Positions 1-64,000 of a DNA stretch of 64,000 nt are shown one piece after another; position 1 is the stretch's first letter; the number at the start of each line of letters is the position of its first letter. The DNA lies in the NCBI GenBank assembly GCA_030594815.1, contig JAUVEN010000004.1, positions 1-64,000 of the forward strand, given 5' to 3'. A program made the translations under genes and the position numbers. Under the pieces are notes generated by a model. It made no database searches. It was not told the origin of the DNA and saw only the letters and a list, made by a program, of their open reading frames with translations. The DNA comes from Gammaproteobacteria bacterium. GTDB taxonomy: Bacteria; Pseudomonadota; Gammaproteobacteria; UBA6429; Thiohalophilaceae.

Positions 1-1
1 A

Positions 2-193
2 ACAGTGAGTGTTGAATATGAAGGAATCTTGCCAGATTTATTCCGTGAAGGTCAGGGAATTATTAGTCGCGGTAAATTAAATGCAGGTGGAGTATTTGTT
101 GCCGAAGAAGTTTTAGCAAAGCATGATGAAAATTATATGCCGCCTGAAGTTGCTGAATCATTAAAAAATAAACCCGAACAAGCTAAAAAATAA
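2..193 (+). CDS. ccmE: Cytochrome c maturation haem chaperone CcmE, C-terminal part
   Basis: This is the last 63 codons of CcmE, the periplasmic haem chaperone that passes haem from CcmCD to the CcmFH ligase. The run [16 protein letters not shown] followed by GKL and then [11 protein letters not shown] is the characteristic CcmE OB-fold end, including the conserved HxxxY haem-contact region (H of AKHDENY). The reading frame is open to the left edge, so the gene starts outside the window and the GTG near the edge is an internal valine codon. It is followed 43 bases later by ccmF, the usual gene order. Confidence 0.93.
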
Positions 194-236
194 GCTCGTT
201 AAAAACTAAACCTTAATAAATTAAAGTTGTAATACT

Positions 237-2198
237 ATGATTCCAGAACTTGGTCACTTTGCATTAATCATGGCGCTTGTTATGGCGCTGGTTCAATCCA
301 GTATTCCTGTTATAGGTGCTGCAAAAGGCATTAACAGCTGGATTGCAATGGCTAAACCCATTGCCCGTTTACAATTATTTTTCATGCTGGTTTCCTTTGC
401 TGCTTTGGTTTATGCCTTTGTAGTACATGATTTTTCAGTTGTTTATGTTGCAAGCAATTCAAATACTGCTTTGCCTTTAATCTATCGTATCTCTGCCGTA
501 TGGGGTGCACATGAAGGTTCGTTGTTATTATGGGCTTTAACATTATCGATATGGACGGGTGCCGTTACCGTTTTTAGTCGTAGCATTCCAAAAGATATGC
601 TGGCTCGTGTTATTAGTGTCATGGGTATGGTAAGTGTTGGTTTTTTACTTTTCATGTTGCTGACATCAAACCCGTTTGATCGTTTAGCGATAGCGCCTGT
701 AGAAGGTCGTGATTTAAATCCACTACTACAAGATTTTGGTTTAGCGATACATCCACCGATGTTGTACATGGGTTATGTTGGTTTCTCTGTCGCCTTTGCT
801 TTTGCCATTGCAGCAATGTTAGGCGGTAAGCTGGATGCGGCATGGGCTCGTTGGTCTCGTCCGTGGACAGTTATAGCCTGGATATTTTTAACCTTAGGTA
901 TATCACTAGGTAGTTGGTGGGCATATTACGAACTTGGCTGGGGTGGCTGGTGGTTCTGGGATCCGGTCGAAAATGCATCATTCTTACCCTGGTTGGTCGG
1001 TACTGCATTAATGCATTCGCTGGCGGTCACTGAAAAACGTGGCACCTTTAAAGCGTGGACAGTATTGCTTGCTATTTTTGCCTTCTCATTAAGTTTACTC
1101 GGCACGTTTTTAGTGCGTTCAGGTGTCTTAACCTCTGTGCATGCTTTCGCAACAGATCCCGGGCGTGGTGTCTTTATTTTAATATTCCTGGTGGTGGTAA
1201 TTGGCGGTTCGTTGACGTTGTATGCGTGGCGTGCTCCCAGTATTCGCAGCACTTCAACCTTTGAACTCTTTTCTCGTGAAACGGCATTACTCTTTAATAA
1301 TGTAATATTAGTGGTTGTTGCCGCGAGTATTTTATTAGGTACTTTATATCCATTATTACTAGATGCGTTAGGTGTGGGTAAAATTTCAGTAGGGCCTCCT
1401 TATTTTAATAGCGTATTTGTTCCATTAACGATTCCATTAGCTATCTTGCTTGGCTTTGGTTCATTGATGCGTTGGAAACAAGACAAGCCCGCTCGATTGG
1501 TTAAAGAGTTAGGCCTTTTGTTTGCAATTAGTATTGTTATTGGCAGTTCGTTGCCTTTATTGTTTTCACGTTATGAGTTTGGTGCTGCCATTGGCTTGAT
1601 GTTGGCTATTTGGATAACGCTCTCAACACTGAAAGGATTACGTTTACGGCTTGCAAATAAAGATTGGTCACTACAATCTTTGAAAAGTATCCCCCGAAGC
1701 TTTTATGGCATGAGTATCGCGCATATAGGTGTGGCAGTATTTATCGTTGGCATTACCTTAACCTCTATTTACAGTGAAGAAAAAGATGTACGCATGGAGC
1801 CGGGAGAGCAGTTTGTCTTAAACGGTTACAGCTTTGAATTTAAAGGTGCAAGCTCGGTTCCAGGTCCAAATTACATTGCGCAAAAAGGCCATCTAACCGT
1901 TAGTAAAGATGGGCAAGTTGTCGCGACCATGTATCCTGAGAAACGTGTTTACCGGGTACAGCGTAATCCGATGACAGAAGCGGCTATTGATGCGGGCATT
2001 ACGCGTGATTTATTTATTGCCCTGGGCGAGCCACGTGGTGCAGATGGCGCATGGAGTTTACGACTTTATGTGAAACCGTTTATTCGCTGGATATGGCTGG
2101 GAACAATCATTATGGCATTGGGTGGTTTACTTGCGGCAACCGATCGACGCTATCGTGCGGCAGCTAGAAAATCTTCAGATAAAGAGGTTGTTGCATGA
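237..2198 (+). CDS. ccmF: Haem lyase subunit CcmF
   Basis: CcmF is the large integral membrane subunit of the system I cytochrome c haem ligase. It takes haem from holo-CcmE and attaches it to apocytochromes on the periplasmic side. The 653-residue length is typical. The protein is almost entirely hydrophobic helices, and the tryptophan-rich WWD motif (GWGGWWFWDPVEN, about residues 232-244) that holds haem is intact. A periplasmic region of about 100 residues precedes the last membrane helix. The gene begins with ATG and its stop overlaps the ccmG start (ATGA), indicating translational coupling. The locus supplies haem attachment for the many c-type cytochromes encoded downstream. Confidence 0.97.
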   Translation: MIPELGHFALIMALVMALVQSSIPVIGAAKGINSWIAMAKPIARLQLFFMLVSFAALVYAFVVHDFSVVYVASNSNTALPLIYRISAVWGAHEGSLLLWALTLSIWTGAVTVFSRSIPKDMLARVISVMGMVSVGFLLFMLLTSNPFDRLAIAPVEGRDLNPLLQDFGLAIHPPMLYMGYVGFSVAFAFAIAAMLGGKLDAAWARWSRPWTVIAWIFLTLGISLGSWWAYYELGWGGWWFWDPVENASFLPWLVGTALMHSLAVTEKRGTFKAWTVLLAIFAFSLSLLGTFLVRSGVLTSVHAFATDPGRGVFILIFLVVVIGGSLTLYAWRAPSIRSTSTFELFSRETALLFNNVILVVVAASILLGTLYPLLLDALGVGKISVGPPYFNSVFVPLTIPLAILLGFGSLMRWKQDKPARLVKELGLLFAISIVIGSSLPLLFSRYEFGAAIGLMLAIWITLSTLKGLRLRLANKDWSLQSLKSIPRSFYGMSIAHIGVAVFIVGITLTSIYSEEKDVRMEPGEQFVLNGYSFEFKGASSVPGPNYIAQKGHLTVSKDGQVVATMYPEKRVYRVQRNPMTEAAIDAGITRDLFIALGEPRGADGAWSLRLYVKPFIRWIWLGTIIMALGGLLAATDRRYRAAARKSSDKEVVA

Positions 2199-2722
2199 AC
2201 CGCGCTCTAATCCCTTTAATGGCTTTTATCGTACTCGTTGTTTTTTTAGGTATTGGTTTAACTAAAGATCCTCGTAAATTGCCTTCACCTTTTATTGGTA
2301 AAACAGCCCCGGCTTTTACTCTGCCGTTATTACATGAGTTAGATAAAAAATTCTCACCAAAATCTATGTTGGGTAAAGTCTGGATTTTGAATGTGTGGGC
2401 TTCATGGTGTGTCTCATGTCGCGCTGAACATCATGTTCTAAATAGCATGATTAAAACGAATAAGGTTAATTTAATCGGTCTGAATTATAAAGATGAAGTG
2501 GCCGATGCGCGTCGCTGGTTGGGTCGTTATGGTGATCCATATCAATTAAGTGTAAGTGATGTTGAAGGTTTAATCGGTATCGAATGGGGCGTTTATGGTG
2601 TACCTGAAACTTTTGTTATTGATAAAAAAGGCATTGTACGTTTAAAACATACCGGGCCTGTTTCAAATAAAGATGTAATGGAAGAAATTATTCCATTAGT
2701 TAAAAAGTTGGAGATGGAATAA
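2195..2722 (+). CDS. ccmG: Thiol:disulfide interchange protein CcmG (DsbE)
   Basis: This is a periplasmic thioredoxin-fold reductant of system I, anchored by a single N-terminal membrane helix (about residues 5-22). It keeps the CXXCH cysteines of apocytochromes and CcmH reduced before haem ligation. The active site is WASWCVSC with cysteines 72 and 75. The cis-proline loop is visible as GVPETFVIDKKG, and the family length (about 175 aa) is normal. It overlaps ccmF by four bases and ccmH by one base (TAATG), so the ccm genes are tightly coupled. Confidence 0.96.
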   Translation: MNRALIPLMAFIVLVVFLGIGLTKDPRKLPSPFIGKTAPAFTLPLLHELDKKFSPKSMLGKVWILNVWASWCVSCRAEHHVLNSMIKTNKVNLIGLNYKDEVADARRWLGRYGDPYQLSVSDVEGLIGIEWGVYGVPETFVIDKKGIVRLKHTGPVSNKDVMEEIIPLVKKLEME

Positions 2723-3192
2723 TGAAAGTCTTTATGATTGTTTTCTCTTTGCTTGTTTTATTAAACCCTTCTATCTACGCTGCTGTAGAAGTTAAAACGT
2801 TTGAAACTCCGCAACAAGAGCTGCGTTATAAAAAGCTCATTGAAGAGCTTCGTTGCCTGGTTTGTCAAAATCAAAACCTTGCAGGATCAGATGCAGGACT
2901 AGCGCAGGATTTACGTAAACAAGTATATAAAATGATCAGCGCGGGCAATAGTGATGAAGAGATCCTTGATTTCATGGTGACGCGTTATGGTGATTTTGTT
3001 TTATATCGACCACCTTTTAAAGCAGCAACATTTCTTTTGTGGGTCGGCCCTTTTATTATTTTTGCAATAGCTTTGCTGGTGTTGATACGCTTTATTCGTC
3101 AACGTAAAAATATTGTTGTAACAACACTTACCAATAACGACAAAGAGAAGTTAAAACAGTTATTGGATGAAGATAAGGAACAGGATAAATGA
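2722..3192 (+). CDS. ccmH: Cytochrome c maturation protein CcmH (thiol-disulfide subunit)
   Basis: CcmH is an apocytochrome thioreductant. It has a signal sequence (about residues 1-20), a short periplasmic three-helix domain with the diagnostic LRCLVCQ motif (cysteines 45 and 48), and a C-terminal membrane helix (about 104-123). At 156 residues it is the short CcmH form, with the TPR part encoded separately as ccmI directly downstream. The start is the A of the ccmG stop (TAATG) and its stop overlaps ccmI (ATGA). Confidence 0.96.
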   Translation: MKVFMIVFSLLVLLNPSIYAAVEVKTFETPQQELRYKKLIEELRCLVCQNQNLAGSDAGLAQDLRKQVYKMISAGNSDEEILDFMVTRYGDFVLYRPPFKAATFLLWVGPFIIFAIALLVLIRFIRQRKNIVVTTLTNNDKEKLKQLLDEDKEQDK

Positions 3193-4451
3193 TCGCTTTT
3201 TGGGTTTTAGCTATTGCTATGGTCGCCGTAGCATTGTTTTTTTTATTGCGACCTTTAGGGCTTGATATTGATAGTAGTGATGCCGATCGTACAGAACAAA
3301 ATATCGGTATAGCTAAAGAACGCCTTAATGAGCTGAAGTCAGAATTGGAGCAGGGCGTTATTAGTCAAGCTCAATATGAGCAAACTCGACAGGAACTTGA
3401 ACAATCATTATTAAATGATATTGAACAAGAGCCAGCAGAAAGTTCCTATATAGAAACAAATTCAGCGAATAATCGTTCTATACGTTTAGTTCTGATGTTT
3501 AGTGTTCCCGTTTTAGCCGTAAGTTTATATATCTATTTAGGGGCACCTGAATTACTGGATGGCGCTGAACAACAGGCTGCAGCTCCTGCAGGACATACCT
3601 CTTCGGAGCAGACCAACTTAGGTAGCGTTGAGGAAATGGTTGAAAAACTTGCTGCTCGAATGAAAGAGAAGCCGGATGATGCTGAAGGCTGGTTTATGCT
3701 TGGTCGTACTTATATGTCATTAAATCGATATGAAGAAGCCGTTGCCGCATTAGAAAAAACGAATGAATTAGTACCCAACAATCCTGCGGTTATGTTGCGC
3801 TATGCTGATGCATTAACCATGTTACGTGGCGGGCAAATGAATGGAAAACCCTTCGAATTAATTAAAAAAGCAGTTGCGATAAAGCCGGATGATCCTACTG
3901 GATTATGGTTGTTGGGAATGGGCTATGAAGAGCAAGGTGAATATCAAAAAGCAATTTCTTATTGGAACCTGTTACTGCCATTACTTAAAGATGATAAATC
4001 AATTAATGAAGTAACCCGCTTGATTCAGCAAGCCAAACGAAAATCAGGTGTTGCTGTTACTGATAATTCAAAGCCACAGGTTAAGCCTGTTGAGAAAACC
4101 ACGTTAAAAAAACTAACGGTTAAGGTGAGCATTGATAAAAGTATGTTAAAATATGTGTCTGACAATGATCTCGTTTTCATTTTTGCCAGGGCATTAAAAG
4201 GCCCGCCAATGCCACTTGCCGTCGTGCGTAAACAAGTTAAAGATTTACCCGTAGAAGTGACGCTTGATGATTCGATGGCTATGATGCCAAATATGAAAAT
4301 ATCCAGCTTTGAAAAAGTTCACGTCGTTGCTCGTGTATCAAAGTCAGGTAGTGCAATGCCGCAATCGGGTGATTTAGAAAGTGAGGCGCATGAAGCGCGT
4401 GCCGGACAAAAAGAAAAAATAAAACTAACGATAAGTAAATCTATACCTTAA
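3189..4451 (+). CDS. ccmI: Apocytochrome chaperone CcmI (TPR protein)
   Basis: CcmI is a membrane-anchored chaperone that binds the C-termini of apocytochromes c and presents them to CcmFH. The N-terminus has two membrane helices (about residues 1-20 and 98-117) separated by a coiled-coil cytoplasmic segment. These are followed by a TPR region (about 160-275, with the motif GWFMLGRTYMSLNRYEEA) and a C-terminal periplasmic beta domain of about 100 residues, as in the long CcmI/CycH forms. It is the last gene of the ccm run; the next gene is convergent and starts on the other strand ten bases after the stop. Confidence 0.93.
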   Translation: MIAFWVLAIAMVAVALFFLLRPLGLDIDSSDADRTEQNIGIAKERLNELKSELEQGVISQAQYEQTRQELEQSLLNDIEQEPAESSYIETNSANNRSIRLVLMFSVPVLAVSLYIYLGAPELLDGAEQQAAAPAGHTSSEQTNLGSVEEMVEKLAARMKEKPDDAEGWFMLGRTYMSLNRYEEAVAALEKTNELVPNNPAVMLRYADALTMLRGGQMNGKPFELIKKAVAIKPDDPTGLWLLGMGYEEQGEYQKAISYWNLLLPLLKDDKSINEVTRLIQQAKRKSGVAVTDNSKPQVKPVEKTTLKKLTVKVSIDKSMLKYVSDNDLVFIFARALKGPPMPLAVVRKQVKDLPVEVTLDDSMAMMPNMKISSFEKVHVVARVSKSGSAMPQSGDLESEAHEARAGQKEKIKLTISKSIP

Positions 4452-4460
4452 TCTTAATGA

Positions 4461-4712
4461 TTATAATTCTAATGTCTGAATTAGTTTTTCAGCTGCCTGT
4501 TCATCAGGATGGCCGACGGCAATAACTTTATTGTTAACGATTAAGGCAGGAAAGGATTTTACATTTAGTTTTTCTGCCAGTTCTTTGCCGATATTGTCGG
4601 TTAAATCATGAATTTCAAATTCTATATCATGCCTTGAACAGCTATCTTGCCATATATTTTGAGTCGCAATACATGATGAGTAAGGGCCTGCTAATATTAA
4701 AACTGCTTTCAT
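4461..4712 (-). CDS. Small thioredoxin-fold protein
   Basis: An 83-residue protein with a thioredoxin/glutaredoxin-like layout: an N-terminal beta strand (KAVLILAG), cysteine 14 in the loop GPYSSC, a second cysteine at residue 25, and the cis-proline strand SFPALIVNNKVI. The standard CxxC is replaced by PYSSC with only one cysteine in the loop, so it may act as a monothiol protein or pair C14 with C25. It has no signal peptide and is probably cytoplasmic. It is divergent from the dnr gene, and the Dnr-type box between them could serve both. I do not know a specific function. Confidence 0.7.
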   Translation of the reverse strand: MKAVLILAGPYSSCIATQNIWQDSCSRHDIEFEIHDLTDNIGKELAEKLNVKSFPALIVNNKVIAVGHPDEQAAEKLIQTLEL

Positions 4713-4782
4713 CGGATAAGAAAATCCTATATTCTTAGTGAGGACTAACTACGCAGTGTAGAGTTCCAGGGTGCTTAACTCA

Positions 4783-4796
4783 TTGACTAAGGTCAA
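4783..4796. promoter_or_regulatory. Dnr/Fnr-type operator upstream of dnr
   Basis: A perfect palindrome TTGAC-TAAG-GTCAA lies between the thioredoxin-fold gene and dnr, 42 bases before the dnr ATG. It matches the Fnr/Dnr consensus TTGAT-N4-ATCAA with the C/G variation common in Dnr/Nnr boxes. It may give autoregulation of dnr or control of the divergent gene. No convincing -10 element follows at the class II spacing on the dnr side. Confidence 0.7.
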
Positions 4797-4838
4797 GAAT
4801 AATAAATAGAAAAATGAAGGGTTAAAAAAAATAAGGTT

Positions 4839-5522
4839 ATGGAGAATAATCATATTGCGAGAGATGAGCTCCATCAAATAGCCTTGTTTGCGGCACTGGA
4901 TGATCAACAGCTTGCCAGTGTTTTAAAATTCAGCAAGGCTATTTCCTTAGGTGCCAGGAAAATATTGTTCGAGAAAGGTACACCGGCCGAACATTTTTAT
5001 CTTTTAAAATCTGGACAGGTGAAGCTGTATTGTTTGTCGGCAGAAGGTGATGAAAAAGTCATCGAAATTATTAATCCTTCACAGACTTTCGCTGAGGCAA
5101 TTATGTTTATGCCTAAGCATAATTATCCTGTCTGTGCCGAAGCCATAAAAGATAGCGAGTTGTATAGCTTTGATATGAAGCAGTTTCGAGATTTGCTCGA
5201 AAATTCCAAAGAGACTTGTTTTAGATTATTGGCAATAATGGGGCGACAGCTTCATGGAAAAATTACAGATATTGATAACCTGACTCTTCACAATGCAACT
5301 TATCGTTTAGTGGTTTATTTACTAGAGCAACTGCCAGAAGGTGCGATAACCTTATCTTCTATTCACTTAGGTGCGACTAAATCTATTATTGCATCTCGAT
5401 TATCAATAAAACCTGAAACGTTCTCACGTATCTTGTTACGCATGAGTAAGCAATGTCTCATTGAAGTACATGGTAATGATATTACCCTGCTTGATGTTAA
5501 GGGGCTTCGCGAGTTGCTCTGA
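4839..5522 (+). CDS. dnr: Crp/Fnr-family regulator, Dnr/NnrR type
   Basis: A 227-residue Crp-Fnr regulator with an N-terminal cyclic-nucleotide-binding-like beta roll (about residues 15-130), a dimerisation helix and a C-terminal winged HTH (recognition region KSIIASRLSIKPETFSRIL). It lacks the N-terminal cysteine cluster of oxygen-sensing Fnr; the four cysteines present are scattered. The SAEGDEKVIEII and TFAEAIMF segments are typical of Dnr, the NO-responsive (haem-based) activator of nor and nir genes in pseudomonads. It sits directly upstream of norCB and among five matching operators, which supports control of denitrification. NO sensing is inferred from family and context. Confidence 0.88.
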   Translation: MENNHIARDELHQIALFAALDDQQLASVLKFSKAISLGARKILFEKGTPAEHFYLLKSGQVKLYCLSAEGDEKVIEIINPSQTFAEAIMFMPKHNYPVCAEAIKDSELYSFDMKQFRDLLENSKETCFRLLAIMGRQLHGKITDIDNLTLHNATYRLVVYLLEQLPEGAITLSSIHLGATKSIIASRLSIKPETFSRILLRMSKQCLIEVHGNDITLLDVKGLRELL

Positions 5523-5585
5523 TTTAATAAAAACTTCTTTCTTAATCAGTATTATTTCTTTCTTTATCCTTTGTCTTGCTTTATC

Positions 5586-5599
5586 TTGATATAAGTCAA
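5586..5599. promoter_or_regulatory. Dnr/Fnr-type operator upstream of norCB
   Basis: TTGAT-ATAA-GTCAA is centred about 73 bases before the norC ATG, in the gap after dnr. A TGAAAT element about 30 bases downstream of the centre is a plausible -10 for a class II (centre at -41.5) promoter. NO-dependent activation of norCB by the adjacent Dnr-like protein is the expected use. Confidence 0.8.
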
Positions 5600-5665
5600 T
5601 GTTATTAGTTGGTGTCTGTGTGAAATTCAACTTTAATTATTTCAAGAATAAGGGGAGCTCTCGTT

Positions 5666-7497
<1,832 letters not shown>

Positions 7498-7520
7498 ACC
7501 AGCCACGCTACTTAATTAAC

Positions 7521-7558
7521 CCGGAGTCTGTACAAACAGGCTCCGGAGTTAGTTTTTT
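7521..7558 (+). terminator. Rho-independent terminator between norB and norE
   Basis: An 11-base stem (CCGGAGTCTGT / ACAGGCTCCGG, one G-T pair) with loop ACAA is followed by TTTTTT. The T run touches the norE ATG. The GGAG in the right arm (7545-7548) is also the only ribosome-binding candidate for norE, so termination and norE translation share sequence. It probably makes norEFQD expression lower than norCB. Confidence 0.85.
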
Positions 7559-8137
7559 ATGACTCAATCACATACTAAAATTAGTCAATATCCTCCAGGT
7601 GATTTCGCTATCTGGATATTTATCTACGCAGAACTACTCGTATTTGGAATTTTCTTTTTATCTTATGCCTTTGCACGTAGTCAGAATGTAGAGTTATTTA
7701 ATGAATCACAATTGAATTTAAATCGTATCAGTGGTGCTATTAATACACTGATACTCATTACCAGCAGTTATTTTGTAGTCCGAGCTGTTGCGGCAATACG
7801 TGAAAACAAATCTTTGTTATGCGCCAGATGGTTGTTGGCAGCAATCGTATTAGCAAGCGCTTTTATTGGTATTAAACTTTTTGAATTTATTAGTATATAT
7901 TCAGAAGGTATTTCACTCAGTACTAATGATTTTTATATGTTTTATTTATCGATGACTTTTTTTCATTTTATGCATGTCATTATGGGCATGGTGATTTTGA
8001 TCGCTGTTATGCTAAAAGCAAAACAAGGTGGTTATTCTAACGAGGACCATACTGGAGTAGAAACAGGTGCGTCATACTGGCATATGGTAGATTTGGTCTG
8101 GATTATTTTATTTCCATTAGTTTATGTTATGCGATGA
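7559..8137 (+). CDS. norE: NorE, cytochrome c oxidase subunit III-like protein
   Basis: A 192-residue membrane protein of the haem-copper oxidase subunit III family with about five helices. The segments FAIWIFIYAELLVFGIFF at the start and SMTFFHFMHVIMGM later are typical of NorE. NorE is an accessory protein that supports full cNor activity but is not a core subunit. The start lies immediately after a terminator T-run, with its likely ribosome site inside the terminator stem. It is followed by norF after 33 bases. Confidence 0.92.
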   Translation: MTQSHTKISQYPPGDFAIWIFIYAELLVFGIFFLSYAFARSQNVELFNESQLNLNRISGAINTLILITSSYFVVRAVAAIRENKSLLCARWLLAAIVLASAFIGIKLFEFISIYSEGISLSTNDFYMFYLSMTFFHFMHVIMGMVILIAVMLKAKQGGYSNEDHTGVETGASYWHMVDLVWIILFPLVYVMR

Positions 8138-8170
8138 TGTATTTATAATTATTTAAACTAGAATAATAAG

Positions 8171-8455
8171 ATGGATAAAACAACGACAACAAAATCAAAT
8201 TTACGTCCTTGTACCTGGGTATGGTTAACGCTAATGGTATTAACATTAGCGGTATTGACCGTCGGGCAGATGGGCTTGGGTGGTGTAACCATTGTTGCGT
8301 TACTGCTCGTTTCAACATTAGTAAAAACACATATCGTTGCCGACTATTTTATGGGGCTAAAACAGGGGCGATTATTGTGGCGAATGATAATAATTGTCTA
8401 TTTATGGATTATTGTTTCAATGATTGGACTGGCATATTGGTTAGGTATTTCATAG
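8171..8455 (+). CDS. norF: NorF-like small membrane protein
   Basis: A 94-residue hydrophobic protein with three predicted membrane segments, resembling NorF and cytochrome oxidase subunit IV-type proteins (the strand THIVADYFMGLKQ followed by LLWRMIII is typical). It sits between norE and norQ as in other nor clusters. It probably helps assemble or stabilise NO reductase. An overlapping reading frame in the same stretch gives no plausible protein. Confidence 0.82.
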   Translation: MDKTTTTKSNLRPCTWVWLTLMVLTLAVLTVGQMGLGGVTIVALLLVSTLVKTHIVADYFMGLKQGRLLWRMIIIVYLWIIVSMIGLAYWLGIS

Positions 8456-8465
8456 GAGATGTTTG

Positions 8466-9287
8466 ATGACTAACTCGGTACAAGATGTAAGCCTGGTATC
8501 AGAAGAAGAGGATAGCCCGTTTTATTTATCAAGCGGTAATGAAGAGGCTTTGTTTGAATTTGCCTGGAACAACCAGTTACCTCTTTTAATCAAAGGGCCA
8601 ACCGGTTGTGGTAAGACGCGTTTTATTCGGCATATGGCGAACAAATTAAATCGACCACTTTATACCGTTGCATGTCATGATGATCTGACTGCGGCTGATC
8701 TGGTCGGACGTCATCTTATCGGCGAAGGTTCAACTTACTGGGTGGATGGGCCGCTAACAAAAGCGGTACGTGAAGGTGGTATTTGTTATCTGGATGAGAT
8801 TGTAGAAGCACGTAAAGATACCACTGTTGTTTTACACCCCCTTTCAGATGACAGACGTATCTTGCCAATAGAACGTACCGGTGAAACCCTGAAAGCACCA
8901 CCAGGATTTATGCTGGTAGTATCTTATAATCCGGGTTATCAGAATTTGTTGAAAGGGATGAAGCCGAGTACGCGACAACGCTTTGTTTCAATGCGTTTTT
9001 CTTACCCGTCAGCTAAAAAAGAACGGGAAATTGTATTGGCAGAAACAGGTATTGAAGAACATCGCGCCAAGCAACTTGTGTCCTTAGCGCATGCGTTACG
9101 TGCATTAAAGGACCATGATTTAGAAGAAAGTGCCAGTACACGACTATTGATTTATACCGCTACACTCATTGCCGGTGGTTTCGATCCTGTTGAAGCATGT
9201 CGTGCAGCATTGATAGAACCATTAACAGATGATGAAGAAACCGTAGATGCTCTAATGGAAGTTGTATATGCAACGTTCGGACGCTGA
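8466..9287 (+). CDS. norQ: NorQ, MoxR/CbbQ-type AAA+ ATPase
   Basis: NorQ is a hexameric AAA+ ATPase that works with the VWA protein NorD to insert the non-haem iron (FeB) into NorB. Walker A is GPTGCGKT (residues 44-51) and Walker B is ICYLDEI, followed by a sensor region (VVSYNPGYQ) and the CbbQ C-terminal domain (STRLLIYTATLIAGG). I take the ATG at 8466 because AGGAG ends seven bases before it; an in-frame TTG one codon earlier is less likely. Its 3' end overlaps the next gene. Confidence 0.95.
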   Translation: MTNSVQDVSLVSEEEDSPFYLSSGNEEALFEFAWNNQLPLLIKGPTGCGKTRFIRHMANKLNRPLYTVACHDDLTAADLVGRHLIGEGSTYWVDGPLTKAVREGGICYLDEIVEARKDTTVVLHPLSDDRRILPIERTGETLKAPPGFMLVVSYNPGYQNLLKGMKPSTRQRFVSMRFSYPSAKKEREIVLAETGIEEHRAKQLVSLAHALRALKDHDLEESASTRLLIYTATLIAGGFDPVEACRAALIEPLTDDEETVDALMEVVYATFGR

Positions 9288-9690
9288 CAATAATTTATCT
9301 GATTCTGACGAGACTCAACCCGGTCAGGCTTTGGCCGTGGTTGCAGAATCCTGTTTCCTGTTAAACCTGATTTTTCTTCCAGTTATTGGATTTATTATTT
9401 TAACAGTTTTATATTTTCGTTATCGTAATAACGCACCATCATTAGCACGTTGTCATTTACGTCAAACTTTTAACGCCAGTATATGGGCCGGCATTATGCT
9501 GGTATTAGTGAATGGCCTGATTATTTTATTCGGTGGTTATGATTCCCCTTCTGTCTGGGTTATTGTCATCCTGTATTTAACATCTTTTCATGCTGCTTTT
9601 ATTATGTATGGCACCTTTGGTTTAACACGAGCAATGAATGGACAGCATTATCATTACCCATTAATAGGACGAGAGTGTAAAGAGCAGTAA
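9268..9690 (+). CDS. Three-helix membrane protein of the nor cluster
   Basis: A 140-residue protein with an acidic N-terminus and three hydrophobic helices (about residues 27-48, 67-88 and 95-118), of a Tic20/DUF4870-like appearance (ARCHLRQTFNASIWA is the type of motif seen there). It starts inside the end of norQ; the ATG at 9268 is preceded by GGAAG. Its stop directly abuts the ATG of the following polyferredoxin gene. Placement between norQ and norD suggests a role in NO reductase assembly or in its membrane environment, but I cannot assign a function. Confidence 0.75.
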   Translation: MQRSDADNNLSDSDETQPGQALAVVAESCFLLNLIFLPVIGFIILTVLYFRYRNNAPSLARCHLRQTFNASIWAGIMLVLVNGLIILFGGYDSPSVWVIVILYLTSFHAAFIMYGTFGLTRAMNGQHYHYPLIGRECKEQ

Positions 9691-10638
9691 ATGACGTCGT
9701 ATCCTTCTATCGCTAAAATTACCGTTTCTGTCGATCCAAAGTTACAGTTGAAACGGAGAATTACTCAAACCAGCTTTTTTATACTTTTTATAATTACTCC
9801 TATATTTGATCTTCTTCGATTAGATTTACATTTGGGTCACTTTATATTTTTAGGGCAAAACTGGACCCTGGGTCTGGATGCATTGCAAGCCGGTGAAGGA
9901 AGTGTTGCTGAGGCAGTTATAAATATATTCCTTCGGGTTTTTTTACCCTTCTTTGGGCTGGCTACAGCATTTCTATGGGTGGCATGGAAATATGGTCGTC
10001 TTTACTGTGGTTGGTTGTGCCCGCATTTTTCTGTTGTTGAAACAATAAATGGTTTAATGCGAAAAGCCAGTGGCAAGTTTAGTATATGGGACAAGAAAAA
10101 ATCCCTAAATAAAGTCGATGGCAGTAAAATTGAAACAGATAAAAGATATTGGTGGTTGGTTTACATTGCTGTAGTTGGCTTTGCTTTTTTATGGGCGGTG
10201 GTTTTTCTTACCTATTTATTACCGCCAAAAGAGATTTATTATAACCTTGTGCATTTTAGTTTAACGCGTAACCAGATGATATTTATTGGTGCTGCAACCA
10301 TTTTGTTGTCAATTGAATTTATGTTTGCACGTCATTTCTTTTGTCGTTTTGCCTGTGCCGTGGGTGTATTTCAAAGTTTGGTTTGGATGGCAAATAAGCA
10401 TGCGATGGTGGTGAGTTTTGATAGAAAAAATGCACTACAGTGTCAGGGCTGCCATGTTGCCTGTGAAGATGAATGCCCGATGCGTTTAAAACCACGTTCA
10501 ATTAAAAGATATATGTTTAATTGTACTGAGTGTGGACGATGTCTTAGTGCATGCAAGCAAGTACAAAATAAAAATGATCATGCATCATTACTCACATGGA
10601 AAGATGGACAATCAGCCTTTCAGGAAAGTGATCGCTAA
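9691..10638 (+). CDS. Membrane polyferredoxin (NapH/CcoG-like) of the nor cluster
   Basis: A 315-residue membrane protein with four to five helices. Cytoplasmic-type cysteine motifs are CGWLCPH (near residue 108) and CRFACAVG (near 215). A pair of [4Fe-4S]-type clusters follows at the C-terminus (CQGCHVACEDECP and CTECGRCLSACK). This is the architecture of the NapH/NosR/CcoG group, which move electrons from quinol across the membrane or handle copper. It is shorter than CcoG and lacks the CcoG C-terminal Ig-like domain. It overlaps norD by one base, so it is co-expressed with NorD. It could supply electrons for NorQD-dependent metal insertion; this is inference. Confidence 0.85.
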   Translation: MTSYPSIAKITVSVDPKLQLKRRITQTSFFILFIITPIFDLLRLDLHLGHFIFLGQNWTLGLDALQAGEGSVAEAVINIFLRVFLPFFGLATAFLWVAWKYGRLYCGWLCPHFSVVETINGLMRKASGKFSIWDKKKSLNKVDGSKIETDKRYWWLVYIAVVGFAFLWAVVFLTYLLPPKEIYYNLVHFSLTRNQMIFIGAATILLSIEFMFARHFFCRFACAVGVFQSLVWMANKHAMVVSFDRKNALQCQGCHVACEDECPMRLKPRSIKRYMFNCTECGRCLSACKQVQNKNDHASLLTWKDGQSAFQESDR

Positions 10639-12542
10639 TGGCTCTTAAAGCACCAAAATTTATGCAAGCGTTACATCGGCTGGTTGAGATAGAAGAACAT
10701 GTCGGTTCTATATGGCATCGATTGATAATGCATGAAGACAACAAACGCTATCCGGAAGAAGCCGTATATCTGGACGATGTTCGACGTAGTGTTGCCGTGA
10801 TGTTTCGAGCGCTTGGTGGAGATGGCGCTCTTAAAATAGAATCCACAGCGGCAACAGAATATGCAGCGCGGCGTACCTGGCGACAACGGATAGCAGGCAG
10901 TAACAGACATGTTGAATTGAGTTGGCGTAATGAATCATCATTAAATCTACCCGCATGTATAGATATCTTTCCTGAAAAAGAATTGAATCGTGATCTTTAT
11001 TTATGGCTTGCGGCACTGGCATCGGGTGATGCAGGCATTAAACAAAAACAGAATGACTGGATTCGATACAACCAATGGTTGAGTTGTAAAGTATTAAAAC
11101 GTTTCCCGGGTTTACTTGAACGTTATCAACGATTAGTTGCAGCACAATTAGCTTTGCGTCCCGATATTAAAAAATTAAAAAAAGATGAAGCAGAGTTAGA
11201 ACTTGTCATTCAAAAGGCAATGGATAATCCAGGTGAAGTGTTCGAATCTCCCACTATAGAAGATAAGACTTATATGCCTCAACCGGTTTATCTCTGGTTG
11301 CATCCTTCTCCACCTTATTCTGAACTGGGCACAATTTCTTCGCAGGATGATGATGTTATACCGGAATCAGAAGGTGAAACAATTGATCCTGAAGAAGAAC
11401 GTCGTTATCGCGCAGAGCAAGTAGAGATGCCCAATGGTAAAGATGGTCTGGTATTGGATCGTTTTGAAAATATATTTAGCTGGACGGAGTATATAAAAGT
11501 AGATCGTAGTACAGATGAAGATGAAGACCTGGAATCAGCAGAAGATTCTGCAAAAGATCTTGATCAGTTGAGTGTTGCACGTGATAGTAAAAGCACGGCA
11601 AAACGTATCCGTTTTGATCTTGATTTACCATCTGCTGAAAGTGATGACACTTTGATCGGTGAAGGTATCATGTTGCCCGAGTGGGATTATCGTAAATCTG
11701 AATTAGTAAAAGATCATTGTTGTTTACAACCGATGGTTGCGGATACAGCAGAGGCCATTGAATTACCGCTAAGATTACGAAGCACTGCAAAACGATTACG
11801 CAGCCAGTTTGAAGCCTTAGTACCTTCACGAATCTGGTATAAAGGTCAAAAGGAAGGCAGTGAGGTTGATCTTGATGCTTATCTTGATTTTGTAACTGAA
11901 CAAAAACAATCACAAGCCATTGCCGATCAAGGTATGTACCGAGAGTTCCGGGGAGGCTTTCGTGATATGGCCTGTTTATTACTGGCAGATTTATCATTAT
12001 CAACAGACTCTTATGTTAATGATGAATCACGAGTTATTGATGTTATACGCGATAGCTTAATGTTATTTGCAGAAGCACTATCTGCTACCGGTGATCAGTT
12101 TGCTATGTATGGTTTTTCTTCTCGTTATCGTGACCATATTCGATTCCATACCTTAAAAACTTTCAGCCAATCTCACAATAACATTTCACGTGGCCGTATT
12201 AATGCGATCAAGCCAGGTTATTACACTCGAATGGGCGCAGCTATTCGCCAGGCAAGTGAGGTGTTAAGTAAACAATCGGCAAGCCAGCAATTACTATTGC
12301 TATTAACGGATGGTAAACCGAATGATTTGGACTTGTACGATGGTCGATATGGTATTGAAGATACTCGCATGGCACTAATTGAAGCCAGGCGGAAGGGTTT
12401 GCAGCCCTTTTGTGTCACCGTTGATGAAAAAGGCGGGGATTATTTGCCCTACATGTTTGGAGCTGAAAATTTTGTGGTTATTCGCAAGCCGTCTGAATTG
12501 CCCAGAGAACTACCTCTATTATATGCGCGGCTCACTAATTAG
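10638..12542 (+). CDS. norD: NorD, VWA-domain protein for NO reductase activation
   Basis: A 634-residue cytoplasmic protein that partners the AAA+ ATPase NorQ in maturing NorB. The C-terminal von Willebrand factor A domain (from about residue 440) has the MIDAS motif DLSLSTDS and the downstream TDGKPND strand. The N-terminal two thirds is alpha-helical with an acidic stretch around residues 290-310. Family length (about 600-640 aa) is normal. It starts by TAATG overlap with the preceding gene and ends the nor operon. Confidence 0.95.
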   Translation: MALKAPKFMQALHRLVEIEEHVGSIWHRLIMHEDNKRYPEEAVYLDDVRRSVAVMFRALGGDGALKIESTAATEYAARRTWRQRIAGSNRHVELSWRNESSLNLPACIDIFPEKELNRDLYLWLAALASGDAGIKQKQNDWIRYNQWLSCKVLKRFPGLLERYQRLVAAQLALRPDIKKLKKDEAELELVIQKAMDNPGEVFESPTIEDKTYMPQPVYLWLHPSPPYSELGTISSQDDDVIPESEGETIDPEEERRYRAEQVEMPNGKDGLVLDRFENIFSWTEYIKVDRSTDEDEDLESAEDSAKDLDQLSVARDSKSTAKRIRFDLDLPSAESDDTLIGEGIMLPEWDYRKSELVKDHCCLQPMVADTAEAIELPLRLRSTAKRLRSQFEALVPSRIWYKGQKEGSEVDLDAYLDFVTEQKQSQAIADQGMYREFRGGFRDMACLLLADLSLSTDSYVNDESRVIDVIRDSLMLFAEALSATGDQFAMYGFSSRYRDHIRFHTLKTFSQSHNNISRGRINAIKPGYYTRMGAAIRQASEVLSKQSASQQLLLLLTDGKPNDLDLYDGRYGIEDTRMALIEARRKGLQPFCVTVDEKGGDYLPYMFGAENFVVIRKPSELPRELPLLYARLTN

Positions 12543-12568
12543 ATGAAGTATATGTATCGATACATTAC

Positions 12569-12611
12569 TTGATCAAAATCAAGGTTTCTTAACCGATAGC
12601 ATGTGTAGAAT
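12569..12611 (+). promoter_or_regulatory. Dnr/Fnr-type promoter for nirS
   Basis: A perfect TTGAT-CAAA-ATCAA palindrome (12569-12582) is followed by TAGAAT at 12606-12611. With the palindrome centre at -41.5 the start would be near 12617, and the hexamer sits where a -10 should be. This would leave an untranslated leader of about 197 bases before the nirS ATG, with no second operator closer to the gene. Confidence 0.8.
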
Positions 12612-12813
12612 TAGCCAATCTTTTATTGTAGGGCTTGTGAGTATTGAAAGGCTATTTGGGTAGCCTCATTACTTGCCATTTAAATCCTTAGATTATGTTT
12701 AATTTATGGATTTAGAAGTCAAAACCCCTACTTATGTTAAAGGTTTTTTATAGGGCAACAGAATTTAGTTATAAAAGAATTTTTGGTAAACACAAAAAGT
12801 AGGAGTACTAATT

Positions 12814-14475
12814 ATGAGTACAAAACATTCGATAAAATATACGACGGCGATGTTAGCTGTCATCATCGGCATGGCCGCGTCCACGGGCGTTGCGTTTGCC
12901 AAAAAGAAATTTAAACCACTTAATGAAGCTGAGTTTGAACAGGCAAAAAGTATGTACTTCCAGCGTTGCGCAGGTTGTCATGGCGTTTTGCGTAAAGGTG
13001 CGACAGGTAAAAATCTGGAACCGCATGCAAACAAAGCTAAAAAGACAAAAGGCACGCTTAAGTTAGGTACCAAGCGTCTTGCGAAGATTATCACCATCGG
13101 TACAGAAGGTGGTATGAATAACTTTGATGATATCTTCAGTAAGAAAGAAATCAATTTGCTAGCTCGTTACATCCAGATGGAACCACCTATTCCGCCTGAA
13201 ATGGATTTAGCGTTAATGAAAAAACGTCACAAGGTTTATGTTCAGCCGAAGGACTATCCTAGCAAGCCAATGCACGGTCGCAACTGGCAGAACTTCTTCA
13301 TTGCTATCGAACGTGATAAAGGTTCAATCGCGATCATTGATGGTGACAAAAAAGAAGTGATTGCGCATATCCCTACCGGTTATGCCGTTCACGTACTTAA
13401 AACGGTTGAGCATCATAACACTCTACATGCCAAGGACGCTGGTCGTTTCTGGTACATTATGGGTCGTGATGGCATGATGACCAAGATCGATCTCTGGGCG
13501 ATGCCTAAGAATATGAAGGTAGCCCAGGTTCAGGTTGCTTATGACGCACGTGACGTTGCTGTATCAGGTGATGGCAAGTACGTTATCGGTGGTGGTTACT
13601 GGCCTCCTCATTTCGTTATTCTTGATGCTAAAACCATGACCCCACTGAAAGTCGTTTCTACTCGTGGTACAAACATTGATGGCGAGTATGTTAACGAGTC
13701 ACGTGTTGCTGCCATCTATGACACACCGATGGCACCTACATGGTTAGTGGCTGCGAAGGAATTAGGTCAGATGTGGCAGGTTGATTACTCTGATTTGGAT
13801 AACATGAAGATCACCAAAATAGACTCAGCTAAGTATCTGCATGATGGTTTCTACGATCCAACAGGCCGTTACTTCCAGATCGCTGCTAACGCATCTAACA
13901 AGATGGTTATTATTGATACAGTGACACAAAAACTGGAAGCAATGATCGATACTGACAAGAAACCTCACCCAGGTCCTGGTGCTAACTGGAACGACACCAA
14001 GTGTGGTCCTGTTGCTGGTACTACACACTTAGGTGTGGGTAAAGTAACTGTCTGGGGTAACGATCCTAAAGGCCATAAGAAAAATGCCTGGAAGATCTGC
14101 TACGAAGTTGATACCGACGGCCCTGGCGTATTCTTACGGACTCATCCTAAGAGTGACTACGTCTGGATAGACCAGACTAAACATCCAGAACCAGTAATCC
14201 AGCAGTCAGTTAAAGTCCTTGACAAGAAAACACGTAAGATTGTTAAGACTATCCAGTTGACTACGAAGAAAGGCTATGCAGCTGTTCACTTCGAGTTCAA
14301 CAAAGATGGTACTGAGGTTTGGGCATCTGTATGGAATCGTTCAGATAGTTTGAAGCCAAACGGTGAAATCATTATCTTTGATGCGAAGACTTTGAAAGAA
14401 GTAGGACGCATTAAAGGTCTTTACGCTCCAACAGGTAAATTCAATGTGTATAACCGTGTTAACCACGTAACTTAA
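12814..14475 (+). CDS. nirS: Cytochrome cd1 nitrite reductase NirS
   Basis: NirS is the periplasmic dimeric enzyme reducing nitrite to NO. A Sec signal peptide ends near VAFA (residue 29). The haem c domain has CAGCH at 52-56, and the eight-bladed propeller that binds haem d1 follows, with the typical APTGKFNVYNR ending. The 553-residue length is normal. Codon use is richer in C-ending codons (AAC, ATC, TAC) than in neighbours, a sign of high expression rather than transfer. A GTAGGAG ribosome site precedes the ATG. A single-gene transcript is likely because a terminator follows. Confidence 0.98.
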   Translation: MSTKHSIKYTTAMLAVIIGMAASTGVAFAKKKFKPLNEAEFEQAKSMYFQRCAGCHGVLRKGATGKNLEPHANKAKKTKGTLKLGTKRLAKIITIGTEGGMNNFDDIFSKKEINLLARYIQMEPPIPPEMDLALMKKRHKVYVQPKDYPSKPMHGRNWQNFFIAIERDKGSIAIIDGDKKEVIAHIPTGYAVHVLKTVEHHNTLHAKDAGRFWYIMGRDGMMTKIDLWAMPKNMKVAQVQVAYDARDVAVSGDGKYVIGGGYWPPHFVILDAKTMTPLKVVSTRGTNIDGEYVNESRVAAIYDTPMAPTWLVAAKELGQMWQVDYSDLDNMKITKIDSAKYLHDGFYDPTGRYFQIAANASNKMVIIDTVTQKLEAMIDTDKKPHPGPGANWNDTKCGPVAGTTHLGVGKVTVWGNDPKGHKKNAWKICYEVDTDGPGVFLRTHPKSDYVWIDQTKHPEPVIQQSVKVLDKKTRKIVKTIQLTTKKGYAAVHFEFNKDGTEVWASVWNRSDSLKPNGEIIIFDAKTLKEVGRIKGLYAPTGKFNVYNRVNHVT

Positions 14476-14510
14476 GGAATACTTTTAAGTTACTTAGTAA
14501 ATGAAATTGG

Positions 14511-14540
14511 GCGGACATACCGTTGTATGTCCGCTCTTCT
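14511..14540 (+). terminator. Rho-independent terminator after nirS
   Basis: A perfect ten-base stem GCGGACATAC / GTATGTCCGC with loop CGTT is followed by a pyrimidine run (TCTTCTTCT). The T run is interrupted by C, so it may be leaky and also act as a 3' stabiliser for an abundant mRNA. Confidence 0.75.
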
Positions 14541-14627
14541 TCTAACCAATAAGTACACATATTACACAAGGGACTTTATGACAAGGTTTCTTATGTAATG
14601 TTAACTATACAAAGCTGGATGTAAATT

Positions 14628-16376
14628 ATGTCTATTTCATCAAGAAAGTTCGGTTTAATGTCTCGTAAAGTAATGTTTGGAACCACTCTTGGTGCATCGT
14701 TATTTTTTATGATTGTTGGTGTTATTTTCTGGGGTGGTTTTAATACTTCAATGGAAGTCACCAATACAATGGATTTTTGTATTTCCTGTCATGAAATGGA
14801 AGAAAATGTTTACAAGGAATACCAAAAAACTATTCACTACACTAATCGAAGTGGTGTACGCGCGACCTGTTCCGACTGTCACGTCCCACGCCCATGGATA
14901 CATAAAGTAGTCCGTAAAATTCAGGCAAGTAACGAGGTTTTGCATAAAGTACTCGGTTCTATCGATACCCCTGAGAAATTTGATGCCAAGCGCTTAAAAC
15001 TGGCAAAAAATGTATGGCGCGGAATGAAAAATACCGATTCGCGTGAATGCAGAAACTGCCATAACTTTGATTCAATGAAACCGGAAGACCAGAAAAAACG
15101 TTCACGTAAGCAACATGCTGCGGGTATGGAAGACGGTAGTACCTGTATCGATTGTCATAAAGGTATTGCGCATAAGAAAGTTCATGATCAGCTCAGTGAA
15201 GAGGAACTTGAAGAACTATCAAAACCAGATCCTGATAATAAGCGTCCAATTGCTCCGCAATGGCAGGCCTTTATTGATAATGGTAATAAGCTAGTTAAGA
15301 AAGCAGGCGACAAAGAAGCTGAAGCAGCAACGGAAACTCCTGCTGAAGTAGCTGAAACAAAACCAGCTGCAGCAGCTCCTACAGCGAAATCATCTTCAGC
15401 TTCAACTTCGAAGGTAAATTGGGCAGGTGTAGAAGCGAAAGAAGTTGTGTTGTTCTATCCAGGACAAGCTTCAATGGAATGGGTAATGAAAGGCAGTGAT
15501 CATGGTGGTAAACGTGCCTTCATGACCGGTGATCGTTGTTTTGACTGCCATGAAGAAGAAGAAATTGATATTGGTGAAGTAATTGTAAGTGGTGAAAAAG
15601 TTGAACCGACTCCGATACCAGGTAAGCGTGGCAGCATAGCAATGAAAATCCAGGCTAAACATGATGCCAATAATCTTTATATGCGCTTCCAATGGGACGA
15701 TGCTGGTAAGCATAATCCGGTACCCTTTGTATCTGGCGGTAAAATGGATCCGAAGAATCCAATTAAACTTGCCGTTATGTTAACAACGGATAGTGAAGAA
15801 AATCCTGATGTTGAATATGCTGAACGTGCGGGTTGTTGGCAGACTTGTCATCATGATGCGAACTACATGCCGCATCAACCGGACAAATCAGTCTTAAAAT
15901 CCAGCCCGTTAGCTAAACAGCTTGATTTAAGTGGTGGATTCACTAAGTACCTGAAAGAAAGTCGTACCGCGATTGAAATTGAAGGAAAAAACAACAAAAA
16001 ACGTGGTGGCTGGGACAAATTGAAGAGCCAGGCAGAAATTGATGCCTTACTGAAGAAAGGCGCGTTCATGGACTTACTCCGTTACAAGTCGGGTACAGGT
16101 GAATCAGAAGATGGTTATATTCTGGCTGAGCGTGTTATGACCGGTGGTCAGGGTGTGTCTTTCACTGGCGGTCTGGAAGGCGGCGTATGGACAATTGAAA
16201 TGACCCGTAAGCTGACTTCTGACAAGTTGGGAGATATTAGTATGGCTACAGATCAAATGTATAACATTGGTTTTGCTATTCATGATGACTACACTAGTAG
16301 TCGTTTCCATCATGTATCTCTTGGGCTCAAGTTAGGTTTCAATAATGAAGATGCTGAAATTAACGCTGTGAAATAA
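14628..16376 (+). CDS. NirT/NapC tetrahaem domain fused to a C-terminal haem-binding module
   Basis: Residues 1-185 are a NapC/NirT-type quinol dehydrogenase: one membrane helix (about 17-39) and four haem motifs CISCH (51-55), CSDCH (81-85), CRNCH (141-145) and CIDCH (173-177). This part is clearly paralogous to the NapC encoded later in the window. An Ala/Pro/Glu linker (about 225-262) leads to a C-terminal region resembling the cytochrome c-552/DMSO-reductase gamma (EB_dh) haem-binding domain. That region carries CFDCH (304-308) and a non-canonical CWQTCH (403-408, CxxxCH). At 582 residues it is about three times NirT length. Position after nirS suggests it feeds electrons from quinol to NirS. 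The role of the extra module is inference. Confidence 0.88.
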   Translation: MSISSRKFGLMSRKVMFGTTLGASLFFMIVGVIFWGGFNTSMEVTNTMDFCISCHEMEENVYKEYQKTIHYTNRSGVRATCSDCHVPRPWIHKVVRKIQASNEVLHKVLGSIDTPEKFDAKRLKLAKNVWRGMKNTDSRECRNCHNFDSMKPEDQKKRSRKQHAAGMEDGSTCIDCHKGIAHKKVHDQLSEEELEELSKPDPDNKRPIAPQWQAFIDNGNKLVKKAGDKEAEAATETPAEVAETKPAAAAPTAKSSSASTSKVNWAGVEAKEVVLFYPGQASMEWVMKGSDHGGKRAFMTGDRCFDCHEEEEIDIGEVIVSGEKVEPTPIPGKRGSIAMKIQAKHDANNLYMRFQWDDAGKHNPVPFVSGGKMDPKNPIKLAVMLTTDSEENPDVEYAERAGCWQTCHHDANYMPHQPDKSVLKSSPLAKQLDLSGGFTKYLKESRTAIEIEGKNNKKRGGWDKLKSQAEIDALLKKGAFMDLLRYKSGTGESEDGYILAERVMTGGQGVSFTGGLEGGVWTIEMTRKLTSDKLGDISMATDQMYNIGFAIHDDYTSSRFHHVSLGLKLGFNNEDAEINAVK

Positions 16377-16410
16377 TAGCTGTAACTGACTCACAGTAAG
16401 AACCACACAA

Positions 16411-16443
16411 AAGCCACGGGGTGAATGCCCCGTGGCTTTTTTT
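16411..16443 (+). terminator. Rho-independent terminator after the NirT fusion gene
   Basis: A perfect stem AAGCCACGGGG / CCCCGTGGCTT (11 bp) with loop TGAATG is followed by seven T residues or near (TTTTTTTG). It separates the NirT-fusion transcript from the cupredoxin gene. Confidence 0.93.
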
Positions 16444-16497
16444 GTGTATACTTAAGTTTAATTTTTGATTCTTGCTGAATTGATTAAGGGTAAAAAA

Positions 16498-16851
16498 ATG
16501 AAAATTAAATTACTGGTTATGTTTTTTACACTAGCTGTTTTTAGTCTTAATTCATTAGCGAGTGATAAAAATGGCAGCAGCAGTAACCCATTAGTGATTA
16601 TTAAGAAAATGAAATTTATCCCCCAGGAAATCACGATTAAACGCGGGCAAAAGCTTCGTTGGGAAAATCGTGAAAAACGTCAATATCATAGTGTTTGGTT
16701 TGAAGCGTTGGGTGAGGAAGAACCTGATGATTATATGTTTCCTGATGATGAGAGCTTTGTTTATACGCGTGAATTTAAAAAAAGCGGAACCTTCCCTTAT
16801 CGTTGTGGGCCGCATCCAGAGATGACAGGCACAGTACGCGTCATTGACTAA
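16498..16851 (+). CDS. Periplasmic cupredoxin (plastocyanin/pseudoazurin-like)
   Basis: A 117-residue exported blue-copper protein. A signal peptide ends near NSLAS (residue 21). Type 1 copper ligands are visible as the histidine in QYHSVWF and the C-terminal loop CGPHPEM (C-x2-H-x2-M). I use the ATG at 16498, preceded by AAGGG, because the upstream in-frame TTG would add a non-signal-like extension. It lies between the NirT fusion and a NirN-like gene, so it may carry electrons in the periplasm to NirS or a d1 enzyme, as azurin and pseudoazurin do elsewhere. Confidence 0.88.
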   Translation: MKIKLLVMFFTLAVFSLNSLASDKNGSSSNPLVIIKKMKFIPQEITIKRGQKLRWENREKRQYHSVWFEALGEEEPDDYMFPDDESFVYTREFKKSGTFPYRCGPHPEMTGTVRVID

Positions 16852-16856
16852 GATAT

Positions 16857-18452
16857 ATGAAGAACAAGTCCATCAAACTCAACAACCTTGTTTTATTTAA
16901 GTTTACTTTTACTGTCTTTTGCCTCTTAGCTATGAAGCAGGGGTTTGCCCAAACAGCATTTACTCATGATGCTGCAAAATTATTTAAAACTCATTGCGCA
17001 GAATGTCATAGTGAGTATCGATTGGGAGGCATAGGGCCTGCTCTGTTGCCAGAAAACCTCAAATATCTCCGTAAGCCTGCTGCTATTAATACCATCTTAA
17101 ACGGCCGCGCAAAGACACTCATGCCGGCTTTTAAAAGCAAATTGAGTGACAACGAAATCCAGTCCCTCGTCGAATTTATCTATACCCCGTTAACAAAAAC
17201 ACCCGACTGGAATATAGAGAAAATTAAAGCCAGCCACATTATTCATAACAAGCAAAACAACTTACCAAATAAGCCATTATTGAATGTTAAGGATCAGCTT
17301 AATGTATTTGTCGTTGTAGAAAGGGGAGACCATCATGTCACCTTGCTTGATGGTGATACCTTTGAACCGGTACATCGTTTTAAATCAAGATTTTCATTAA
17401 TTGGAGAACCCAAATTTTCACCTTCAGGGCGCTTTGTTTATTTTTCTTCACGTGATGGCTGGATTAGTAAATATGATTTATACAATCTGAAGTGGGTTGC
17501 TGAAATTCGAGTCGGAATTAATACACGTAACCAGGCAATATCCGCTGATGGGCGTTACCTGCTGGTTGCAAATTTTTTGCCCCATACTCTGGTGCTGCTT
17601 GATACGCGGGATCTGAGCCCGATTAAACTGTACCAGGTAAAGAATCTGCAAGGTAAATCTTCACGAGTGAGTGCCGTTTATACCTCGCCTCCAGGCAATA
17701 GTTTTTTTGCCGCTTTTAAAGATATTTCTGAGTTCTGGGAAATATCTTATGCCGATGAACCTCCGCATGGATTCGGCATGTGGATGCATGATTATCGGGT
17801 AGATTCTGGTGAAAATACCAAACCCCAACCTTTTCCGCTGAGACGAATCCTTGTTAATGATTACCTGGATGACTTCTATTTTGATGAAGACTATATCTCT
17901 TTTATTGGTTTAACGCGTGCGGGTAAAGGTCAGGTCATCGACATGGATGTAAGAAAGATTATTGTTCCTGAAATAATCTTAAAAGGTAAACCTCATTTTA
18001 GTTCAGGTGTTAGCTTTAATTATAAAGGTCGAAAGGTATTGGCCGTACCTAATTTTAGAAAAGGCATTATTAGTGTTCTTGATATGGAAAGCTGGAAACT
18101 CATTAAAGAAATTAAAACTTTAGGTCCTGGTTTTTATATGCAGACGCATAAAAATTCCCCTTACATCTGGACAGAAGTATTATTTGGACCAAATAAAGAT
18201 GTAATACACGTGATTGATAAATCCAGTCTTGAAATTGTAAAAACATTACGACCTGCACCGGGAAAAAAATCTGCCCATGTTGAATTTACGCGTGATGGCA
18301 AACACGCTTTAGTCAGCATCTGGGAAAAGCAGGGTGCGGTAATCGTTTATGATGCAGTAACATTAAAAGAAATTAAACGTATTCCAATGAATAATCCTTC
18401 GGGTAAATATAATGTGTTTAATCGGACAAGATACGTTAAGACAAATGATTAA
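16857..18452 (+). CDS. nirN: NirN-like cytochrome (c-haem plus d1-type propeller), copy 1
   Basis: An exported 531-residue protein. It has a signal peptide (about residues 1-32), a cytochrome c domain with CAECH at 47-51 and methionine in TLMPAF, and then a cytochrome cd1-type propeller. NirN oxidises dihydro-haem d1 as the last step of d1 synthesis and hands it to NirS. The c-domain and blades closely resemble the second copy downstream of nirJ (shared GPALLPENLK, RDGWISKYD, PSGKYNVFN). It is nearer NirN than NirS in length and C-terminus. Here it follows the cupredoxin gene by five bases. Duplication could mean a redox protein or d1 carrier with a separate role. Confidence 0.85.
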   Translation: MKNKSIKLNNLVLFKFTFTVFCLLAMKQGFAQTAFTHDAAKLFKTHCAECHSEYRLGGIGPALLPENLKYLRKPAAINTILNGRAKTLMPAFKSKLSDNEIQSLVEFIYTPLTKTPDWNIEKIKASHIIHNKQNNLPNKPLLNVKDQLNVFVVVERGDHHVTLLDGDTFEPVHRFKSRFSLIGEPKFSPSGRFVYFSSRDGWISKYDLYNLKWVAEIRVGINTRNQAISADGRYLLVANFLPHTLVLLDTRDLSPIKLYQVKNLQGKSSRVSAVYTSPPGNSFFAAFKDISEFWEISYADEPPHGFGMWMHDYRVDSGENTKPQPFPLRRILVNDYLDDFYFDEDYISFIGLTRAGKGQVIDMDVRKIIVPEIILKGKPHFSSGVSFNYKGRKVLAVPNFRKGIISVLDMESWKLIKEIKTLGPGFYMQTHKNSPYIWTEVLFGPNKDVIHVIDKSSLEIVKTLRPAPGKKSAHVEFTRDGKHALVSIWEKQGAVIVYDAVTLKEIKRIPMNNPSGKYNVFNRTRYVKTND

Positions 18453-18469
18453 CAATTATTATTTGTTGT

Positions 18470-18616
18470 AGCTAACATCGTTTGAAGAAAAGGAGTCATT
18501 GAAATCATTTAACCTAATAGGCAGTAAACGGCCAGCCTATAAATAAGGCATCAATTATTTAGGGGTAGGTTCAGTCCCAGCGAGTGGTAAGAGCGATTTT
18601 GACTTGCTGGTTAGCT
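18470..18616 (-). repeat. attC-like recombination site of the ParE/Phd cassette
   Basis: On the minus strand the segment begins AGCTAAC and ends GTTAGCT, perfect inverted 7-mers of the RYYYAAC / GTTRRRY core type. The stop codon of the toxin gene (TAA) lies inside the first core, as in many integron cassettes. About 147 bases long, with internal inverted repeats (for example CCAGC / GCTGG). The inner L boxes are less clear than in the other sites, so the call depends partly on the array context. Confidence 0.6.
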
Positions 18617-18928
18617 GTTTTCTTCTGCTCTTGCATTTAGTAAATATTTTCTAAGTTGTTTTTCACTTCGCATAACATAAAGTATATATATTTTTTCTTT
18701 TTCAATACGATAAAAAATACGACAAGGTTCAACGATAATTTCTCGGTATCTTGAATTCTTAAATTCAGATGGTTTTCGACCAGGTTCAGGAAATTATTCA
18801 AGCCGATCTGTTGTGGAAAAAACTTTTTGGATAAGCTGTTTTGCTGCACTTGGTTTATCAAGTGCTATATATTCTGCTATTGCATCGAGATCTAATAGTG
18901 CTGGCTCAGCCCATATTATTTGAGCCAT
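18611..18928 (-). pseudogene. ParE/RelE-type toxin with an internal stop
   Basis: Reading from the ATG at 18928 gives MAQIIWAEPALLDLDAIAEY, the classic ParE opening. After DRLE an in-frame TAA at 18794-18796 interrupts the frame, which then continues as FPEPGRKPSEFKNSRYREI and IFYRIEKEKIYILYVM, the family core and C-terminus, to a final TAA at 18611. Both halves are in the same frame, so one nonsense change has inactivated the toxin unless it is a sequencing error. It overlaps the antitoxin gene by 13 bases, in the antitoxin-first order. It would inhibit gyrase or translation if intact; the family does not decide which. Confidence 0.85.
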
Positions 18929-19173
18929 TTACTCATTTTCTCCTTTGCCTCTGAATTTGTATAAACACGATCATCTCTTATCGCCGCTTCACCCCGCGCT
19001 AAACCTTCAAGGATACTCATGCGATTTTGCATCATTTCATAATCTCCAACATCAACAAGATATGCTGATGGTTGGCCATGCTCTGTTATGAGTATGGGTT
19101 CCTTAGAATCATGTAATTCAGCAAGAATCTTGGTTGCTTGGCGCTTTAGTGTAGTGACTAATTCAGTTTTCAT
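18916..19173 (-). CDS. Phd/YefM-family antitoxin
   Basis: An 85-residue antitoxin with the N-terminal Phd/YefM DNA-binding fold (KTELVTTLKRQATKILAEL, then EPILITEHGQPSAYLVDV) and a C-terminal toxin-binding tail. I choose the ATG at 19173 rather than an upstream start because it begins the conserved domain and sits just inside an 18-base palindrome that is a likely autoregulatory operator. The partner ParE-like toxin gene overlaps its end and carries a premature stop. Toxin-antitoxin pairs are common stabilising cassettes in large integrons. Confidence 0.9.
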   Translation of the reverse strand: MKTELVTTLKRQATKILAELHDSKEPILITEHGQPSAYLVDVGDYEMMQNRMSILEGLARGEAAIRDDRVYTNSEAKEKMSKWLK

Positions 19174-19176
19174 AGA

Positions 19177-19194
19177 GTGATAGCATAGTATCAC
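19177..19194. promoter_or_regulatory. Palindromic operator of the antitoxin gene
   Basis: GTGATA-GCATAG-TATCAC is a perfect six-base inverted repeat three bases upstream of the antitoxin ATG. This is the usual place for Phd/YefM autorepression. The binding itself is inferred. Confidence 0.65.
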
Positions 19195-19219
19195 TTTCCA
19201 GGTATGCAAGTATTTTGAC

Positions 19220-19281
19220 AGCTAACGATTATGCTCAGCGGCGCGCATCTTTGGCGCGTCCGCAGGAGCATTTTGTTAGCG
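19220..19281 (-). repeat. attC site of the DsrE-like cassette
   Basis: A compact 62-base site. On the minus strand it runs CGCTAAC, a spacer, GCTCCTGCGG, a GC-rich hairpin (ACGCGCCAAAGATGCGCG), CCGCTGAGC and GTTAGCT. The outer 7-mers and inner arms pair in the attC manner (R'', L'', L', R'). It follows the stop of the DsrE-like gene by a few bases and precedes the toxin-antitoxin cassette. Confidence 0.8.
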
Positions 19282-19284
19282 CAA

Positions 19285-19707
19285 TTACCAAGAAAGAGTT
19301 TTCACGTTAGGATTAAAAAGTATTCCGGTAACCATATCTGCGTTACCCATCTTAATACCTTTAATCAAATCTTTCTTAGTAATACCTGCGCCCTTTGAAC
19401 ACATTCTACACGCAATTACAGTACCCCCATCTTTCATAAAGCTAATGAGTTTTGCTTTAAGTGCTGGAGGGGCGCTCATCTCATCTGCAAGATGAATCCC
19501 GTTCACGTTAAGCCAGATGGCTACAGGACTATGGCCCCGCTTAAGTGCAATCTTGTGAGCAAACATAATTGCTTTATTTGCTGCTTTTGTATCATTTGTT
19601 GTTAAATTTACGAATAACCCTGTTGGCTCGCCTGCATGTGCAGTAGTAGTTACACTTGTAATTAGTACAAACGCTAGTACTTGAATAATAGATTTAAGAT
19701 TTTTCAT
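19285..19707 (-). CDS. Exported DsrE-family protein
   Basis: A 140-residue protein with a signal peptide (cleavage near TAHAG, residues 22-26) and a DsrE/DsrF/YchN-like fold: GLFVNLTTNDTKAANKAIMF, ALKRGHSPVAIWLN, then GGTVIACRMCSKGAGI with cysteines 99 and 102. DsrE-like proteins act in sulfur transfer in the cytoplasm; exported homologues are of unknown function and may bind thiol or metal. It occupies its own integron cassette, between two attC sites. Confidence 0.85.
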   Translation of the reverse strand: MKNLKSIIQVLAFVLITSVTTTAHAGEPTGLFVNLTTNDTKAANKAIMFAHKIALKRGHSPVAIWLNVNGIHLADEMSAPPALKAKLISFMKDGGTVIACRMCSKGAGITKKDLIKGIKMGNADMVTGILFNPNVKTLSW

Positions 19708-19845
19708 AATGTTGCCTCTCTTTGCTGAGTGTTTAAGTGAAATTGTTGAGATTTTACGCGAAAATACAAGTTTTGGTGCTAACGTTTAGCTAAGGGGCGC
19801 ATGTCTTTTATGCGTGATCTTCCCCCGAAAAAATGGACAGGGTAA

Positions 19846-20724
19846 TCAATGAAGTTGACGTCGTTCAAATTCATTGGGCGAACAATAATTTAATGATGAA
19901 TGTAACCGAGTTCGATTATAAAAATTCACAATATAATCCATTATCGAATTTCGTAATATATCTACTGTAGCGTATTTATTACCGTTGATCCATTCACCTT
20001 TAAGTGAATGAAAGAAGGACTCCATGTGAGCATTGTCTGTGCAATGACCAGGACGGTTCATACTGGGTTGAATATTATGTTGAGCAAGTAAATCACGGTA
20101 TGCGCCAGCCGCGTATTCAACCCCTCGGTCTGAATGAAAAAGCATATCCGCTTTAGGTTTTCGATTTTGTAATGCTTTCCTCAACGCGCTTATTGTTAAT
20201 TCTTTTTTTCGATAACTTTCAAGAGACCAACCAATAATTTTACGTGAGTATAAATCCATCACGACAGAGAGATACCACCAGCGTTTTTGATGCCAAAGAT
20301 AAGTGACATCACCCACCCAAACTTGATTGGTGCGAGTTGGCTTTGGTGTTGTTAATCGTTTGTTCTTTGACCTTTTAATTACTTCAACAATACTCGGTGC
20401 ACGTTGCTTACGTGTATGAATTCGCCCAACAATACATTCAGCCTGCATAATAGGTGCGACGCGGTTCTCGCTAACGTGAATACCTTGTTGGTGTAATTTT
20501 TTTGTAATGCGTGGACTGCCGTAAATACCAAAACTTTTCACATGAATATGTTTGATTTTTTTGGCAAGTGACTGATTGGCTTTTGCTCGTGCGCTGATCT
20601 TACGGTCACGCCATGTGTAATAACCACTACGTGAAACATCATAAATTTTACACAGGCAGACTGTACACTCATCGTCGTATCTTGTTTTATGAATGCGTAG
20701 ACGTCTTGTTTTGTTTTGAAGCAA
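19846..20724 (-). CDS. IS3-family transposase OrfB (DDE integrase domain)
   Basis: A 292-residue retroviral-integrase-type catalytic domain. An HTH_21 region (SGYYTWRDRK) comes first. It is followed by the DDE triad in VWVGDVTYL, LFHSDRGVEYAA and DNAHMESFFHSLKGE, and ends HSSLNYCSPNEFE. It is normally produced as an OrfAB fusion by -1 frameshifting in the A run upstream of its annotated start; the frame extends upstream into KKASTLLQNKTRR. The catalytic part itself looks intact. Confidence 0.95.
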   Translation of the reverse strand: MLQNKTRRLRIHKTRYDDECTVCLCKIYDVSRSGYYTWRDRKISARAKANQSLAKKIKHIHVKSFGIYGSPRITKKLHQQGIHVSENRVAPIMQAECIVGRIHTRKQRAPSIVEVIKRSKNKRLTTPKPTRTNQVWVGDVTYLWHQKRWWYLSVVMDLYSRKIIGWSLESYRKKELTISALRKALQNRKPKADMLFHSDRGVEYAAGAYRDLLAQHNIQPSMNRPGHCTDNAHMESFFHSLKGEWINGNKYATVDILRNSIMDYIVNFYNRTRLHSSLNYCSPNEFERRQLH

Positions 20725-21022
20725 AGTCGATGCTTTTTTTTAGCATCTTATTTTCCATTTCGAGGCGTTTGATTCGCTTTTCGAATTGACGTAGTTGTTT
20801 TTGTTCAGTCACTTTCTCCTCCAATTCCTTGAGATTTTCTTCAACAGCTCCTTTTAACAGACCTTCACGGTGTTCTTTTTTCTAGCGCGACAACATAAAA
20901 GGGTGTATTTCTAATGCCAGAGCGACATCTTTGGTTTGAAACGCTGAGTAATTTGAAAGTTCTACTGCGGCTATTTTAAAGCTCTTTGTATATCTTAAAT
21001 GCTTTTCTATAGTGGTTTTCAT
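20687..21022 (-). pseudogene. IS3-family OrfA with a nonsense codon
   Basis: Reading from the ATG at 21022 gives MKTTIEKHLRYTKSFKIAAV, a helix-turn-helix (AFQTKDVALALEIHPFMLSR) and then TAG at 20882-20884 where tryptophan or tyrosine is expected (LSR-stop-KKEHREG). The frame then continues through a leucine-zipper coiled coil (LKELEEKVTEQKQLRQFEK) to TAA at 20687. One base change would restore it. The frameshift signal to orfB lies near its end. Confidence 0.88.
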
Positions 21023-21108
21023 ATGACACTTTCTCCGTTAGGTTTTAGTGTCCAGTAATTCGGGGGAAGTCTCGCGTCCCGTGCGTAGCACTTTACTTGA
21101 GCGCCTTG

Positions 21109-21489
21109 TTATGTATTTAACCATTCTCTAGCTTTTTCTTCAGATTCAAAAAACTCTGTTGCCCATGATACATTGTTACTAGACAGCTCAAAGTAAACCC
21201 TATACATATTGGTTAAACCTTTTATTACTTTTTGATTTGCAACAACAGCGATTTTAATATTAGGGTTGATTTCAAAAAACTTAGCATCCTGTTCAGCTAT
21301 GTTACGAATTCCATTCGATGAAACAGGATAAGATTTAATGTCATTGAATGTATGTAAATGGTATTTAGTTATGTGTATATCCATTAATAAAAACATACTT
21401 TTACGTAATGTTCTTAAGTCTTCATCTGTAAAGGCTTCAGTAAAAATAGAATGAACCCCTTCATTTTCAAGATGTAGTTGATATGGCAT
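21109..21489 (-). CDS. SpoIIAA/STAS-like cassette protein A
   Basis: A 126-residue soluble protein with the pattern of the SpoIIAA-like (STAS-related) family. It has an N-terminal strand pair, HTFNDIKSYPVSSNGIRNIAEQD, IKIAVVANQKVIKGLTNMYRVYFE and an acidic C-terminal helix EEKAREWL. It is recognisably related to the protein encoded at 23145-23537, which shares the SNGIRNIA/TEGIKNIG, AVVAN/AIIVSSN and MYR..F/MYEAYR landmarks. The function is unknown. Its stop codon falls in an attC core, so it is a cassette gene. Confidence 0.75.
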   Translation of the reverse strand: MPYQLHLENEGVHSIFTEAFTDEDLRTLRKSMFLLMDIHITKYHLHTFNDIKSYPVSSNGIRNIAEQDAKFFEINPNIKIAVVANQKVIKGLTNMYRVYFELSSNNVSWATEFFESEEKAREWLNT

Positions 21490-21606
21490 TATTTTTCCTA
21501 ATTTTATACATAACGTTACAAGTAAGTGGCAACTAAAAACGTGCAGAGCACGGCTTTTAGTTGTCCAAATGAGCGAGAGCGAATGTTCTTGACTGCCTTA
21601 TAGTTG

Positions 21607-23102
21607 GACAGCTCCATTGAATCCACAATTTACCTTTTACCTGATTTAGTGGAACATGCTTCTGTTGATCACGAATATTGATTGCCAAACATTTAATGTT
21701 CATAACAAGACGTTCGGATCAGCAGACAGCATTTTGTTCCAAAACGCATACTCAGGGATCTTCGTGCACCGACTATCTATAAGACCTGCGAGAAACAAAT
21801 TCCAAGCACATTCCAAAACTGACTTTACACCCAGGAGGTGTGATATGAAAGAGTTTGATATCAATGATTTTTCCGTGTTGGTTGGTATAGACTGGGCAGA
21901 TAAAAAAATGATGTTTGTGAACATGTTATAGGTACATCAAAATATCACTATTCAGTTATATTGAGTAAGCCTGAGTCTCTGCATGAGTGGGTTATGTCAT
22001 TAAAAAAAAGGTATCCGGATCGTACTATCGCAGTGGCTTGTGAACTCACAAAAGGGCCTCTTATTTATGCCTTAAGCAAATATAACCATCTTATACTTTT
22101 TCAATTAATCCATCGACTGTTGCAAAATATAGAAAAGCATTTATCCATAGCGGCGCAAAAAATGATCCGAGTGATGCTTTTTTCCAAACAGAAATATTAG
22201 AACAACATATGGATAAGCTTGATGTCATATGGCCTGATTCAGTTAACGTAAGAGCTTTATCACAGCTTCTGGAATATCGTCGTAAAGTTGTTCAAGATAG
22301 AGTTGATTTATCTAATCGTATTACCGCAACGCTGAAAAATTACTATCCTCAAGTACTTGATTGGTTTAAAGAAAAAGACACTCGCTTGTTTTGTGATTTT
22401 CTGGAAAAGTGGCCATCATTAGACGCAGTAAAAAAAGCGCGTAAACAAACTATAATGAATTTTTTAAAACAACATCATTCACGATATCTTGAGGTTAATG
22501 AAAGAAGAGTTGAAGAAATTAAATCTGCTATGGCATTAACAGAAGACCTTGGCGTGATTGAACCGAATAAAATAATGATAGAAGTATTAATACCACAATT
22601 AAAATGCTTACTTGAATCAATTGAGCGACTCGATAAAGAAATTAAACAACGTTATAAAAAGCAAAGTGAAAGAAAAATATTTGATAGTTTACCGGGTGCC
22701 GGACCTCAATTAGCGCCACGAATATTTGTCGCCTTTGGTTCTGACCGAACACGATATCAGTCAGCGAATGAAATACAAAAATATGCGGGTATCGCACCTG
22801 TAATTGAGCAGAGCGGGCAAAAGAAGTGGACGCATTGGCGGTACAGTTGTCCAAAATTTTTAAGGCAGACGTTCGTAGAATGGGCAGGACAATCGATTCG
22901 TTATTCATTTTGGGCGAGAGCGTATTATGAACAACAACTTAGCAAGGGCAAACCCCATAATCGATTATTCGTTCATTGGCTTTTAAATGGATTAGAATTG
23001 TATATAAATGCTGGCAAACAAATACACCTTATGATGAGTCAAAATATTTAAAAGCATTGAAGAAGCAGGGTTCTCCGTTGCTAAAGTTTGCGGTAGACAG
23101 CT
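21607..23102 (+). mobile_element. IS110-family insertion sequence inside an attC site
   Basis: An insertion of about 1.49 kb bounded by two copies of GACAGCT (21607-21613 and 23096-23102), with no terminal inverted repeats, as expected of IS110-type elements. It encodes a DEDD transposase broken by two frameshifts. A non-coding left end of about 230 bases precedes the transposase and a short right end follows. IS110 elements with a long left end usually encode a bridge RNA there. Its orientation is opposite to the cassette genes. Exact ends are inferred from the repeat and the rejoined attC arms. Confidence 0.8.
21845..23051 (+). pseudogene. IS110-family transposase with two frameshifts
   Basis: The gene starts at ATG 21845 behind an excellent AGGAGGTG. 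The DEDD-domain opening VLVGIDWADKK is followed by a one-base deletion near 21908; restoring a C gives the expected HDVCEHVIGT. The frame then continues from about 21933 to near 22100, where a second single-base deletion occurs (expected ...NPSTVAKYRKAF). From there the frame is open to 23051, through the Transposase_20 part (DSLPGAGPQLAPRIFVAFG, then KYAGIAPVIEQSGQK). Two separate lesions make sequencing error less likely than decay, but both are near short homopolymers. Confidence 0.9.
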
Positions 23103-23144
23103 AATTTTTTACTTGTTGTCCACCTCAGGGCGTGTTGTTATGTA

Positions 23145-23537
23145 TTATTTTTGAATCCATGCAACAGCATCTTTTTCTTTTTTAAATATCCTAATCTCTT
23201 TCTTGGACTTTTTAGAAAAGCTCCTATATGCCTCGTACATTCTGGCAAGACCATACGCTAAATTAGAACTAACAATTATTGCAAGCTTCCTATTTCCATC
23301 ACTTTTGTCTGTGCTTGATGCAATTTGACCGATATTTTTAATTCCTTCTGTAGATAGTTTAAAACTTGTTACTTCACTTAAATTAACTATTTCATTGTAA
23401 TTAATATATTCAGATTTGTTTTGAATATCGTTTTGGTATTTTTTTATTGCTTTTATGAATTCAGCATCATGCGCTGTACCTTCCCATGAAGTGATAATGA
23501 GTTGGCGTTTATTATCTATATAATGTTTAGCAGGCAT
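23145..23537 (-). CDS. SpoIIAA/STAS-like cassette protein B
   Basis: A 130-residue soluble protein of the SpoIIAA/STAS-like type: ITSWEGTAHDAEFIKAIKKY, NYNEIVNLSEVTSFKLSTEG, KLAIIVSSNLAYGLARMYEAY and a C-terminal EKDAVAWIQ helix. It is related to cassette protein A (21109-21489), but the two are divergent and each sits in its own cassette. No catalytic motif is visible. The start is ATG 23537, eight codons before the conserved part. Confidence 0.75.
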   Translation of the reverse strand: MPAKHYIDNKRQLIITSWEGTAHDAEFIKAIKKYQNDIQNKSEYINYNEIVNLSEVTSFKLSTEGIKNIGQIASSTDKSDGNRKLAIIVSSNLAYGLARMYEAYRSFSKKSKKEIRIFKKEKDAVAWIQK

Positions 23538-23550
23538 AATTTATTTTCAT

Positions 23551-23641
23551 ACATAACGGTTAAGTTAACGGGCGCGAGTCTTTATTCGCGTCCGGCCCAT
23601 GCTTTTGCTTTTTATGGGCGAAGTTGAACGCCTTGTTAGGT
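23551..23641 (-). repeat. attC site of the 23636-24253 cassette (intact)
   Basis: This is the clearest site, 91 bases. The minus strand reads ACCTAAC-AAGGC-GTTCAAC, hairpin sequence, GTTAAC-TTAACC-GTTATGT. GTTCAAC pairs with GTTAAC leaving a single extrahelical base. Inner inverted repeats include CGCCCAT/ATGGGC and ACGCGA/TCGCG. The stop codon of the upstream gene lies inside ACCTAAC. Confidence 0.9.
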
Positions 23642-24253
23642 GTTTTTCGATATATCTTCATCAATATCTCTTAGCGCCTCATCAATACTTTCTGATAATA
23701 ATGTATCAAAATGACGAGCATCAGTTAATAAAATACTTGCAGCTGTCCTGCCATTATCGAATTTTACTGTAGCAGAACGTGACGCCAAATATGCTTGTTC
23801 TTCAATTTTCTTTACAACATTAATTACATAATAAGCAGAGGCAATTCTGTTTAGTAATTTATGGTTTTGTATTAAGTTTAGTTTTCCCGCAGTAGTTATA
23901 GATGCCCACAGATCAGATTTTAAAGGCTGGGTCGGAATATGAGTAGAGTCACCTTTCACACACACATGTAAACTGTTAGTAAATGATAACTCTTCCTTAA
24001 TTAGTTCTAGTAATTCTAACTCCAGTTTCCTTTCTTCTTTATTATTTTTTACTTCATCTTTATGTTTAATTGCTCTATCTATCCATAAAGCAAAAGGTAT
24101 GCCTGCTACTAATGCAGCAGAAGTTGCAAGCAACCCACTAACAACACTTTCCCAGAACACTGGACCGGGACTACAAAAACTTATATATACAATTGGTGTC
24201 GCAATAATTATTAGGACAATAACCCATAAACTATATTCTGTACTCTTTATCAT
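23636..24253 (-). CDS. Cassette-encoded membrane protein of unknown function
   Basis: A 205-residue protein with two N-terminal membrane helices (about residues 8-27 and 33-58) and a charged coiled-coil stretch (about 63-92, KHKDEVKNNKEERKLELEL). A soluble helical C-terminal domain of about 110 residues follows. I recognise no family; the layout resembles small membrane-anchored proteins of accessory and defence islands, but there is no enzymatic motif. It is the first gene of the visible cassette array, and its stop lies in the attC core. Confidence 0.7.
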   Translation of the reverse strand: MIKSTEYSLWVIVLIIIATPIVYISFCSPGPVFWESVVSGLLATSAALVAGIPFALWIDRAIKHKDEVKNNKEERKLELELLELIKEELSFTNSLHVCVKGDSTHIPTQPLKSDLWASITTAGKLNLIQNHKLLNRIASAYYVINVVKKIEEQAYLASRSATVKFDNGRTAASILLTDARHFDTLLSESIDEALRDIDEDISKNT

Positions 24254-24266
24254 GGCATATCCTTAC

Positions 24267-24321
24267 ACCTAACAGTGAATTATGTGGACATCTACATATA
24301 CCTAATATTGTAGACATCCAT
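24267..24321. other. Array-head core site and an imperfect inverted repeat
   Basis: ACCTAAC at 24267-24273 (GTTAGGT on the minus strand) is a perfect integron R' core just upstream of the first cassette gene. It could be the end of attI or of a lost upstream attC. Next to it, TGGACATCTACA and TGTAGACATCCA (24284-24321) form an imperfect inverted repeat (10 of 12). The remaining bases to 24597 hold no credible gene and I see nothing else in them. Confidence 0.45.
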
Positions 24322-24597
24322 ATATTGTGTTTTATATTTCCAAACGTTTATTTAAAGCTTAATTATTAATCAATAACTTAAATGAATATTAATAGAATAT
24401 CAAATCAAGAAAAGGGAGAACAAACACTATTACAGTTCTTACTTGTTATGGAAATGTCGGTTTTTGGTGATTCGTTTTGGTGCAGTTTAATATTGATTTA
24501 ATATGGCTGCTTTTAGTTAACTTTATTATTTTATCAAATGTCAGATCATACCAAAGTTCTATTCCTCACTTTGTAAGATCAAGTCTGAACTGCTATA

Positions 24598-25443
24598 TTA
24601 TTTTGGGGGTAAAAATGTATTTCGTAAGTCTGAAACAATACGATGAGTATTATGGCAGCGTGCGCAAACAGTAACGGCAAGTTTACCCATTAACTCCTTA
24701 CTTTCTTTTACGCGCCACTTACCGATACTTGATTCGAGTGAATCAAGCTTTTTAAGTGTGGCTTTACCTAATATACGTTCTCTGGGATAGGCATCTTTCT
24801 TGTGACAGCTGCTGCAACTATCTCCAAGATTGTGTAATTGTTTTTTAAGCTTGAGTCGAGCTTGCAAGGCAGTGGATTTATGACCATCATCCAGCGCAAT
24901 GAGTATTTGATTAACTGATCTGGATAACTCATTCATATTTTCTTTAAAGCTATGAGAGGTTCCTTTTAAGGATTTTACTTTAAGATCATCATAGCTGGGT
25001 GAACGATAAATAGCGGTTACAACAGGCTGATAACTTTCGTGGCAATCACTACAGGTACGCTTAATCATTTTTAACGTTTTAGCAACGCGTAAAGCATCCC
25101 CTTTCTTTGCAAACATCTCGAGCTCAGATAAAAGACGGGGTTTAATTTCTTTTTCCCATTCAGGCACCATATCCGCAATCTTGTTGTAATCTTTATCCAG
25201 GCGTTTTATCCATTTTTTCATTGCCGGTTTGTTATTTTCTTTGGCATATTCACCAATGGCCTGCATTTCACGTCGTAGTCGGAACATGGTGTGTAACCAT
25301 ACCTGGCGTTTGTTGCCGGGTTTGTACCATTTTTCCAGAGCAGCAGGAGGGGTATCGAATTTAATGACATGCTCTGCATATGCAGAGCTAAACATAATGG
25401 AAAAAAGAAAATGAGTCAGGAGTAAAACAGGAATAATTTTCAT
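24598..25443 (-). CDS. Periplasmic trihaem c-type cytochrome
   Basis: A 281-residue exported protein (signal peptide ending near AYAEH) with three haem c motifs: CSDCH (131-135), CSSCH (210-214) and CARCH (260-264). The spacing of long helical stretches before each motif suggests cytochrome c'/c556-like helical bundles repeated, with a third haem at the C-terminus. I do not know a named homologue. It lies 41 bases downstream of the hemerythrin gene on the same strand, so the two are probably co-transcribed and may handle O2 or NO together at the membrane; this is inference. Confidence 0.8.
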   Translation of the reverse strand: MKIIPVLLLTHFLFSIMFSSAYAEHVIKFDTPPAALEKWYKPGNKRQVWLHTMFRLRREMQAIGEYAKENNKPAMKKWIKRLDKDYNKIADMVPEWEKEIKPRLLSELEMFAKKGDALRVAKTLKMIKRTCSDCHESYQPVVTAIYRSPSYDDLKVKSLKGTSHSFKENMNELSRSVNQILIALDDGHKSTALQARLKLKKQLHNLGDSCSSCHKKDAYPRERILGKATLKKLDSLESSIGKWRVKESKELMGKLAVTVCARCHNTHRIVSDLRNTFLPPK

Positions 25444-25483
25444 ATCGTTACTCAGCTGAAATTCAAAGTGATTTTAGCTGTAA

Positions 25484-26068
25484 TTATTTCACGCCTTTTT
25501 CAATTAGAAAACTGCTGTACTGCTTATCAGTACCATTGATGTGGTTAATCAACCAGCTTTTAAGATACTCTACCGCATTACTCATTGCAGTATCATGGTC
25601 TTTTTCATATTCAGCTAACACTTCTTCTACGTGCTTAATCATCTGTTTATGTTGTTCCTTATGGGGTTCAAAATCAGGATAACTATTTTGCTCCAGTAGA
25701 CCTTCTTCATAGCTAAAATGTGTTTTTGTGTAATCCACGAGTTCATCCAGTGCATCGCGTTCAAATTCTTCACCTGTTGAATAATCTACAGCGGTCTGTA
25801 ATTGATTTATCAGGTTAAGAAGCTTTTTGTGTTGACGATCGATAGAGTCAATGCCCACGCTGTATTCGTCTTTCCATTCAACGTAATGTCTGGCTGATAA
25901 TCGTCGGTGCACATAGGGGATTATTAGCAAAGCAGCAATTAGGAACCAGGTTAAGGGACTGTTTGGTCCAGCTAAAAGCCCTAATATCACTGCGATTATC
26001 AGGGACATAATAAGCACTGATAGACCGAACATACACATACGTTTATTTAGACATGCATTTAGCTTCAT
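25484..26068 (-). CDS. Membrane-anchored bacteriohemerythrin
   Basis: A 194-residue protein with two membrane helices (about residues 13-33 and 37-54) and a cytoplasmic hemerythrin domain (about 66-190). All ligand positions of the di-iron site are seen: the histidine in DRQHKK, HFSYEE (HxxxE), PHKEQH (HxxxH) and NHINGTD (HxxxxD). Hemerythrins bind O2 and, in denitrifiers, have been linked to NO handling. It is divergent from the nirE operon, whose Dnr-type operator lies between them and might act in both directions. Confidence 0.9.
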   Translation of the reverse strand: MKLNACLNKRMCMFGLSVLIMSLIIAVILGLLAGPNSPLTWFLIAALLIIPYVHRRLSARHYVEWKDEYSVGIDSIDRQHKKLLNLINQLQTAVDYSTGEEFERDALDELVDYTKTHFSYEEGLLEQNSYPDFEPHKEQHKQMIKHVEEVLAEYEKDHDTAMSNAVEYLKSWLINHINGTDKQYSSFLIEKGVK

Positions 26069-26307
26069 GATGAGCTCTCTTAATGATTTGTTATAAAATT
26101 ATATTATGGCATTGATTAAGGACGTTTATTGCTTGTTTGTCCAGTGTGTATGCTATTGAAACTCAACATGAGCACTGGCTTTATTCTGATACCGTCCTTT
26201 TGCTTACCATATACCCTATGATATTCCTGATATCCAAGTTTGTCACAGAATAGCCCTCTTCATACTATTCTATTGCCTATTTTTATCAGAATATTCATTT
26301 AATTTGG

Positions 26308-26347
26308 TTGATCTAAATCAAGGCATAATTTGTATATTAAGTAATAA
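26308..26347 (+). promoter_or_regulatory. Dnr/Fnr-type promoter for the haem d1 operon
   Basis: A perfect TTGAT-CTAA-ATCAA (26308-26321) has TAATAA at 26342-26347, correctly placed as a -10 for a class II activator site; the start would be near 26356. This leaves a leader of about 120 bases to the nirE ATG. The rest of the 26069-26476 gap contains no gene. Confidence 0.8.
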
Positions 26348-26476
26348 TTTCATCCTATGTGAGAAAGGCTCAATATTTTTCATAACTGAGCTAGACTAAC
26401 GTTTAGACAGGGTTAAATACCGGCAATCACCAAACTGCCAATTAAGATTTCTGAGTTACAGTCTTGAGGTAATGTA

Positions 26477-27271
26477 ATGAATCAGTCAAAAAAAGTTTAT
26501 CTGGTTGGCACTGGTCCGGGTGATCCTGAGTTATTAACTGTAAAAGCATTACGCCTGATTCAGAATGCTGATGTGGTCATATATGACCGATTAGTTTCAG
26601 AAGGTATTCTGGAACAGATTCCAGCAGGTGTGAGTAAAATTTATGTAGGTAAAAAAACAGGCAGTCACACTTTGCCTCAAGATGAAATCAATCAATTATT
26701 ATTAAACCTTGCTGATACCAAACGCAGCATAGTACGACTAAAAGGTGGTGATCCCTTCATCTTTGGCAGAGGCAGTGAAGAAGCATTACTATTAGCGCAA
26801 AATGGAATCAATTTTGAAATTGTACCGGGTATTACAGCAGCATCTGCATGTACAACCTATGCGGGTATTCCTTTAACACACCGGGGTTTATCACAAGGCG
26901 TGCAAATTGTGACAGGGCACAGTCAGGCCGATCAACCTCTTGAGTTAGACTGGGCGTCACTTGCAGATGAAAATAAAACAACCGTCATCTATATGGGGTT
27001 TGCGAATAGAGAATTAATCAGTAATAAATTGATTGAAGCAGGCCTGGATAAAAATACACCGGCTGCTGCGATTCAAAACGGCACTACAGCCAGGCAGAAG
27101 AGCATCTTGACTACTTTAGGCAATCTGGCAGAAGATACTTCTATGTTACAAGCCCCGGTTATATTTGTTATTGGAAAAGTTGTTTCACTTGCGGATCAAT
27201 TAAATTGGTTTGAAGTCGAAAATGCTCTAGAGGGTGACTTTACTAATAATGAGCAATCGTTGCATGGATGA
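26477..27271 (+). CDS. nirE: Uroporphyrinogen-III C-methyltransferase NirE
   Basis: This SAM-dependent enzyme makes precorrin-2, the first committed step of haem d1 (and sirohaem). At 264 residues it is the single-domain SUMT type. It has VYLVGTGPGDPELLTVKA at the N-terminus, YDRLVS, VRLKGGDPFIFGRGSEE and PGITAASACTTYAGIPLTHR. Fusion to HemD or CysG domains is absent. As first gene of the nirCFDLGHJN run it is best named nirE rather than cobA. A GAGGTAAT ribosome site precedes the ATG. Confidence 0.95.
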   Translation: MNQSKKVYLVGTGPGDPELLTVKALRLIQNADVVIYDRLVSEGILEQIPAGVSKIYVGKKTGSHTLPQDEINQLLLNLADTKRSIVRLKGGDPFIFGRGSEEALLLAQNGINFEIVPGITAASACTTYAGIPLTHRGLSQGVQIVTGHSQADQPLELDWASLADENKTTVIYMGFANRELISNKLIEAGLDKNTPAAAIQNGTTARQKSILTTLGNLAEDTSMLQAPVIFVIGKVVSLADQLNWFEVENALEGDFTNNEQSLHG

Positions 27272-27275
27272 TTGA

Positions 27276-27611
27276 ATGGCAGTTAAGTCGAATATATTAC
27301 CCCTTGTTTGTCTCTTTCTGTTTTTAGGTTCTGCTAGCGCACAGGATAATACTCTATCTAAAGAACGCATTACCGAGTTAAATAATTTACTCATTCAGGA
27401 TTGTGGGTCATGCCATGGAATGACGATGAAAGGTGGGCTTGGTCCAGCATTAACACCAGAGGTGTTAAGAAATAAACCTCGTGAATTTATTGAAACAACA
27501 ATTGCAAATGGCAGACCAGGAACGCCAATGCCACCATGGAAAAATATATTAACCCGACAAGAGATTAACTGGATTGTGAATACTTTATATAACGGCGTAA
27601 AACATGACTAA
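27276..27611 (+). CDS. nirC: Cytochrome c NirC
   Basis: A small (111 aa) exported monohaem cytochrome with a signal peptide ending near ASAQD (residue 22). The haem site CGSCH is at 43-47 and the axial methionine probably lies in GTPMPPW. NirC can donate electrons to NirS and takes part in d1 maturation. It starts four bases after nirE and overlaps nirF by eight bases. Its domain resembles the c domains of the two NirN proteins here (GGLGPAL is shared). Confidence 0.92.
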   Translation: MAVKSNILPLVCLFLFLGSASAQDNTLSKERITELNNLLIQDCGSCHGMTMKGGLGPALTPEVLRNKPREFIETTIANGRPGTPMPPWKNILTRQEINWIVNTLYNGVKHD

Positions 27612-28776
27612 GTTTAAATCATTACTTTTAATTTTATCTGCAACAGTTGTGTTGAGTGCTTGTAATACTTTACGTGGCACGGGTGATTTAGGCGTAGTGA
27701 TCGAGCGTGCAACGGGTAGTGTAAAGATCGTTGACTCAACACAACGAGTAACTTTAAAACAAGTTAATGGACTAGGTGACTTATCTCATGCCTCAATCGT
27801 CTATTCTCGTGATGAACGATATGCTTACGTGTTTGGCCGCGATGGTGGATTAACTAAAGTAGATATTTTAAAAGGTGAAATAGCAAAACGAGTAATACAG
27901 TCCGGCAATAGTATTGGTGGTGCAATCTCACAAGATGGAAAACTTGTTGCTGTGTCAAATTACACACCCGGTGGCGTAAAAGTTTTTAATGCAAATACGC
28001 TGGAACTAGTGGAAGATATTCCTGCTGTATTTGGAAAGAACAACCAGCAATCAAAGGTAGTCGGTCTCGTTGATGCTCCAGGACAACGATTTGTGTTTTC
28101 GCTTTATGATGCGGGTGAAATTTGGCTGGCCGACTATACTAGTGGTAAGGCGGTTATCACGCGATTTAAAAATATTGGTAAGCAACCTTATGATGGTTTG
28201 ATTACACCGGATGGACGTTATTATATTGCAGGCTTGTTTGGTGAAGATGGCCTTGCAGTGTTGGATTTATGGCATCCTGAAAAAGGTGTTAAACGTATTC
28301 TTGCAAACTATGGCCGTGGTGGTAAAAAAATGCCGGTTTATAAAATGCCGCATTTAGAGGGCTGGGCAATGACAGAAGATTATGCCTTTTTTCCTGCTGT
28401 TGGTCGTAATGAAGTATTAGTTATGGATCGACGCAACTGGAAACTAATTAAAAAAATTCCCGTTCATGGTCAGCCCGTTTTTGTTATGGCGCGTCCTGAT
28501 GGGCGACAAGTGTGGGTAAACTATGCTTTCCCAAAAAATGACACGGTACAGATTATTGATACGGAAAGTTTAAAGATTGTAAAAATATTAAAACCCGGCA
28601 AAGCCGTTTTGCATATGGAGTTCACTCCGCGAGGCGAACATGTCTGGATTTCTGCGCGAGATGCGGGAAAAGTGACTGTTTATGATACAGATAGTTTTAA
28701 GGCATTAACGACCTTACCAATGGAAAAACCAAGTGGTATTTTCTTTACCAACCGTGCACATCGTATAGGCTTATAG
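27604..28776 (+). CDS. nirF: Haem d1 biosynthesis lipoprotein NirF
   Basis: A 390-residue periplasmic propeller protein homologous to the d1 domain of NirS. NirF converts a late intermediate (oxidation of propionate-derived groups) on the way to haem d1. The N-terminus is a lipoprotein signal with lipobox LSAC (cysteine 20), so it is membrane-tethered outside the cytoplasm. There is no CXXCH, separating it from NirN and NirS. Its start overlaps the nirC end, and an AGCC...KPSGIFF end replaces the NirS-type terminus. Confidence 0.94.
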   Translation: MTKFKSLLLILSATVVLSACNTLRGTGDLGVVIERATGSVKIVDSTQRVTLKQVNGLGDLSHASIVYSRDERYAYVFGRDGGLTKVDILKGEIAKRVIQSGNSIGGAISQDGKLVAVSNYTPGGVKVFNANTLELVEDIPAVFGKNNQQSKVVGLVDAPGQRFVFSLYDAGEIWLADYTSGKAVITRFKNIGKQPYDGLITPDGRYYIAGLFGEDGLAVLDLWHPEKGVKRILANYGRGGKKMPVYKMPHLEGWAMTEDYAFFPAVGRNEVLVMDRRNWKLIKKIPVHGQPVFVMARPDGRQVWVNYAFPKNDTVQIIDTESLKIVKILKPGKAVLHMEFTPRGEHVWISARDAGKVTVYDTDSFKALTTLPMEKPSGIFFTNRAHRIGL

Positions 28777-28792
28777 TTCAGTAGGAACCTTT

Positions 28793-29308
28793 ATGAATTT
28801 AAATACTGATAATAAATTAAATGAGCAGCAATTAAATAGTATTGAGAAGCATTTATTAAATGATTTTCAACATGGCTTTCCATTAGTCTCAAGACCCTTT
28901 AAAAAAATTGCAGATGAAATTGGTACCAGTGAAGAAGTTGTTATTGAAACATTAAATCAACTTCAAAATGACGGCTACGTTAGCAGAGTGGGTGCAGTAT
29001 TCAGAGCGAATAGTATTGGTGCAAGTACATTGGCTGCAATGGCGATACCTGAGGATGAACTGGAATCTATTGCTGCGATGGTAAATGAATACAGTGAAGT
29101 GAACCATAACTACAAACGAGAACATCAATATAATTTATGGTTTGTTTTAACTGCAAGTGATGAACATACGTTAAATGCTGTTCTTGATGATATAGAGCAT
29201 CGTAGCGGGCATGATGTTATGTATTTGCCTATGCTTGAAGATTTTCATATTGACCTGGGTTTTGAGCTGGATTTTGAACATGATCAAAAATCGGCGGCGA
29301 GAATCTGA
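28793..29308 (+). CDS. nirD: Sirohaem decarboxylase subunit NirD
   Basis: An AsnC/Lrp-like protein that, with NirL/G/H, decarboxylates 12,18-positions of sirohaem in d1 synthesis. The HTH-like N-terminus (FPLVSRPFKKIADEIGTSEE) and the RVGAVFRANSIG segment identify the D/G branch. NHNYKREHQYNLWFVL carries the conserved histidines. At 171 aa it is a normal single subunit; the four genes are separate rather than fused as in some species. It is followed by nirL after two bases. Confidence 0.9.
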   Translation: MNLNTDNKLNEQQLNSIEKHLLNDFQHGFPLVSRPFKKIADEIGTSEEVVIETLNQLQNDGYVSRVGAVFRANSIGASTLAAMAIPEDELESIAAMVNEYSEVNHNYKREHQYNLWFVLTASDEHTLNAVLDDIEHRSGHDVMYLPMLEDFHIDLGFELDFEHDQKSAARI

Positions 29309-29310
29309 TT

Positions 29311-29832
29311 ATGGATATGAAAGTTAAATATCGTCTTCCTTCCTTGCCTCAACAAGCGGTGCTTGATGAACAGGATCAAGCTTTAATTACCTTGATACAA
29401 ACTGGGTTACCTCTTACGCCAACACCGTATGCAGATTTGGCAAAACAACTGAATATTGATGAGAAAGAAGTTATTCAACGTATACAAGATTTAAATGAAA
29501 CTAAAGTAATTAAGCGTTTTGGTGTTGTTGTACGTCACCATGAATTGGGCTACCGTGCTAACGCCATGACAGTATGGGATATCCCTGACGAAACGGTGAG
29601 TGAGCTGGGTTTATGTATGGGACAATTTGATTTTGTCACTCTATGTTATCGTCGCCCACGCAGACTGCCTGACTGGCCATATAATTTATTTACCATGATT
29701 CATGGTAAGGATCGTGATGACGTTTTGGCAAATATACAATTGTTAGCTAAACGTTGTGATCTTGATGAAATCGAACATAAAGTATTATTCAGTACCCGTC
29801 GCTTTAAACAACGTGGTGCGATTTATCGCTAA
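29311..29832 (+). CDS. nirL: Sirohaem decarboxylase subunit NirL
   Basis: An AsnC-like 173-residue subunit of the L/H branch: an HTH-like start (GLPLTPTPYADLAKQLNI), then IKRFGVVVRHHELGYRANAMTVW-type sequence with the HH pair, and the CYRRPRRLPDWPYNLF motif. It partners the NirD/G-type subunits to convert sirohaem to 12,18-didecarboxysirohaem. The start ATG at 29311 is two bases after nirD; a second in-frame ATG lies two codons later. Confidence 0.88.
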   Translation: MDMKVKYRLPSLPQQAVLDEQDQALITLIQTGLPLTPTPYADLAKQLNIDEKEVIQRIQDLNETKVIKRFGVVVRHHELGYRANAMTVWDIPDETVSELGLCMGQFDFVTLCYRRPRRLPDWPYNLFTMIHGKDRDDVLANIQLLAKRCDLDEIEHKVLFSTRRFKQRGAIYR

Positions 29833-29856
29833 TACTGTGTAAGTAGAAGGTAATTT

Positions 29857-30300
29857 GTGGATACTTTAAACCGAAAAATCATTAACCTTTTACAGGCTGG
29901 TTTTCCTTTATCTGAAGAACCTTATTTAGAGGTTGCCCGGCATCTGGGTATTGAAGAACAAGAGTTATTAGATCGTCTATCCAATCTACTTGATGAAAAA
30001 ATATTATCTCGATTTGGACCAATGTATGATGCACAAAAGTTAGGTGGAGCATTTAGCCTGGTTGCGGTGCGTGTTCCTGAAGATGATTTCGATAAAGTAA
30101 GTGAAATTGTAAACAGCTATCCTGAAGTTGCTCATAATTATAAACGCGATCATGACTATAATATGTGGTACGTATTGGCGACCGATTCACCAGAAAAAAT
30201 TGATGAGGTAAATAGTGATATTGAGAAGAAGATCGGCATGAAAGTTTTCAATATGCCCAAGCTTGAGGAATATTACATTGGTTTGCGGTTACCGGTTTAA
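29857..30300 (+). CDS. nirG: Sirohaem decarboxylase subunit NirG
   Basis: The second D/G-type AsnC-like subunit, 147 residues and so shorter than NirD: FPLSEEPYLEVARHLGIEEQ, SRFGPMYDAQKLGG and NYKRDHDYNMWYVL. It starts with GTG (29857), supported by AGAAGG seven bases upstream. It belongs to the four-gene decarboxylase set, and symbols D and G could be exchanged between the two similar genes; order follows Pseudomonas. Confidence 0.87.
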   Translation: MDTLNRKIINLLQAGFPLSEEPYLEVARHLGIEEQELLDRLSNLLDEKILSRFGPMYDAQKLGGAFSLVAVRVPEDDFDKVSEIVNSYPEVAHNYKRDHDYNMWYVLATDSPEKIDEVNSDIEKKIGMKVFNMPKLEEYYIGLRLPV

Positions 30301-30312
30301 ATATTTCAAATT

Positions 30313-30840
30313 ATGAAAGATGTATTAGTACAGCAGGAACAAGTTGAAATGGAGCAGATTGCTTTACTCGATGATGTTGATCGAAAAATTATTGAGTTAA
30401 CTCAATCAGGCTTACCTCTTGTTTCCCGTCCTTATGAAAATATTGCGCAACGTCTGGGTATTAACTCAAGTGACGTTATTTTCCGAATGGACAAGATGAA
30501 ACAAAGTGGAGTTATTCGTCGTATAGCCGCAGTACCAAATCACTATGCGTTGGGTTACAAAGCAAATGGTATGACGGTATGGGATGTGCCGGATGAACGT
30601 ATCAGTGAGCTGGGTCACAAAGTGGGTGAACTTGATTTTGTTAGTCATTGTTATCATCGACCACGGTTTTTACCGGAGTGGCCGTATAATTTATTTGCCA
30701 TGGTGCATGCGCATACGCGAGATGAAGCAAGAACATTAATGGCAACGATTGGTGAGTTGCTAGGTGAATATGATCGTGGCCATGATATCTTATTCAGCAC
30801 AAAAATTTTAAAGAAAACGGGTTTACGATTTAACCTGTAA
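30313..30840 (+). CDS. nirH: Sirohaem decarboxylase subunit NirH
   Basis: The second L/H-type subunit, 175 residues, closely similar to NirL: GLPLVSRPYENIAQRLGI, IRRIAAVPNHYALGYKANGM and CYHRPRFLPEWPYNLFAMVH. NirL has HH at the position where this has NH, a typical L/H difference. It completes the decarboxylase set. The next gene is not nirJ but a PilJ/NarX-like protein, which is unusual. Confidence 0.88.
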   Translation: MKDVLVQQEQVEMEQIALLDDVDRKIIELTQSGLPLVSRPYENIAQRLGINSSDVIFRMDKMKQSGVIRRIAAVPNHYALGYKANGMTVWDVPDERISELGHKVGELDFVSHCYHRPRFLPEWPYNLFAMVHAHTRDEARTLMATIGELLGEYDRGHDILFSTKILKKTGLRFNL

Positions 30841-30862
30841 TAATAGAATTTTGGAGAAATTA

Positions 30863-31666
30863 ATGCGTTCTAACAAGTTGCATAAGTTTGATATCCGCAT
30901 TTGGTTTGTAGTCTTGTTGGTCTCACTGCCTTTAGTCTTTACTGAGGTTCAGGCTGAAGTTATAAAAACATACGCGTCAGCTATTAATAAAGCAGGTCGC
31001 CAACGTATGTTGAGCCAGAGAATCGTTAAAGCCTACAGTATGATTGGCCTGGATGTACAAATTGATGAAGCAAATGAACAATTATTGTTATCTGTAGAGT
31101 TGTTTGAAAAACAACTCGCTGAACTTAAACGCTTTAGTAAAAATAAAAGTACTAAGAAAAGTCTTGCCAGGGTTGAAGCACTTTGGACACCGTTTAGAAA
31201 TATCGCAATTGGTAAGGTTTCAAAAGAAGGTGTTAAAAAGCTGGTTGCTAAAGATAACGCGCTTCTGAAAGCTACCCATCAGGTCGTATTAACATTACAA
31301 AAAAGTGCAAATTCTAAATTAGGAAAAATCGTTAATACTTCCGGACGGCAAAGGATGTTGTCACAACGTATTGCAAAATACTACATGTTGACAGCATGGG
31401 GTGTGAATGCCGATAAATCATATGAATTAATGCAAAATTCCGGGAATGAGTTTTCTACTGCATTAAATGAATTGTCATCTTTGAAGATGAATACAAATGA
31501 AATTAACAAAGCATTAGAGGAAACAAGAACGCAATGGAGTATTTTTGAACGTAGTTTTCGTTTGAAAAAGGGGCGTTTTATTCCTTTACTGATTGCTATA
31601 TCGAGTGAAAAAATACTCGTTAGCATGAATAAAGTAACCGGTTTGTATGACAAGCTGGGAAAATAA
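30863..31666 (+). CDS. PilJ/NarX-like periplasmic sensor-domain protein in the nir operon
   Basis: A 267-residue protein with a signal or anchor helix (about residues 13-31) and two copies of the type IV pili MCP N-terminal (PilJ, PF13675-like) module. Each begins with the nitrate P-box-like motif GRQRMLSQRI (about 45-54 and 160-169). The NarX/NarQ sensor core is of the same family. No kinase, methyl-accepting or cyclase output domain follows, so it is a sensor domain alone. I use the ATG at 30863, preceded by GGAG; an upstream in-frame TTG is less likely. Placement between nirH and nirJ suggests binding of nitrate or nitrite in the periplasm. Confidence 0.82.
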   Translation: MRSNKLHKFDIRIWFVVLLVSLPLVFTEVQAEVIKTYASAINKAGRQRMLSQRIVKAYSMIGLDVQIDEANEQLLLSVELFEKQLAELKRFSKNKSTKKSLARVEALWTPFRNIAIGKVSKEGVKKLVAKDNALLKATHQVVLTLQKSANSKLGKIVNTSGRQRMLSQRIAKYYMLTAWGVNADKSYELMQNSGNEFSTALNELSSLKMNTNEINKALEETRTQWSIFERSFRLKKGRFIPLLIAISSEKILVSMNKVTGLYDKLGK

Positions 31667-31702
31667 ACAGTAAATAAAATAACCGTAGGATGAGGGTAAA
31701 AA

Positions 31703-32911
31703 ATGTTTCGTATTAGCCAATATATGCGTGAATTGAAATCACCTACTGCAATGGGTGAAAAGCGTAATCCTCCTGGCCCCGTGGTCATTTGGAACTTAAT
31801 CCGTCGCTGTAATTTAACCTGCAAACATTGTTATTCAATTTCAGCAGATAAAGACTTCCCCGGAGAACTCAACACAGAAGAAGTCTTTAAGGTGATGGAT
31901 GATCTAAAAGCATTCCACGTGCCGGTGCTGATTTTATCCGGTGGTGAACCTTTAATGCGCCCGGATATTTTTGAAATATCGAAGCGGGCTAAAGACATGG
32001 GATTTTATGTTGGGCTTTCAACCAATGGCACTATGATTGATGAATCTAATATCGATGATATTGCAAAAATTGGTTATGACTACGTTGGAATAAGTATTGA
32101 TGGTGTAAGAGAAACGCATGATAAATTTCGTCGCAAGATAGGAGCCTTTGATGAATCTATGAAAGGCATTCGTCTATGTCGTGAAGCAGGTATTAAGGTG
32201 GGTATGCGCTTTACCTTAACCATGGATAATGCAAACGAATTGCCTCAATTGCTCGATATTATGGAGCAGGAAAAGGTCGATAAGTTTTACCTCTCTCATT
32301 TGAATTATGCAGGTCGTGGCAATAAAAATCGCAAAGACGATGTGGTTCATCAATTGACTCGTGATGCCATGGACCTATTATTTGATACTTGCTGGAAGCA
32401 TGTAGAAGAAGGTCGGGAACGTGAATTTGTTACTGGCAATAATGATGCGGATGGGGTTTATCTTTTATATTGGATAGAAAAACATTTCCCTGAAAAACTT
32501 GAACATATGCGTGCAAAGCTGGCGCAGTGGGGAGGTAATTCATCGGGCGTTAATATTTCAAATATTGATAACCTGGGTAATGTGCATCCCGATACATTTT
32601 GGTGGGATCACAATTTAGGTAACGTTAAAGAACGTAAGTTCTCCGACATCTGGCAAGATCGAAGTGACCCACTCATGGACGGGTTAAAATCACATCCACG
32701 ACCATTAGAAGGGCGATGTGCAGCATGTAGTTATCAGGATGTTTGTGGTGGCAATACGCGAGTCCGTGCTTATCAGTTAACCAATAATTTCTGGGCAGAA
32801 GATCCCGCCTGTTATTTATTAGACAGTGAAATTGGTATTGAAGGATCAACCGAACGTTTGAAAGTTACTCCCTGGTCGCGACAAAACTCTCCGCAAAAAA
32901 AGAAAGCATAA
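31703..32911 (+). CDS. nirJ: Radical SAM haem d1 synthase NirJ
   Basis: NirJ removes propionate side chains from didecarboxysirohaem using radical SAM chemistry. The [4Fe-4S]/SAM motif is CNLTCKHC (cysteines 36, 40 and 43), with the GGEP motif in LILSGGEPLMRPDIF. A C-terminal SPASM-like cluster region (CAACSYQDVCGG, then DPACYL) binds the auxiliary cluster. Its 402 aa are typical. It abuts nirN with no gap (TAA then ATG). Confidence 0.96.
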   Translation: MFRISQYMRELKSPTAMGEKRNPPGPVVIWNLIRRCNLTCKHCYSISADKDFPGELNTEEVFKVMDDLKAFHVPVLILSGGEPLMRPDIFEISKRAKDMGFYVGLSTNGTMIDESNIDDIAKIGYDYVGISIDGVRETHDKFRRKIGAFDESMKGIRLCREAGIKVGMRFTLTMDNANELPQLLDIMEQEKVDKFYLSHLNYAGRGNKNRKDDVVHQLTRDAMDLLFDTCWKHVEEGREREFVTGNNDADGVYLLYWIEKHFPEKLEHMRAKLAQWGGNSSGVNISNIDNLGNVHPDTFWWDHNLGNVKERKFSDIWQDRSDPLMDGLKSHPRPLEGRCAACSYQDVCGGNTRVRAYQLTNNFWAEDPACYLLDSEIGIEGSTERLKVTPWSRQNSPQKKKA

Positions 32912-34420
32912 ATGATAAGAATAAGTATTGTGAGTACTTTGCTACTCGTGAGTCATATTAGTTATGCCACAACGACAAACATTGATGCTCTGTACCAACA
33001 ACATTGTGCCAGCTGCCATGGAGAAAATCGTTTAGGGGGCATGGGCCCCGCCTTATTACCTGAAAATTTAAAACGATTACGTAAAAAGAAAGCGATTAAT
33101 GTTATAGCCAATGGCCGTGCAGCAACACAAATGCCTGCTTTTGCAAATAAAATATCAGCTAAAGATATTCAATCGCTGGTTAACTATGTCTACACACCTT
33201 TACCGTATATACCAAAATGGGGAATGAATGAGATTAAAAAATCTCATCTTATTCATTTCAAGCCCGGTAGTCTTGGCGATAAACCTGTTTTTAAAGCAGA
33301 TATGCTTAATCTTTTTATTGTTGTTGAGTTAGGTGATCATCATGCTACGTTATTAGACGGTGACAGGTTTGAACCTATTCATCGTTTTAAAACTCGTTTC
33401 GCATTACATGGTGGACCTAAATATTCACCCGATGGGCGTTATGTTTATTTTGCATCGAGAGATGGCTGGATAAGTAAATATGATATTTATAATTTAAAAA
33501 CAGTAGTAGAAATAAAAGCGGGTATAAATACACGAAATCTAGCGGTATCGGGTGATGGTAAGTCAGTATTGGTTGGTAATTACCTGCCGCATAATTTAGT
33601 TGTATTAGATGCAGAAAATCTTAAGCCCATTAAAGTTATTCCTGTAAAGGATATGAATGGTAAGTCATCCAGAGTTAGCGCGGTTTATACCGCTACACCA
33701 CGAAATAGTTTTATTGCCGCACTTAAAGATATTCCTGAGGTGTGGGAAATTTATTACAACGACAAACATGATAAAAATATTGAAGATAAAACTAACTTCT
33801 CTATACGACGTATTAAGCTTGATGATTATCTGGATGATTTTCAATTTGATCAGTCTTACACCCATATAATGGGAACCGGACGTAATAATAAAAATGGACA
33901 AGTTATTGATTTAAATCTTGGTCATAAAGTGGCAGATCTGGAGCTAACAGGTTTACCTCATCTGGCTTCAGGTATTACCTGGCAGTATAAAGGTAAGATG
34001 ATAATGGCTAGCCCTAATATTAAAAAGTCAGAGATCAGTATTATTGATATGACGACATGGAAAACGATTAAAAAAATAAAAACACTGGGGCCGGGGTTTT
34101 TTATGCGCAGTCATGAAAATTCACGTTATGCCTGGGCGGATGTATTCTTTGGGCCAAATAAAGAAGCAGTACATATTATAGATAAAGAAACGTTAGAAAT
34201 AGTTAAAACATTAAAACCCTCACCAGGAAAAAATGCTGCACATGTTGAGTTCGATCGATACGGTAAACACGTTCTGTTAAGTGTCTGGGACATGGATGGT
34301 GAATTGATCATTTATGATGCAAATACTTTAAAAGAAATTAAACGCCTACCGATGAAAAAACCATCCGGTAAATATAACGTCTTCAATAAAATTAATCGTT
34401 CATCAGGAACAAGCCACTAA
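32912..34420 (+). CDS. nirN: NirN, dihydro-haem d1 dehydrogenase, copy 2
   Basis: An exported 502-residue cytochrome cd1-like protein. The signal peptide ends near SYAT. The c-haem motif CASCH is at 32-36, followed by a d1-binding propeller. NirN oxidises the last intermediate (dihydro-d1) and transfers d1 to NirS. Placement directly after nirJ makes this the canonical biosynthetic nirN. It is strongly similar along its whole length to the 16857-18452 protein, including the shared GGMGPALLPENLK/GGIGPALLPENLK region. Confidence 0.93.
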   Translation: MIRISIVSTLLLVSHISYATTTNIDALYQQHCASCHGENRLGGMGPALLPENLKRLRKKKAINVIANGRAATQMPAFANKISAKDIQSLVNYVYTPLPYIPKWGMNEIKKSHLIHFKPGSLGDKPVFKADMLNLFIVVELGDHHATLLDGDRFEPIHRFKTRFALHGGPKYSPDGRYVYFASRDGWISKYDIYNLKTVVEIKAGINTRNLAVSGDGKSVLVGNYLPHNLVVLDAENLKPIKVIPVKDMNGKSSRVSAVYTATPRNSFIAALKDIPEVWEIYYNDKHDKNIEDKTNFSIRRIKLDDYLDDFQFDQSYTHIMGTGRNNKNGQVIDLNLGHKVADLELTGLPHLASGITWQYKGKMIMASPNIKKSEISIIDMTTWKTIKKIKTLGPGFFMRSHENSRYAWADVFFGPNKEAVHIIDKETLEIVKTLKPSPGKNAAHVEFDRYGKHVLLSVWDMDGELIIYDANTLKEIKRLPMKKPSGKYNVFNKINRSSGTSH

Positions 34421-34536
34421 CGATAAGTATCTCATAGCCTGATATATTTTATTGTTAATCATCTTTTTAATATATCAAGGTATCTCTCATATAGTTTGAT
34501 TATTATTCATAATTACTTGGATTAAAAGTAATAAAT

Positions 34537-36147
34537 ATGTATGAGTATTTTTTAGATATTGTTAATAATATAATTTATATTCCGGATGATGTTATGACTC
34601 ATCCTGGATTGCCAGCAGGTTGGGTAGCATTTATTTTATTCAGCATGATTGTTATCGGTTTACGCACGATAATTTATTTTTCAACTAGCAAATATAATGT
34701 AAGGAATAAGGCGTTATTTCAATATACGTTATCTGCTAAACCCATTAAGTTTATAGTAACGCATCCATGGCTAATAGTTAGTTTACGATTATTCACTGCT
34801 ACTGTTTTTTTAATTCTTATTTATGCGGGTTTATTTGGAACTCAAATAGCTGAAAAGAATATAGCTACCGTTTTAACATGGACTGTTTGGTGGTCAGGTG
34901 TTGTTATCAGTATTTTTTTTGTTGGTTCAGCCTGGTGTGCTATATGTCCCTGGGATGCCATTGCGACATGGTTGGTTAGACGTAAACTCTGGAAACGAGG
35001 TAACAAAAATAGCAGTTTAAATTTACGTGTACCAAAAACATTACGTTCCCTCTGGCCTGCACTTTTCATGTTTGTTGCATTAACCTGGCTAGAGCTTGGT
35101 ATAGGTGTAAGAGTAAGTCCATATGCTACGTCATTGTTCGCTTTGTTTATGCTTGTTCTGGCAATAATGTCTTTAGTTATTTATGAACGTAAGGCATTTT
35201 GTCGTTATTTTTGTGCAATAGGTCGAACGATAGGTGTGTATAGTTCGATCGCTCCTGTCGCCTTACGTCCTGTAGATAAAAAAATATGCGCAAATTGTAA
35301 AACTCTGGAGTGTTACCATGGTAGCCAGCAATCTACTGGTGATAAAGGTTTGCCATATATAGAACCTTGCCCTACACATTTAGTGATGGGTAGCTTAACT
35401 CAAAATACTTATTGCACTTCATGTGGTGCATGCAGTATGAGTTGCCCATCTGAAAATGTGAGTTGGCAAATACGTGGAATTGGGGATGAGATCATCCAGG
35501 CTTCACGAAAAACAGTTTTAAGAGGCCGGGTTGATGAAGCCTGGTTTATTTTAGGGCTTGTTAGCTTAACTATTTTTCACGGTGTTACCATGATGCCTTA
35601 TTGGGAAGACAGCATCCAAAAGCTGGCTTACACCATAGGTGACTCAGGACAGTTATTAATGAGTTTCTCAATGGGAATGATAGTGAGTATGTTGTTGCCA
35701 ATTATTTTATTTGTGCTGACCGTAAAACTGACGAAAGTATTAATGAAAACAGGTGAGGAATATAAACGAATTTTTTCTGCCCTTGCCTTAAGTATATTAC
35801 CTTTAGCTTTTACCTATCATATTGCGCATAACTTAACGTATTTGGTTGGTGAAAGTGCAGGATTCTGGAGTATTGTAGCTAATCCCATTGGTACTAATGT
35901 CTTACCAGGGGGAATGATGCGACACATGAATCCTTTGGTAGCAGATGATATTGTTTTTGCGCTACAGGGTTTATTAGTGGTTTTTGGTTTTTGGCTATCT
36001 TTGCGTATTGCTCGTCAACGTTTTCATCAAATAACAGAGTCAAAGAGTTTAAATTCAATAGCTTTTGTGCCGCTACTGGGTTTTATTTTTATAATTAGTT
36101 TAGTTGAACTCTGGTTATTGATGCAGCCCATGATTATGCGAATGTAA
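34537..36147 (+). CDS. Large membrane polyferredoxin (NosR/NapH-related)
   Basis: A 536-residue membrane protein. Helices at about 25-45, 70-100, 120-140, 165-200 and several near the C-terminus surround two membrane-facing cysteine motifs, CAICPW (about 142) and CRYFCAIG (about 225). Soluble iron-sulfur motifs follow: CANCKTLEC and CTSCGACSMSCP. The extra C-terminal block of five helices (residues 330-530) is not found in NapH. It lacks the NosR FMN domain. It is followed by a small ferredoxin and then nap, so it probably forms a membrane electron conduit for the periplasmic enzymes; the partner is unknown. Confidence 0.82.
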   Translation: MYEYFLDIVNNIIYIPDDVMTHPGLPAGWVAFILFSMIVIGLRTIIYFSTSKYNVRNKALFQYTLSAKPIKFIVTHPWLIVSLRLFTATVFLILIYAGLFGTQIAEKNIATVLTWTVWWSGVVISIFFVGSAWCAICPWDAIATWLVRRKLWKRGNKNSSLNLRVPKTLRSLWPALFMFVALTWLELGIGVRVSPYATSLFALFMLVLAIMSLVIYERKAFCRYFCAIGRTIGVYSSIAPVALRPVDKKICANCKTLECYHGSQQSTGDKGLPYIEPCPTHLVMGSLTQNTYCTSCGACSMSCPSENVSWQIRGIGDEIIQASRKTVLRGRVDEAWFILGLVSLTIFHGVTMMPYWEDSIQKLAYTIGDSGQLLMSFSMGMIVSMLLPIILFVLTVKLTKVLMKTGEEYKRIFSALALSILPLAFTYHIAHNLTYLVGESAGFWSIVANPIGTNVLPGGMMRHMNPLVADDIVFALQGLLVVFGFWLSLRIARQRFHQITESKSLNSIAFVPLLGFIFIISLVELWLLMQPMIMRM

Positions 36148-36214
36148 TAGTATTAGGGAATAATTATTTTGATAAATAAATTTAAAAGTTACCTAAGACA
36201 ATATTATAGTTTAA

Positions 36215-36556
36215 GTGCTTGTTGTCCTATTGGTGTATTTTTTAAAAGTTTGTCATTTATGTGATGACTGGCCATGTGTAAACGCATGTGAAGTGAACGC
36301 GCTTGTTTTATCTGAGGTAGAACCGAATGAACATATTAATATTCCTGGATTTTCCTCTGCAGAAATTGATACAAAAATCTGTTTACCTTATTCAGGTCCT
36401 GAGTGTGGGGCATGTGAGTCAGCTTGTCCGGTAAAAGGTACGCTGGTTTTTGTGCATGAAAAACTACTCATCAATCTTAAGCACTGTGTTGGTTGTGCTT
36501 TATGTCGGGAGGCATGTGTTGTTGAAAATAAAGCAATAAATATTAAGCCTCTGTAA
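36215..36556 (+). CDS. 4Fe-4S dicluster ferredoxin, N-terminus uncertain
   Basis: A ferredoxin-like protein with CHLCDDWPCVNAC, CGACESACP and CVGCALCREAC motifs, like NapG/HycB electron carriers, about 114 residues from GTG 36215. No ribosome site supports that GTG. A TTG at about 36168 behind AGGGA starts a frame reading INKFKSYLRQYY and SACCPIGVFF, which ends at a TGA. Removing one T from the run near 36240 joins the two frames (VFLKVCHLCDDWPC). So the gene may be longer and broken by one base or a sequencing slip. It is close behind the polyferredoxin gene and likely its partner. Confidence 0.6.
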   Translation: MLVVLLVYFLKVCHLCDDWPCVNACEVNALVLSEVEPNEHINIPGFSSAEIDTKICLPYSGPECGACESACPVKGTLVFVHEKLLINLKHCVGCALCREACVVENKAINIKPL

Positions 36557-36793
36557 CAATAAACTAATAATATATTTCCATTCCTTTCTTTCTATGTTCC
36601 TATTAATTTATATGATTGTCGCTTGACTACAATGCATGTAAATTCAATACGGTTAATGATTGTTACAAGTTATATAAACGGGTATTTATAATTTATAAAG
36701 TTAAGTATCTTTTGTTAGCACAAATAAATATAAAAATAATACACAAGCAAAATAGTCAGGCATAAGACAATCATATTAGTATTTAAGCAATTT

Positions 36794-36834
36794 TTGATGT
36801 AAATCAATGTTAATTAGTTTGAATGTACTAGTAT
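36794..36834 (+). promoter_or_regulatory. Dnr/Fnr-type promoter for the nap operon
   Basis: A perfect TTGAT-GTAA-ATCAA (36794-36807) with TAGTAT at 36829-36834 in the -10 position; the predicted start is near 36842. This places napFDAGHBC in the same regulatory class as nir and nor. The remainder of 36557-36871 contains no gene. Confidence 0.8.
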
Positions 36835-36871
36835 TGACTCGTCCTTTTTTTATTATGAGCTGGAGATTAAG

Positions 36872-37384
36872 TTGGGTGTGCTGAGCAGAAGGGCTTTATT
36901 AAAAGCTAAATTTAGCGGCTCTCAGCAAGCAGTACGATTACCCTGGGTACGAACAGAGCTTGAATTTACCGATAACTGTTCACGGTGCCATGACTGTATA
37001 TCAAAATGCCCGGAAAAAATTTTAGTTAAAGGTGACGGTGGCTTTCCGGAAGTAGATTTTAATCGAGGTGAGTGCACCTTTTGCCAGGAATGCGTGAAAA
37101 GTTGTTCTGAAGATTTATTTAGCCCTCTGAATGAAGAACCCTGGGCATTAAAAGCAACTATTGGTGAGCAGTGTCTTGCGGCAAAAAAAGTTGTTTGTGT
37201 TGTGTGCAAGGAACAGTGTGAGACAGAAGCCATTAGTTTTACTCCTAAAGTGAGGAGTGTTGCGCAGCCGGTTTTAACGATGGAATTATGTACAGGTTGT
37301 GGCGCATGTGCGAAGCCTTGTCCAAGCAATGCGATTAGTTTTAGTTATATAAACGAATTTGAACATCAGGAAAATGGAGAGTAA
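36872..37384 (+). CDS. napF: Ferredoxin-type protein NapF
   Basis: A cytoplasmic iron-sulfur protein of the Nap system that helps mature NapA. Four cysteine groups are present: CSRCHDCISKCP, CTFCQECVKSC, CVVCKEQCE and CTGCGACAKPCP. I choose the TTG at 36872 because GGAG lies six bases upstream and the N-terminus LSRRALLKAKF is typical; the GTG two codons later is an alternative. A non-ATG start may limit its expression. Confidence 0.92.
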   Translation: MGVLSRRALLKAKFSGSQQAVRLPWVRTELEFTDNCSRCHDCISKCPEKILVKGDGGFPEVDFNRGECTFCQECVKSCSEDLFSPLNEEPWALKATIGEQCLAAKKVVCVVCKEQCETEAISFTPKVRSVAQPVLTMELCTGCGACAKPCPSNAISFSYINEFEHQENGE

Positions 37385-37387
37385 TAC

Positions 37388-37708
37388 ATGAATATTAGTG
37401 GTGTTTTAGTCCATGTCCAGCCAAAGCAAATGGACGCTCTGAGTGAAGAATTAAATGCCATCGAAGGGGTGGAAGTTCATGCCGCAACGGATGGTAAATT
37501 AGTAGTAACAGTAGAAAATGAAAAACTTCATGCTTTAGCCGATCAGGTTATGGCTTTCCAACATCTAAAAGGTGTTATGTCTGTCGCAATGGTTTATCAC
37601 GAAAGTGATGATAATGAGAATATCAATATAGAAGAAGTTCTCGCCGAAGTAACTCCAGCTTGCACAGTAAACACTTGTAATGAACAACCTTCACAGGAGG
37701 CATCATAA
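37388..37708 (+). CDS. napD: NapA signal-peptide chaperone NapD
   Basis: A 106-residue cytoplasmic chaperone that binds the Tat signal of NapA and delays export until cofactor insertion. The ferredoxin-like fold shows as [36 protein letters not shown] and [11 protein letters not shown]. The C-terminus has an extra cysteine-containing tail (CTVNTC). It overlaps the napA start by one base. Confidence 0.95.
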
Positions 37709-40215
37709 TGAAGCTTAACCGTCGGAATTTTATAAAAACAAATGCAATTGCAGCCACCGCTGCGGCCGCGGGAATTACGATTCCAGGTATTAGCACTGCT
37801 GTAGCCAAAAGTGGACCGAATAAAATTCGCTGGGATAAAGCAGCATGCCGCTTTTGTGGTACAGGTTGTAGTGTTTTAGTTGGAACAAAAGACGGCCGCG
37901 TTGTGGCAACACAAGGTGATCCGGATGCACCTGTAAATCGCGGTTTAAATTGTATAAAAGGTTATTTCCTTTCTAAAATTATGTACGGCAAAGATCGTCT
38001 GACCAAACCGTTACTGCGTATGACCAATGGTAAATACGATAAAGAAGGTGATTTCGCTGAAGTTAGCTGGGATCAGGCCTTTGATATTATGGCTGTTAAA
38101 TTTAAAGAAGCCTTAAAGAAAAAAGGTCCAACTTCAGTCGGTATGTTTGGTTCTGGTCAGTGGACAATATGGGAAGGTTATGCAGCATCCAAATTATTTA
38201 AAGCCGGTTTACGAACAAATAATCTAGATCCTAATGCGCGTCATTGTATGGCTTCAGCAGTAGGTGCCTTCATGCGTGCCTTTGGTGCGGATGAGCCAAT
38301 GGGTTGTTACGATGATTTGGAACATGCTGATGCGTTTGTACTATGGGGCGCGAATATGGCCGAAATGCATCCAATTCTCTGGTCTCGTTTAAGCGATACA
38401 CGTTTAACCAAAAAAGGTTCTTCAGTACACGTATTATCAACCTTTAAACATCGTTGTTTTGATTTAGCCGATAACGGAATGGTATTTACACCACAAACTG
38501 ATTTAGCGATTGCTAACTATATCGCGCACTACATTATTGAAACAAAATCGTATGACAAAAAGTTTATTGGTGACAACGTTAACTTCACTAAAACTGCGAC
38601 GGATATTGGTTATGGATTACGTCCGGAACACCCGTTAGAAAAAGCGAAAAAAGGTAAAGGTGGTAAGTTAACAAAAATTAAATTTGATGAGTACGCTAAG
38701 TCAGTAGCAAAATATGATTTGGAATATACTTCTAAATTAAGTGGTGTCCCTAAAGCAAACTTGCTTAAGCTGGCAAAACTTTATGCCGATCCTAAAAAGA
38801 AAGTGACGTCTTTCTGGACCATGGGTTTCAATCAGCATACGCGTGGTGTATGGGTAAATGGTCTGGTTTACAATATTCATTTATTGATGGGTAAAATTTC
38901 AGAGCCTGGTAACAGCCCATTTTCATTAACGGGTCAGCCTTCTGCTTGTGGTACCGCGCGTGAAGTAGGTACTTTCTCTCACAGATTACCTGCTGATTTA
39001 GTTGTTAAGAAAAAAGCACATCGTGACTTTGCAGAGAAAGTCTGGGATTTGCCGGAAGGTACCATTCCACCTAAACCGGGTTATCACGCTGTATTACAAA
39101 ATCGTATGTTAAAAGACGGCAAGTTGAATGCTTACTGGGTAATGTGTAATAACAATGTTCAGGCCGCGGCCAACTTTAATGATGAAACCTATCCTGGTTA
39201 CCGTAACCCTGAAAACTTCATTGTCGTTTCTGATCCGTACCCAACGGTAACTGCATTAGCGGGTGATTTAATTTTACCAACGGCAATGTGGACAGAAAAA
39301 GAAGGTGCCTACGGTAATGCAGAACGTCGTACTCAATTCTGGCGTCAGCAAGTTAGTGCTCCGGGTGAAGCAAAGTCTGATTTATGGCAGATGGTTGAAT
39401 TCTCAAAACGCTTTAAAGTTGAAGAAGTATGGCCTGCAGATTTAATTGCCAAGAAGCCGAGTGTAAAAGGTAAAACCTTGTACGAAGTTTTATTCAAAAA
39501 TGGTCAGGTAAATAAGTATCCAAAACAACAGGTAACCGATAGTCGTGGTAACACATACGATAATGCTGAGATGGATGATTTTGGTTTCTATTTACAAAAA
39601 GGTTTATTTGAAGAGTATCGCCGCTTTGGTACTGAAGGTCCGAAGAAAGGTCATGATCTTGCAGAATTTGATGCCTATCATAATTCACGTGGTTTACGCT
39701 GGCCGGTTGTTAACGGAAAAGAAACCTTGTGGCGCTACCGCGAAGGTTATGATCCTTTTGTTAAGAAAGGTGAAGGCGTTAAGTTCTATGGTAAGAAAGA
39801 TGGCAAGGCCAATATTATCTTTGCACCTTATGAGCCACCAGCTGAAAGTCCGGATAAAGAATATGATTTGTGGATGTCAACCGGTCGCGTACTTGAACAT
39901 TGGCATTCAGGCTCAATGACCCGTCGTGTTCCTGAGTTATATCGTGCATTCCCTGATGCGGTTATGTTTATGCATCCAAATGATGCAAAAAAACGTGGCT
40001 TGCGTCGTGGTATGACTGCTAAAGTTGCCAGTCGCCGTGGTGATATTACATTGAAGGTGGAAACACGTGGACGAAATCGTCCACCAGAAGGTTTGATTTT
40101 TGTACCCTGGTTTGATGCAGGACGTTTGGTTAATAAGTTAATTCTTGATGCAACGGATCCGTTATCAAAAGAAACAGATTATAAGAAGTCTGCCGTTAAG
40201 GTAACGAAAGCGTAA
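37708..40215 (+). CDS. napA: Periplasmic nitrate reductase catalytic subunit NapA
   Basis: A molybdenum bis-MGD enzyme that reduces nitrate to nitrite in the periplasm. The N-terminal twin-arginine signal RRNFIK is followed by an alanine-rich hydrophobic stretch. The [4Fe-4S] cluster is bound by C47, C50, C54 and C82. The molybdenum ligand is C179 in ARHCMAS. The length of 835 residues is normal. A strong AGGAGG ribosome site inside the end of napD drives translation, and the start overlaps the napD stop. Confidence 0.98.
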
Positions 40216-40230
40216 TAAAGGAAAGCCAAC

Positions 40231-41013
40231 GTGTTAAAACACCAGTTAAGCCGTAGACGATTTATCGTTGACACCGCAAGAGCAGCAAGCGGTGTGGCTT
40301 TGTTGGGTGTTGGCTTAGGTTTATATACAAAAGAGGCTAAATCTTTACCGGCATATGCACTGCGACCACCGGGTGTTGAAAATGAAGATGATTTTTTAGC
40401 CGCCTGTATTCGCTGTGGTTTATGTGTTCGTGATTGTCCTTATGATATTTTAAAACTTTCGGAATTGGCTGAACCTGTTGCACTGGGTACTCCCTATTTT
40501 GAGGCACGAAAGATTCCTTGTGAAATGTGTGAAGATATACCGTGTGTTGTGGCTTGTCCGACCGGTGCTTTAGACAAAGAACTGACTAATATCGATGATG
40601 CCCGTATGGGACTTGCCGTTATAGTGGATCAGGAAACATGTTTGAATTATCTCGGTTTACGTTGTGATGTTTGCCATCGTATTTGCCCTTTAATAAATGA
40701 AGCGATTACGCTGGAACCCAGACATAACCAGCGAAGCGGTAAACATACGATCTTTATACCGGTTGTTCATTCAGATAAATGCACTGGCTGTGGTAAATGT
40801 GAGCGGGGCTGTGTACTGGAAGAAGCCGCTATTAAAGTATTACCGCTGAAGCTGGCTAAAGGTGAGTTGGGTCATCATTACCGCCTCGGTTGGGAAGAGA
40901 AAGAAAAAGCGGGTAAGAGTTTAGTGACGCCAGATAAAGAACATAAATATAATTTACCTGAAGGTTTGAAGTACGAACATGAAGGTGAAGGTTTGATGAA
41001 GGATTCACGCTAA
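40231..41013 (+). CDS. napG: Quinol-dehydrogenase ferredoxin subunit NapG
   Basis: An exported ferredoxin (260 aa) with a twin-arginine leader (SRRRFIVD) and four [4Fe-4S] motifs: [35 protein letters not shown] and [11 protein letters not shown]. NapG and NapH form a quinol-oxidising branch that passes electrons to NapC/NapB. The start is GTG 40231, supported by AAAGGA upstream. It overlaps napH by one base. Confidence 0.95.
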
Positions 41014-41921
41014 TGGCAGCAAATTTACCCGAGCAGGTCGGTAAAGAAGCAGTGTTAGTTAAAGGGTGGTGGCGTGCAAATAAGTGGCTATTACTTCGAC
41101 GAACAAGCCAGCTTTTGGTCATAGTAATATTTTTAACTGGACCTTTATTAGGAGAAGGTTACTGGATTGCAAAAGGTAATTTAACATCAAGTTTAACATT
41201 TGATATTTTACCGTTAACCGATCCCTATGTTTTATTACAATCATTTTTTGCCGGACATGAGATTATAAGTCAGGCACTCATTGGCGCAGTGATTGTAACC
41301 GTGTTTTATTTTTTAGTCGGTGGTAGAGTTTTTTGTTCATGGGTTTGCCCGGTCAATGTTGTTACTGATGCAGCCGATGGATTACGAAGAAAATATAAAA
41401 TTAAAGGTGGTGCGCGGTTCTCTCGAGATTTACGTTACTGGATACTCGCGATGACGTTAATAGTGGCTGCGGTAACAGGTAGCATTGTCTGGGAGTTTAT
41501 TAATCCTGTTTCAATTTTGCATAGATCAATTATTTTTGGCTTTGGTTATGCGGGATTAGTTATTTTAGCCATCTTTTTATTTGATCTCTTATTAAGCCGG
41601 CAAGGATGGTGTGGTCATCTTTGTCCAGTAGGTGCATTTTATAGCTTGTTGGGACGTATTAGTCTTGTTCGAGTTAGTGCACCAAATAGGGAAAGCTGCG
41701 ATGACTGTATGGACTGTTTTATGGTCTGTCCTGAAAAACAAGTCATCAAGCCTGCCTTAAAAGGTGCAGATAAAGGAATAGGTCCCGTTATTACGGACAT
41801 GAATTGTACGAATTGTGGTCGCTGTATAGATGTTTGCGCCAAAGATGTATTTAAGTTTTCAAATCGTTTTAATAATGACACGTTATTGAATGAATCTAAA
41901 AAAGAGGAGGTTGCACCATGA
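41013..41921 (+). CDS. napH: Membrane ferredoxin NapH
   Basis: A 302-residue integral membrane protein with four helices, two membrane-facing motifs (CSWVCPVNVV and CGHLCPVGAF) and two cytoplasmic [4Fe-4S] motifs (CDDCMDCFMVCP and CTNCGRCIDVC). It is the quinol-oxidising partner of NapG. It is related to the polyferredoxins at 9691 and 34537 but is the canonical NapH. It overlaps napB by four bases. Confidence 0.95.
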   Translation: MAANLPEQVGKEAVLVKGWWRANKWLLLRRTSQLLVIVIFLTGPLLGEGYWIAKGNLTSSLTFDILPLTDPYVLLQSFFAGHEIISQALIGAVIVTVFYFLVGGRVFCSWVCPVNVVTDAADGLRRKYKIKGGARFSRDLRYWILAMTLIVAAVTGSIVWEFINPVSILHRSIIFGFGYAGLVILAIFLFDLLLSRQGWCGHLCPVGAFYSLLGRISLVRVSAPNRESCDDCMDCFMVCPEKQVIKPALKGADKGIGPVITDMNCTNCGRCIDVCAKDVFKFSNRFNNDTLLNESKKEEVAP

Positions 41922-42367
41922 AAAGGTCAACTGTAATGAGTATTGTAATGATGTTGGGTTTTGGCTTATTAGTGAACCAGGCTTGGGCAGAACATGTTGA
42001 ATCTTTACGTGGAGCAAATCCAATGGATGAGCCTGCGAAAACACCACAAGTAATGAAATGGCAAAATGATCGTGAACCGATTACACGTGATTATATGCAA
42101 CAGCCGCCATTGATTCCTCATAAGACCAAAGGCTACAGGATTAATATTAAATTCAATAAATGTTTAACTTGTCATAGTTGGGCAAATTATAAAGAAGCTG
42201 GCGCTACTAAAATCAGCCAAACACATTTCAATGATAGAGAAAATAATGTCTTAGCGAATATTGCGCCACGTCGTTACTTCTGTACTCAGTGTCATGTTCC
42301 TCAAGTGAATGCAAAACCACTGGTGGAAAATACATTCAATCCATTACAGACAATCAAACGTCATTAA
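41918..42367 (+). CDS. napB: Nitrate reductase dihaem cytochrome NapB
   Basis: The electron-transfer subunit of NapAB. The signal peptide ends near AWAE (residues 22-25). The two haem sites are CLTCH (82-86) and CTQCH (122-126), with the histidines for bis-His ligation at PHKTKGY and QTHFNDR. It is a normal 149 residues and translationally coupled to napH. Confidence 0.96.
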   Translation: MKRSTVMSIVMMLGFGLLVNQAWAEHVESLRGANPMDEPAKTPQVMKWQNDREPITRDYMQQPPLIPHKTKGYRINIKFNKCLTCHSWANYKEAGATKISQTHFNDRENNVLANIAPRRYFCTQCHVPQVNAKPLVENTFNPLQTIKRH

Positions 42368-42403
42368 TTGGTAAATTAATTGTATTTAAAGAAGGATTGA
42401 ACA

Positions 42404-43039
42404 ATGAGTGTTTATAACAATGTAAAAGATAAACTCCAGGCTATTTTGAAGTTTCTTAAAAAGCCAACGGCAAAATATTCATTAGGTACTTTGCTGGTAG
42501 TTGGTTTTATAACCGGAGTTATATTTTGGGGTGGCTTTAATACCGCCATGGAAATGACCAATAATGAAGAGTTTTGTATTTCATGTCACGAAATGCGTGA
42601 CAATGTATACGAAGAATATAAAGACTCTGTTCATTATTCAAACAGAACGGGTGTGCGTGCAACATGTCCTGATTGTCATGTTCCAAAAGAGTGGGTATAC
42701 AAAGTTGTTCGCAAGATCAAGGCAACCAATGAGCTCTGGCATAAAGCTTTAGGCACGATTGATACACCTGAAAAATTTGAGAAAAAACGTTTACAGCTCG
42801 CGAGAAATGTCTGGAAAGCAATGAAAGAAACGGATTCTCGTGAATGTCGTAACTGCCATGATTACAAGTCAATGGATTATACTGAGCAAGGTCGACGTTC
42901 TATGGATCAACACTCAAAAGGGTTGGATAAAGGAAAGACCTGTATCGATTGCCATAAAGGTATCGCACATTCTTTACCTGCAATGTACGAAGTAGATCCA
43001 AGTACAGCGGTAGGTACTGCAGTACACACTACAGAATAA
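42404..43039 (+). CDS. napC: Tetrahaem quinol dehydrogenase NapC
   Basis: A membrane-anchored (helix about residues 27-45) tetrahaem cytochrome that passes quinol electrons to NapB. Haem motifs are CISCH (58-62), CPDCH, CRNCH and CIDCH. About half the residues match the N-terminal domain of the NirT fusion protein (shared VIFWGGFNTxMExTN, TDSRECRNCH), showing a recent duplication. The 211-residue length is standard. It is the last nap gene before a terminator. Confidence 0.96.
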   Translation: MSVYNNVKDKLQAILKFLKKPTAKYSLGTLLVVGFITGVIFWGGFNTAMEMTNNEEFCISCHEMRDNVYEEYKDSVHYSNRTGVRATCPDCHVPKEWVYKVVRKIKATNELWHKALGTIDTPEKFEKKRLQLARNVWKAMKETDSRECRNCHDYKSMDYTEQGRRSMDQHSKGLDKGKTCIDCHKGIAHSLPAMYEVDPSTAVGTAVHTTE

Positions 43040-43052
43040 GTCGTAATTATTT

Positions 43053-43080
43053 AAAACCACTCTGTAACAAGGGTGGTTTT
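43053..43080 (+). terminator. Terminator after napC, probably bidirectional
   Basis: AAAACCACTCT / AGGGTGGTTTT (11 bp, one G-T pair) with loop GTAACA. A T-rich stretch follows at a short distance on the plus strand and A runs on the other side could serve the minus strand, where the sensor kinase gene ends. Confidence 0.75.
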
Positions 43081-43133
43081 AAAGATTCAAGTTCTCTTCT
43101 TTTTTTATTTTATAATGCTAACGTTATTTTTCC

Positions 43134-44459
43134 TTATATTGTAATAACTATTTTTGCTCCACCTAAGGGGCTATTAGATATTTTCATTTCACCTTTATAA
43201 AGTAATAGAATATTATTTACCATCGCCAGTCCAAGGCCATGTCCTGGTGTATTTTGATCTGCTCGTTGACCTCGTAATAAAATCCGTTTCTGTTCATTTT
43301 TATTGATGCCAGGGCCGTTATCTTCAATATTGATTTGTACTTTTTCGTTTAATGGTATTGCAGATATAGTTACTTTTGAGCTACACCATTTATATGCATT
43401 TTCAAGAAGATTACCCAGTAATTCATAGAGATCGCCTTGATCCATCTTAATCATTAATTCGTCAGCTATATCAATTTGTACATAAATGTTTTTATCTTTA
43501 TGTACCTTATTTAAGGTGTTGATTATTTTTTTTGTGATGGGGTAAAGTGCAACAGCATCAGAGAGTTGTATACGACTAACTGTAGCTGCACGTTGTAATT
43601 GAAATTCAACAATATTATTAATGGTTGCAAGCTGTTCCAGTGCGACTTCTTTTTCTTTATTCGAAGTTGTATTAATTATTCCTTGCAATACTGCTATCGG
43701 TGTTTTCAGACTATGCGCCATATTTCCAAGAGCATCGCGATAACGGGTAAGTTGTTGTTGCGATGTGTCTAATAATTGATTTAGATTATTTGTTAGTGGG
43801 GTTATTTCTTTTGGGTACTCATCACTTAGTTTTTTAGACTTGCCTTCTTCAATCCTGATTAATTCTTCTGCAACGTGGCGCAAAGGTTTTAAACCCCAGC
43901 GCAATATTAATGTTTGGATAATAATCAAGATTAAGCTAACACCGGCTAACCATCCCCACAGATTTTTTCTGAAGAGTATGATTTGCGAATTAAAAACACT
44001 TTTATTCTCGGATATTTGAAAAATATAGGTTTGTTCCCCGTCATCGCTAACCCATTGTGTTGCAAAGTTTAACAAAGTATAAGCGCTACCATTATGTTTG
44101 AAATCTGAAAATATGAGCTCGCCGATAATGATGTTCTTCGGGAAATCAATATTTTTACTTAACATGGATTTTGAACGCCAAACGGTTTTTTTATCGTCTG
44201 TCATTACTCTGGCATGCAGAGTTGACTCTGGAATATTTAAACGAGGTTCGGTTATATTTTCAGGAAGATATAATCTATTATTTTCATCAAGCTCAGCGGT
44301 TGCTAACAGGGTATAAATTTGTGTACGCAGGTTTTCACGTTGCGCACGTTCAACATTGTTACGGAAACCTTTATCCAGCACTAAGCCGGTTAAGGTCATA
44401 AATAATATTAAAATTATTAATACAGAAAACAGGACGCGTGAGTGGATTGAAAATTTCAC
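43134..44459 (-). CDS. Sensor histidine kinase (PhoQ/QseC-like)
   Basis: A 441-residue membrane kinase. A first helix (about residues 7-29), a periplasmic sensor of about 140 residues and a second helix (about 168-188) lead to a HAMP linker. The HisKA box is GNMAHSLKTPIAVLQG, and the HATPase motifs are LGNLLENAYKW, IEDNGPGI and GHGLGLAMV. It overlaps the response-regulator gene by four bases. The ligand is unknown; the neighbouring PepSY and Arg/His-rich genes suggest metal or envelope stress sensing. Confidence 0.88.
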   Translation of the reverse strand: MKFSIHSRVLFSVLIILILFMTLTGLVLDKGFRNNVERAQRENLRTQIYTLLATAELDENNRLYLPENITEPRLNIPESTLHARVMTDDKKTVWRSKSMLSKNIDFPKNIIIGELIFSDFKHNGSAYTLLNFATQWVSDDGEQTYIFQISENKSVFNSQIILFRKNLWGWLAGVSLILIIIQTLILRWGLKPLRHVAEELIRIEEGKSKKLSDEYPKEITPLTNNLNQLLDTSQQQLTRYRDALGNMAHSLKTPIAVLQGIINTTSNKEKEVALEQLATINNIVEFQLQRAATVSRIQLSDAVALYPITKKIINTLNKVHKDKNIYVQIDIADELMIKMDQGDLYELLGNLLENAYKWCSSKVTISAIPLNEKVQINIEDNGPGINKNEQKRILLRGQRADQNTPGHGLGLAMVNNILLLYKGEMKISNSPLGGAKIVITI

Positions 44460-45160
44460 GATACGGTCGAAACTTCATCGCTATTAATGCGATCTAAATT
44501 CCATCGATAGCCACGGCCTCGTAGTGTTTCAATGGGTTTTAATTTTCCATCCGGGTCGAGTTTTTTTCGTAATCTTCCGACAAAGACTTCAATAACATTA
44601 CTATCACGATCAAAGTCCTGATCGTAAATGTGTTCTGTCAATTCTGTTTTGGAGATAACTTTTTCGGAATTCATAACAAGATATTCAATAACTTTATATT
44701 CATAAGCGGTAAGCTCAAGTTCTTTGTCATTAACTAAAACAGTTTGAGCAGAAATATTAATGCAAATGGAGTTGAATTGAATTGTGGGCTGACTTACGCC
44801 TGCGGAGCGACGCAATAAAGCACGTGTTCGTGCCAGTAATTCTTCGTTATGGAATGGTTTTACCAGGTAGTCATCTGCACCGGCTTCAAGTCCTTCGACT
44901 TTATCCTGCCAATTACCCCGCGCCGTTAAAATAAGAATAGGAAATGTTTTATCGAGCTTTCGCCATTTTTGAATAACGTCTATGCCAGAAAGTTTTGGCA
45001 ATCCCAGGTCGACAATCGCTAAATCAAAGGGGTATTCGCGTCCCATAAAAAAGCCGGCTTCGCCATCTTCTGCTGCATCAACGGCATAGCCTTGTTTTTG
45101 TAGATACTGTTGCAGTTGTTCTCTTAAGTTGGGTTCATCTTCAATGATTAATAAACGCAT
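44456..45160 (-). CDS. OmpR-family response regulator (PhoP/QseB-like)
   Basis: A 234-residue regulator with a receiver domain (DD at 8-9, phosphoacceptor in AIVDLGLPKLSG, T in LTARG, K in VKPFHNEE) and a winged-helix DNA-binding domain (ELTAYEYKVIEYL, DSNVIEVFVGRLRKKL). It is coupled to the kinase gene by overlap and lies nine bases after the PepSY gene. Confidence 0.93.
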   Translation of the reverse strand: MRLLIIEDEPNLREQLQQYLQKQGYAVDAAEDGEAGFFMGREYPFDLAIVDLGLPKLSGIDVIQKWRKLDKTFPILILTARGNWQDKVEGLEAGADDYLVKPFHNEELLARTRALLRRSAGVSQPTIQFNSICINISAQTVLVNDKELELTAYEYKVIEYLVMNSEKVISKTELTEHIYDQDFDRDSNVIEVFVGRLRKKLDPDGKLKPIETLRGRGYRWNLDRINSDEVSTVS

Positions 45161-45169
45161 ATTGAGATA

Positions 45170-45397
45170 TTATTTTGCGTTAACGGTGAATGTTCGTACT
45201 TTGCCAGAAGGTAATAAGACTTTAATTTTATATACTCGCTGACCACCACTTTGGCTTGTTTTGGTAGAAAGAATACGGCCGCCAGTACGTTGTTTAACAG
45301 ACTCTGCTGCTTCACTAAGGCTCTGGCCGGCATATGTTGGTAAGCTTAATAGTGTTGTAGAAAGAAAGAGTATGATTGCTAAAAATATGTATTTCAT
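45170..45397 (-). CDS. Small exported PepSY-domain protein
   Basis: A 75-residue exported protein (signal ends near YAGQS) with one PepSY-like domain: SEAAESVKQRTGGRILSTKT, then YKIKVLLPSGKVRTFTV. PepSY proteins upstream of OmpR-type two-component systems are common and are thought to modulate the sensor or a protease. It is first in the operon with the regulator and kinase. Confidence 0.88.
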   Translation of the reverse strand: MKYIFLAIILFLSTTLLSLPTYAGQSLSEAAESVKQRTGGRILSTKTSQSGGQRVYKIKVLLPSGKVRTFTVNAK

Positions 45398-45433
45398 CTG
45401 TCTGTTCCAACTTGAGATTAGTTCTTTAAGTAA

Positions 45434-45455
45434 GGGTCAGAATTGCTTCTGACCC
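45434..45455. repeat. GGGTCAGA inverted repeat
   Basis: GGGTCAGA-ATTGCT-TCTGACCC, a perfect eight-base inverted repeat with outer TAAG/CTTA arms, upstream of the PepSY gene and downstream of the Arg/His-rich gene. There is no T run, so it is either a REP-like element or an operator for the two-component system. One copy only was noticed in this window. Confidence 0.5.
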
Positions 45456-45545
45456 ATTCTTAAAGGATAACCAAGCTTTCTACATTTCACCAGATTTATA
45501 TCCGGCGCCAGAACGATAATTGCGCTTATTACGGTAATATCAATT

Positions 45546-46121
45546 CTAGTGGTGTGCTATCGCATTCCCTACAATTGCACCAAATACTGCTCCACCTAAT
45601 GTAGCAACCGGGTCTCCACCACTTGCATCGTTCGCAATCGCCGAGCCAATTAAAGTACCTGCTAAAACTGGAACTGCGTGGTTTGAACCATGACTACTAA
45701 CGCTAACATGTGTTGAGTAGCTGGGTGCTGAATAATATGATGTACCGTAGTTATATCCGCCAGTGCGATAATAGGCTCTTTTATATGGACGGTTATGGCG
45801 ATGTTTCCAACCGTGTTTACGTGAAGGTTCATAGGCCCTGAAATGACGTTTTGCATGGCGATCGAAGCGTCTATGCTTTCGAAAATGTCGGCGTGCTTTA
45901 CGCTCGGCGCGCATATGTTTGCGAAAGTGGCGACTTTCTTTGTAATCCTGGCGATGGCTCGCACGGTGCATGTCTTTACGACGATTTTCCTTGCGATGGC
46001 TACGCTCCTGACGTGGTTTTTCATAGTTACGATCACCGCGGTGATCGCGCGCTTCAGCGATGGTCATGCTGCCTAAAGCGATAGCGATAATGCCAATTGT
46101 TGTTTTGATTGTATGCTTCAT
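45546..46121 (-). CDS. Exported Arg/His-rich protein with a C-terminal glycine-zipper
   Basis: A 191-residue protein with a signal peptide (to about residue 24) and a highly basic Arg/His/Lys middle (about 25-105, with many RHFRKH-type repeats). A Tyr/Ser-rich linker follows, and then a Gly-zipper pair (AGTLIGSAIANDASGG, then LGGAVFGAIVGNAIAHH). Glycine zippers insert in the outer membrane. The basic repeats could bind metal, polyphosphate or nucleic acid. Start: ATG 46121 behind AGGAGAACC. It is next to a PepSY-linked two-component system and could be its target. Confidence 0.8.
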   Translation of the reverse strand: MKHTIKTTIGIIAIALGSMTIAEARDHRGDRNYEKPRQERSHRKENRRKDMHRASHRQDYKESRHFRKHMRAERKARRHFRKHRRFDRHAKRHFRAYEPSRKHGWKHRHNRPYKRAYYRTGGYNYGTSYYSAPSYSTHVSVSSHGSNHAVPVLAGTLIGSAIANDASGGDPVATLGGAVFGAIVGNAIAHH

Positions 46122-46294
46122 GGTGGTTCTCCTTTTATTTTTGCAGCTTTCTTAGCTGTTATGGAGAACTATAGACAGGTGAAGCTGAATGGAAGCTGAA
46201 CCAGATAAAAACAGAGTGAAAAATATTTTAATTATTTGTATCTCATTGATTTCTATGTATTTAATTGTGTTTGGTTTGTTTGGGCGAAAAATAA

Positions 46295-46325
46295 AAGCCG
46301 AAATTACATGGCACAATTTCGGCTT
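46295..46325 (-). terminator. Rho-independent terminator after the degraded gene
   Basis: AAGCCGAAATT / AATTTCGGCTT (11 bp perfect) with a nine-base loop. On the minus strand it is followed by TTTTATTTTT, so it ends transcription from the 46352-46942 direction. Confidence 0.85.
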
Positions 46326-46351
46326 CTAACAGGTATATAGACTGAGTTTTA

Positions 46352-46942
46352 TTACGGAATATTCGTGAAAGGATCGGCTGTTCTACCCAAAGCTGAATTA
46401 GAGACGGCATCTTTAATTCGATAAAGAACAATGCCCACAGCAGAACTATTATCCATAATATAACCCTCTCTGAAGCTTTGACCTACGCTTATAGACGGGT
46501 TATTACTGCTTGCAATAGTATAAGGAGCGTCTACAGGTAGCAGCTTTAGGCTATCAGCCGCAGTAGCAGGTGGATTAGCATATGCTCTCTTACCGTCGAT
46601 CCAACTTTTAAGTCTTTTGTTGCTGCCTACCTCTATAGTGGCTACGGCTGTTGTGGTTGAGGTGAGATTTGAGCAAGTATTGTCTCCAGCATGTGTTTTA
46701 ACGGTATAAGTCCACTGGGTATCGTTCATTAAAACGGGCTCAATAATACCGTCAGAATTTCCATTTTCGTAGCAAGCGGCACTAATTGAGGCTTATAGAT
46801 CACCACTTTGTAAGTTAAGTGCACCATTTGTAGCGGTTAAGGGAGATATAGTTGAAGCATCTCCTGCTTTATAAAGTGGTTCAAAGCTGGCTAAATTATT
46901 AGCGATGTTAATACGCCAGACATGGATGGTTAAACCTTTCAT
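46352..46942 (-). pseudogene. Degraded hypothetical protein with an internal stop
   Basis: A frame from ATG 46942 reads MKGLTIHVWRINIANNLASF and continues to a TAA (at GDL-stop-ASISAACYEN) and then, in the same frame, through NDTQWTYTVKTHAGDNTC to the end at 46352. The stop looks like a tyrosine-to-TAA change. There is no signal peptide, so the 5' part may also be lost. Short beta strands, a conserved-looking cysteine pair and Thr/Ser richness suggest a surface or pilin-like protein, but I recognise no family. Confidence 0.5.
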
Positions 46943-47040
46943 CTCAGAAAAAAAATATTATTTTCAGTAGATAAACTAATTTAATTTTTTATCAATGCAA
47001 ACCAGGTAATTAAGAAAAGAAAATGTACTAGCTGTTATAT

Positions 47041-47067
47041 AAAAAAATGGGCAGGAAAACCTGCCCA
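47041..47067 (-). terminator. Rho-independent terminator after the 47094-48671 chemoreceptor
   Basis: TGGGCAGG / CCTGCCCA with loop TTTT, followed on the minus strand by a run of seven T. It lies 27 bases beyond the receptor stop. Confidence 0.92.
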
Positions 47068-47093
47068 CATTAGATGAGTAATATTTAATAAGA

Positions 47094-48671
47094 TTACTCG
47101 AGTTTAAAGTAACCTATCAAATCTTGAATACGCATTGTTTGATTGCTGAGGTCGCCTGATGTTGCCGCGAGCTCTTCAGAAGCGCTGGCATTTTGTTGCG
47201 CCACTTTATCCATCTGCTCAATTGCGCCACCAATATGGGTGATTGTATCTTGTTGTTCGTTTGAGGCAGCAGATATTTCTTCAACCAAAGAAGCCGTATT
47301 TTGGATGTTAGGAACTACATCTGAAATTAGCTTACCTGCAGTTTCTGCAATACTCACGCTGTTTAAAGCAAGTTCTCCAATTTCTTGTGCTGAAACTTGG
47401 CTTCGTTCCGCCAGTTTTCTTACTTCATCAGCAACAACCGCAAAGCCCTTGCCATGTTCACCTGCTCGGGCTGCTTCAATTGCTGCATTTAATGCAAGTA
47501 AATTAGTTTTGTAGGCAATATCTTCTATTAAACTAACTTTATTGGCTATTTCAGACATTGCAGTTACTGTTTTATTTACAGCATTACCACCTTGTTGTGC
47601 TTTTTCAGCAGCATCAGAGGCAATTTTATTAGTGGTCGTTGCATTTTCGGTATTTTGATTAACGGTGCTGCTCATTTCTGTCATTGATGCGCTGGTTTCT
47701 TCAACATTAGCAGCCTGCTCAGTTGATGCTTGACTTAAAGATTGTGCTGTTGCGTTTACTTCTTCAGAAGCTGAAGCCACACTTTCTACCGAGCTACTAA
47801 TGTCGACTAAAATTTTCTGAATATGCTCAAGGAAACCATTTAAGGAATGCGCAGTATCGCCAATTTCATTTTTACCAAAATTAGGCAAGCGGTAAGTTAA
47901 GTCACCGTCACCTGTACGCAAGTCTTCAACTGCGGTAAACATGGCCTTAAGTGGGCCAATAATGCCCGCTATAATAATCCATGATAATAGGCTGCCTGCA
48001 ACTAAAGCAATAATGGTCACGGTGATTAATAATTTTACAGCAGATTGTTCGTCATGTTCTGCTTGAAGTGTTGCTTTTTCTGTAAACTTTTGAATTTCAG
48101 TTAATAAGCTTTCAAGTTCCAGGTCGAGTTTTTCTTCCTCTGCTTCTACACCCTCTGCTGTTGCATGAGCATCATGCATCTTACCCTTAGCAAGTAAATC
48201 AAAGACTTTTTCTGCATTGTGCTCATAGTTTTTATGCTCGCCTTCAATATTTTTTAATACAGATAAAATATGTTGGAACTCTTTTTTATCTGCATCAGTG
48301 TGTGCGTTTTTGATTGCTTCACCAATAAGTTTCTCAGTATCAATAATTTCTTTATCAACTTTATGGCTGAGCTCTTCAAAGTGTTTAACTGCACCTTTAA
48401 ATTTAGGTGCTGATACTGAATCAGCATTCATCACTTCACCAAAACGTAATGCACGTTCAAAATTAATGGCCTGCTCTAGTTGGTGTACGGTTATTGTTGT
48501 TATTGCTGTTGTCATAGGGATATCTTGTTTTGCGATCGCCTCAATTTCACCACCAATTTTATTCATGCTATTAATACCTACGTAGCTTAAGGCGAATAGC
48601 AGCGAAAACAACATGGCGACAAGCGCTATAATTTGTTGTTTGACTGTAAAATTACTTAGGTTAATTTTCAT
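47094..48671 (-). CDS. Methyl-accepting chemotaxis protein with helical periplasmic domain
   Basis: A 525-residue chemoreceptor: helix 1 (about residues 12-30), a periplasmic four-helix-bundle domain (about 35-205), helix 2 (about 207-229) and HAMP ([18 protein letters not shown]). The MCP signalling hairpin [43 protein letters not shown]-like region follows. The end is [13 protein letters not shown], without a CheR/CheB-binding pentapeptide. Its signalling tip matches the NIT-domain receptor of the chemotaxis cluster. The signal is unknown. Confidence 0.93.
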
Positions 48672-48722
48672 TTTAATACTCCTGAAAAATTTTAATTATT
48701 ATCTTTTACGTTTTAGTAAAGA

Positions 48723-49433
48723 TTAAGTACGCAATAAGTGACTATTGTTACGATGTTGAATCGGACGGTTATTAATGCCGACGATAGATTTAAATTTACC
48801 CACTTGTTCTTGAGAAACCTGGGCATTACTCCGCATAGCGGACCGACGCACTCCTTCGCTGCAGGGTTGAGTAGTTGATGCCTCGCGGTAGTGATAATAA
48901 GATTTAGAACGAGGTAAAAGGTTATGACCATTTACAGAAAGATTATGATAAGTGGTTACAGGGCCAGCATGAGAAGGCATTTTCTTCCAGGGGTTACTTA
49001 AGAAAGAGTCAGTGTCGCCATAATTAAATAACACAGCAACAACAGCAATTTTAACTTTATTCTCCTCATTGTTATCGACAGTACCGTAGTTAATTTGAAT
49101 AGTATGGCCATTATTTAAAATAGACATAGGTACAGATTGGTAATGGAATCCTGGTTTGGACAAAGAATCTGGTGTTGTGCTTTCATTAATAGGCGACTGA
49201 TTTTGTCCAGTGCTATAGATTGAATATTTTGCAGATAATCTCCCCCAATGACTGAGGCCCTCTGAGCCAGTATATGCCCAATGTGGTTTTACATGTTTTT
49301 CTGCAGCGGATCCAGAAAAAGAACTGTAATGCATCCCTGCATTATTCTTTGCGGTATTTGAAGAAAAAGCTGAACCGTTAAAAAATATCATGCAGAGGCT
49401 GATAATGTAAATTCGTGAATTAAGGAAAGTCAT
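48723..49433 (-). CDS. Alpha-carbonic anhydrase homologue with internal deletion
   Basis: An exported protein of 236 residues starting at ATG 49433. The alpha-CA parts HWAYTGSEGLSHWGRL, TGQNQSPIN and NNGHTIQINYG are present, and then YYHYREASTTQPCSEGVRR with NNRPIQ near the end. Between VDNNEENKVKIAVVAVLFNYG the expected FHFHxPSEH zinc-ligand segment and the third zinc histidine are missing. This is an in-frame loss of roughly 40 residues. Without the three zinc histidines it cannot be a normal carbonic anhydrase, so it is a non-catalytic relative or a decayed gene. A second overlapping frame holds nothing. Confidence 0.78.
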   Translation of the reverse strand: MTFLNSRIYIISLCMIFFNGSAFSSNTAKNNAGMHYSSFSGSAAEKHVKPHWAYTGSEGLSHWGRLSAKYSIYSTGQNQSPINESTTPDSLSKPGFHYQSVPMSILNNGHTIQINYGTVDNNEENKVKIAVVAVLFNYGDTDSFLSNPWKKMPSHAGPVTTYHNLSVNGHNLLPRSKSYYHYREASTTQPCSEGVRRSAMRSNAQVSQEQVGKFKSIVGINNRPIQHRNNSHLLRT

Positions 49434-49786
49434 AAATAGAACCTATTCTTTTTGTGCTCAAAAAAACAAATGGTTTTCGTATGTTAGTTTAGCGGTAGCT
49501 TGAGAAAAAACATTAGGGAAAAGTGGGGTGATTGTTAAAAAAATAACAAATTAAATTTTAGGTATAACACTGATTTATAGGGGTTTGTATGTAGTCTAGT
49601 AACGTGTCGAGCAACATTTATGCGCATAATCTATAAGTCTACAATTATCATTGTTTTTTATAAGTATAGATTTATTATTATATTCTCTAATGTTTTTTCC
49701 CTATTAGCCGCTATGTAACCCATAAGTTAAGACATTATTCTCATTAGCTTTTAAATTAATAACTTTTGTTGAAATACAGTAAATCC
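49434..49786. other. Intergenic region upstream of the chemotaxis cluster
   Basis: 353 bases with very AT-rich sequence between the divergent carbonic-anhydrase-like gene and the first chemotaxis gene. I see no gene, no Dnr-type palindrome and no terminator. It probably holds the promoters of both flanking genes. Confidence 0.6.
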
Positions 49787-50983
49787 ATGCTAAAAATAAT
49801 ATTCAATAAATCTCTAAGTCGATTTCTTTTTCTGCCTGTATTTGTGGGGTTGTTAATTGTTGTCACAACATCAATGGTGTTTTATGCATCAATAATTTAT
49901 ATCGTCAGTATTTTGGCGGTATGTTTCTTGCTCGGTATTAAGCTTGAAAAAGATAAAAATAAATTATTAGCTGCAAAAGATGAAACGATTGTTCTTGATG
50001 AAGGTAGTTTTCAGAATGAGCAAAATGATCAAATTGAACATTTTACAAATGTCATAACTCAGGTTATAGAAGTATCAAATCGACAAATTGAAAGTTCACG
50101 TTCTCAAACGGAAGAAGCTATTACTGAAATGGCACATCGTTTTGGTAATCTTGTACAACGATTAAATTCAGCATTAGATGCAGCAAGACTAGCTAATGCA
50201 CAAGTGTCGGATAATGGGACGACAATATTAACAAATGTATTTGAAAATAGTCGTACTCAGTTAAATGGTGTTCTACAGAGTATGCATTCAGCATTAGTTG
50301 GGCGTAAGTCATCATTTCAAGAGTTACAAAGTCTTTCTGAAGGAACTGATAATTTAAAAGCCATGGCTGAAGGTGTACAACAAATTGCTTCGCAAACTAA
50401 TTTACTGGCGTTAAATGCCGCCATTGAAGCAGCTCGAGCTGGTGAAGTGGGTCGAGGCTTTGCTGTTGTTGCAGATGAGGTGCGTTCACTATCCGTTCAG
50501 TCAGGTACAACAGGCAAACAAATTACAGAAACCATTAATCATTTTACTGCCAAGGTCGAAAATACGTTGAATCTTTCAACTCAAGCAATGGCAGAAGAAA
50601 CGAAGCTGGAAGAAAGTGGTTCTAACATAATTAAAGATGTATTGAGTAGCTTAGAAATTGTTACACAGGGTATGGCTCAGTCATCTGATATTTTACAAAG
50701 TGAGAGTGAAGGTATTGTAATCGAAATAAATGACATTCTAGTGTCGTTACAATTTCAAGATAGGACCAGTCAAATTTTGGAGCACGTCCATAATGCGTTA
50801 AGTGAATTATCCATTAAAGTGAGTGAGGATAAACGGCGTATTGAGAATGGAGAGAAAAGCTTGCTGAATTGTGATGAATTTATGCTGCAATTAGAAGCAT
50901 CGTATACAACCGATGAAGAACGTCAATTACACAGAGGCGAAGCCGTTACATCAAGCGATAATGATGAGCTCGAGTTTTTTTAA
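49787..50983 (+). CDS. Membrane-anchored cytoplasmic-type chemoreceptor (MCP) A
   Basis: A 398-residue protein with two closely spaced helices at the N-terminus (about residues 10-48), no real periplasmic sensor, and then a coiled-coil signalling domain. The MCP tip is [20 protein letters not shown]-like, followed by [12 protein letters not shown]. The C-terminal segment [14 protein letters not shown] is shared with MCP C (61937-63205). I take ATG 49787 rather than TTG 49766; neither has a clear ribosome site. It opens the chemotaxis cluster. Confidence 0.85.
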
Positions 50984-51017
50984 TGAATTATATTTATAAA
51001 AGTAAGAGGAAAAAAGA

Positions 51018-51386
51018 ATGGCAAAAACAATTTTAATAGTAGATGACTCCGCTTCATTACGGCAAATTGTTGCTATTGCACTTAAAGGCGCAGGCTATGA
51101 TGTTATTGAAGGCTGCGATGGTGTTGATGGGTTATCAAAGTTAGATGGTACCAAAATTCATTTAATAATTAGTGATGTGAATATGCCAAATATGGATGGC
51201 TTAACAATGGTGAAAAAAATTAAGGAAATGCCAGCTTATAAGTTTACGCCAATAATTATGTTAACTACTGAAGCTGGTGCGGATAAAAAAGATGTGGGCA
51301 AAGCTGCTGGTGTAAAAGCCTGGATGGTAAAACCATTTAAGCCTGACCAAATGATAAATGCCGTTTCGAAATTAATAATGCCGTAG
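51018..51386 (+). CDS. cheY: Chemotaxis response regulator CheY
   Basis: A single-domain receiver of 122 residues with DD at 9-10, phosphoacceptor D53 in IISDVNMPNMDG, T in MLTTEAG and K in VKPFKPD. It carries phosphoryl groups from CheA to the motor or another output. It sits between an MCP and the STAS gene and overlaps the latter region by one base if a GTG start is used there. Confidence 0.9.
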   Translation: MAKTILIVDDSASLRQIVAIALKGAGYDVIEGCDGVDGLSKLDGTKIHLIISDVNMPNMDGLTMVKKIKEMPAYKFTPIIMLTTEAGADKKDVGKAAGVKAWMVKPFKPDQMINAVSKLIMP

Positions 51387-51406
51387 TGTTTTTTGAGGAT
51401 AAGTCC

Positions 51407-51715
51407 ATGATTAAGGTGAAAAAGAAAAAAACGGGATTGTGTGAAGTTGACCTGGATGGTGAGTTAACTATTTATGAAGCCGCCTCCTTAAAAGAAGAGT
51501 TATTCAAAAAGATTGAAAAGTGCAAAGGTGTTTCGATTAATCTTTCAAATGTATCAGAGCTTGATACATCTTGTTTTCAGATTCTTATTGCTGCTAAACG
51601 TGAATGTGATAAGCGTGAAATTGAATTTACAATGAACTCACATAGCCCCGCAGTTCTTGATGTTATGGATCTTTATAACATGGGAAGTTATTTTGGCGAC
51701 CCATTAGTGCTTTAA
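51407..51715 (+). CDS. STAS-domain protein of the chemotaxis cluster
   Basis: A 102-residue anti-sigma-factor-antagonist-like STAS domain: VDLDGELTIYEAASLKEEL, SINLSNVSELDTSCFQILIAAK and a C-terminal helix. Serine/threonine in the SELDTSC loop would be the phosphorylation site of the family. I use ATG 51407, behind GAGG, rather than GTG 51386 overlapping the cheY stop. STAS proteins often occur in F6-type chemotaxis clusters; the partner is unknown. Confidence 0.85.
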   Translation: MIKVKKKKTGLCEVDLDGELTIYEAASLKEELFKKIEKCKGVSINLSNVSELDTSCFQILIAAKRECDKREIEFTMNSHSPAVLDVMDLYNMGSYFGDPLVL

Positions 51716-51758
51716 ATTATTAATGTATTACAGCCGTGAAAGATTTTAGGAGAGAGTT

Positions 51759-53969
51759 ATGAGTAGCCCGGAAGAGACATTTTTACTTGAATGTGGCGAA
51801 TTATTAACGTCTATGGAGGAAGCATTATTAGAGATGGAAGATAACCCGTCTGATCCAGATTCTATAGGTGCTATTTTCAGAGCTGCACATACCATTAAAG
51901 GTACCGGTGGCGTATTTGGATATGATGACGTTGAAGCTTTTACTCATATAGTTGAAAACGTATTAGATAAGGTCCGTGATAATGAAATAACGGTAGATAG
52001 CAATTTAATTGCAATTTTACTTTCCTCCTGTGACCACATGGAAGTGTTAGTAACTAAAGCGGTTGCAAACGAAGATATCAGTGATGATGACAAAGTAGTA
52101 GATGCAGGATTACGGGCAAGTTTAAATCAATATTTAGGAGTGACTGCGCCAGGTACAAATACTGAAAGCACAACAGAAATTGTTGAAGGTAAGAGTTCTG
52201 TTGAAATTGAAAATACTGGGTCGATGGTTATATCTGATAACTGGCATATTTCATTACGTTTTGATTTAGAGGTTTTACAAAATGGGATGGATCCATTGTC
52301 ATTCATGCGTTATTTACAAAAAATTGGTGAGATAGTTCATGTAACAACGTTACATGATGACTTTCCATCTTTAGAAGAGTTTGATCCTGAACTTTGTTAT
52401 CTCGGTTTTGAAATAGCCTTTTCATCAGAAGCCGATAAAGAAGAAATTGAACAAGTTTTTGAATTCGTTCGTGATATGTGCACCTTACATATATTACCTC
52501 CTCGTGCACAAATTCAACATTTTGCAGAAGTAATTCAGTCTTTACCTGAAGATGATATGCGTATAGGTGAAATCCTTATTGCGAGTGGTGTATTAACTGA
52601 ACGCGAACTTAGTAATGCATTAAATAGCCAAAATAAAGAATGTGAAGGTGTCGAAGCTTGTACCCCTACTCCTATCGGCGAAGTCTTAGTTGAAACAAAA
52701 GTGGTTCACGAGGAAGTACTTAATGTTGCGTTGAGTAAACAAAATAAAGGGCAATTGTCAAAGTCTGCGAAACAGACAGTGCTTAGAGTTGATGCGGATA
52801 AATTAGATAGTCTAATTAATCTTGTTGGAGAACTTGTTATCTCAGGTGCAACAGCAAATATGTTGTCGAATAACAGTGGTGATGAACTTTTGATTGAGTC
52901 TATGTCTAGCATGAGTCGTTTAGTTGAAGAGATTCGTGATAACGCACTTAATTTAAGAATGGTTCAAATAGGTGAAACCTTTAATCGTTTTAAACGTGTT
53001 GTGCGAGATGTGAGTAAAGAACTTGGGAAAGATATTATATTAAATATTAATGGTGCTGATGCTGAGCTTGATAAAACCGTAGTTGAAAAAATAGGTGATC
53101 CATTAATGCACCTGATACGAAACTCAATGGATCATGGTATTGAGTCATCTGCAGACAGAATTGCTGCAGGAAAAGATGCTCAAGGTAATGTGTGGCTTAA
53201 TGCTTTCCATGATTCGGGCAACATTGTTATCGAAGTGGCAGATGATGGCAGAGGATTAGATCGAGACAAACTTCTTGCTAAAGCACATGAGAAAGGCTTG
53301 ATTTCAGATGGACAGGTACTTACTGACCACGAAGTGTTTCGATTAATTTTTGAAGCAGGTTTTTCTACTGCAGAGAAAGTAACTAATTTATCTGGTCGCG
53401 GTGTAGGTATGGACGTTGTGCGTAGAAATATAGAAGCATTACGAGGCTCAGTTGATGTAGATAAAAACGAATACGGCGGTACAACCGTAAGTATTCGTTT
53501 ACCTTTAACTCTTGCCATTATCGATGGATTCTTAGTTCGAGTAGGAGACTCTTCATATGTTATTCCACTTGATATGGTGAATGAATGTATCGAGCTGGAA
53601 AAAGGTGAGCGCGATGAAAATGGTATGCACGGTTATATTAATTTACGTGATGAAGTTTTACCGTACTTGCGTTTACGTGACTATTTTGACGAACCTTGTA
53701 CGCAAAAAAACAATGAAAGTATTGTGGTTGTGAAATATGGTTCGAATAAAGCAGGGTTTGTTGTTGATGAGTTATTAGGTGAGTTACAAACAGTCATTAA
53801 ACCTATGGGTAAAATTTTGCAAAATGTTAAGGGTTTAAGTGGTGCGACAATTTTAGGTAGTGGCAATGTTGCCATTATTCTTGATGTACCAAATTTAGTG
53901 CAACGAGCTATACAATCCAATAATGTGCATGGAATAAAATCAGGGTCTGAAAATGTTGTATTACATTAG
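51759..53969 (+). CDS. cheA: Chemotaxis histidine kinase CheA
   Basis: A 736-residue kinase. The N-terminal Hpt domain has H44 in AAHTIKGTGG. A P2-like region follows (about 155-245), and then at about 266-327 two RIGEILIASGVLTERELSNA- and IGEVLVETKVVHEE-type units that resemble the MshEN/GspE-N helical motif. Then come the dimerisation domain (LDSLINLVGELVISG), HATPase (DPLMHLIRNSMDHGIES, then GRGVGMDVVRRNI) and the CheW-like P5 domain. The MshEN-like insert is unusual for CheA. Confidence 0.95.
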   Translation: MSSPEETFLLECGELLTSMEEALLEMEDNPSDPDSIGAIFRAAHTIKGTGGVFGYDDVEAFTHIVENVLDKVRDNEITVDSNLIAILLSSCDHMEVLVTKAVANEDISDDDKVVDAGLRASLNQYLGVTAPGTNTESTTEIVEGKSSVEIENTGSMVISDNWHISLRFDLEVLQNGMDPLSFMRYLQKIGEIVHVTTLHDDFPSLEEFDPELCYLGFEIAFSSEADKEEIEQVFEFVRDMCTLHILPPRAQIQHFAEVIQSLPEDDMRIGEILIASGVLTERELSNALNSQNKECEGVEACTPTPIGEVLVETKVVHEEVLNVALSKQNKGQLSKSAKQTVLRVDADKLDSLINLVGELVISGATANMLSNNSGDELLIESMSSMSRLVEEIRDNALNLRMVQIGETFNRFKRVVRDVSKELGKDIILNINGADAELDKTVVEKIGDPLMHLIRNSMDHGIESSADRIAAGKDAQGNVWLNAFHDSGNIVIEVADDGRGLDRDKLLAKAHEKGLISDGQVLTDHEVFRLIFEAGFSTAEKVTNLSGRGVGMDVVRRNIEALRGSVDVDKNEYGGTTVSIRLPLTLAIIDGFLVRVGDSSYVIPLDMVNECIELEKGERDENGMHGYINLRDEVLPYLRLRDYFDEPCTQKNNESIVVVKYGSNKAGFVVDELLGELQTVIKPMGKILQNVKGLSGATILGSGNVAIILDVPNLVQRAIQSNNVHGIKSGSENVVLH

Positions 53970-53992
53970 AGATTTAAAGAAAGGTAATTAAT

Positions 53993-56062
53993 ATGTCTTT
54001 TTCTATTAAAAATTTAAAGATAAGAAATAAACTGGCAATGATGGTGGTATTGCCAATTTTTTCCTTAATTATTTATATGTGGATAGGAATAGGCGGTAAG
54101 TATGAGTTGTCAAACCAACTAAGTACAGTATCGCAGTACATGCAGCTATCAAAAAAAATAAGTGCCTTAGTACACGAGTTACAAAAAGAAAGAGGAATGA
54201 CAGCGGGCTATATAGGCAGCAAGGGTCAGGATTTTTTCGATGCGATAATTAGTCAGCGTCGAAAAACAAACCAGCTTGTTAATGAATTAAATACTTACTT
54301 GGTTGACAGTGAGCTGGAGAACTTGAGTCGCGGTGAAAACATTGGCTTAACAAAGGGTGTTAAAGGATTAAAGAAAATTAATTCTATTCGAGAACGAGTT
54401 AGTAATTTAACAATAAGTGGGGAAGAAGCAATAGGTTTTTATACTAAATCGAATGCTGAACTCCTTGGTTCGATTTCAGATATTGCTGCTGCAAGTATTA
54501 CAGCAGATATTTCAGTTGCTGTTGTTGCATATATTAACTTTCTTCAATCAAAAGAGAGAGCAGGCATAGAACGTGCTGTATTGAGCGCTACTTTCGCACA
54601 AGATAAATTTACTGGGAACGCATATCGCAAATTAGTTTCTTTAGTTTCTCAACAGAATGCATTTAATAAAATGTTTTTAACTTTTGCTGACGATGAGGGA
54701 ATGAGTTTCTATAAAGAAAAAATGCGTGGGAGAATTGTTGCTGAAGCAGCTAGAATGAGAGAGGTCGCTTTTACAAACGCAACTACCGGTAATTTTGGTG
54801 TTTCTTCTTCAAATTGGTTTTCTGTACAAACAAAAAAAATCAACTTATTAAAATCTGTTGAAGATAATCTGGTAGAAAACCTGATAATAAAGGTGAATAA
54901 CCTATATTCAAAAACGCGTACAGCAATGTTCACGGAAGCCTTTATTGTAATCGTTGTGTTATTTATTACGGTTGCCTTTGTCTGGGTAATGAGCAAGCTT
55001 ATTACTCAACCCATTAGCCTTATGAATAACGCAGTTGAAGATTTACGAGTTGGCGATGGTGATTTGACATACCGTTTACCAGATTTAGGCGTTGATGAAG
55101 TAGGCGCGACTGCGACATCGCTGAATGGATTCATAGAAAAAATTCAAAATATTTTAATTGAGGTAAAAGAAGGGGCATCCCAACTTTCTACCGCTGCACA
55201 ACAGGTTAGCGAAACATCTCAGTTGCTTAGTTCTACTTCAAGTGAGCAAGCTGCGAGTATTGAAGAAACAAGTGCTTCTTTAGAAGAGATGAGTGCGTCT
55301 ATTCAGCAAAATGCCGAAAACTCAAAAACAACAGATAACCTTGCAACATCTACTTCGGGTCAGGCAAATGAAGGTGGTGGCGCGGTAAAAGAAACTGTTG
55401 AGGCGATGAGTACTATTGCTGCAAAAATAGGTGTTATTGAAGATATTGCATACAAAACTAACTTGTTAGCGTTAAATGCTGCAATTGAAGCAGCACGTGC
55501 TGGTGAGCATGGTAAAGGTTTCGCGGTTGTTGCAGATGAAGTAAGAAAGCTAGCAGAACGCAGCCAAAACTCAGCACAGGAAATTAGTGATTTAGCAAGT
55601 AACAGCGTTAAAGTTGCTGAACGAGCTGGCAGTTTAATTAATGATATGGTGCCAAATATTCAGGAAACAGCAGACCTGGTGCAAGAAATAAGCGCAGCAT
55701 CAAATGAACAAGCGTCAGGTGTTGAACAAGTAACTTTGGCCGTGGAGCAATTGGATAAAGCTGCTCAAAACAGCGCATCTTCATCTGAAGAATTAGCTGC
55801 GACAGCAGAAGAAATGTTTGCACAAACAGAAGAGCTTAAAAATACTATTGATTTCTTTAAGCTCGATGATGAACCCGGTGTAAATGTTAAGAAAATATCG
55901 TCACCAGAAAAAGCCGCTAAACAATTAAGACCTGAACCCGTAAAGAAAAAAGTGATAAAGAAAAGCCCCGCGAGTCCACCTAAAAAAGTTATTAAGCGAG
56001 AGTCAGAGCTTTCAACTGAATCAGGAATCGTAAGCGAAAAAGATTTTGAACGGTTTAAATAA
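53993..56062 (+). CDS. Chemoreceptor MCP B with NIT (nitrate/nitrite-sensing) domain
   Basis: A 689-residue chemoreceptor with a helix at about 14-30 and a periplasmic NIT-type sensor (about 35-290). The sensor shows the signature [20 protein letters not shown], then a second long helical half. A membrane helix at about 309-335 is followed by HAMP ([18 protein letters not shown]). The signalling tip [16 protein letters not shown] and [19 protein letters not shown] follows. The C-terminus has a lysine-rich tail (KKKVIKK). NIT domains bind nitrate or nitrite in known receptors, so this is probably the taxis receptor for denitrification substrates. Confidence 0.92.
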
Positions 56063-56094
56063 AGCTATTCGATTATATTTTAGGAGAAATTATC

Positions 56095-56643
56095 GTGAAT
56101 GATATAGCAGCAACAGAAGAAAATATGCTGACACTTGCAGAAACTAATGAGTTAATTAGTGAGATGGATGATACCGGTACAAAATATTTAACGTTTAAAG
56201 TAGGCGGTGAACTTTTTGGAACTGAAATTGATAATATCAACGAAATTATCGAATACAGTGATATGACACGAGTGCCTCTTACACCTCCTCATATACGTGG
56301 TGTAAGTAATTTGCGAGGGAATGTTGTTCCCATCATTGATCTTGCTGTACGTCTAGGGAAAGAGGCTGGAGAAACAACTAAACGCACTTGTATCATTATT
56401 GTTGAAATGGAAGATGAGGGAGAGACGATGGACATTGGCTTTGTGGTTGATGAAGTCGACGAAGTTCTTGATATACATGAAGATGCTATTGAGCCAGCCC
56501 CTCAGTTTGGTGCAGAAATTAGTAGTGATTATATTAATGGTATGGGAAAAATTGATGGTGAATTTGTCATTCTATTATTATTGAATGAAGTTTTATCAAT
56601 TAGTGGATTAAGTGAATTAGTATCAAATGATTCATCTATTTAA
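56095..56643 (+). CDS. cheW: Chemotaxis coupling protein CheW (copy 1)
   Basis: A 182-residue CheW with the KYLTFKVGGELFGTEI opening, VPLTPPHIRGVSNLRGNVVPIIDL and an acidic C-terminus. It couples receptors to CheA. It starts with GTG 56095, supported by AGGAG seven bases before. The related cheW at 59102 differs by a longer C-terminus. Confidence 0.93.
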   Translation: MNDIAATEENMLTLAETNELISEMDDTGTKYLTFKVGGELFGTEIDNINEIIEYSDMTRVPLTPPHIRGVSNLRGNVVPIIDLAVRLGKEAGETTKRTCIIIVEMEDEGETMDIGFVVDEVDEVLDIHEDAIEPAPQFGAEISSDYINGMGKIDGEFVILLLLNEVLSISGLSELVSNDSSI

Positions 56644-56662
56644 AGTTAATTAAAGTATAAAT

Positions 56663-57493
56663 ATGACTATAGTAGCAGGACATGGTTTATCTATTTCAGA
56701 TAAGGAATTTAATTTATTTAAATCACTTATTTATGATAAAGCGGGTATAGCCTTATCAGAGAGTAAGCGTAACTTAGTTGTCAGCCGATTAAGTAAACGC
56801 ATGCGCCAGTTAGACATTGATTCCTTTAAACAATATCATGATCTGGTAACACAAAAACATAATGATACCGAGATCCAAAATATAATTGATTTCTTAACAA
56901 CGAACGAAACTTATTTTTTTCGTGAACCTAAGCACTTTGATTTTTTGAAAAATGAAGTGCTGGTTAAACTTAAGTCCGGTACTAATTTTAAAATATGGAG
57001 TGCTGCAAGTTCTACAGGAGAAGAGGCTTATAGTATCGCAATGGTTTTAGCTGAAAAATTCGGCTTGCAATCAGATTGGAAAGTTTATGGTACAGATATT
57101 AATAGTGACGTAGTGAAACAAGCAAGCCGAGGCTTGTATCCTATTGATGAGAGTGAAAAAATTTCTAAAAATCACTTAATAAACTATTGTTTGAAAGGTG
57201 TTCGTGACCAGTCTGGAAAAATGTTAATGGATAGTCGTCTTAAAAGACATATTAATTTTGACTTGCTTAACCTGAATGGCGTTTGGCCCGATCATATTAG
57301 TAACTTCGATATGATATTTTTGCGCAACATAATGATTTATTTTGATCTTGAAACCAAACAAAAATTAGTGAATAAGATTGCAGATAAAATAAAACCAGGT
57401 GGTTATCTGATTATTGGTCATTCTGAAACATTAAATCAAATTACAGATAGATTTAAAATTATACGTCCTTCGATATGCCAGAAAATAAAATAA
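56663..57493 (+). CDS. cheR: Chemotaxis protein methyltransferase CheR
   Basis: A 276-residue SAM-dependent methyltransferase that methylates glutamates on MCPs. The N-terminal helical domain (FNLFKSLIYDKAGIALSES) is followed by the Rossmann part, with YFFREPKHFDFL, FKIWSAASSTGEEAYSIAM and GYLIIGHSETL. It overlaps cheD by 19 bases, so they are co-translated. Confidence 0.95.
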   Translation: MTIVAGHGLSISDKEFNLFKSLIYDKAGIALSESKRNLVVSRLSKRMRQLDIDSFKQYHDLVTQKHNDTEIQNIIDFLTTNETYFFREPKHFDFLKNEVLVKLKSGTNFKIWSAASSTGEEAYSIAMVLAEKFGLQSDWKVYGTDINSDVVKQASRGLYPIDESEKISKNHLINYCLKGVRDQSGKMLMDSRLKRHINFDLLNLNGVWPDHISNFDMIFLRNIMIYFDLETKQKLVNKIADKIKPGGYLIIGHSETLNQITDRFKIIRPSICQKIK

Positions 57494-57963
57494 AATATTT
57501 AATGGGACGGCATGTAATAGAACCGGGTGGTTTTTATTTTGGGACTGATGAAAATAAAATTTACACATTGCTGGGGTCTTGTGTGGCTGTAACGATGTGG
57601 AATCCAACTCAACAAATCGCAGGTATGTGTCATGTCGTTTTACCTGAGCGAGGCAAAGAAGCATCTAGCACCCGATTTGCATGTTGTGCAATAAAAAAGT
57701 TTTTGAAAAATATTGATGAGTTTTGTACTAGGCCAGTTGATTATGAAGTTGGTGTATACGGAGGGGGAAATATGTTCCCTTCACTTGGGAAAGATCCGGA
57801 AAAATCAATTGGAATGAAGAATTTTAAAGAAATTGAACGATTACTACTTGAAACCGGGTTTGTTATAAAATTTAAAGATGTTGGTGGAGCGTATGCAAGA
57901 AAACTTACTCTGAATAGAGAAACCGGTGGTATAACACTAGAACATGTAAAAGTGGAAACTTAA
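57475..57963 (+). CDS. cheD: Chemoreceptor deamidase CheD
   Basis: A 162-residue deamidase. The catalytic cysteine is C36 in [11 protein letters not shown] and the histidine H53 in [10 protein letters not shown], with the expected spacing of 17. The threonine that completes the triad is probably in the SSTRFACCA stretch. CheD deamidates receptor glutamines and may bind CheC or the receptors. It overlaps cheR at its start. Confidence 0.94.
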
Positions 57964-57973
57964 TAGAGAATTT

Positions 57974-59059
57974 ATGAGTAAGATAAAAGTATTAGTAGTT
58001 GATGATTCTGCTGTTATTCGTCAAGTGATGACAGAAATTATTAAAGGAGATTCAGTTTTAGAACTGGATGCTGCAGTCGTCGATCCTATTTTTGCCATGA
58101 AAAGAATGGAGCTAAACTGGCCTGATGTAATTGTACTTGATGTCGAAATGCCGCGTATGGATGGGATCACTTTTTTGAAAAAAGTAATGGCAGAACATCC
58201 GACCCCCGTTGTAATGTGTTCGACTTTAACTGCAACGGGTACAGAAACTGCGTTAGAAGCGATGGCTGCTGGTGCAATTGATATTATTACCAAACCTAAG
58301 ATGGGCGCAAAGGCGCATTTGTTAGAAGAAAACAAACGTATTATTAATGTTATTAAGTCTGCAGCAAAGGCGCGTAATTTAGATAAACTGAAAACTGTAT
58401 TTAAGACATCAAATAAAGTGCCTGCGCCAATTGCAAAAAAATTCACCGCTGATGCTGTTTTAGATAAAGCAACATCGGCTATGACTCAAACAACAGAAAG
58501 TATTGTTGCGATAGGAACATCAACAGGGGGAACGCAGGCTTTAGAGGTTGTATTAACAGCGTTGCCAAAGGTTTGCCCTGGAATCGTTGTAGTACAACAT
58601 ATGCCCGAAAAATTCACCGCCGCATTTGCTAGTCGATTAAATGGTATCTGTGATGTTGAAGTCCGCGAAGCAAAAAATAATGATCGTGTGCTGCCAGGTG
58701 TTGTTCTAATTGCGCCCGGTGGAAAACATATGACTTTAAAGCGAAGTGGTGCACTTTATCTCGTTGAAGTGAAAGACGGGCCTTTAGTTAATCGCCATCG
58801 TCCATCAGTTGATGTTTTATTTCGTTCTGTTGCAAAGTTTGCGGGTAAAAATGCTCTCGGTATTATTATGACAGGAATGGGTGATGATGGTGCACGTGGA
58901 ATGCTGGAAATGAGAGAAGTTGGTTCAAAAACGTTAGGGCAAAACGAAGCGACGTGTATAGTTTATGGAATGCCAAAAGAAGCCTATAAACTAGGTGCCG
59001 TTGATGAAGAAATTGACTTGGATGAGATTGCTAAAAGAATAGTTAAATCTTATAGATAA
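57974..59059 (+). CDS. cheB: Chemotaxis methylesterase CheB
   Basis: A 361-residue protein with an N-terminal receiver ([11 protein letters not shown], phosphoacceptor in [13 protein letters not shown]) and a C-terminal esterase/amidase. The serine is in [12 protein letters not shown], the histidine in [13 protein letters not shown] and the aspartate in [12 protein letters not shown]. It removes methyl groups added by CheR. Confidence 0.95.
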
Positions 59060-59101
59060 TATATTTCAGTACGATATTAAAGGTCGTTAGGAGACATTAA
59101 T

Positions 59102-59644
59102 ATGAACCAGTTAGTTGATAAAAATAAAGAAGTGGTCTCAGCACAACAAGATTTAGTCATGAAATATTTAACATTTCTTTTGGGTGAAAAATCTTATGCA
59201 ATTAGTATATTGAAGATAAAAGAGATTTTAGAATATGGAAAAATAACACCCATTCCTAAAATGCCAGACTTCATTTGTGGCGCAATTAATTTACGAGGTA
59301 AACTCGTTCCTGTTATTGATTTGCTGGAGCGTTTAGGGAATGGTAAGAGTGGAATTGGAAAGCGCTCATGTATTGTTATTGTAGAAATGGCATTTGGAGC
59401 AGAAGTTCTTAATATCGGTGTGATTGTTGATGCTGTCAGCAAAGTGATGGATTTTAAGAATTCGGATGTTGAAGCAGCCCCTTCGTTTGGTGGTACAGTT
59501 GAAACTGATTTTATTGAAGGAATGGGTAAAGTAGATGAAGAGTTTGTGATTATTTTGAATATAGATCGTGTCTTAAGTTTAGGTGATCTTGCTTTATTGG
59601 CAGAGTCTAAAAATGTATCTGCTCAAGCTGCGGGCGTTGAATAA
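59102..59644 (+). CDS. cheW: Chemotaxis coupling protein CheW (copy 2)
   Basis: A second CheW of 180 residues: MKYLTFLLGEKSYAISILKI, IPKMPDFICGAINLRGKLVPVIDL and IGVIVDAVSKVMD. The two copies in one cluster may serve different receptors. It is the last gene of the plus-strand che block; no terminator is obvious after it. Confidence 0.92.
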   Translation: MNQLVDKNKEVVSAQQDLVMKYLTFLLGEKSYAISILKIKEILEYGKITPIPKMPDFICGAINLRGKLVPVIDLLERLGNGKSGIGKRSCIVIVEMAFGAEVLNIGVIVDAVSKVMDFKNSDVEAAPSFGGTVETDFIEGMGKVDEEFVIILNIDRVLSLGDLALLAESKNVSAQAAGVE

Positions 59645-59738
59645 TTTAGTCTTTACTTATTACTGTATCTATATAGTTTAAATAGCATCGCTAATTAGAT
59701 CTATCGGTAGGAAGAAAAGGGGGGGAGTAAGTACTAGA

Positions 59739-60398
59739 TTAATTAATGTTCTTTTTATAAGAATTTGGTAGTTCTTTTGAGTTTAGCCAATCTGTCAATG
59801 GCATCCAATCCTCAATAGTCTTGCTTAATGCAGACTGTTCTTTGTTATCAAAAATACTCGCACCTTTTGCAGCATATTTAATATAGTTTTGTGAGTCATG
59901 CAGAGTAGCAATCAACGGTAATTTTATACTGTCGGTAAACTTCATTAGTTCAGAATAAATATGTGATCGTTCTCGAACTCGATTTGCCACCATGCATATA
60001 TCTTTATCTTCAGTAGTTATTCGGTATTTAAGCAATAGTTGATAAATGAAATAGCCTGCTGCTTGGATATCAATGGGTGAAGGTAATATTGGAATAATAA
60101 TGCTGTTAGTTAGGCTTATAAGCTGTTGCATCTTCTCTCTCTCAAGACTGGCTGGCGTGTCAATGATGAGATAGTCCAAATTTTCTGGATACAGAAAGTG
60201 TTCAGTATTGGCATTTATTGCTTTTATTTTAGGCAAATCAAAAGTGCGCAGACGCAACCAATTGAGGCTGGATTTTTGAGGGTCAAAGTCGGCTAAACCA
60301 ACATTAAGTCCCCAGCTTGCGTAATAAGCTGCGAGGTTGGTTGAAATAGTACTTTTACCACAGCCCCCTTTGGGGTTTAGTAACATTATTTTTTGCAT
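59739..60398 (-). CDS. Orphan ParA/MinD-like ATPase
   Basis: A 219-residue ATPase of the ParA superfamily with the deviant Walker A LNPKGGCGKSTISTNL, DFDPQKSS and LDYLIIDTPAS. No ParB gene adjoins. ParA-like ParC proteins place chemoreceptor arrays at cell poles in vibrios, and this gene sits inside a chemotaxis cluster, so array positioning is plausible. It is on the opposite strand to the che genes. Confidence 0.85.
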   Translation of the reverse strand: MQKIMLLNPKGGCGKSTISTNLAAYYASWGLNVGLADFDPQKSSLNWLRLRTFDLPKIKAINANTEHFLYPENLDYLIIDTPASLEREKMQQLISLTNSIIIPILPSPIDIQAAGYFIYQLLLKYRITTEDKDICMVANRVRERSHIYSELMKFTDSIKLPLIATLHDSQNYIKYAAKGASIFDNKEQSALSKTIEDWMPLTDWLNSKELPNSYKKNIN

Positions 60399-60811
60399 AT
60401 CTATTCGAGTCGTGTGCTAGGTATATATATATTATCGGACGAACAATTAAAAAGTTGAATGTGTTATTCCTTTTTTCCTTGTGGATTTTTCTCCCATAAT
60501 ATAAGAACCTTTGCTACACCATATTTGTTGTATTTAGATAACTAAATATGAATGAAAGCATAAGCAAATTAAGAAAAGGATAAGAAAAATTACAAGAAGC
60601 CGTATTTTGCCAATTCGGCACTACAACGGTAAATATATTAGCTACAAGGAGAAAATATACTCACAAAAAATCATAAAAACCGTAAAATATTTGTTAATTA
60701 TTGCGAATTTAGCAATTTTATCCTCCGAAAAATTCGCAAAAATCGCTATTTCTACTATCATCATACTTGAGTCAGCCAGATAACAAATAATAGTAATAAT
60801 ATGAGGAAAGC
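60399..60811. other. Intergenic region between parA and the MerR/receiver gene
   Basis: About 413 bases of AT-rich sequence. I see no gene and no clear terminator. Partial inverted words (GCGAATTTAGC, ATTCGCAAAAATCGC) near 60704-60745 could be operator half-sites for the MerR-like regulator, but this is weak. Confidence 0.5.
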
Positions 60812-61402
60812 ATGGAGAAGAAAGCTGAAACATATTTAACACCTGGTCAGGTTGCCAAGATGTTAATGGTTTCACCGGCGGCCTTGAGAGTTTGGGCTGA
60901 AAAGGGAGACATTAAGGCGCTAACAACACCGGGTGGACATCGCCGATTTTTACCTGTTGAAGTAAAACGATTTGCAGCTGAACGAGGGATAAAAAATCTT
61001 GATGAAAGTAAAAAGAAAATCTCAATATTAATTGTGGATGATGAATCGCAGCTTTTGAGTTATCTTTCAAAAGTATTAAAGAAATATTCTGATTTAGTTG
61101 ATGTTGAAATTGCAGATAACGGGTTTAGTGCGGGAGTAAAAGTAAATGAACTTAAACCAAATATAATTTTGCTTGATTTAATGATGGCAGGATTAGATGG
61201 TTTTGGTGTCTGCAAACAAATTAAGTCTACTCCATTGACTTCAAATACACGGGTAATTGCAATGACAGGTTTCCCGTCAACTGAAAATGTTGAGAAGATT
61301 TTGTCGTTAGGTGCAGAAGTATGCTTGAGCAAGCCTATTAATAAAGATGAATTACTTAAACTTATTGGTATAGAAGAGCATTTAAAAAATGAACAAAATT
61401 AA
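60812..61402 (+). CDS. MerR-type HTH fused to a response-regulator receiver domain
   Basis: A 196-residue fusion. Residues 5-60 form a MerR/excisionase-type winged HTH (YLTPGQVAKMLMVSPAALRVW, TTPGGHRRF). Residues 68-190 form a receiver domain with DDESQLLSYL, phosphoacceptor in NIILLDLMMAGLDGF, and SKPINKDELL. It could bind DNA in response to a chemotaxis-type kinase. The order HTH then receiver is less common than receiver then HTH. Confidence 0.88.
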   Translation: MEKKAETYLTPGQVAKMLMVSPAALRVWAEKGDIKALTTPGGHRRFLPVEVKRFAAERGIKNLDESKKKISILIVDDESQLLSYLSKVLKKYSDLVDVEIADNGFSAGVKVNELKPNIILLDLMMAGLDGFGVCKQIKSTPLTSNTRVIAMTGFPSTENVEKILSLGAEVCLSKPINKDELLKLIGIEEHLKNEQN

Positions 61403-61782
61403 GAGAAATACGTTCTGAACGCAGATTAAAAGAACGTTTTACTGTACTGCAGGATTATGCGCATCTAATGTTATTGACTGAAATAGATTTAAAAGATTGT
61501 AAATATGATGGTGTTTATACAGCATCAGATACAAAATGATTGAAATATGATTTAAAAAAAGAATGTGAATGTTTAATTGATAAGTCAACGACAAGTATTA
61601 TGGAGCATGACTTAAAAAATATTGTTAAAGAAATACAAGTTGCCAAATATTATATAGAACGAAAATCTGCACATAATGTTCAAGCTGATGTTGCTTGTGA
61701 CCCTTGTTCCTGGATTGCTGAATATAACAACACTTACTCAGCTTCTATTGAGATTATTAGAGCTAAAGTTAGTGAGCAATGA
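61396..61782 (+). pseudogene. Small broken protein of unknown family
   Basis: An open frame from 61396 reads LREIRSERRLKERFTVLQDY and LTEIDLKDCKYDG up to a TGA at 61537-61539. It continues in the same frame as LKYDLKKECECLIDKSTTSI, VAKYYIERKS and ACDPCSWIAEYN. There is no good start codon upstream (an ATG near 61468 is internal). This looks like one helical gene broken by a stop and lacking its 5' end, or two short pieces. I recognise no family. Confidence 0.35.
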
Positions 61783-61936
61783 AGGATAATATTATAAACG
61801 ATCTGTATATCAGTGCCGATGAATTATTAAATGCAATAATTATCAGATGATGATGTTTACAAATTTTAAACATCCAGGCTCACCTACTAAATTATAAACA
61901 ATGGTTATTTTTTGAATTTCTAATGAGTAGTAAATT

Positions 61937-63205
61937 ATGATTAATATCTTACCGTCAATATTTAAGAATGCGCAGTCTATGTATGGTAAAACATTACATT
62001 ATGTTTTCATTGCCTGGTTTTTAGGATTGTTGTTGATGCTATCAGGTATGTATTTTCTCGCGAGTGATAACGTCACTAGTTTATCTGTAACAGTAGTTTC
62101 TACGGGAATCGTTTTCTTATTAATTGGTAATTATTTTCTATTAAAAGAATCAGTTTATAACCGAGCGAAAGAAAAAAGAGATGAGGATCTTTATAAGCGA
62201 CTAGATAACGAGTATGAACGGCTAATGAGTGCTGCAGGGGACGAGAAAAATAATCAGTTTGAAAAATTTGAAGAAGAGCTGTCTCGCGTAAAATCTATAC
62301 AAGGTGATGCTATTAAAGGAGTAATATCCAGTTTTCAGGGTTTAGAATCACAATCAAAAAACCAACTTGATTTGGTAACCGATTTAATCTCTCTTCTGGC
62401 AATAAATAACGAAAATAAAAATGATAAGAAAAGTTTTCGAGAAGAAGCAACAGATATGATTTCAATGTTTTTGCATAGCATTGAAGAGATGAGCGATGGT
62501 AGCCGACACATGGTAGATGCCATGAATAAGATGTCTATTAATATAAATGCAATTGAAAAGCTCATTGGTGAAATAGACGGTATAAGTTCACAGACAAATT
62601 TGTTAGCACTGAATGCATCTATTGAAGCTGCTCGTGCCGGAGAAGCTGGACGTGGTTTTTCTGTTGTAGCAGATGAAGTTAGATCGCTATCTAAACGAAG
62701 CGGACATTTTAGTGATGAGATTCGTACTAATTATCATGAAATTGAAAAAACAATGTCTGAGGCAAAAATTATAGTAGGAAAGATTGCTGCAAGTGATCTA
62801 ACACTGACAATGAACTCAAAAGGTCGAATGGATGAGATGATGTCAGAAATTGAAGAAACAAATACAAATATATTAAATGAATTAAAAAATGTATCCAATA
62901 TAGCAGCAGCAATAACAGATGATGTTGAGCTTGCTTTGCAGTCAATGCAATTTGAAGATATGACTAATCAGCTGCTTGAACATTTGAATCTACGTATAGA
63001 TACTTTACGGGGGTTTGAGAAAGCTTCGTCTCTATCAAGGAACTATATTAGTGTTGTGAATAAGAATGAAATAGAAAATGAATTTGAAGAACATGCAGGT
63101 CAATTGCAAGCTATGATGGAATCTGCATATGAGTTGTCAGAGAAAACATCACACAACCCTGTCCATATAGAAAATATGGATGATGGTGGTATTGATTTCT
63201 TTTAA
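61937..63205 (+). CDS. Chemoreceptor MCP C without periplasmic sensor
   Basis: A 422-residue receptor with two adjacent helices (about residues 22-44 and 53-72), a long cytoplasmic coiled coil and the tip [20 protein letters not shown] followed by [15 protein letters not shown]. The C-terminal [14 protein letters not shown] is shared with MCP A. It lies 11 bases upstream of a receiver gene, so they are probably co-transcribed. Confidence 0.9.
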
Positions 63206-63216
63206 AGGTAATGTAA

Positions 63217-63585
63217 ATGAAAATTCTTATTGTAGACGATGAACCATCAGTTCTAAAAATGCTACGGAAAATACTTAAGAGTGAATCTGATGATATTCTT
63301 GAAGCGGTGAATGGTGAAGAAGCTTTACTAATATGTCAGGAGAAAGATGTGGATATATTAATTACAGATATTGTTATGCCGAAAAAACACGGTATTGATC
63401 TGATTATGGAAGTAAAAAAAATAAAACCAAACCTTCCTATTGTTGCAATTTCAGGTGGTGGTGGTGTAACAGGGCGGTTTGATTATCTTGAGATTGCAGA
63501 ATTACTTGGTGCAAAAAATATATTGCATAAACCATTTGATGCATCTGAGTTACGTGATGTGATCCATAGAATTGTCAGCTCTTAA
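63217..63585 (+). CDS. Single-domain response regulator
   Basis: A 122-residue receiver: VDDEPSVLKMLRKIL, phosphoacceptor in ILITDIVMPKKHGID, SGGGG at the T position and KPFDASELRDVI. It differs from CheY in the 'SGGG' region, a feature of receivers partnered with PAS kinases. The next gene begins two bases after its stop. Confidence 0.88.
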   Translation: MKILIVDDEPSVLKMLRKILKSESDDILEAVNGEEALLICQEKDVDILITDIVMPKKHGIDLIMEVKKIKPNLPIVAISGGGGVTGRFDYLEIAELLGAKNILHKPFDASELRDVIHRIVSS

Positions 63586-63587
63586 TC

Positions 63588-64000
63588 ATGTCTCAAGATT
63601 CTATTTCTGATTCAAAAGAAATGCTGCCTGATTTATTTAAAGCGGCGTTATCTGCCATAGCAGATGGTATTGTTATTACAGATAATAGAGGAGATATTAA
63701 GTGGGTAAATGCTGCTTTTGAAACTTTAACAGGATATTCGTTTGATCAAGCATTTAATAAAAATCTAAATATTTTAAAATCAGGAAAACAAAACCCTGAA
63801 TTTTATAAAGAACTATGGCAAACAATTCTAGCTGATGATGTTTGGGCTGGAGAGCTTTGGAACAAAAGAAAAGATGGAAGCATATATCTTGAAGAGCAAA
63901 GTATTACCCCGGTTAAAGATAAAAATGAAAATATAACGCATTATATAGCGATTAAGCGAGATGTTACCACACAACATCAATTACACGATCAGTTGCATCA
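63588..64000 (+). CDS. PAS-domain sensor protein, N-terminal part
   Basis: The start ATG 63588 is followed by MSQDSISDSKEMLPDLFKAA and a PAS domain (about residues 20-125: DGIVITDNRGDIKWVNAAFETL-type opening, ILKSGKQNPEFYKELW, WAGELWNKRKDGSIYLEEQS and IAIKRDVT). The frame runs to the window edge, so the output domain (kinase, cyclase or MCP-linked) is not visible. Confidence 0.85.
   Translation, partial: MSQDSISDSKEMLPDLFKAALSAIADGIVITDNRGDIKWVNAAFETLTGYSFDQAFNKNLNILKSGKQNPEFYKELWQTILADDVWAGELWNKRKDGSIYLEEQSITPVKDKNENITHYIAIKRDVTTQHQLHDQLH

What the first reader, a model, noticed from the sequence alone, without database searches (positions are those of the whole stretch)
21508..23143. IS110-family element inserted in the hairpin of an attC site
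Rejoining the sequence at the two GACAGCT copies (21607 and 23096) restores a continuous attC-like site whose arms ACAAGTAA and TTACTTGT match perfectly. IS1111-attC elements of the IS110 family are known to target attC sites. This one is in the same niche, but has a long left end of about 230 bases ahead of the transposase, as in bridge-RNA-encoding IS110 members. The transposase is broken by two single-base deletions.
Basis: partly seen in the sequence, partly recalled or inferred. Interest (0 to 1): 0.7.

Follow-up and report, generated by a model that had tools for sequence, protein, structure and literature searches.

The report
RNA-guided jumping gene in integron attC
A decayed IS110-type insertion sequence sits at the edge of a gene-cassette recombination site (attC); related copies suggest that this branch carries a guide RNA aimed at attC, a target previously known for a different branch of the family.

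Summary
Relatives in Pseudoalteromonas, Alteromonas, Thalassotalea and other Gammaproteobacteria fix the ends: the element is 21600-23136 (1537 bp), flanked by a shared TT core (21598-21599, 23135-23136). The GACAGCT 'repeats' are internal; the right one is the end of the transposase gene. The TTACTTGT 'arm' is the IS right end. The IS separates the R'' box from the rest of attC, not the hairpin. The 245-nt left end folds like a bridge RNA. One side of its target loop (TTGATTGCC) matches the left flank TTGACTGCC; the other (CATAACAAG) is the exact complement of CTTGTTATG across the core. Among 16 copies, guides match their own flanks better than exchanged flanks (p about 5e-5). Outgroup copies with other guides sit in other targets. 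I read this as an IS110-type lineage targeting attC, convergent with the known IS1111-attC group. I found no such report in the open-access papers searched; ISfinder could not be checked. The window copy is dead (three frame changes).

The parts
21600..23136 (+). IS110-type insertion sequence, 1537 bp counting one TT core
   Evidence: ends defined by aligned junctions of relatives
21598..21599 (.). TT core, left copy
   Evidence: shared by both junctions; the near-identical uninterrupted sister attC of L005 reads GCGCaTTGTTAT against GCGCtTT[IS]TTGTTAT
23135..23136 (.). TT core, right copy
   Evidence: GGGCGTG-TT-GTTA at the right ends of copies found by transposase search; one copy (L057) reads GTTATTA
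21649..21800 (+). predicted bridge RNA / seekRNA region in the left end
   Evidence: fold of 21645-21825, z -3.2, 0 of 200 shuffles as stable; consensus with 7 pairs changed on both sides
21678..21686 (+). left target guide TTGATTGCC in the 5' side of the target-binding loop
   Evidence: matches left flank TTGACTGCC, 8 of 9 plus one rU:dG
21701..21709 (+). right target guide CATAACAAG in the 3' side of the target-binding loop
   Evidence: exact reverse complement of CTTGTTATG across core and right flank of the rejoined site
21750..21757 (+). putative left donor guide ACTCAGGG
   Evidence: 7-nt CTCAGGG shared with the right end 23124-23130
21777..21783 (+). putative right donor guide CTATAAG
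   Evidence: reverse complement of CTTATAG at the left junction 21597-21603
21845..23104 (+). transposase gene, broken by three frame changes (near 21905, 22105 and 22950); intact relatives exist
   Evidence: tblastn of the L004 transposase, four segments in three frames; Pfam
23105..23136 (+). short right end of the IS
   Evidence: TGTCCACCTCAGGGCGTG conserved in about 30 copies and remnants
21508..21599 (-). attC remainder: spacer, L'', central stem, L', R' box
   Evidence: L'' AGTcAAG and L' CTTACT with extrahelical c; R' GTTATGT
23137..23143 (-). attC R'' box ACATAAC, separated from the rest of attC by the IS
   Evidence: 7 of 7 complementary to R'
23145..23537 (-). cassette ORF (weak match to DUF7793, below Pfam cut-off) whose attC is split
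21109..21489 (-). next cassette ORF (weak DUF7793/SpoIIAA-like match, below cut-off)
23550..23647 (-). intact neighbouring attC of the same array (unoccupied target TTGAACGCCTTGTTAGG)

Best explanation
This is a decayed member of an IS110-type (upstream non-coding region) lineage whose left-end bridge RNA is aimed at integron attC sites. The target-binding loop pairs with the two strands of the attC segment that holds the start of L'', the spacer and the R'' box. The recombinase exchanges strands at a TT core. This inserts the IS in fixed position and orientation between R'' and the spacer, and parts the R'' box from the hairpin. Shown by sequence: ends, attC restoration, predicted fold, guide-flank agreement. 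Inferred from IS621/ISEc21 work: that the RNA is made and does the guiding, and that attC is disabled.
For: Relatives found by transposase share both ends and differ in flanks. Joining at TT gives attC with 6/6 L and 7/7 R pairs, 1 of 4000 shuffles as good. Five further copies score 11-12 of 13 (L005, L006, L009, L012, L058; 4 to 97 of 4000 shuffles as good). Near-empty sites: the L005 sister attC in the same array, and L053 GTCCGTTTAAGCAACTTGTTAAACGG against L011 GTCCGTTTGAGCAAC-TT..TT-GTTAAACGG. RNA fold z -3.2 with guides in one internal loop; 7 double-changed pairs. Guide-flank permutation p 5e-5 for all 16 copies, 0.01 within the attC clade under a mechanical rule and 0.003 with hand-delimited guides. 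Outgroups carry other guides matching other flanks. attC-clade transposases form one side of a 100/100 branch. Guide order (bottom-strand match 5' of top-strand match) and long left end are the IS110 pattern (PMC11187229, PMC11208160).
Against: No RNA or transposition data. Left flanks of L017 and L066 are not recognisable as attC, and L004, L011 and L057 score only 8-9 of 13 in the strict test. Within the attC clade the guide-flank signal is modest because all targets are alike. The donor guides do not vary in this clade, so they are untested by covariation. The base next to the core varies, so the exact dinucleotide could be off by one.
Confidence: 0.88

Rival explanations
1. One reading: insertion into the attC hairpin at GACAGCT, with the segment up to 23143 being attC.
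For: Two 7-bp copies and two 8-nt arms exist.
Against: The right copy is the end of the transposase ORF; the sequence beyond it is conserved as IS right end in relatives at other sites; the rejoined site has no canonical L''/L' spacing, score 0.
Confidence: 0.02
2. It is a member of the known IS1111-attC group (ISKpn4, ISPst6, ISPa25).
For: Same niche, one end of attC (PMC11187229 citing Post and Hall 2009, Tetu and Holmes 2008).
Against: Long region upstream, right end only 32 nt, no conserved subterminal inverted repeat, guide order of IS110 type, transposase barely alignable with IS1111-type IS4321. ISKpn4 itself was not available to compare.
Confidence: 0.04
3. attC location is passive: the IS lands widely, and copies survive between cassettes because that is harmless.
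For: Arrays are full of IS remnants; L066 lies outside a recognisable attC.
Against: Same base position and orientation in every recognisable attC copy, and guides that match.
Confidence: 0.06

Closest known systems
IS1111-attC group (ISKpn4, ISPst6, ISPa25; IS1111 family)
   Same: RNA-guided DEDD transposase; targets one end of integron attC sites
   Different: there the guide RNA is downstream of tnp and subterminal inverted repeats are present; here the RNA region is upstream, no such repeats, distant transposase
IS110-type elements IS621, ISEc21, ISCro4
   Same: upstream non-coding region with target loop, guide order, short right end, core dinucleotide, transposase similarity in the C-terminal domain
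   Different: known targets are REP (IS621) and an IS3 transposase gene (ISEc21), not attC; transposase here about 420 aa against 328 aa for IS621
IS110 elements on Klebsiella and Cupriavidus plasmids (L054, L055; 47-50% transposase identity)
   Same: CTCAGGGCGTG right end, TATAG left end, same loop design
   Different: other guides and other, non-attC flanks
group IIC-attC introns
   Same: also target attC sites
   Different: retroelement; mechanism unrelated (own knowledge; PMC9229058 cites them)

Membership tests
IS110 family (broad) | DEDD_Tnp_IS110 and Transposase_20 domains | tested here: met
   Transposase_20 above cut-off on the window fragment, DEDD part 27.6 of 29 bits on a broken gene; intact relative L011 above cut-off of NF033542
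IS110 type | long left / short right non-coding end | tested here: met
   245 nt before tnp, 32 nt after
IS110 type | RNA with bottom-strand guide 5' of top-strand guide in one internal loop | tested here: met
   predicted only; definition from PMC11187229 and PMC11208160
IS110 type | RNA bound by transposase, circular intermediate | not testable with these tools
   needs experiment
IS1111-attC group | conserved subterminal inverted repeats of adequate length | tested here: not met
   no repeat conserved across seven copies
IS1111-attC group | downstream long non-coding region | tested here: not met
   right end 32 nt
IS1111-attC group | IS1111-type transposase | tested here: not met
   only a 32-residue BLASTP match to IS4321 at E 0.001, branch of about 10 changes per site; ISKpn4 not compared
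IS1111-attC group | insertion in attC at a fixed position and orientation | tested here: met
   whether it is the same base as ISKpn4 was not checked
attC site | R''/R' and L''/L' arms with extrahelical base and 5-6 nt spacers | tested here: met
   13 of 13, 1 of 4000 shuffles

The most novel reading that the evidence does not exclude
Beyond convergent targeting, the insertion may not silence attC. L''/L' with the extrahelical base and R' stay intact, and the IS left end (ACTATAAGGC on the cassette strand) replaces R'' next to the spacer. IntI might then still recombine the site, so that the IS would ride along in cassette circles and colonise arrays.
Probability: 0.07. Interest if true: 0.75.

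Novelty: new variant of a known kind. Interest (0 to 1): 0.5.

Why it matters
Bridge or seek RNAs make IS110/IS1111 elements programmable, but natural retargeting is documented in few cases. Here a clade with attC guides lies beside sister lineages with other guides and other targets. That gives a natural series for asking how guides are re-aimed, and suggests that two RNA-guided families reached attC independently. It also offers a candidate set of recombinases whose natural targets are integron cassette boundaries.

Tried and rejected
GACAGCT as target duplication. TTACTTGT/ACAAGTAA as attC arms. Rfam: no bridge RNA family hit. IS1111 membership. IMG/VR search with the transposase: no relative. 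An integron integrase in the same genome: only below-cut-off tyrosine recombinases, as in all 14 control genomes. Tetu and Holmes 2008 could not be read. Counting GTTA in right flanks of pattern-found copies was not used as evidence, because GTTGTTA was part of the pattern; only transposase-found copies count. Literature searches found only IS1111-type IS at attC.

Full report
What is there. The window lies in a genome assembly of 162 contigs; its transposase relatives are all Gammaproteobacteria or Betaproteobacteria. Between about 18.6 and 24.3 kb is a run of small minus-strand ORFs parted by attC sites. No integron integrase above cut-off was found in the genome, so it looks like a cassette cluster without integrase. 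The finding is the remnant of an IS110-family element in one of these attC sites.

Where the ends are. A scan with the transposase fragment gave seven loci, six of them usable relatives at 63-75% identity, and further searches added more. Those that reach the right end read ..CACCTC[A/T]GGGCGTG-TT-GTTA (L057 differs slightly and reads GTTATTA), after which sequences differ. All full copies read ..TT-ATAGT at the left. The window element is therefore 21600-23136. Both reader landmarks on the right fall inside it. GACAGCT at 23096 is the codons for Asp-Ser plus the first base of the stop of the transposase. TTACTTGT at 23109 is IS right end, present almost unchanged in L004, which sits in a different site.

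The empty site. On the cassette strand the TT join reads ACATAAC-AAGGC-AGTcAAG ... CTTACT-TGTAAC-GTTATGT: a canonical attC with an extrahelical base and 5-6 nt spacers. A simple arm test scores 13 of 13, equalled by 1 of 4000 shuffles. L058 scores 12, and L005, L006, L009 and L012 score 11. L004 and L011 score 9 and L057 scores 8, which is not significant. L066 lies beside what reads like a ribosomal protein L36 gene. A sister attC in the L005 array, 98% identical over 55 nt, is uninterrupted and reads GCGCaTTGTTAT where the filled one reads GCGCtTT[IS]TTGTTAT. L053 supplies a near-empty counterpart of L011. In every recognisable attC copy the IS lies between R'' and the spacer, in the same orientation.

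The RNA. The left end is 245 nt. Region 21645-21825 folds better than all of 200 shuffles, z -3.2. The alignment of ten copies gives a long stem with an internal loop, then a second hairpin; 7 pairs have double changes. The loop's 5' side in the window reads TTGATTGCC, against left flank TTGACTGCC. Its 3' side reads CATAACAAG, the complement of CTTGTTATG across the core. Other copies: L058 TTTAGGTGC against TTTAGGTTC; L005 TTGAGCGCC against TTGAGCGC; outgroup L055 TCCCGACCC against TCCCGACCC; outgroup L021 ATCGGCAC against ACCGGCAC, with a 3' guide for AAGCGG, its right flank. Own-flank scores exceed exchanged ones: p 5e-5 over 16 copies, p 0.01 in the attC clade under a fixed rule. The guides were delimited by hand and mechanically.

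Kinship. Transposases of the attC-clade copies form one side of a 100/100 branch against outgroups with other targets. The nearest solved structures are IS621 and ISCro4 (E 2e-6 and 4e-6). IS1111-type IS4321 is hardly alignable, and no subterminal repeat is conserved. By the published criteria (PMC11187229, PMC11208160) this is IS110 type. The only attC-targeting IS described in the papers I could search are IS1111 type. The Shewanella study PMC9229058 mentions IS110 elements in integrons but reports none interrupting attC; the same ends should be looked for there.

Mechanism. Shown by sequence: ends, target, predicted fold, guide agreement. Inferred by analogy with IS621/ISEc21: transcription, RNA binding, strand exchange at TT, circular intermediate. 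Likely but unshown: loss of attC function, since R'' and R' are parted by 1.5 kb. The window copy probably cannot move by its own transposase: its reading frame changes three times against L004, though assembly error cannot be excluded.

Noticed in passing
window 19819-21069: An IS3-family element (about 19834-21054, ends TGGACA..TGTCCA) sits between perfect 11-nt inverted arms CTTCCCCCGAA / TTCGGGGGAAG of another attC in the same array: this one really is in the hairpin.
   Followed up: partly
window 21109-21489 and 23145-23537 (minus): Two neighbouring cassettes encode small proteins with similar weak matches (DUF7793/SpoIIAA-like, below cut-off), possibly paralogues.
   Followed up: no
window 18640-19209 (minus): Array also holds what looks like a toxin-antitoxin cassette (antitoxin-like ORF 18916-19209, RelE-like reading frame beside it); read by eye only.
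   Followed up: no
L025, L028, L029, L031, L040, L044-L046, L049, L050, L053, L023, L052: Many remnants have lost their 5' part but keep the right end and the junction with GTTA; why the right end persists is not explained (the search pattern favours them).
   Followed up: partly
L066: One full copy on a Pseudoalteromonas plasmid lies next to what reads like rpmJ (ribosomal protein L36), not a recognisable attC, and its guide fits poorly.
   Followed up: partly
L016:12475-12498: A solitary right end in an IMG/VR 'viral' contig, without transposase.
   Followed up: no
L054, L061, L062: Related IS110 elements, including one on a Klebsiella plasmid, carry guide TTGAGCGAG with right guide for AAGCGG; their target was not identified.
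   Followed up: partly
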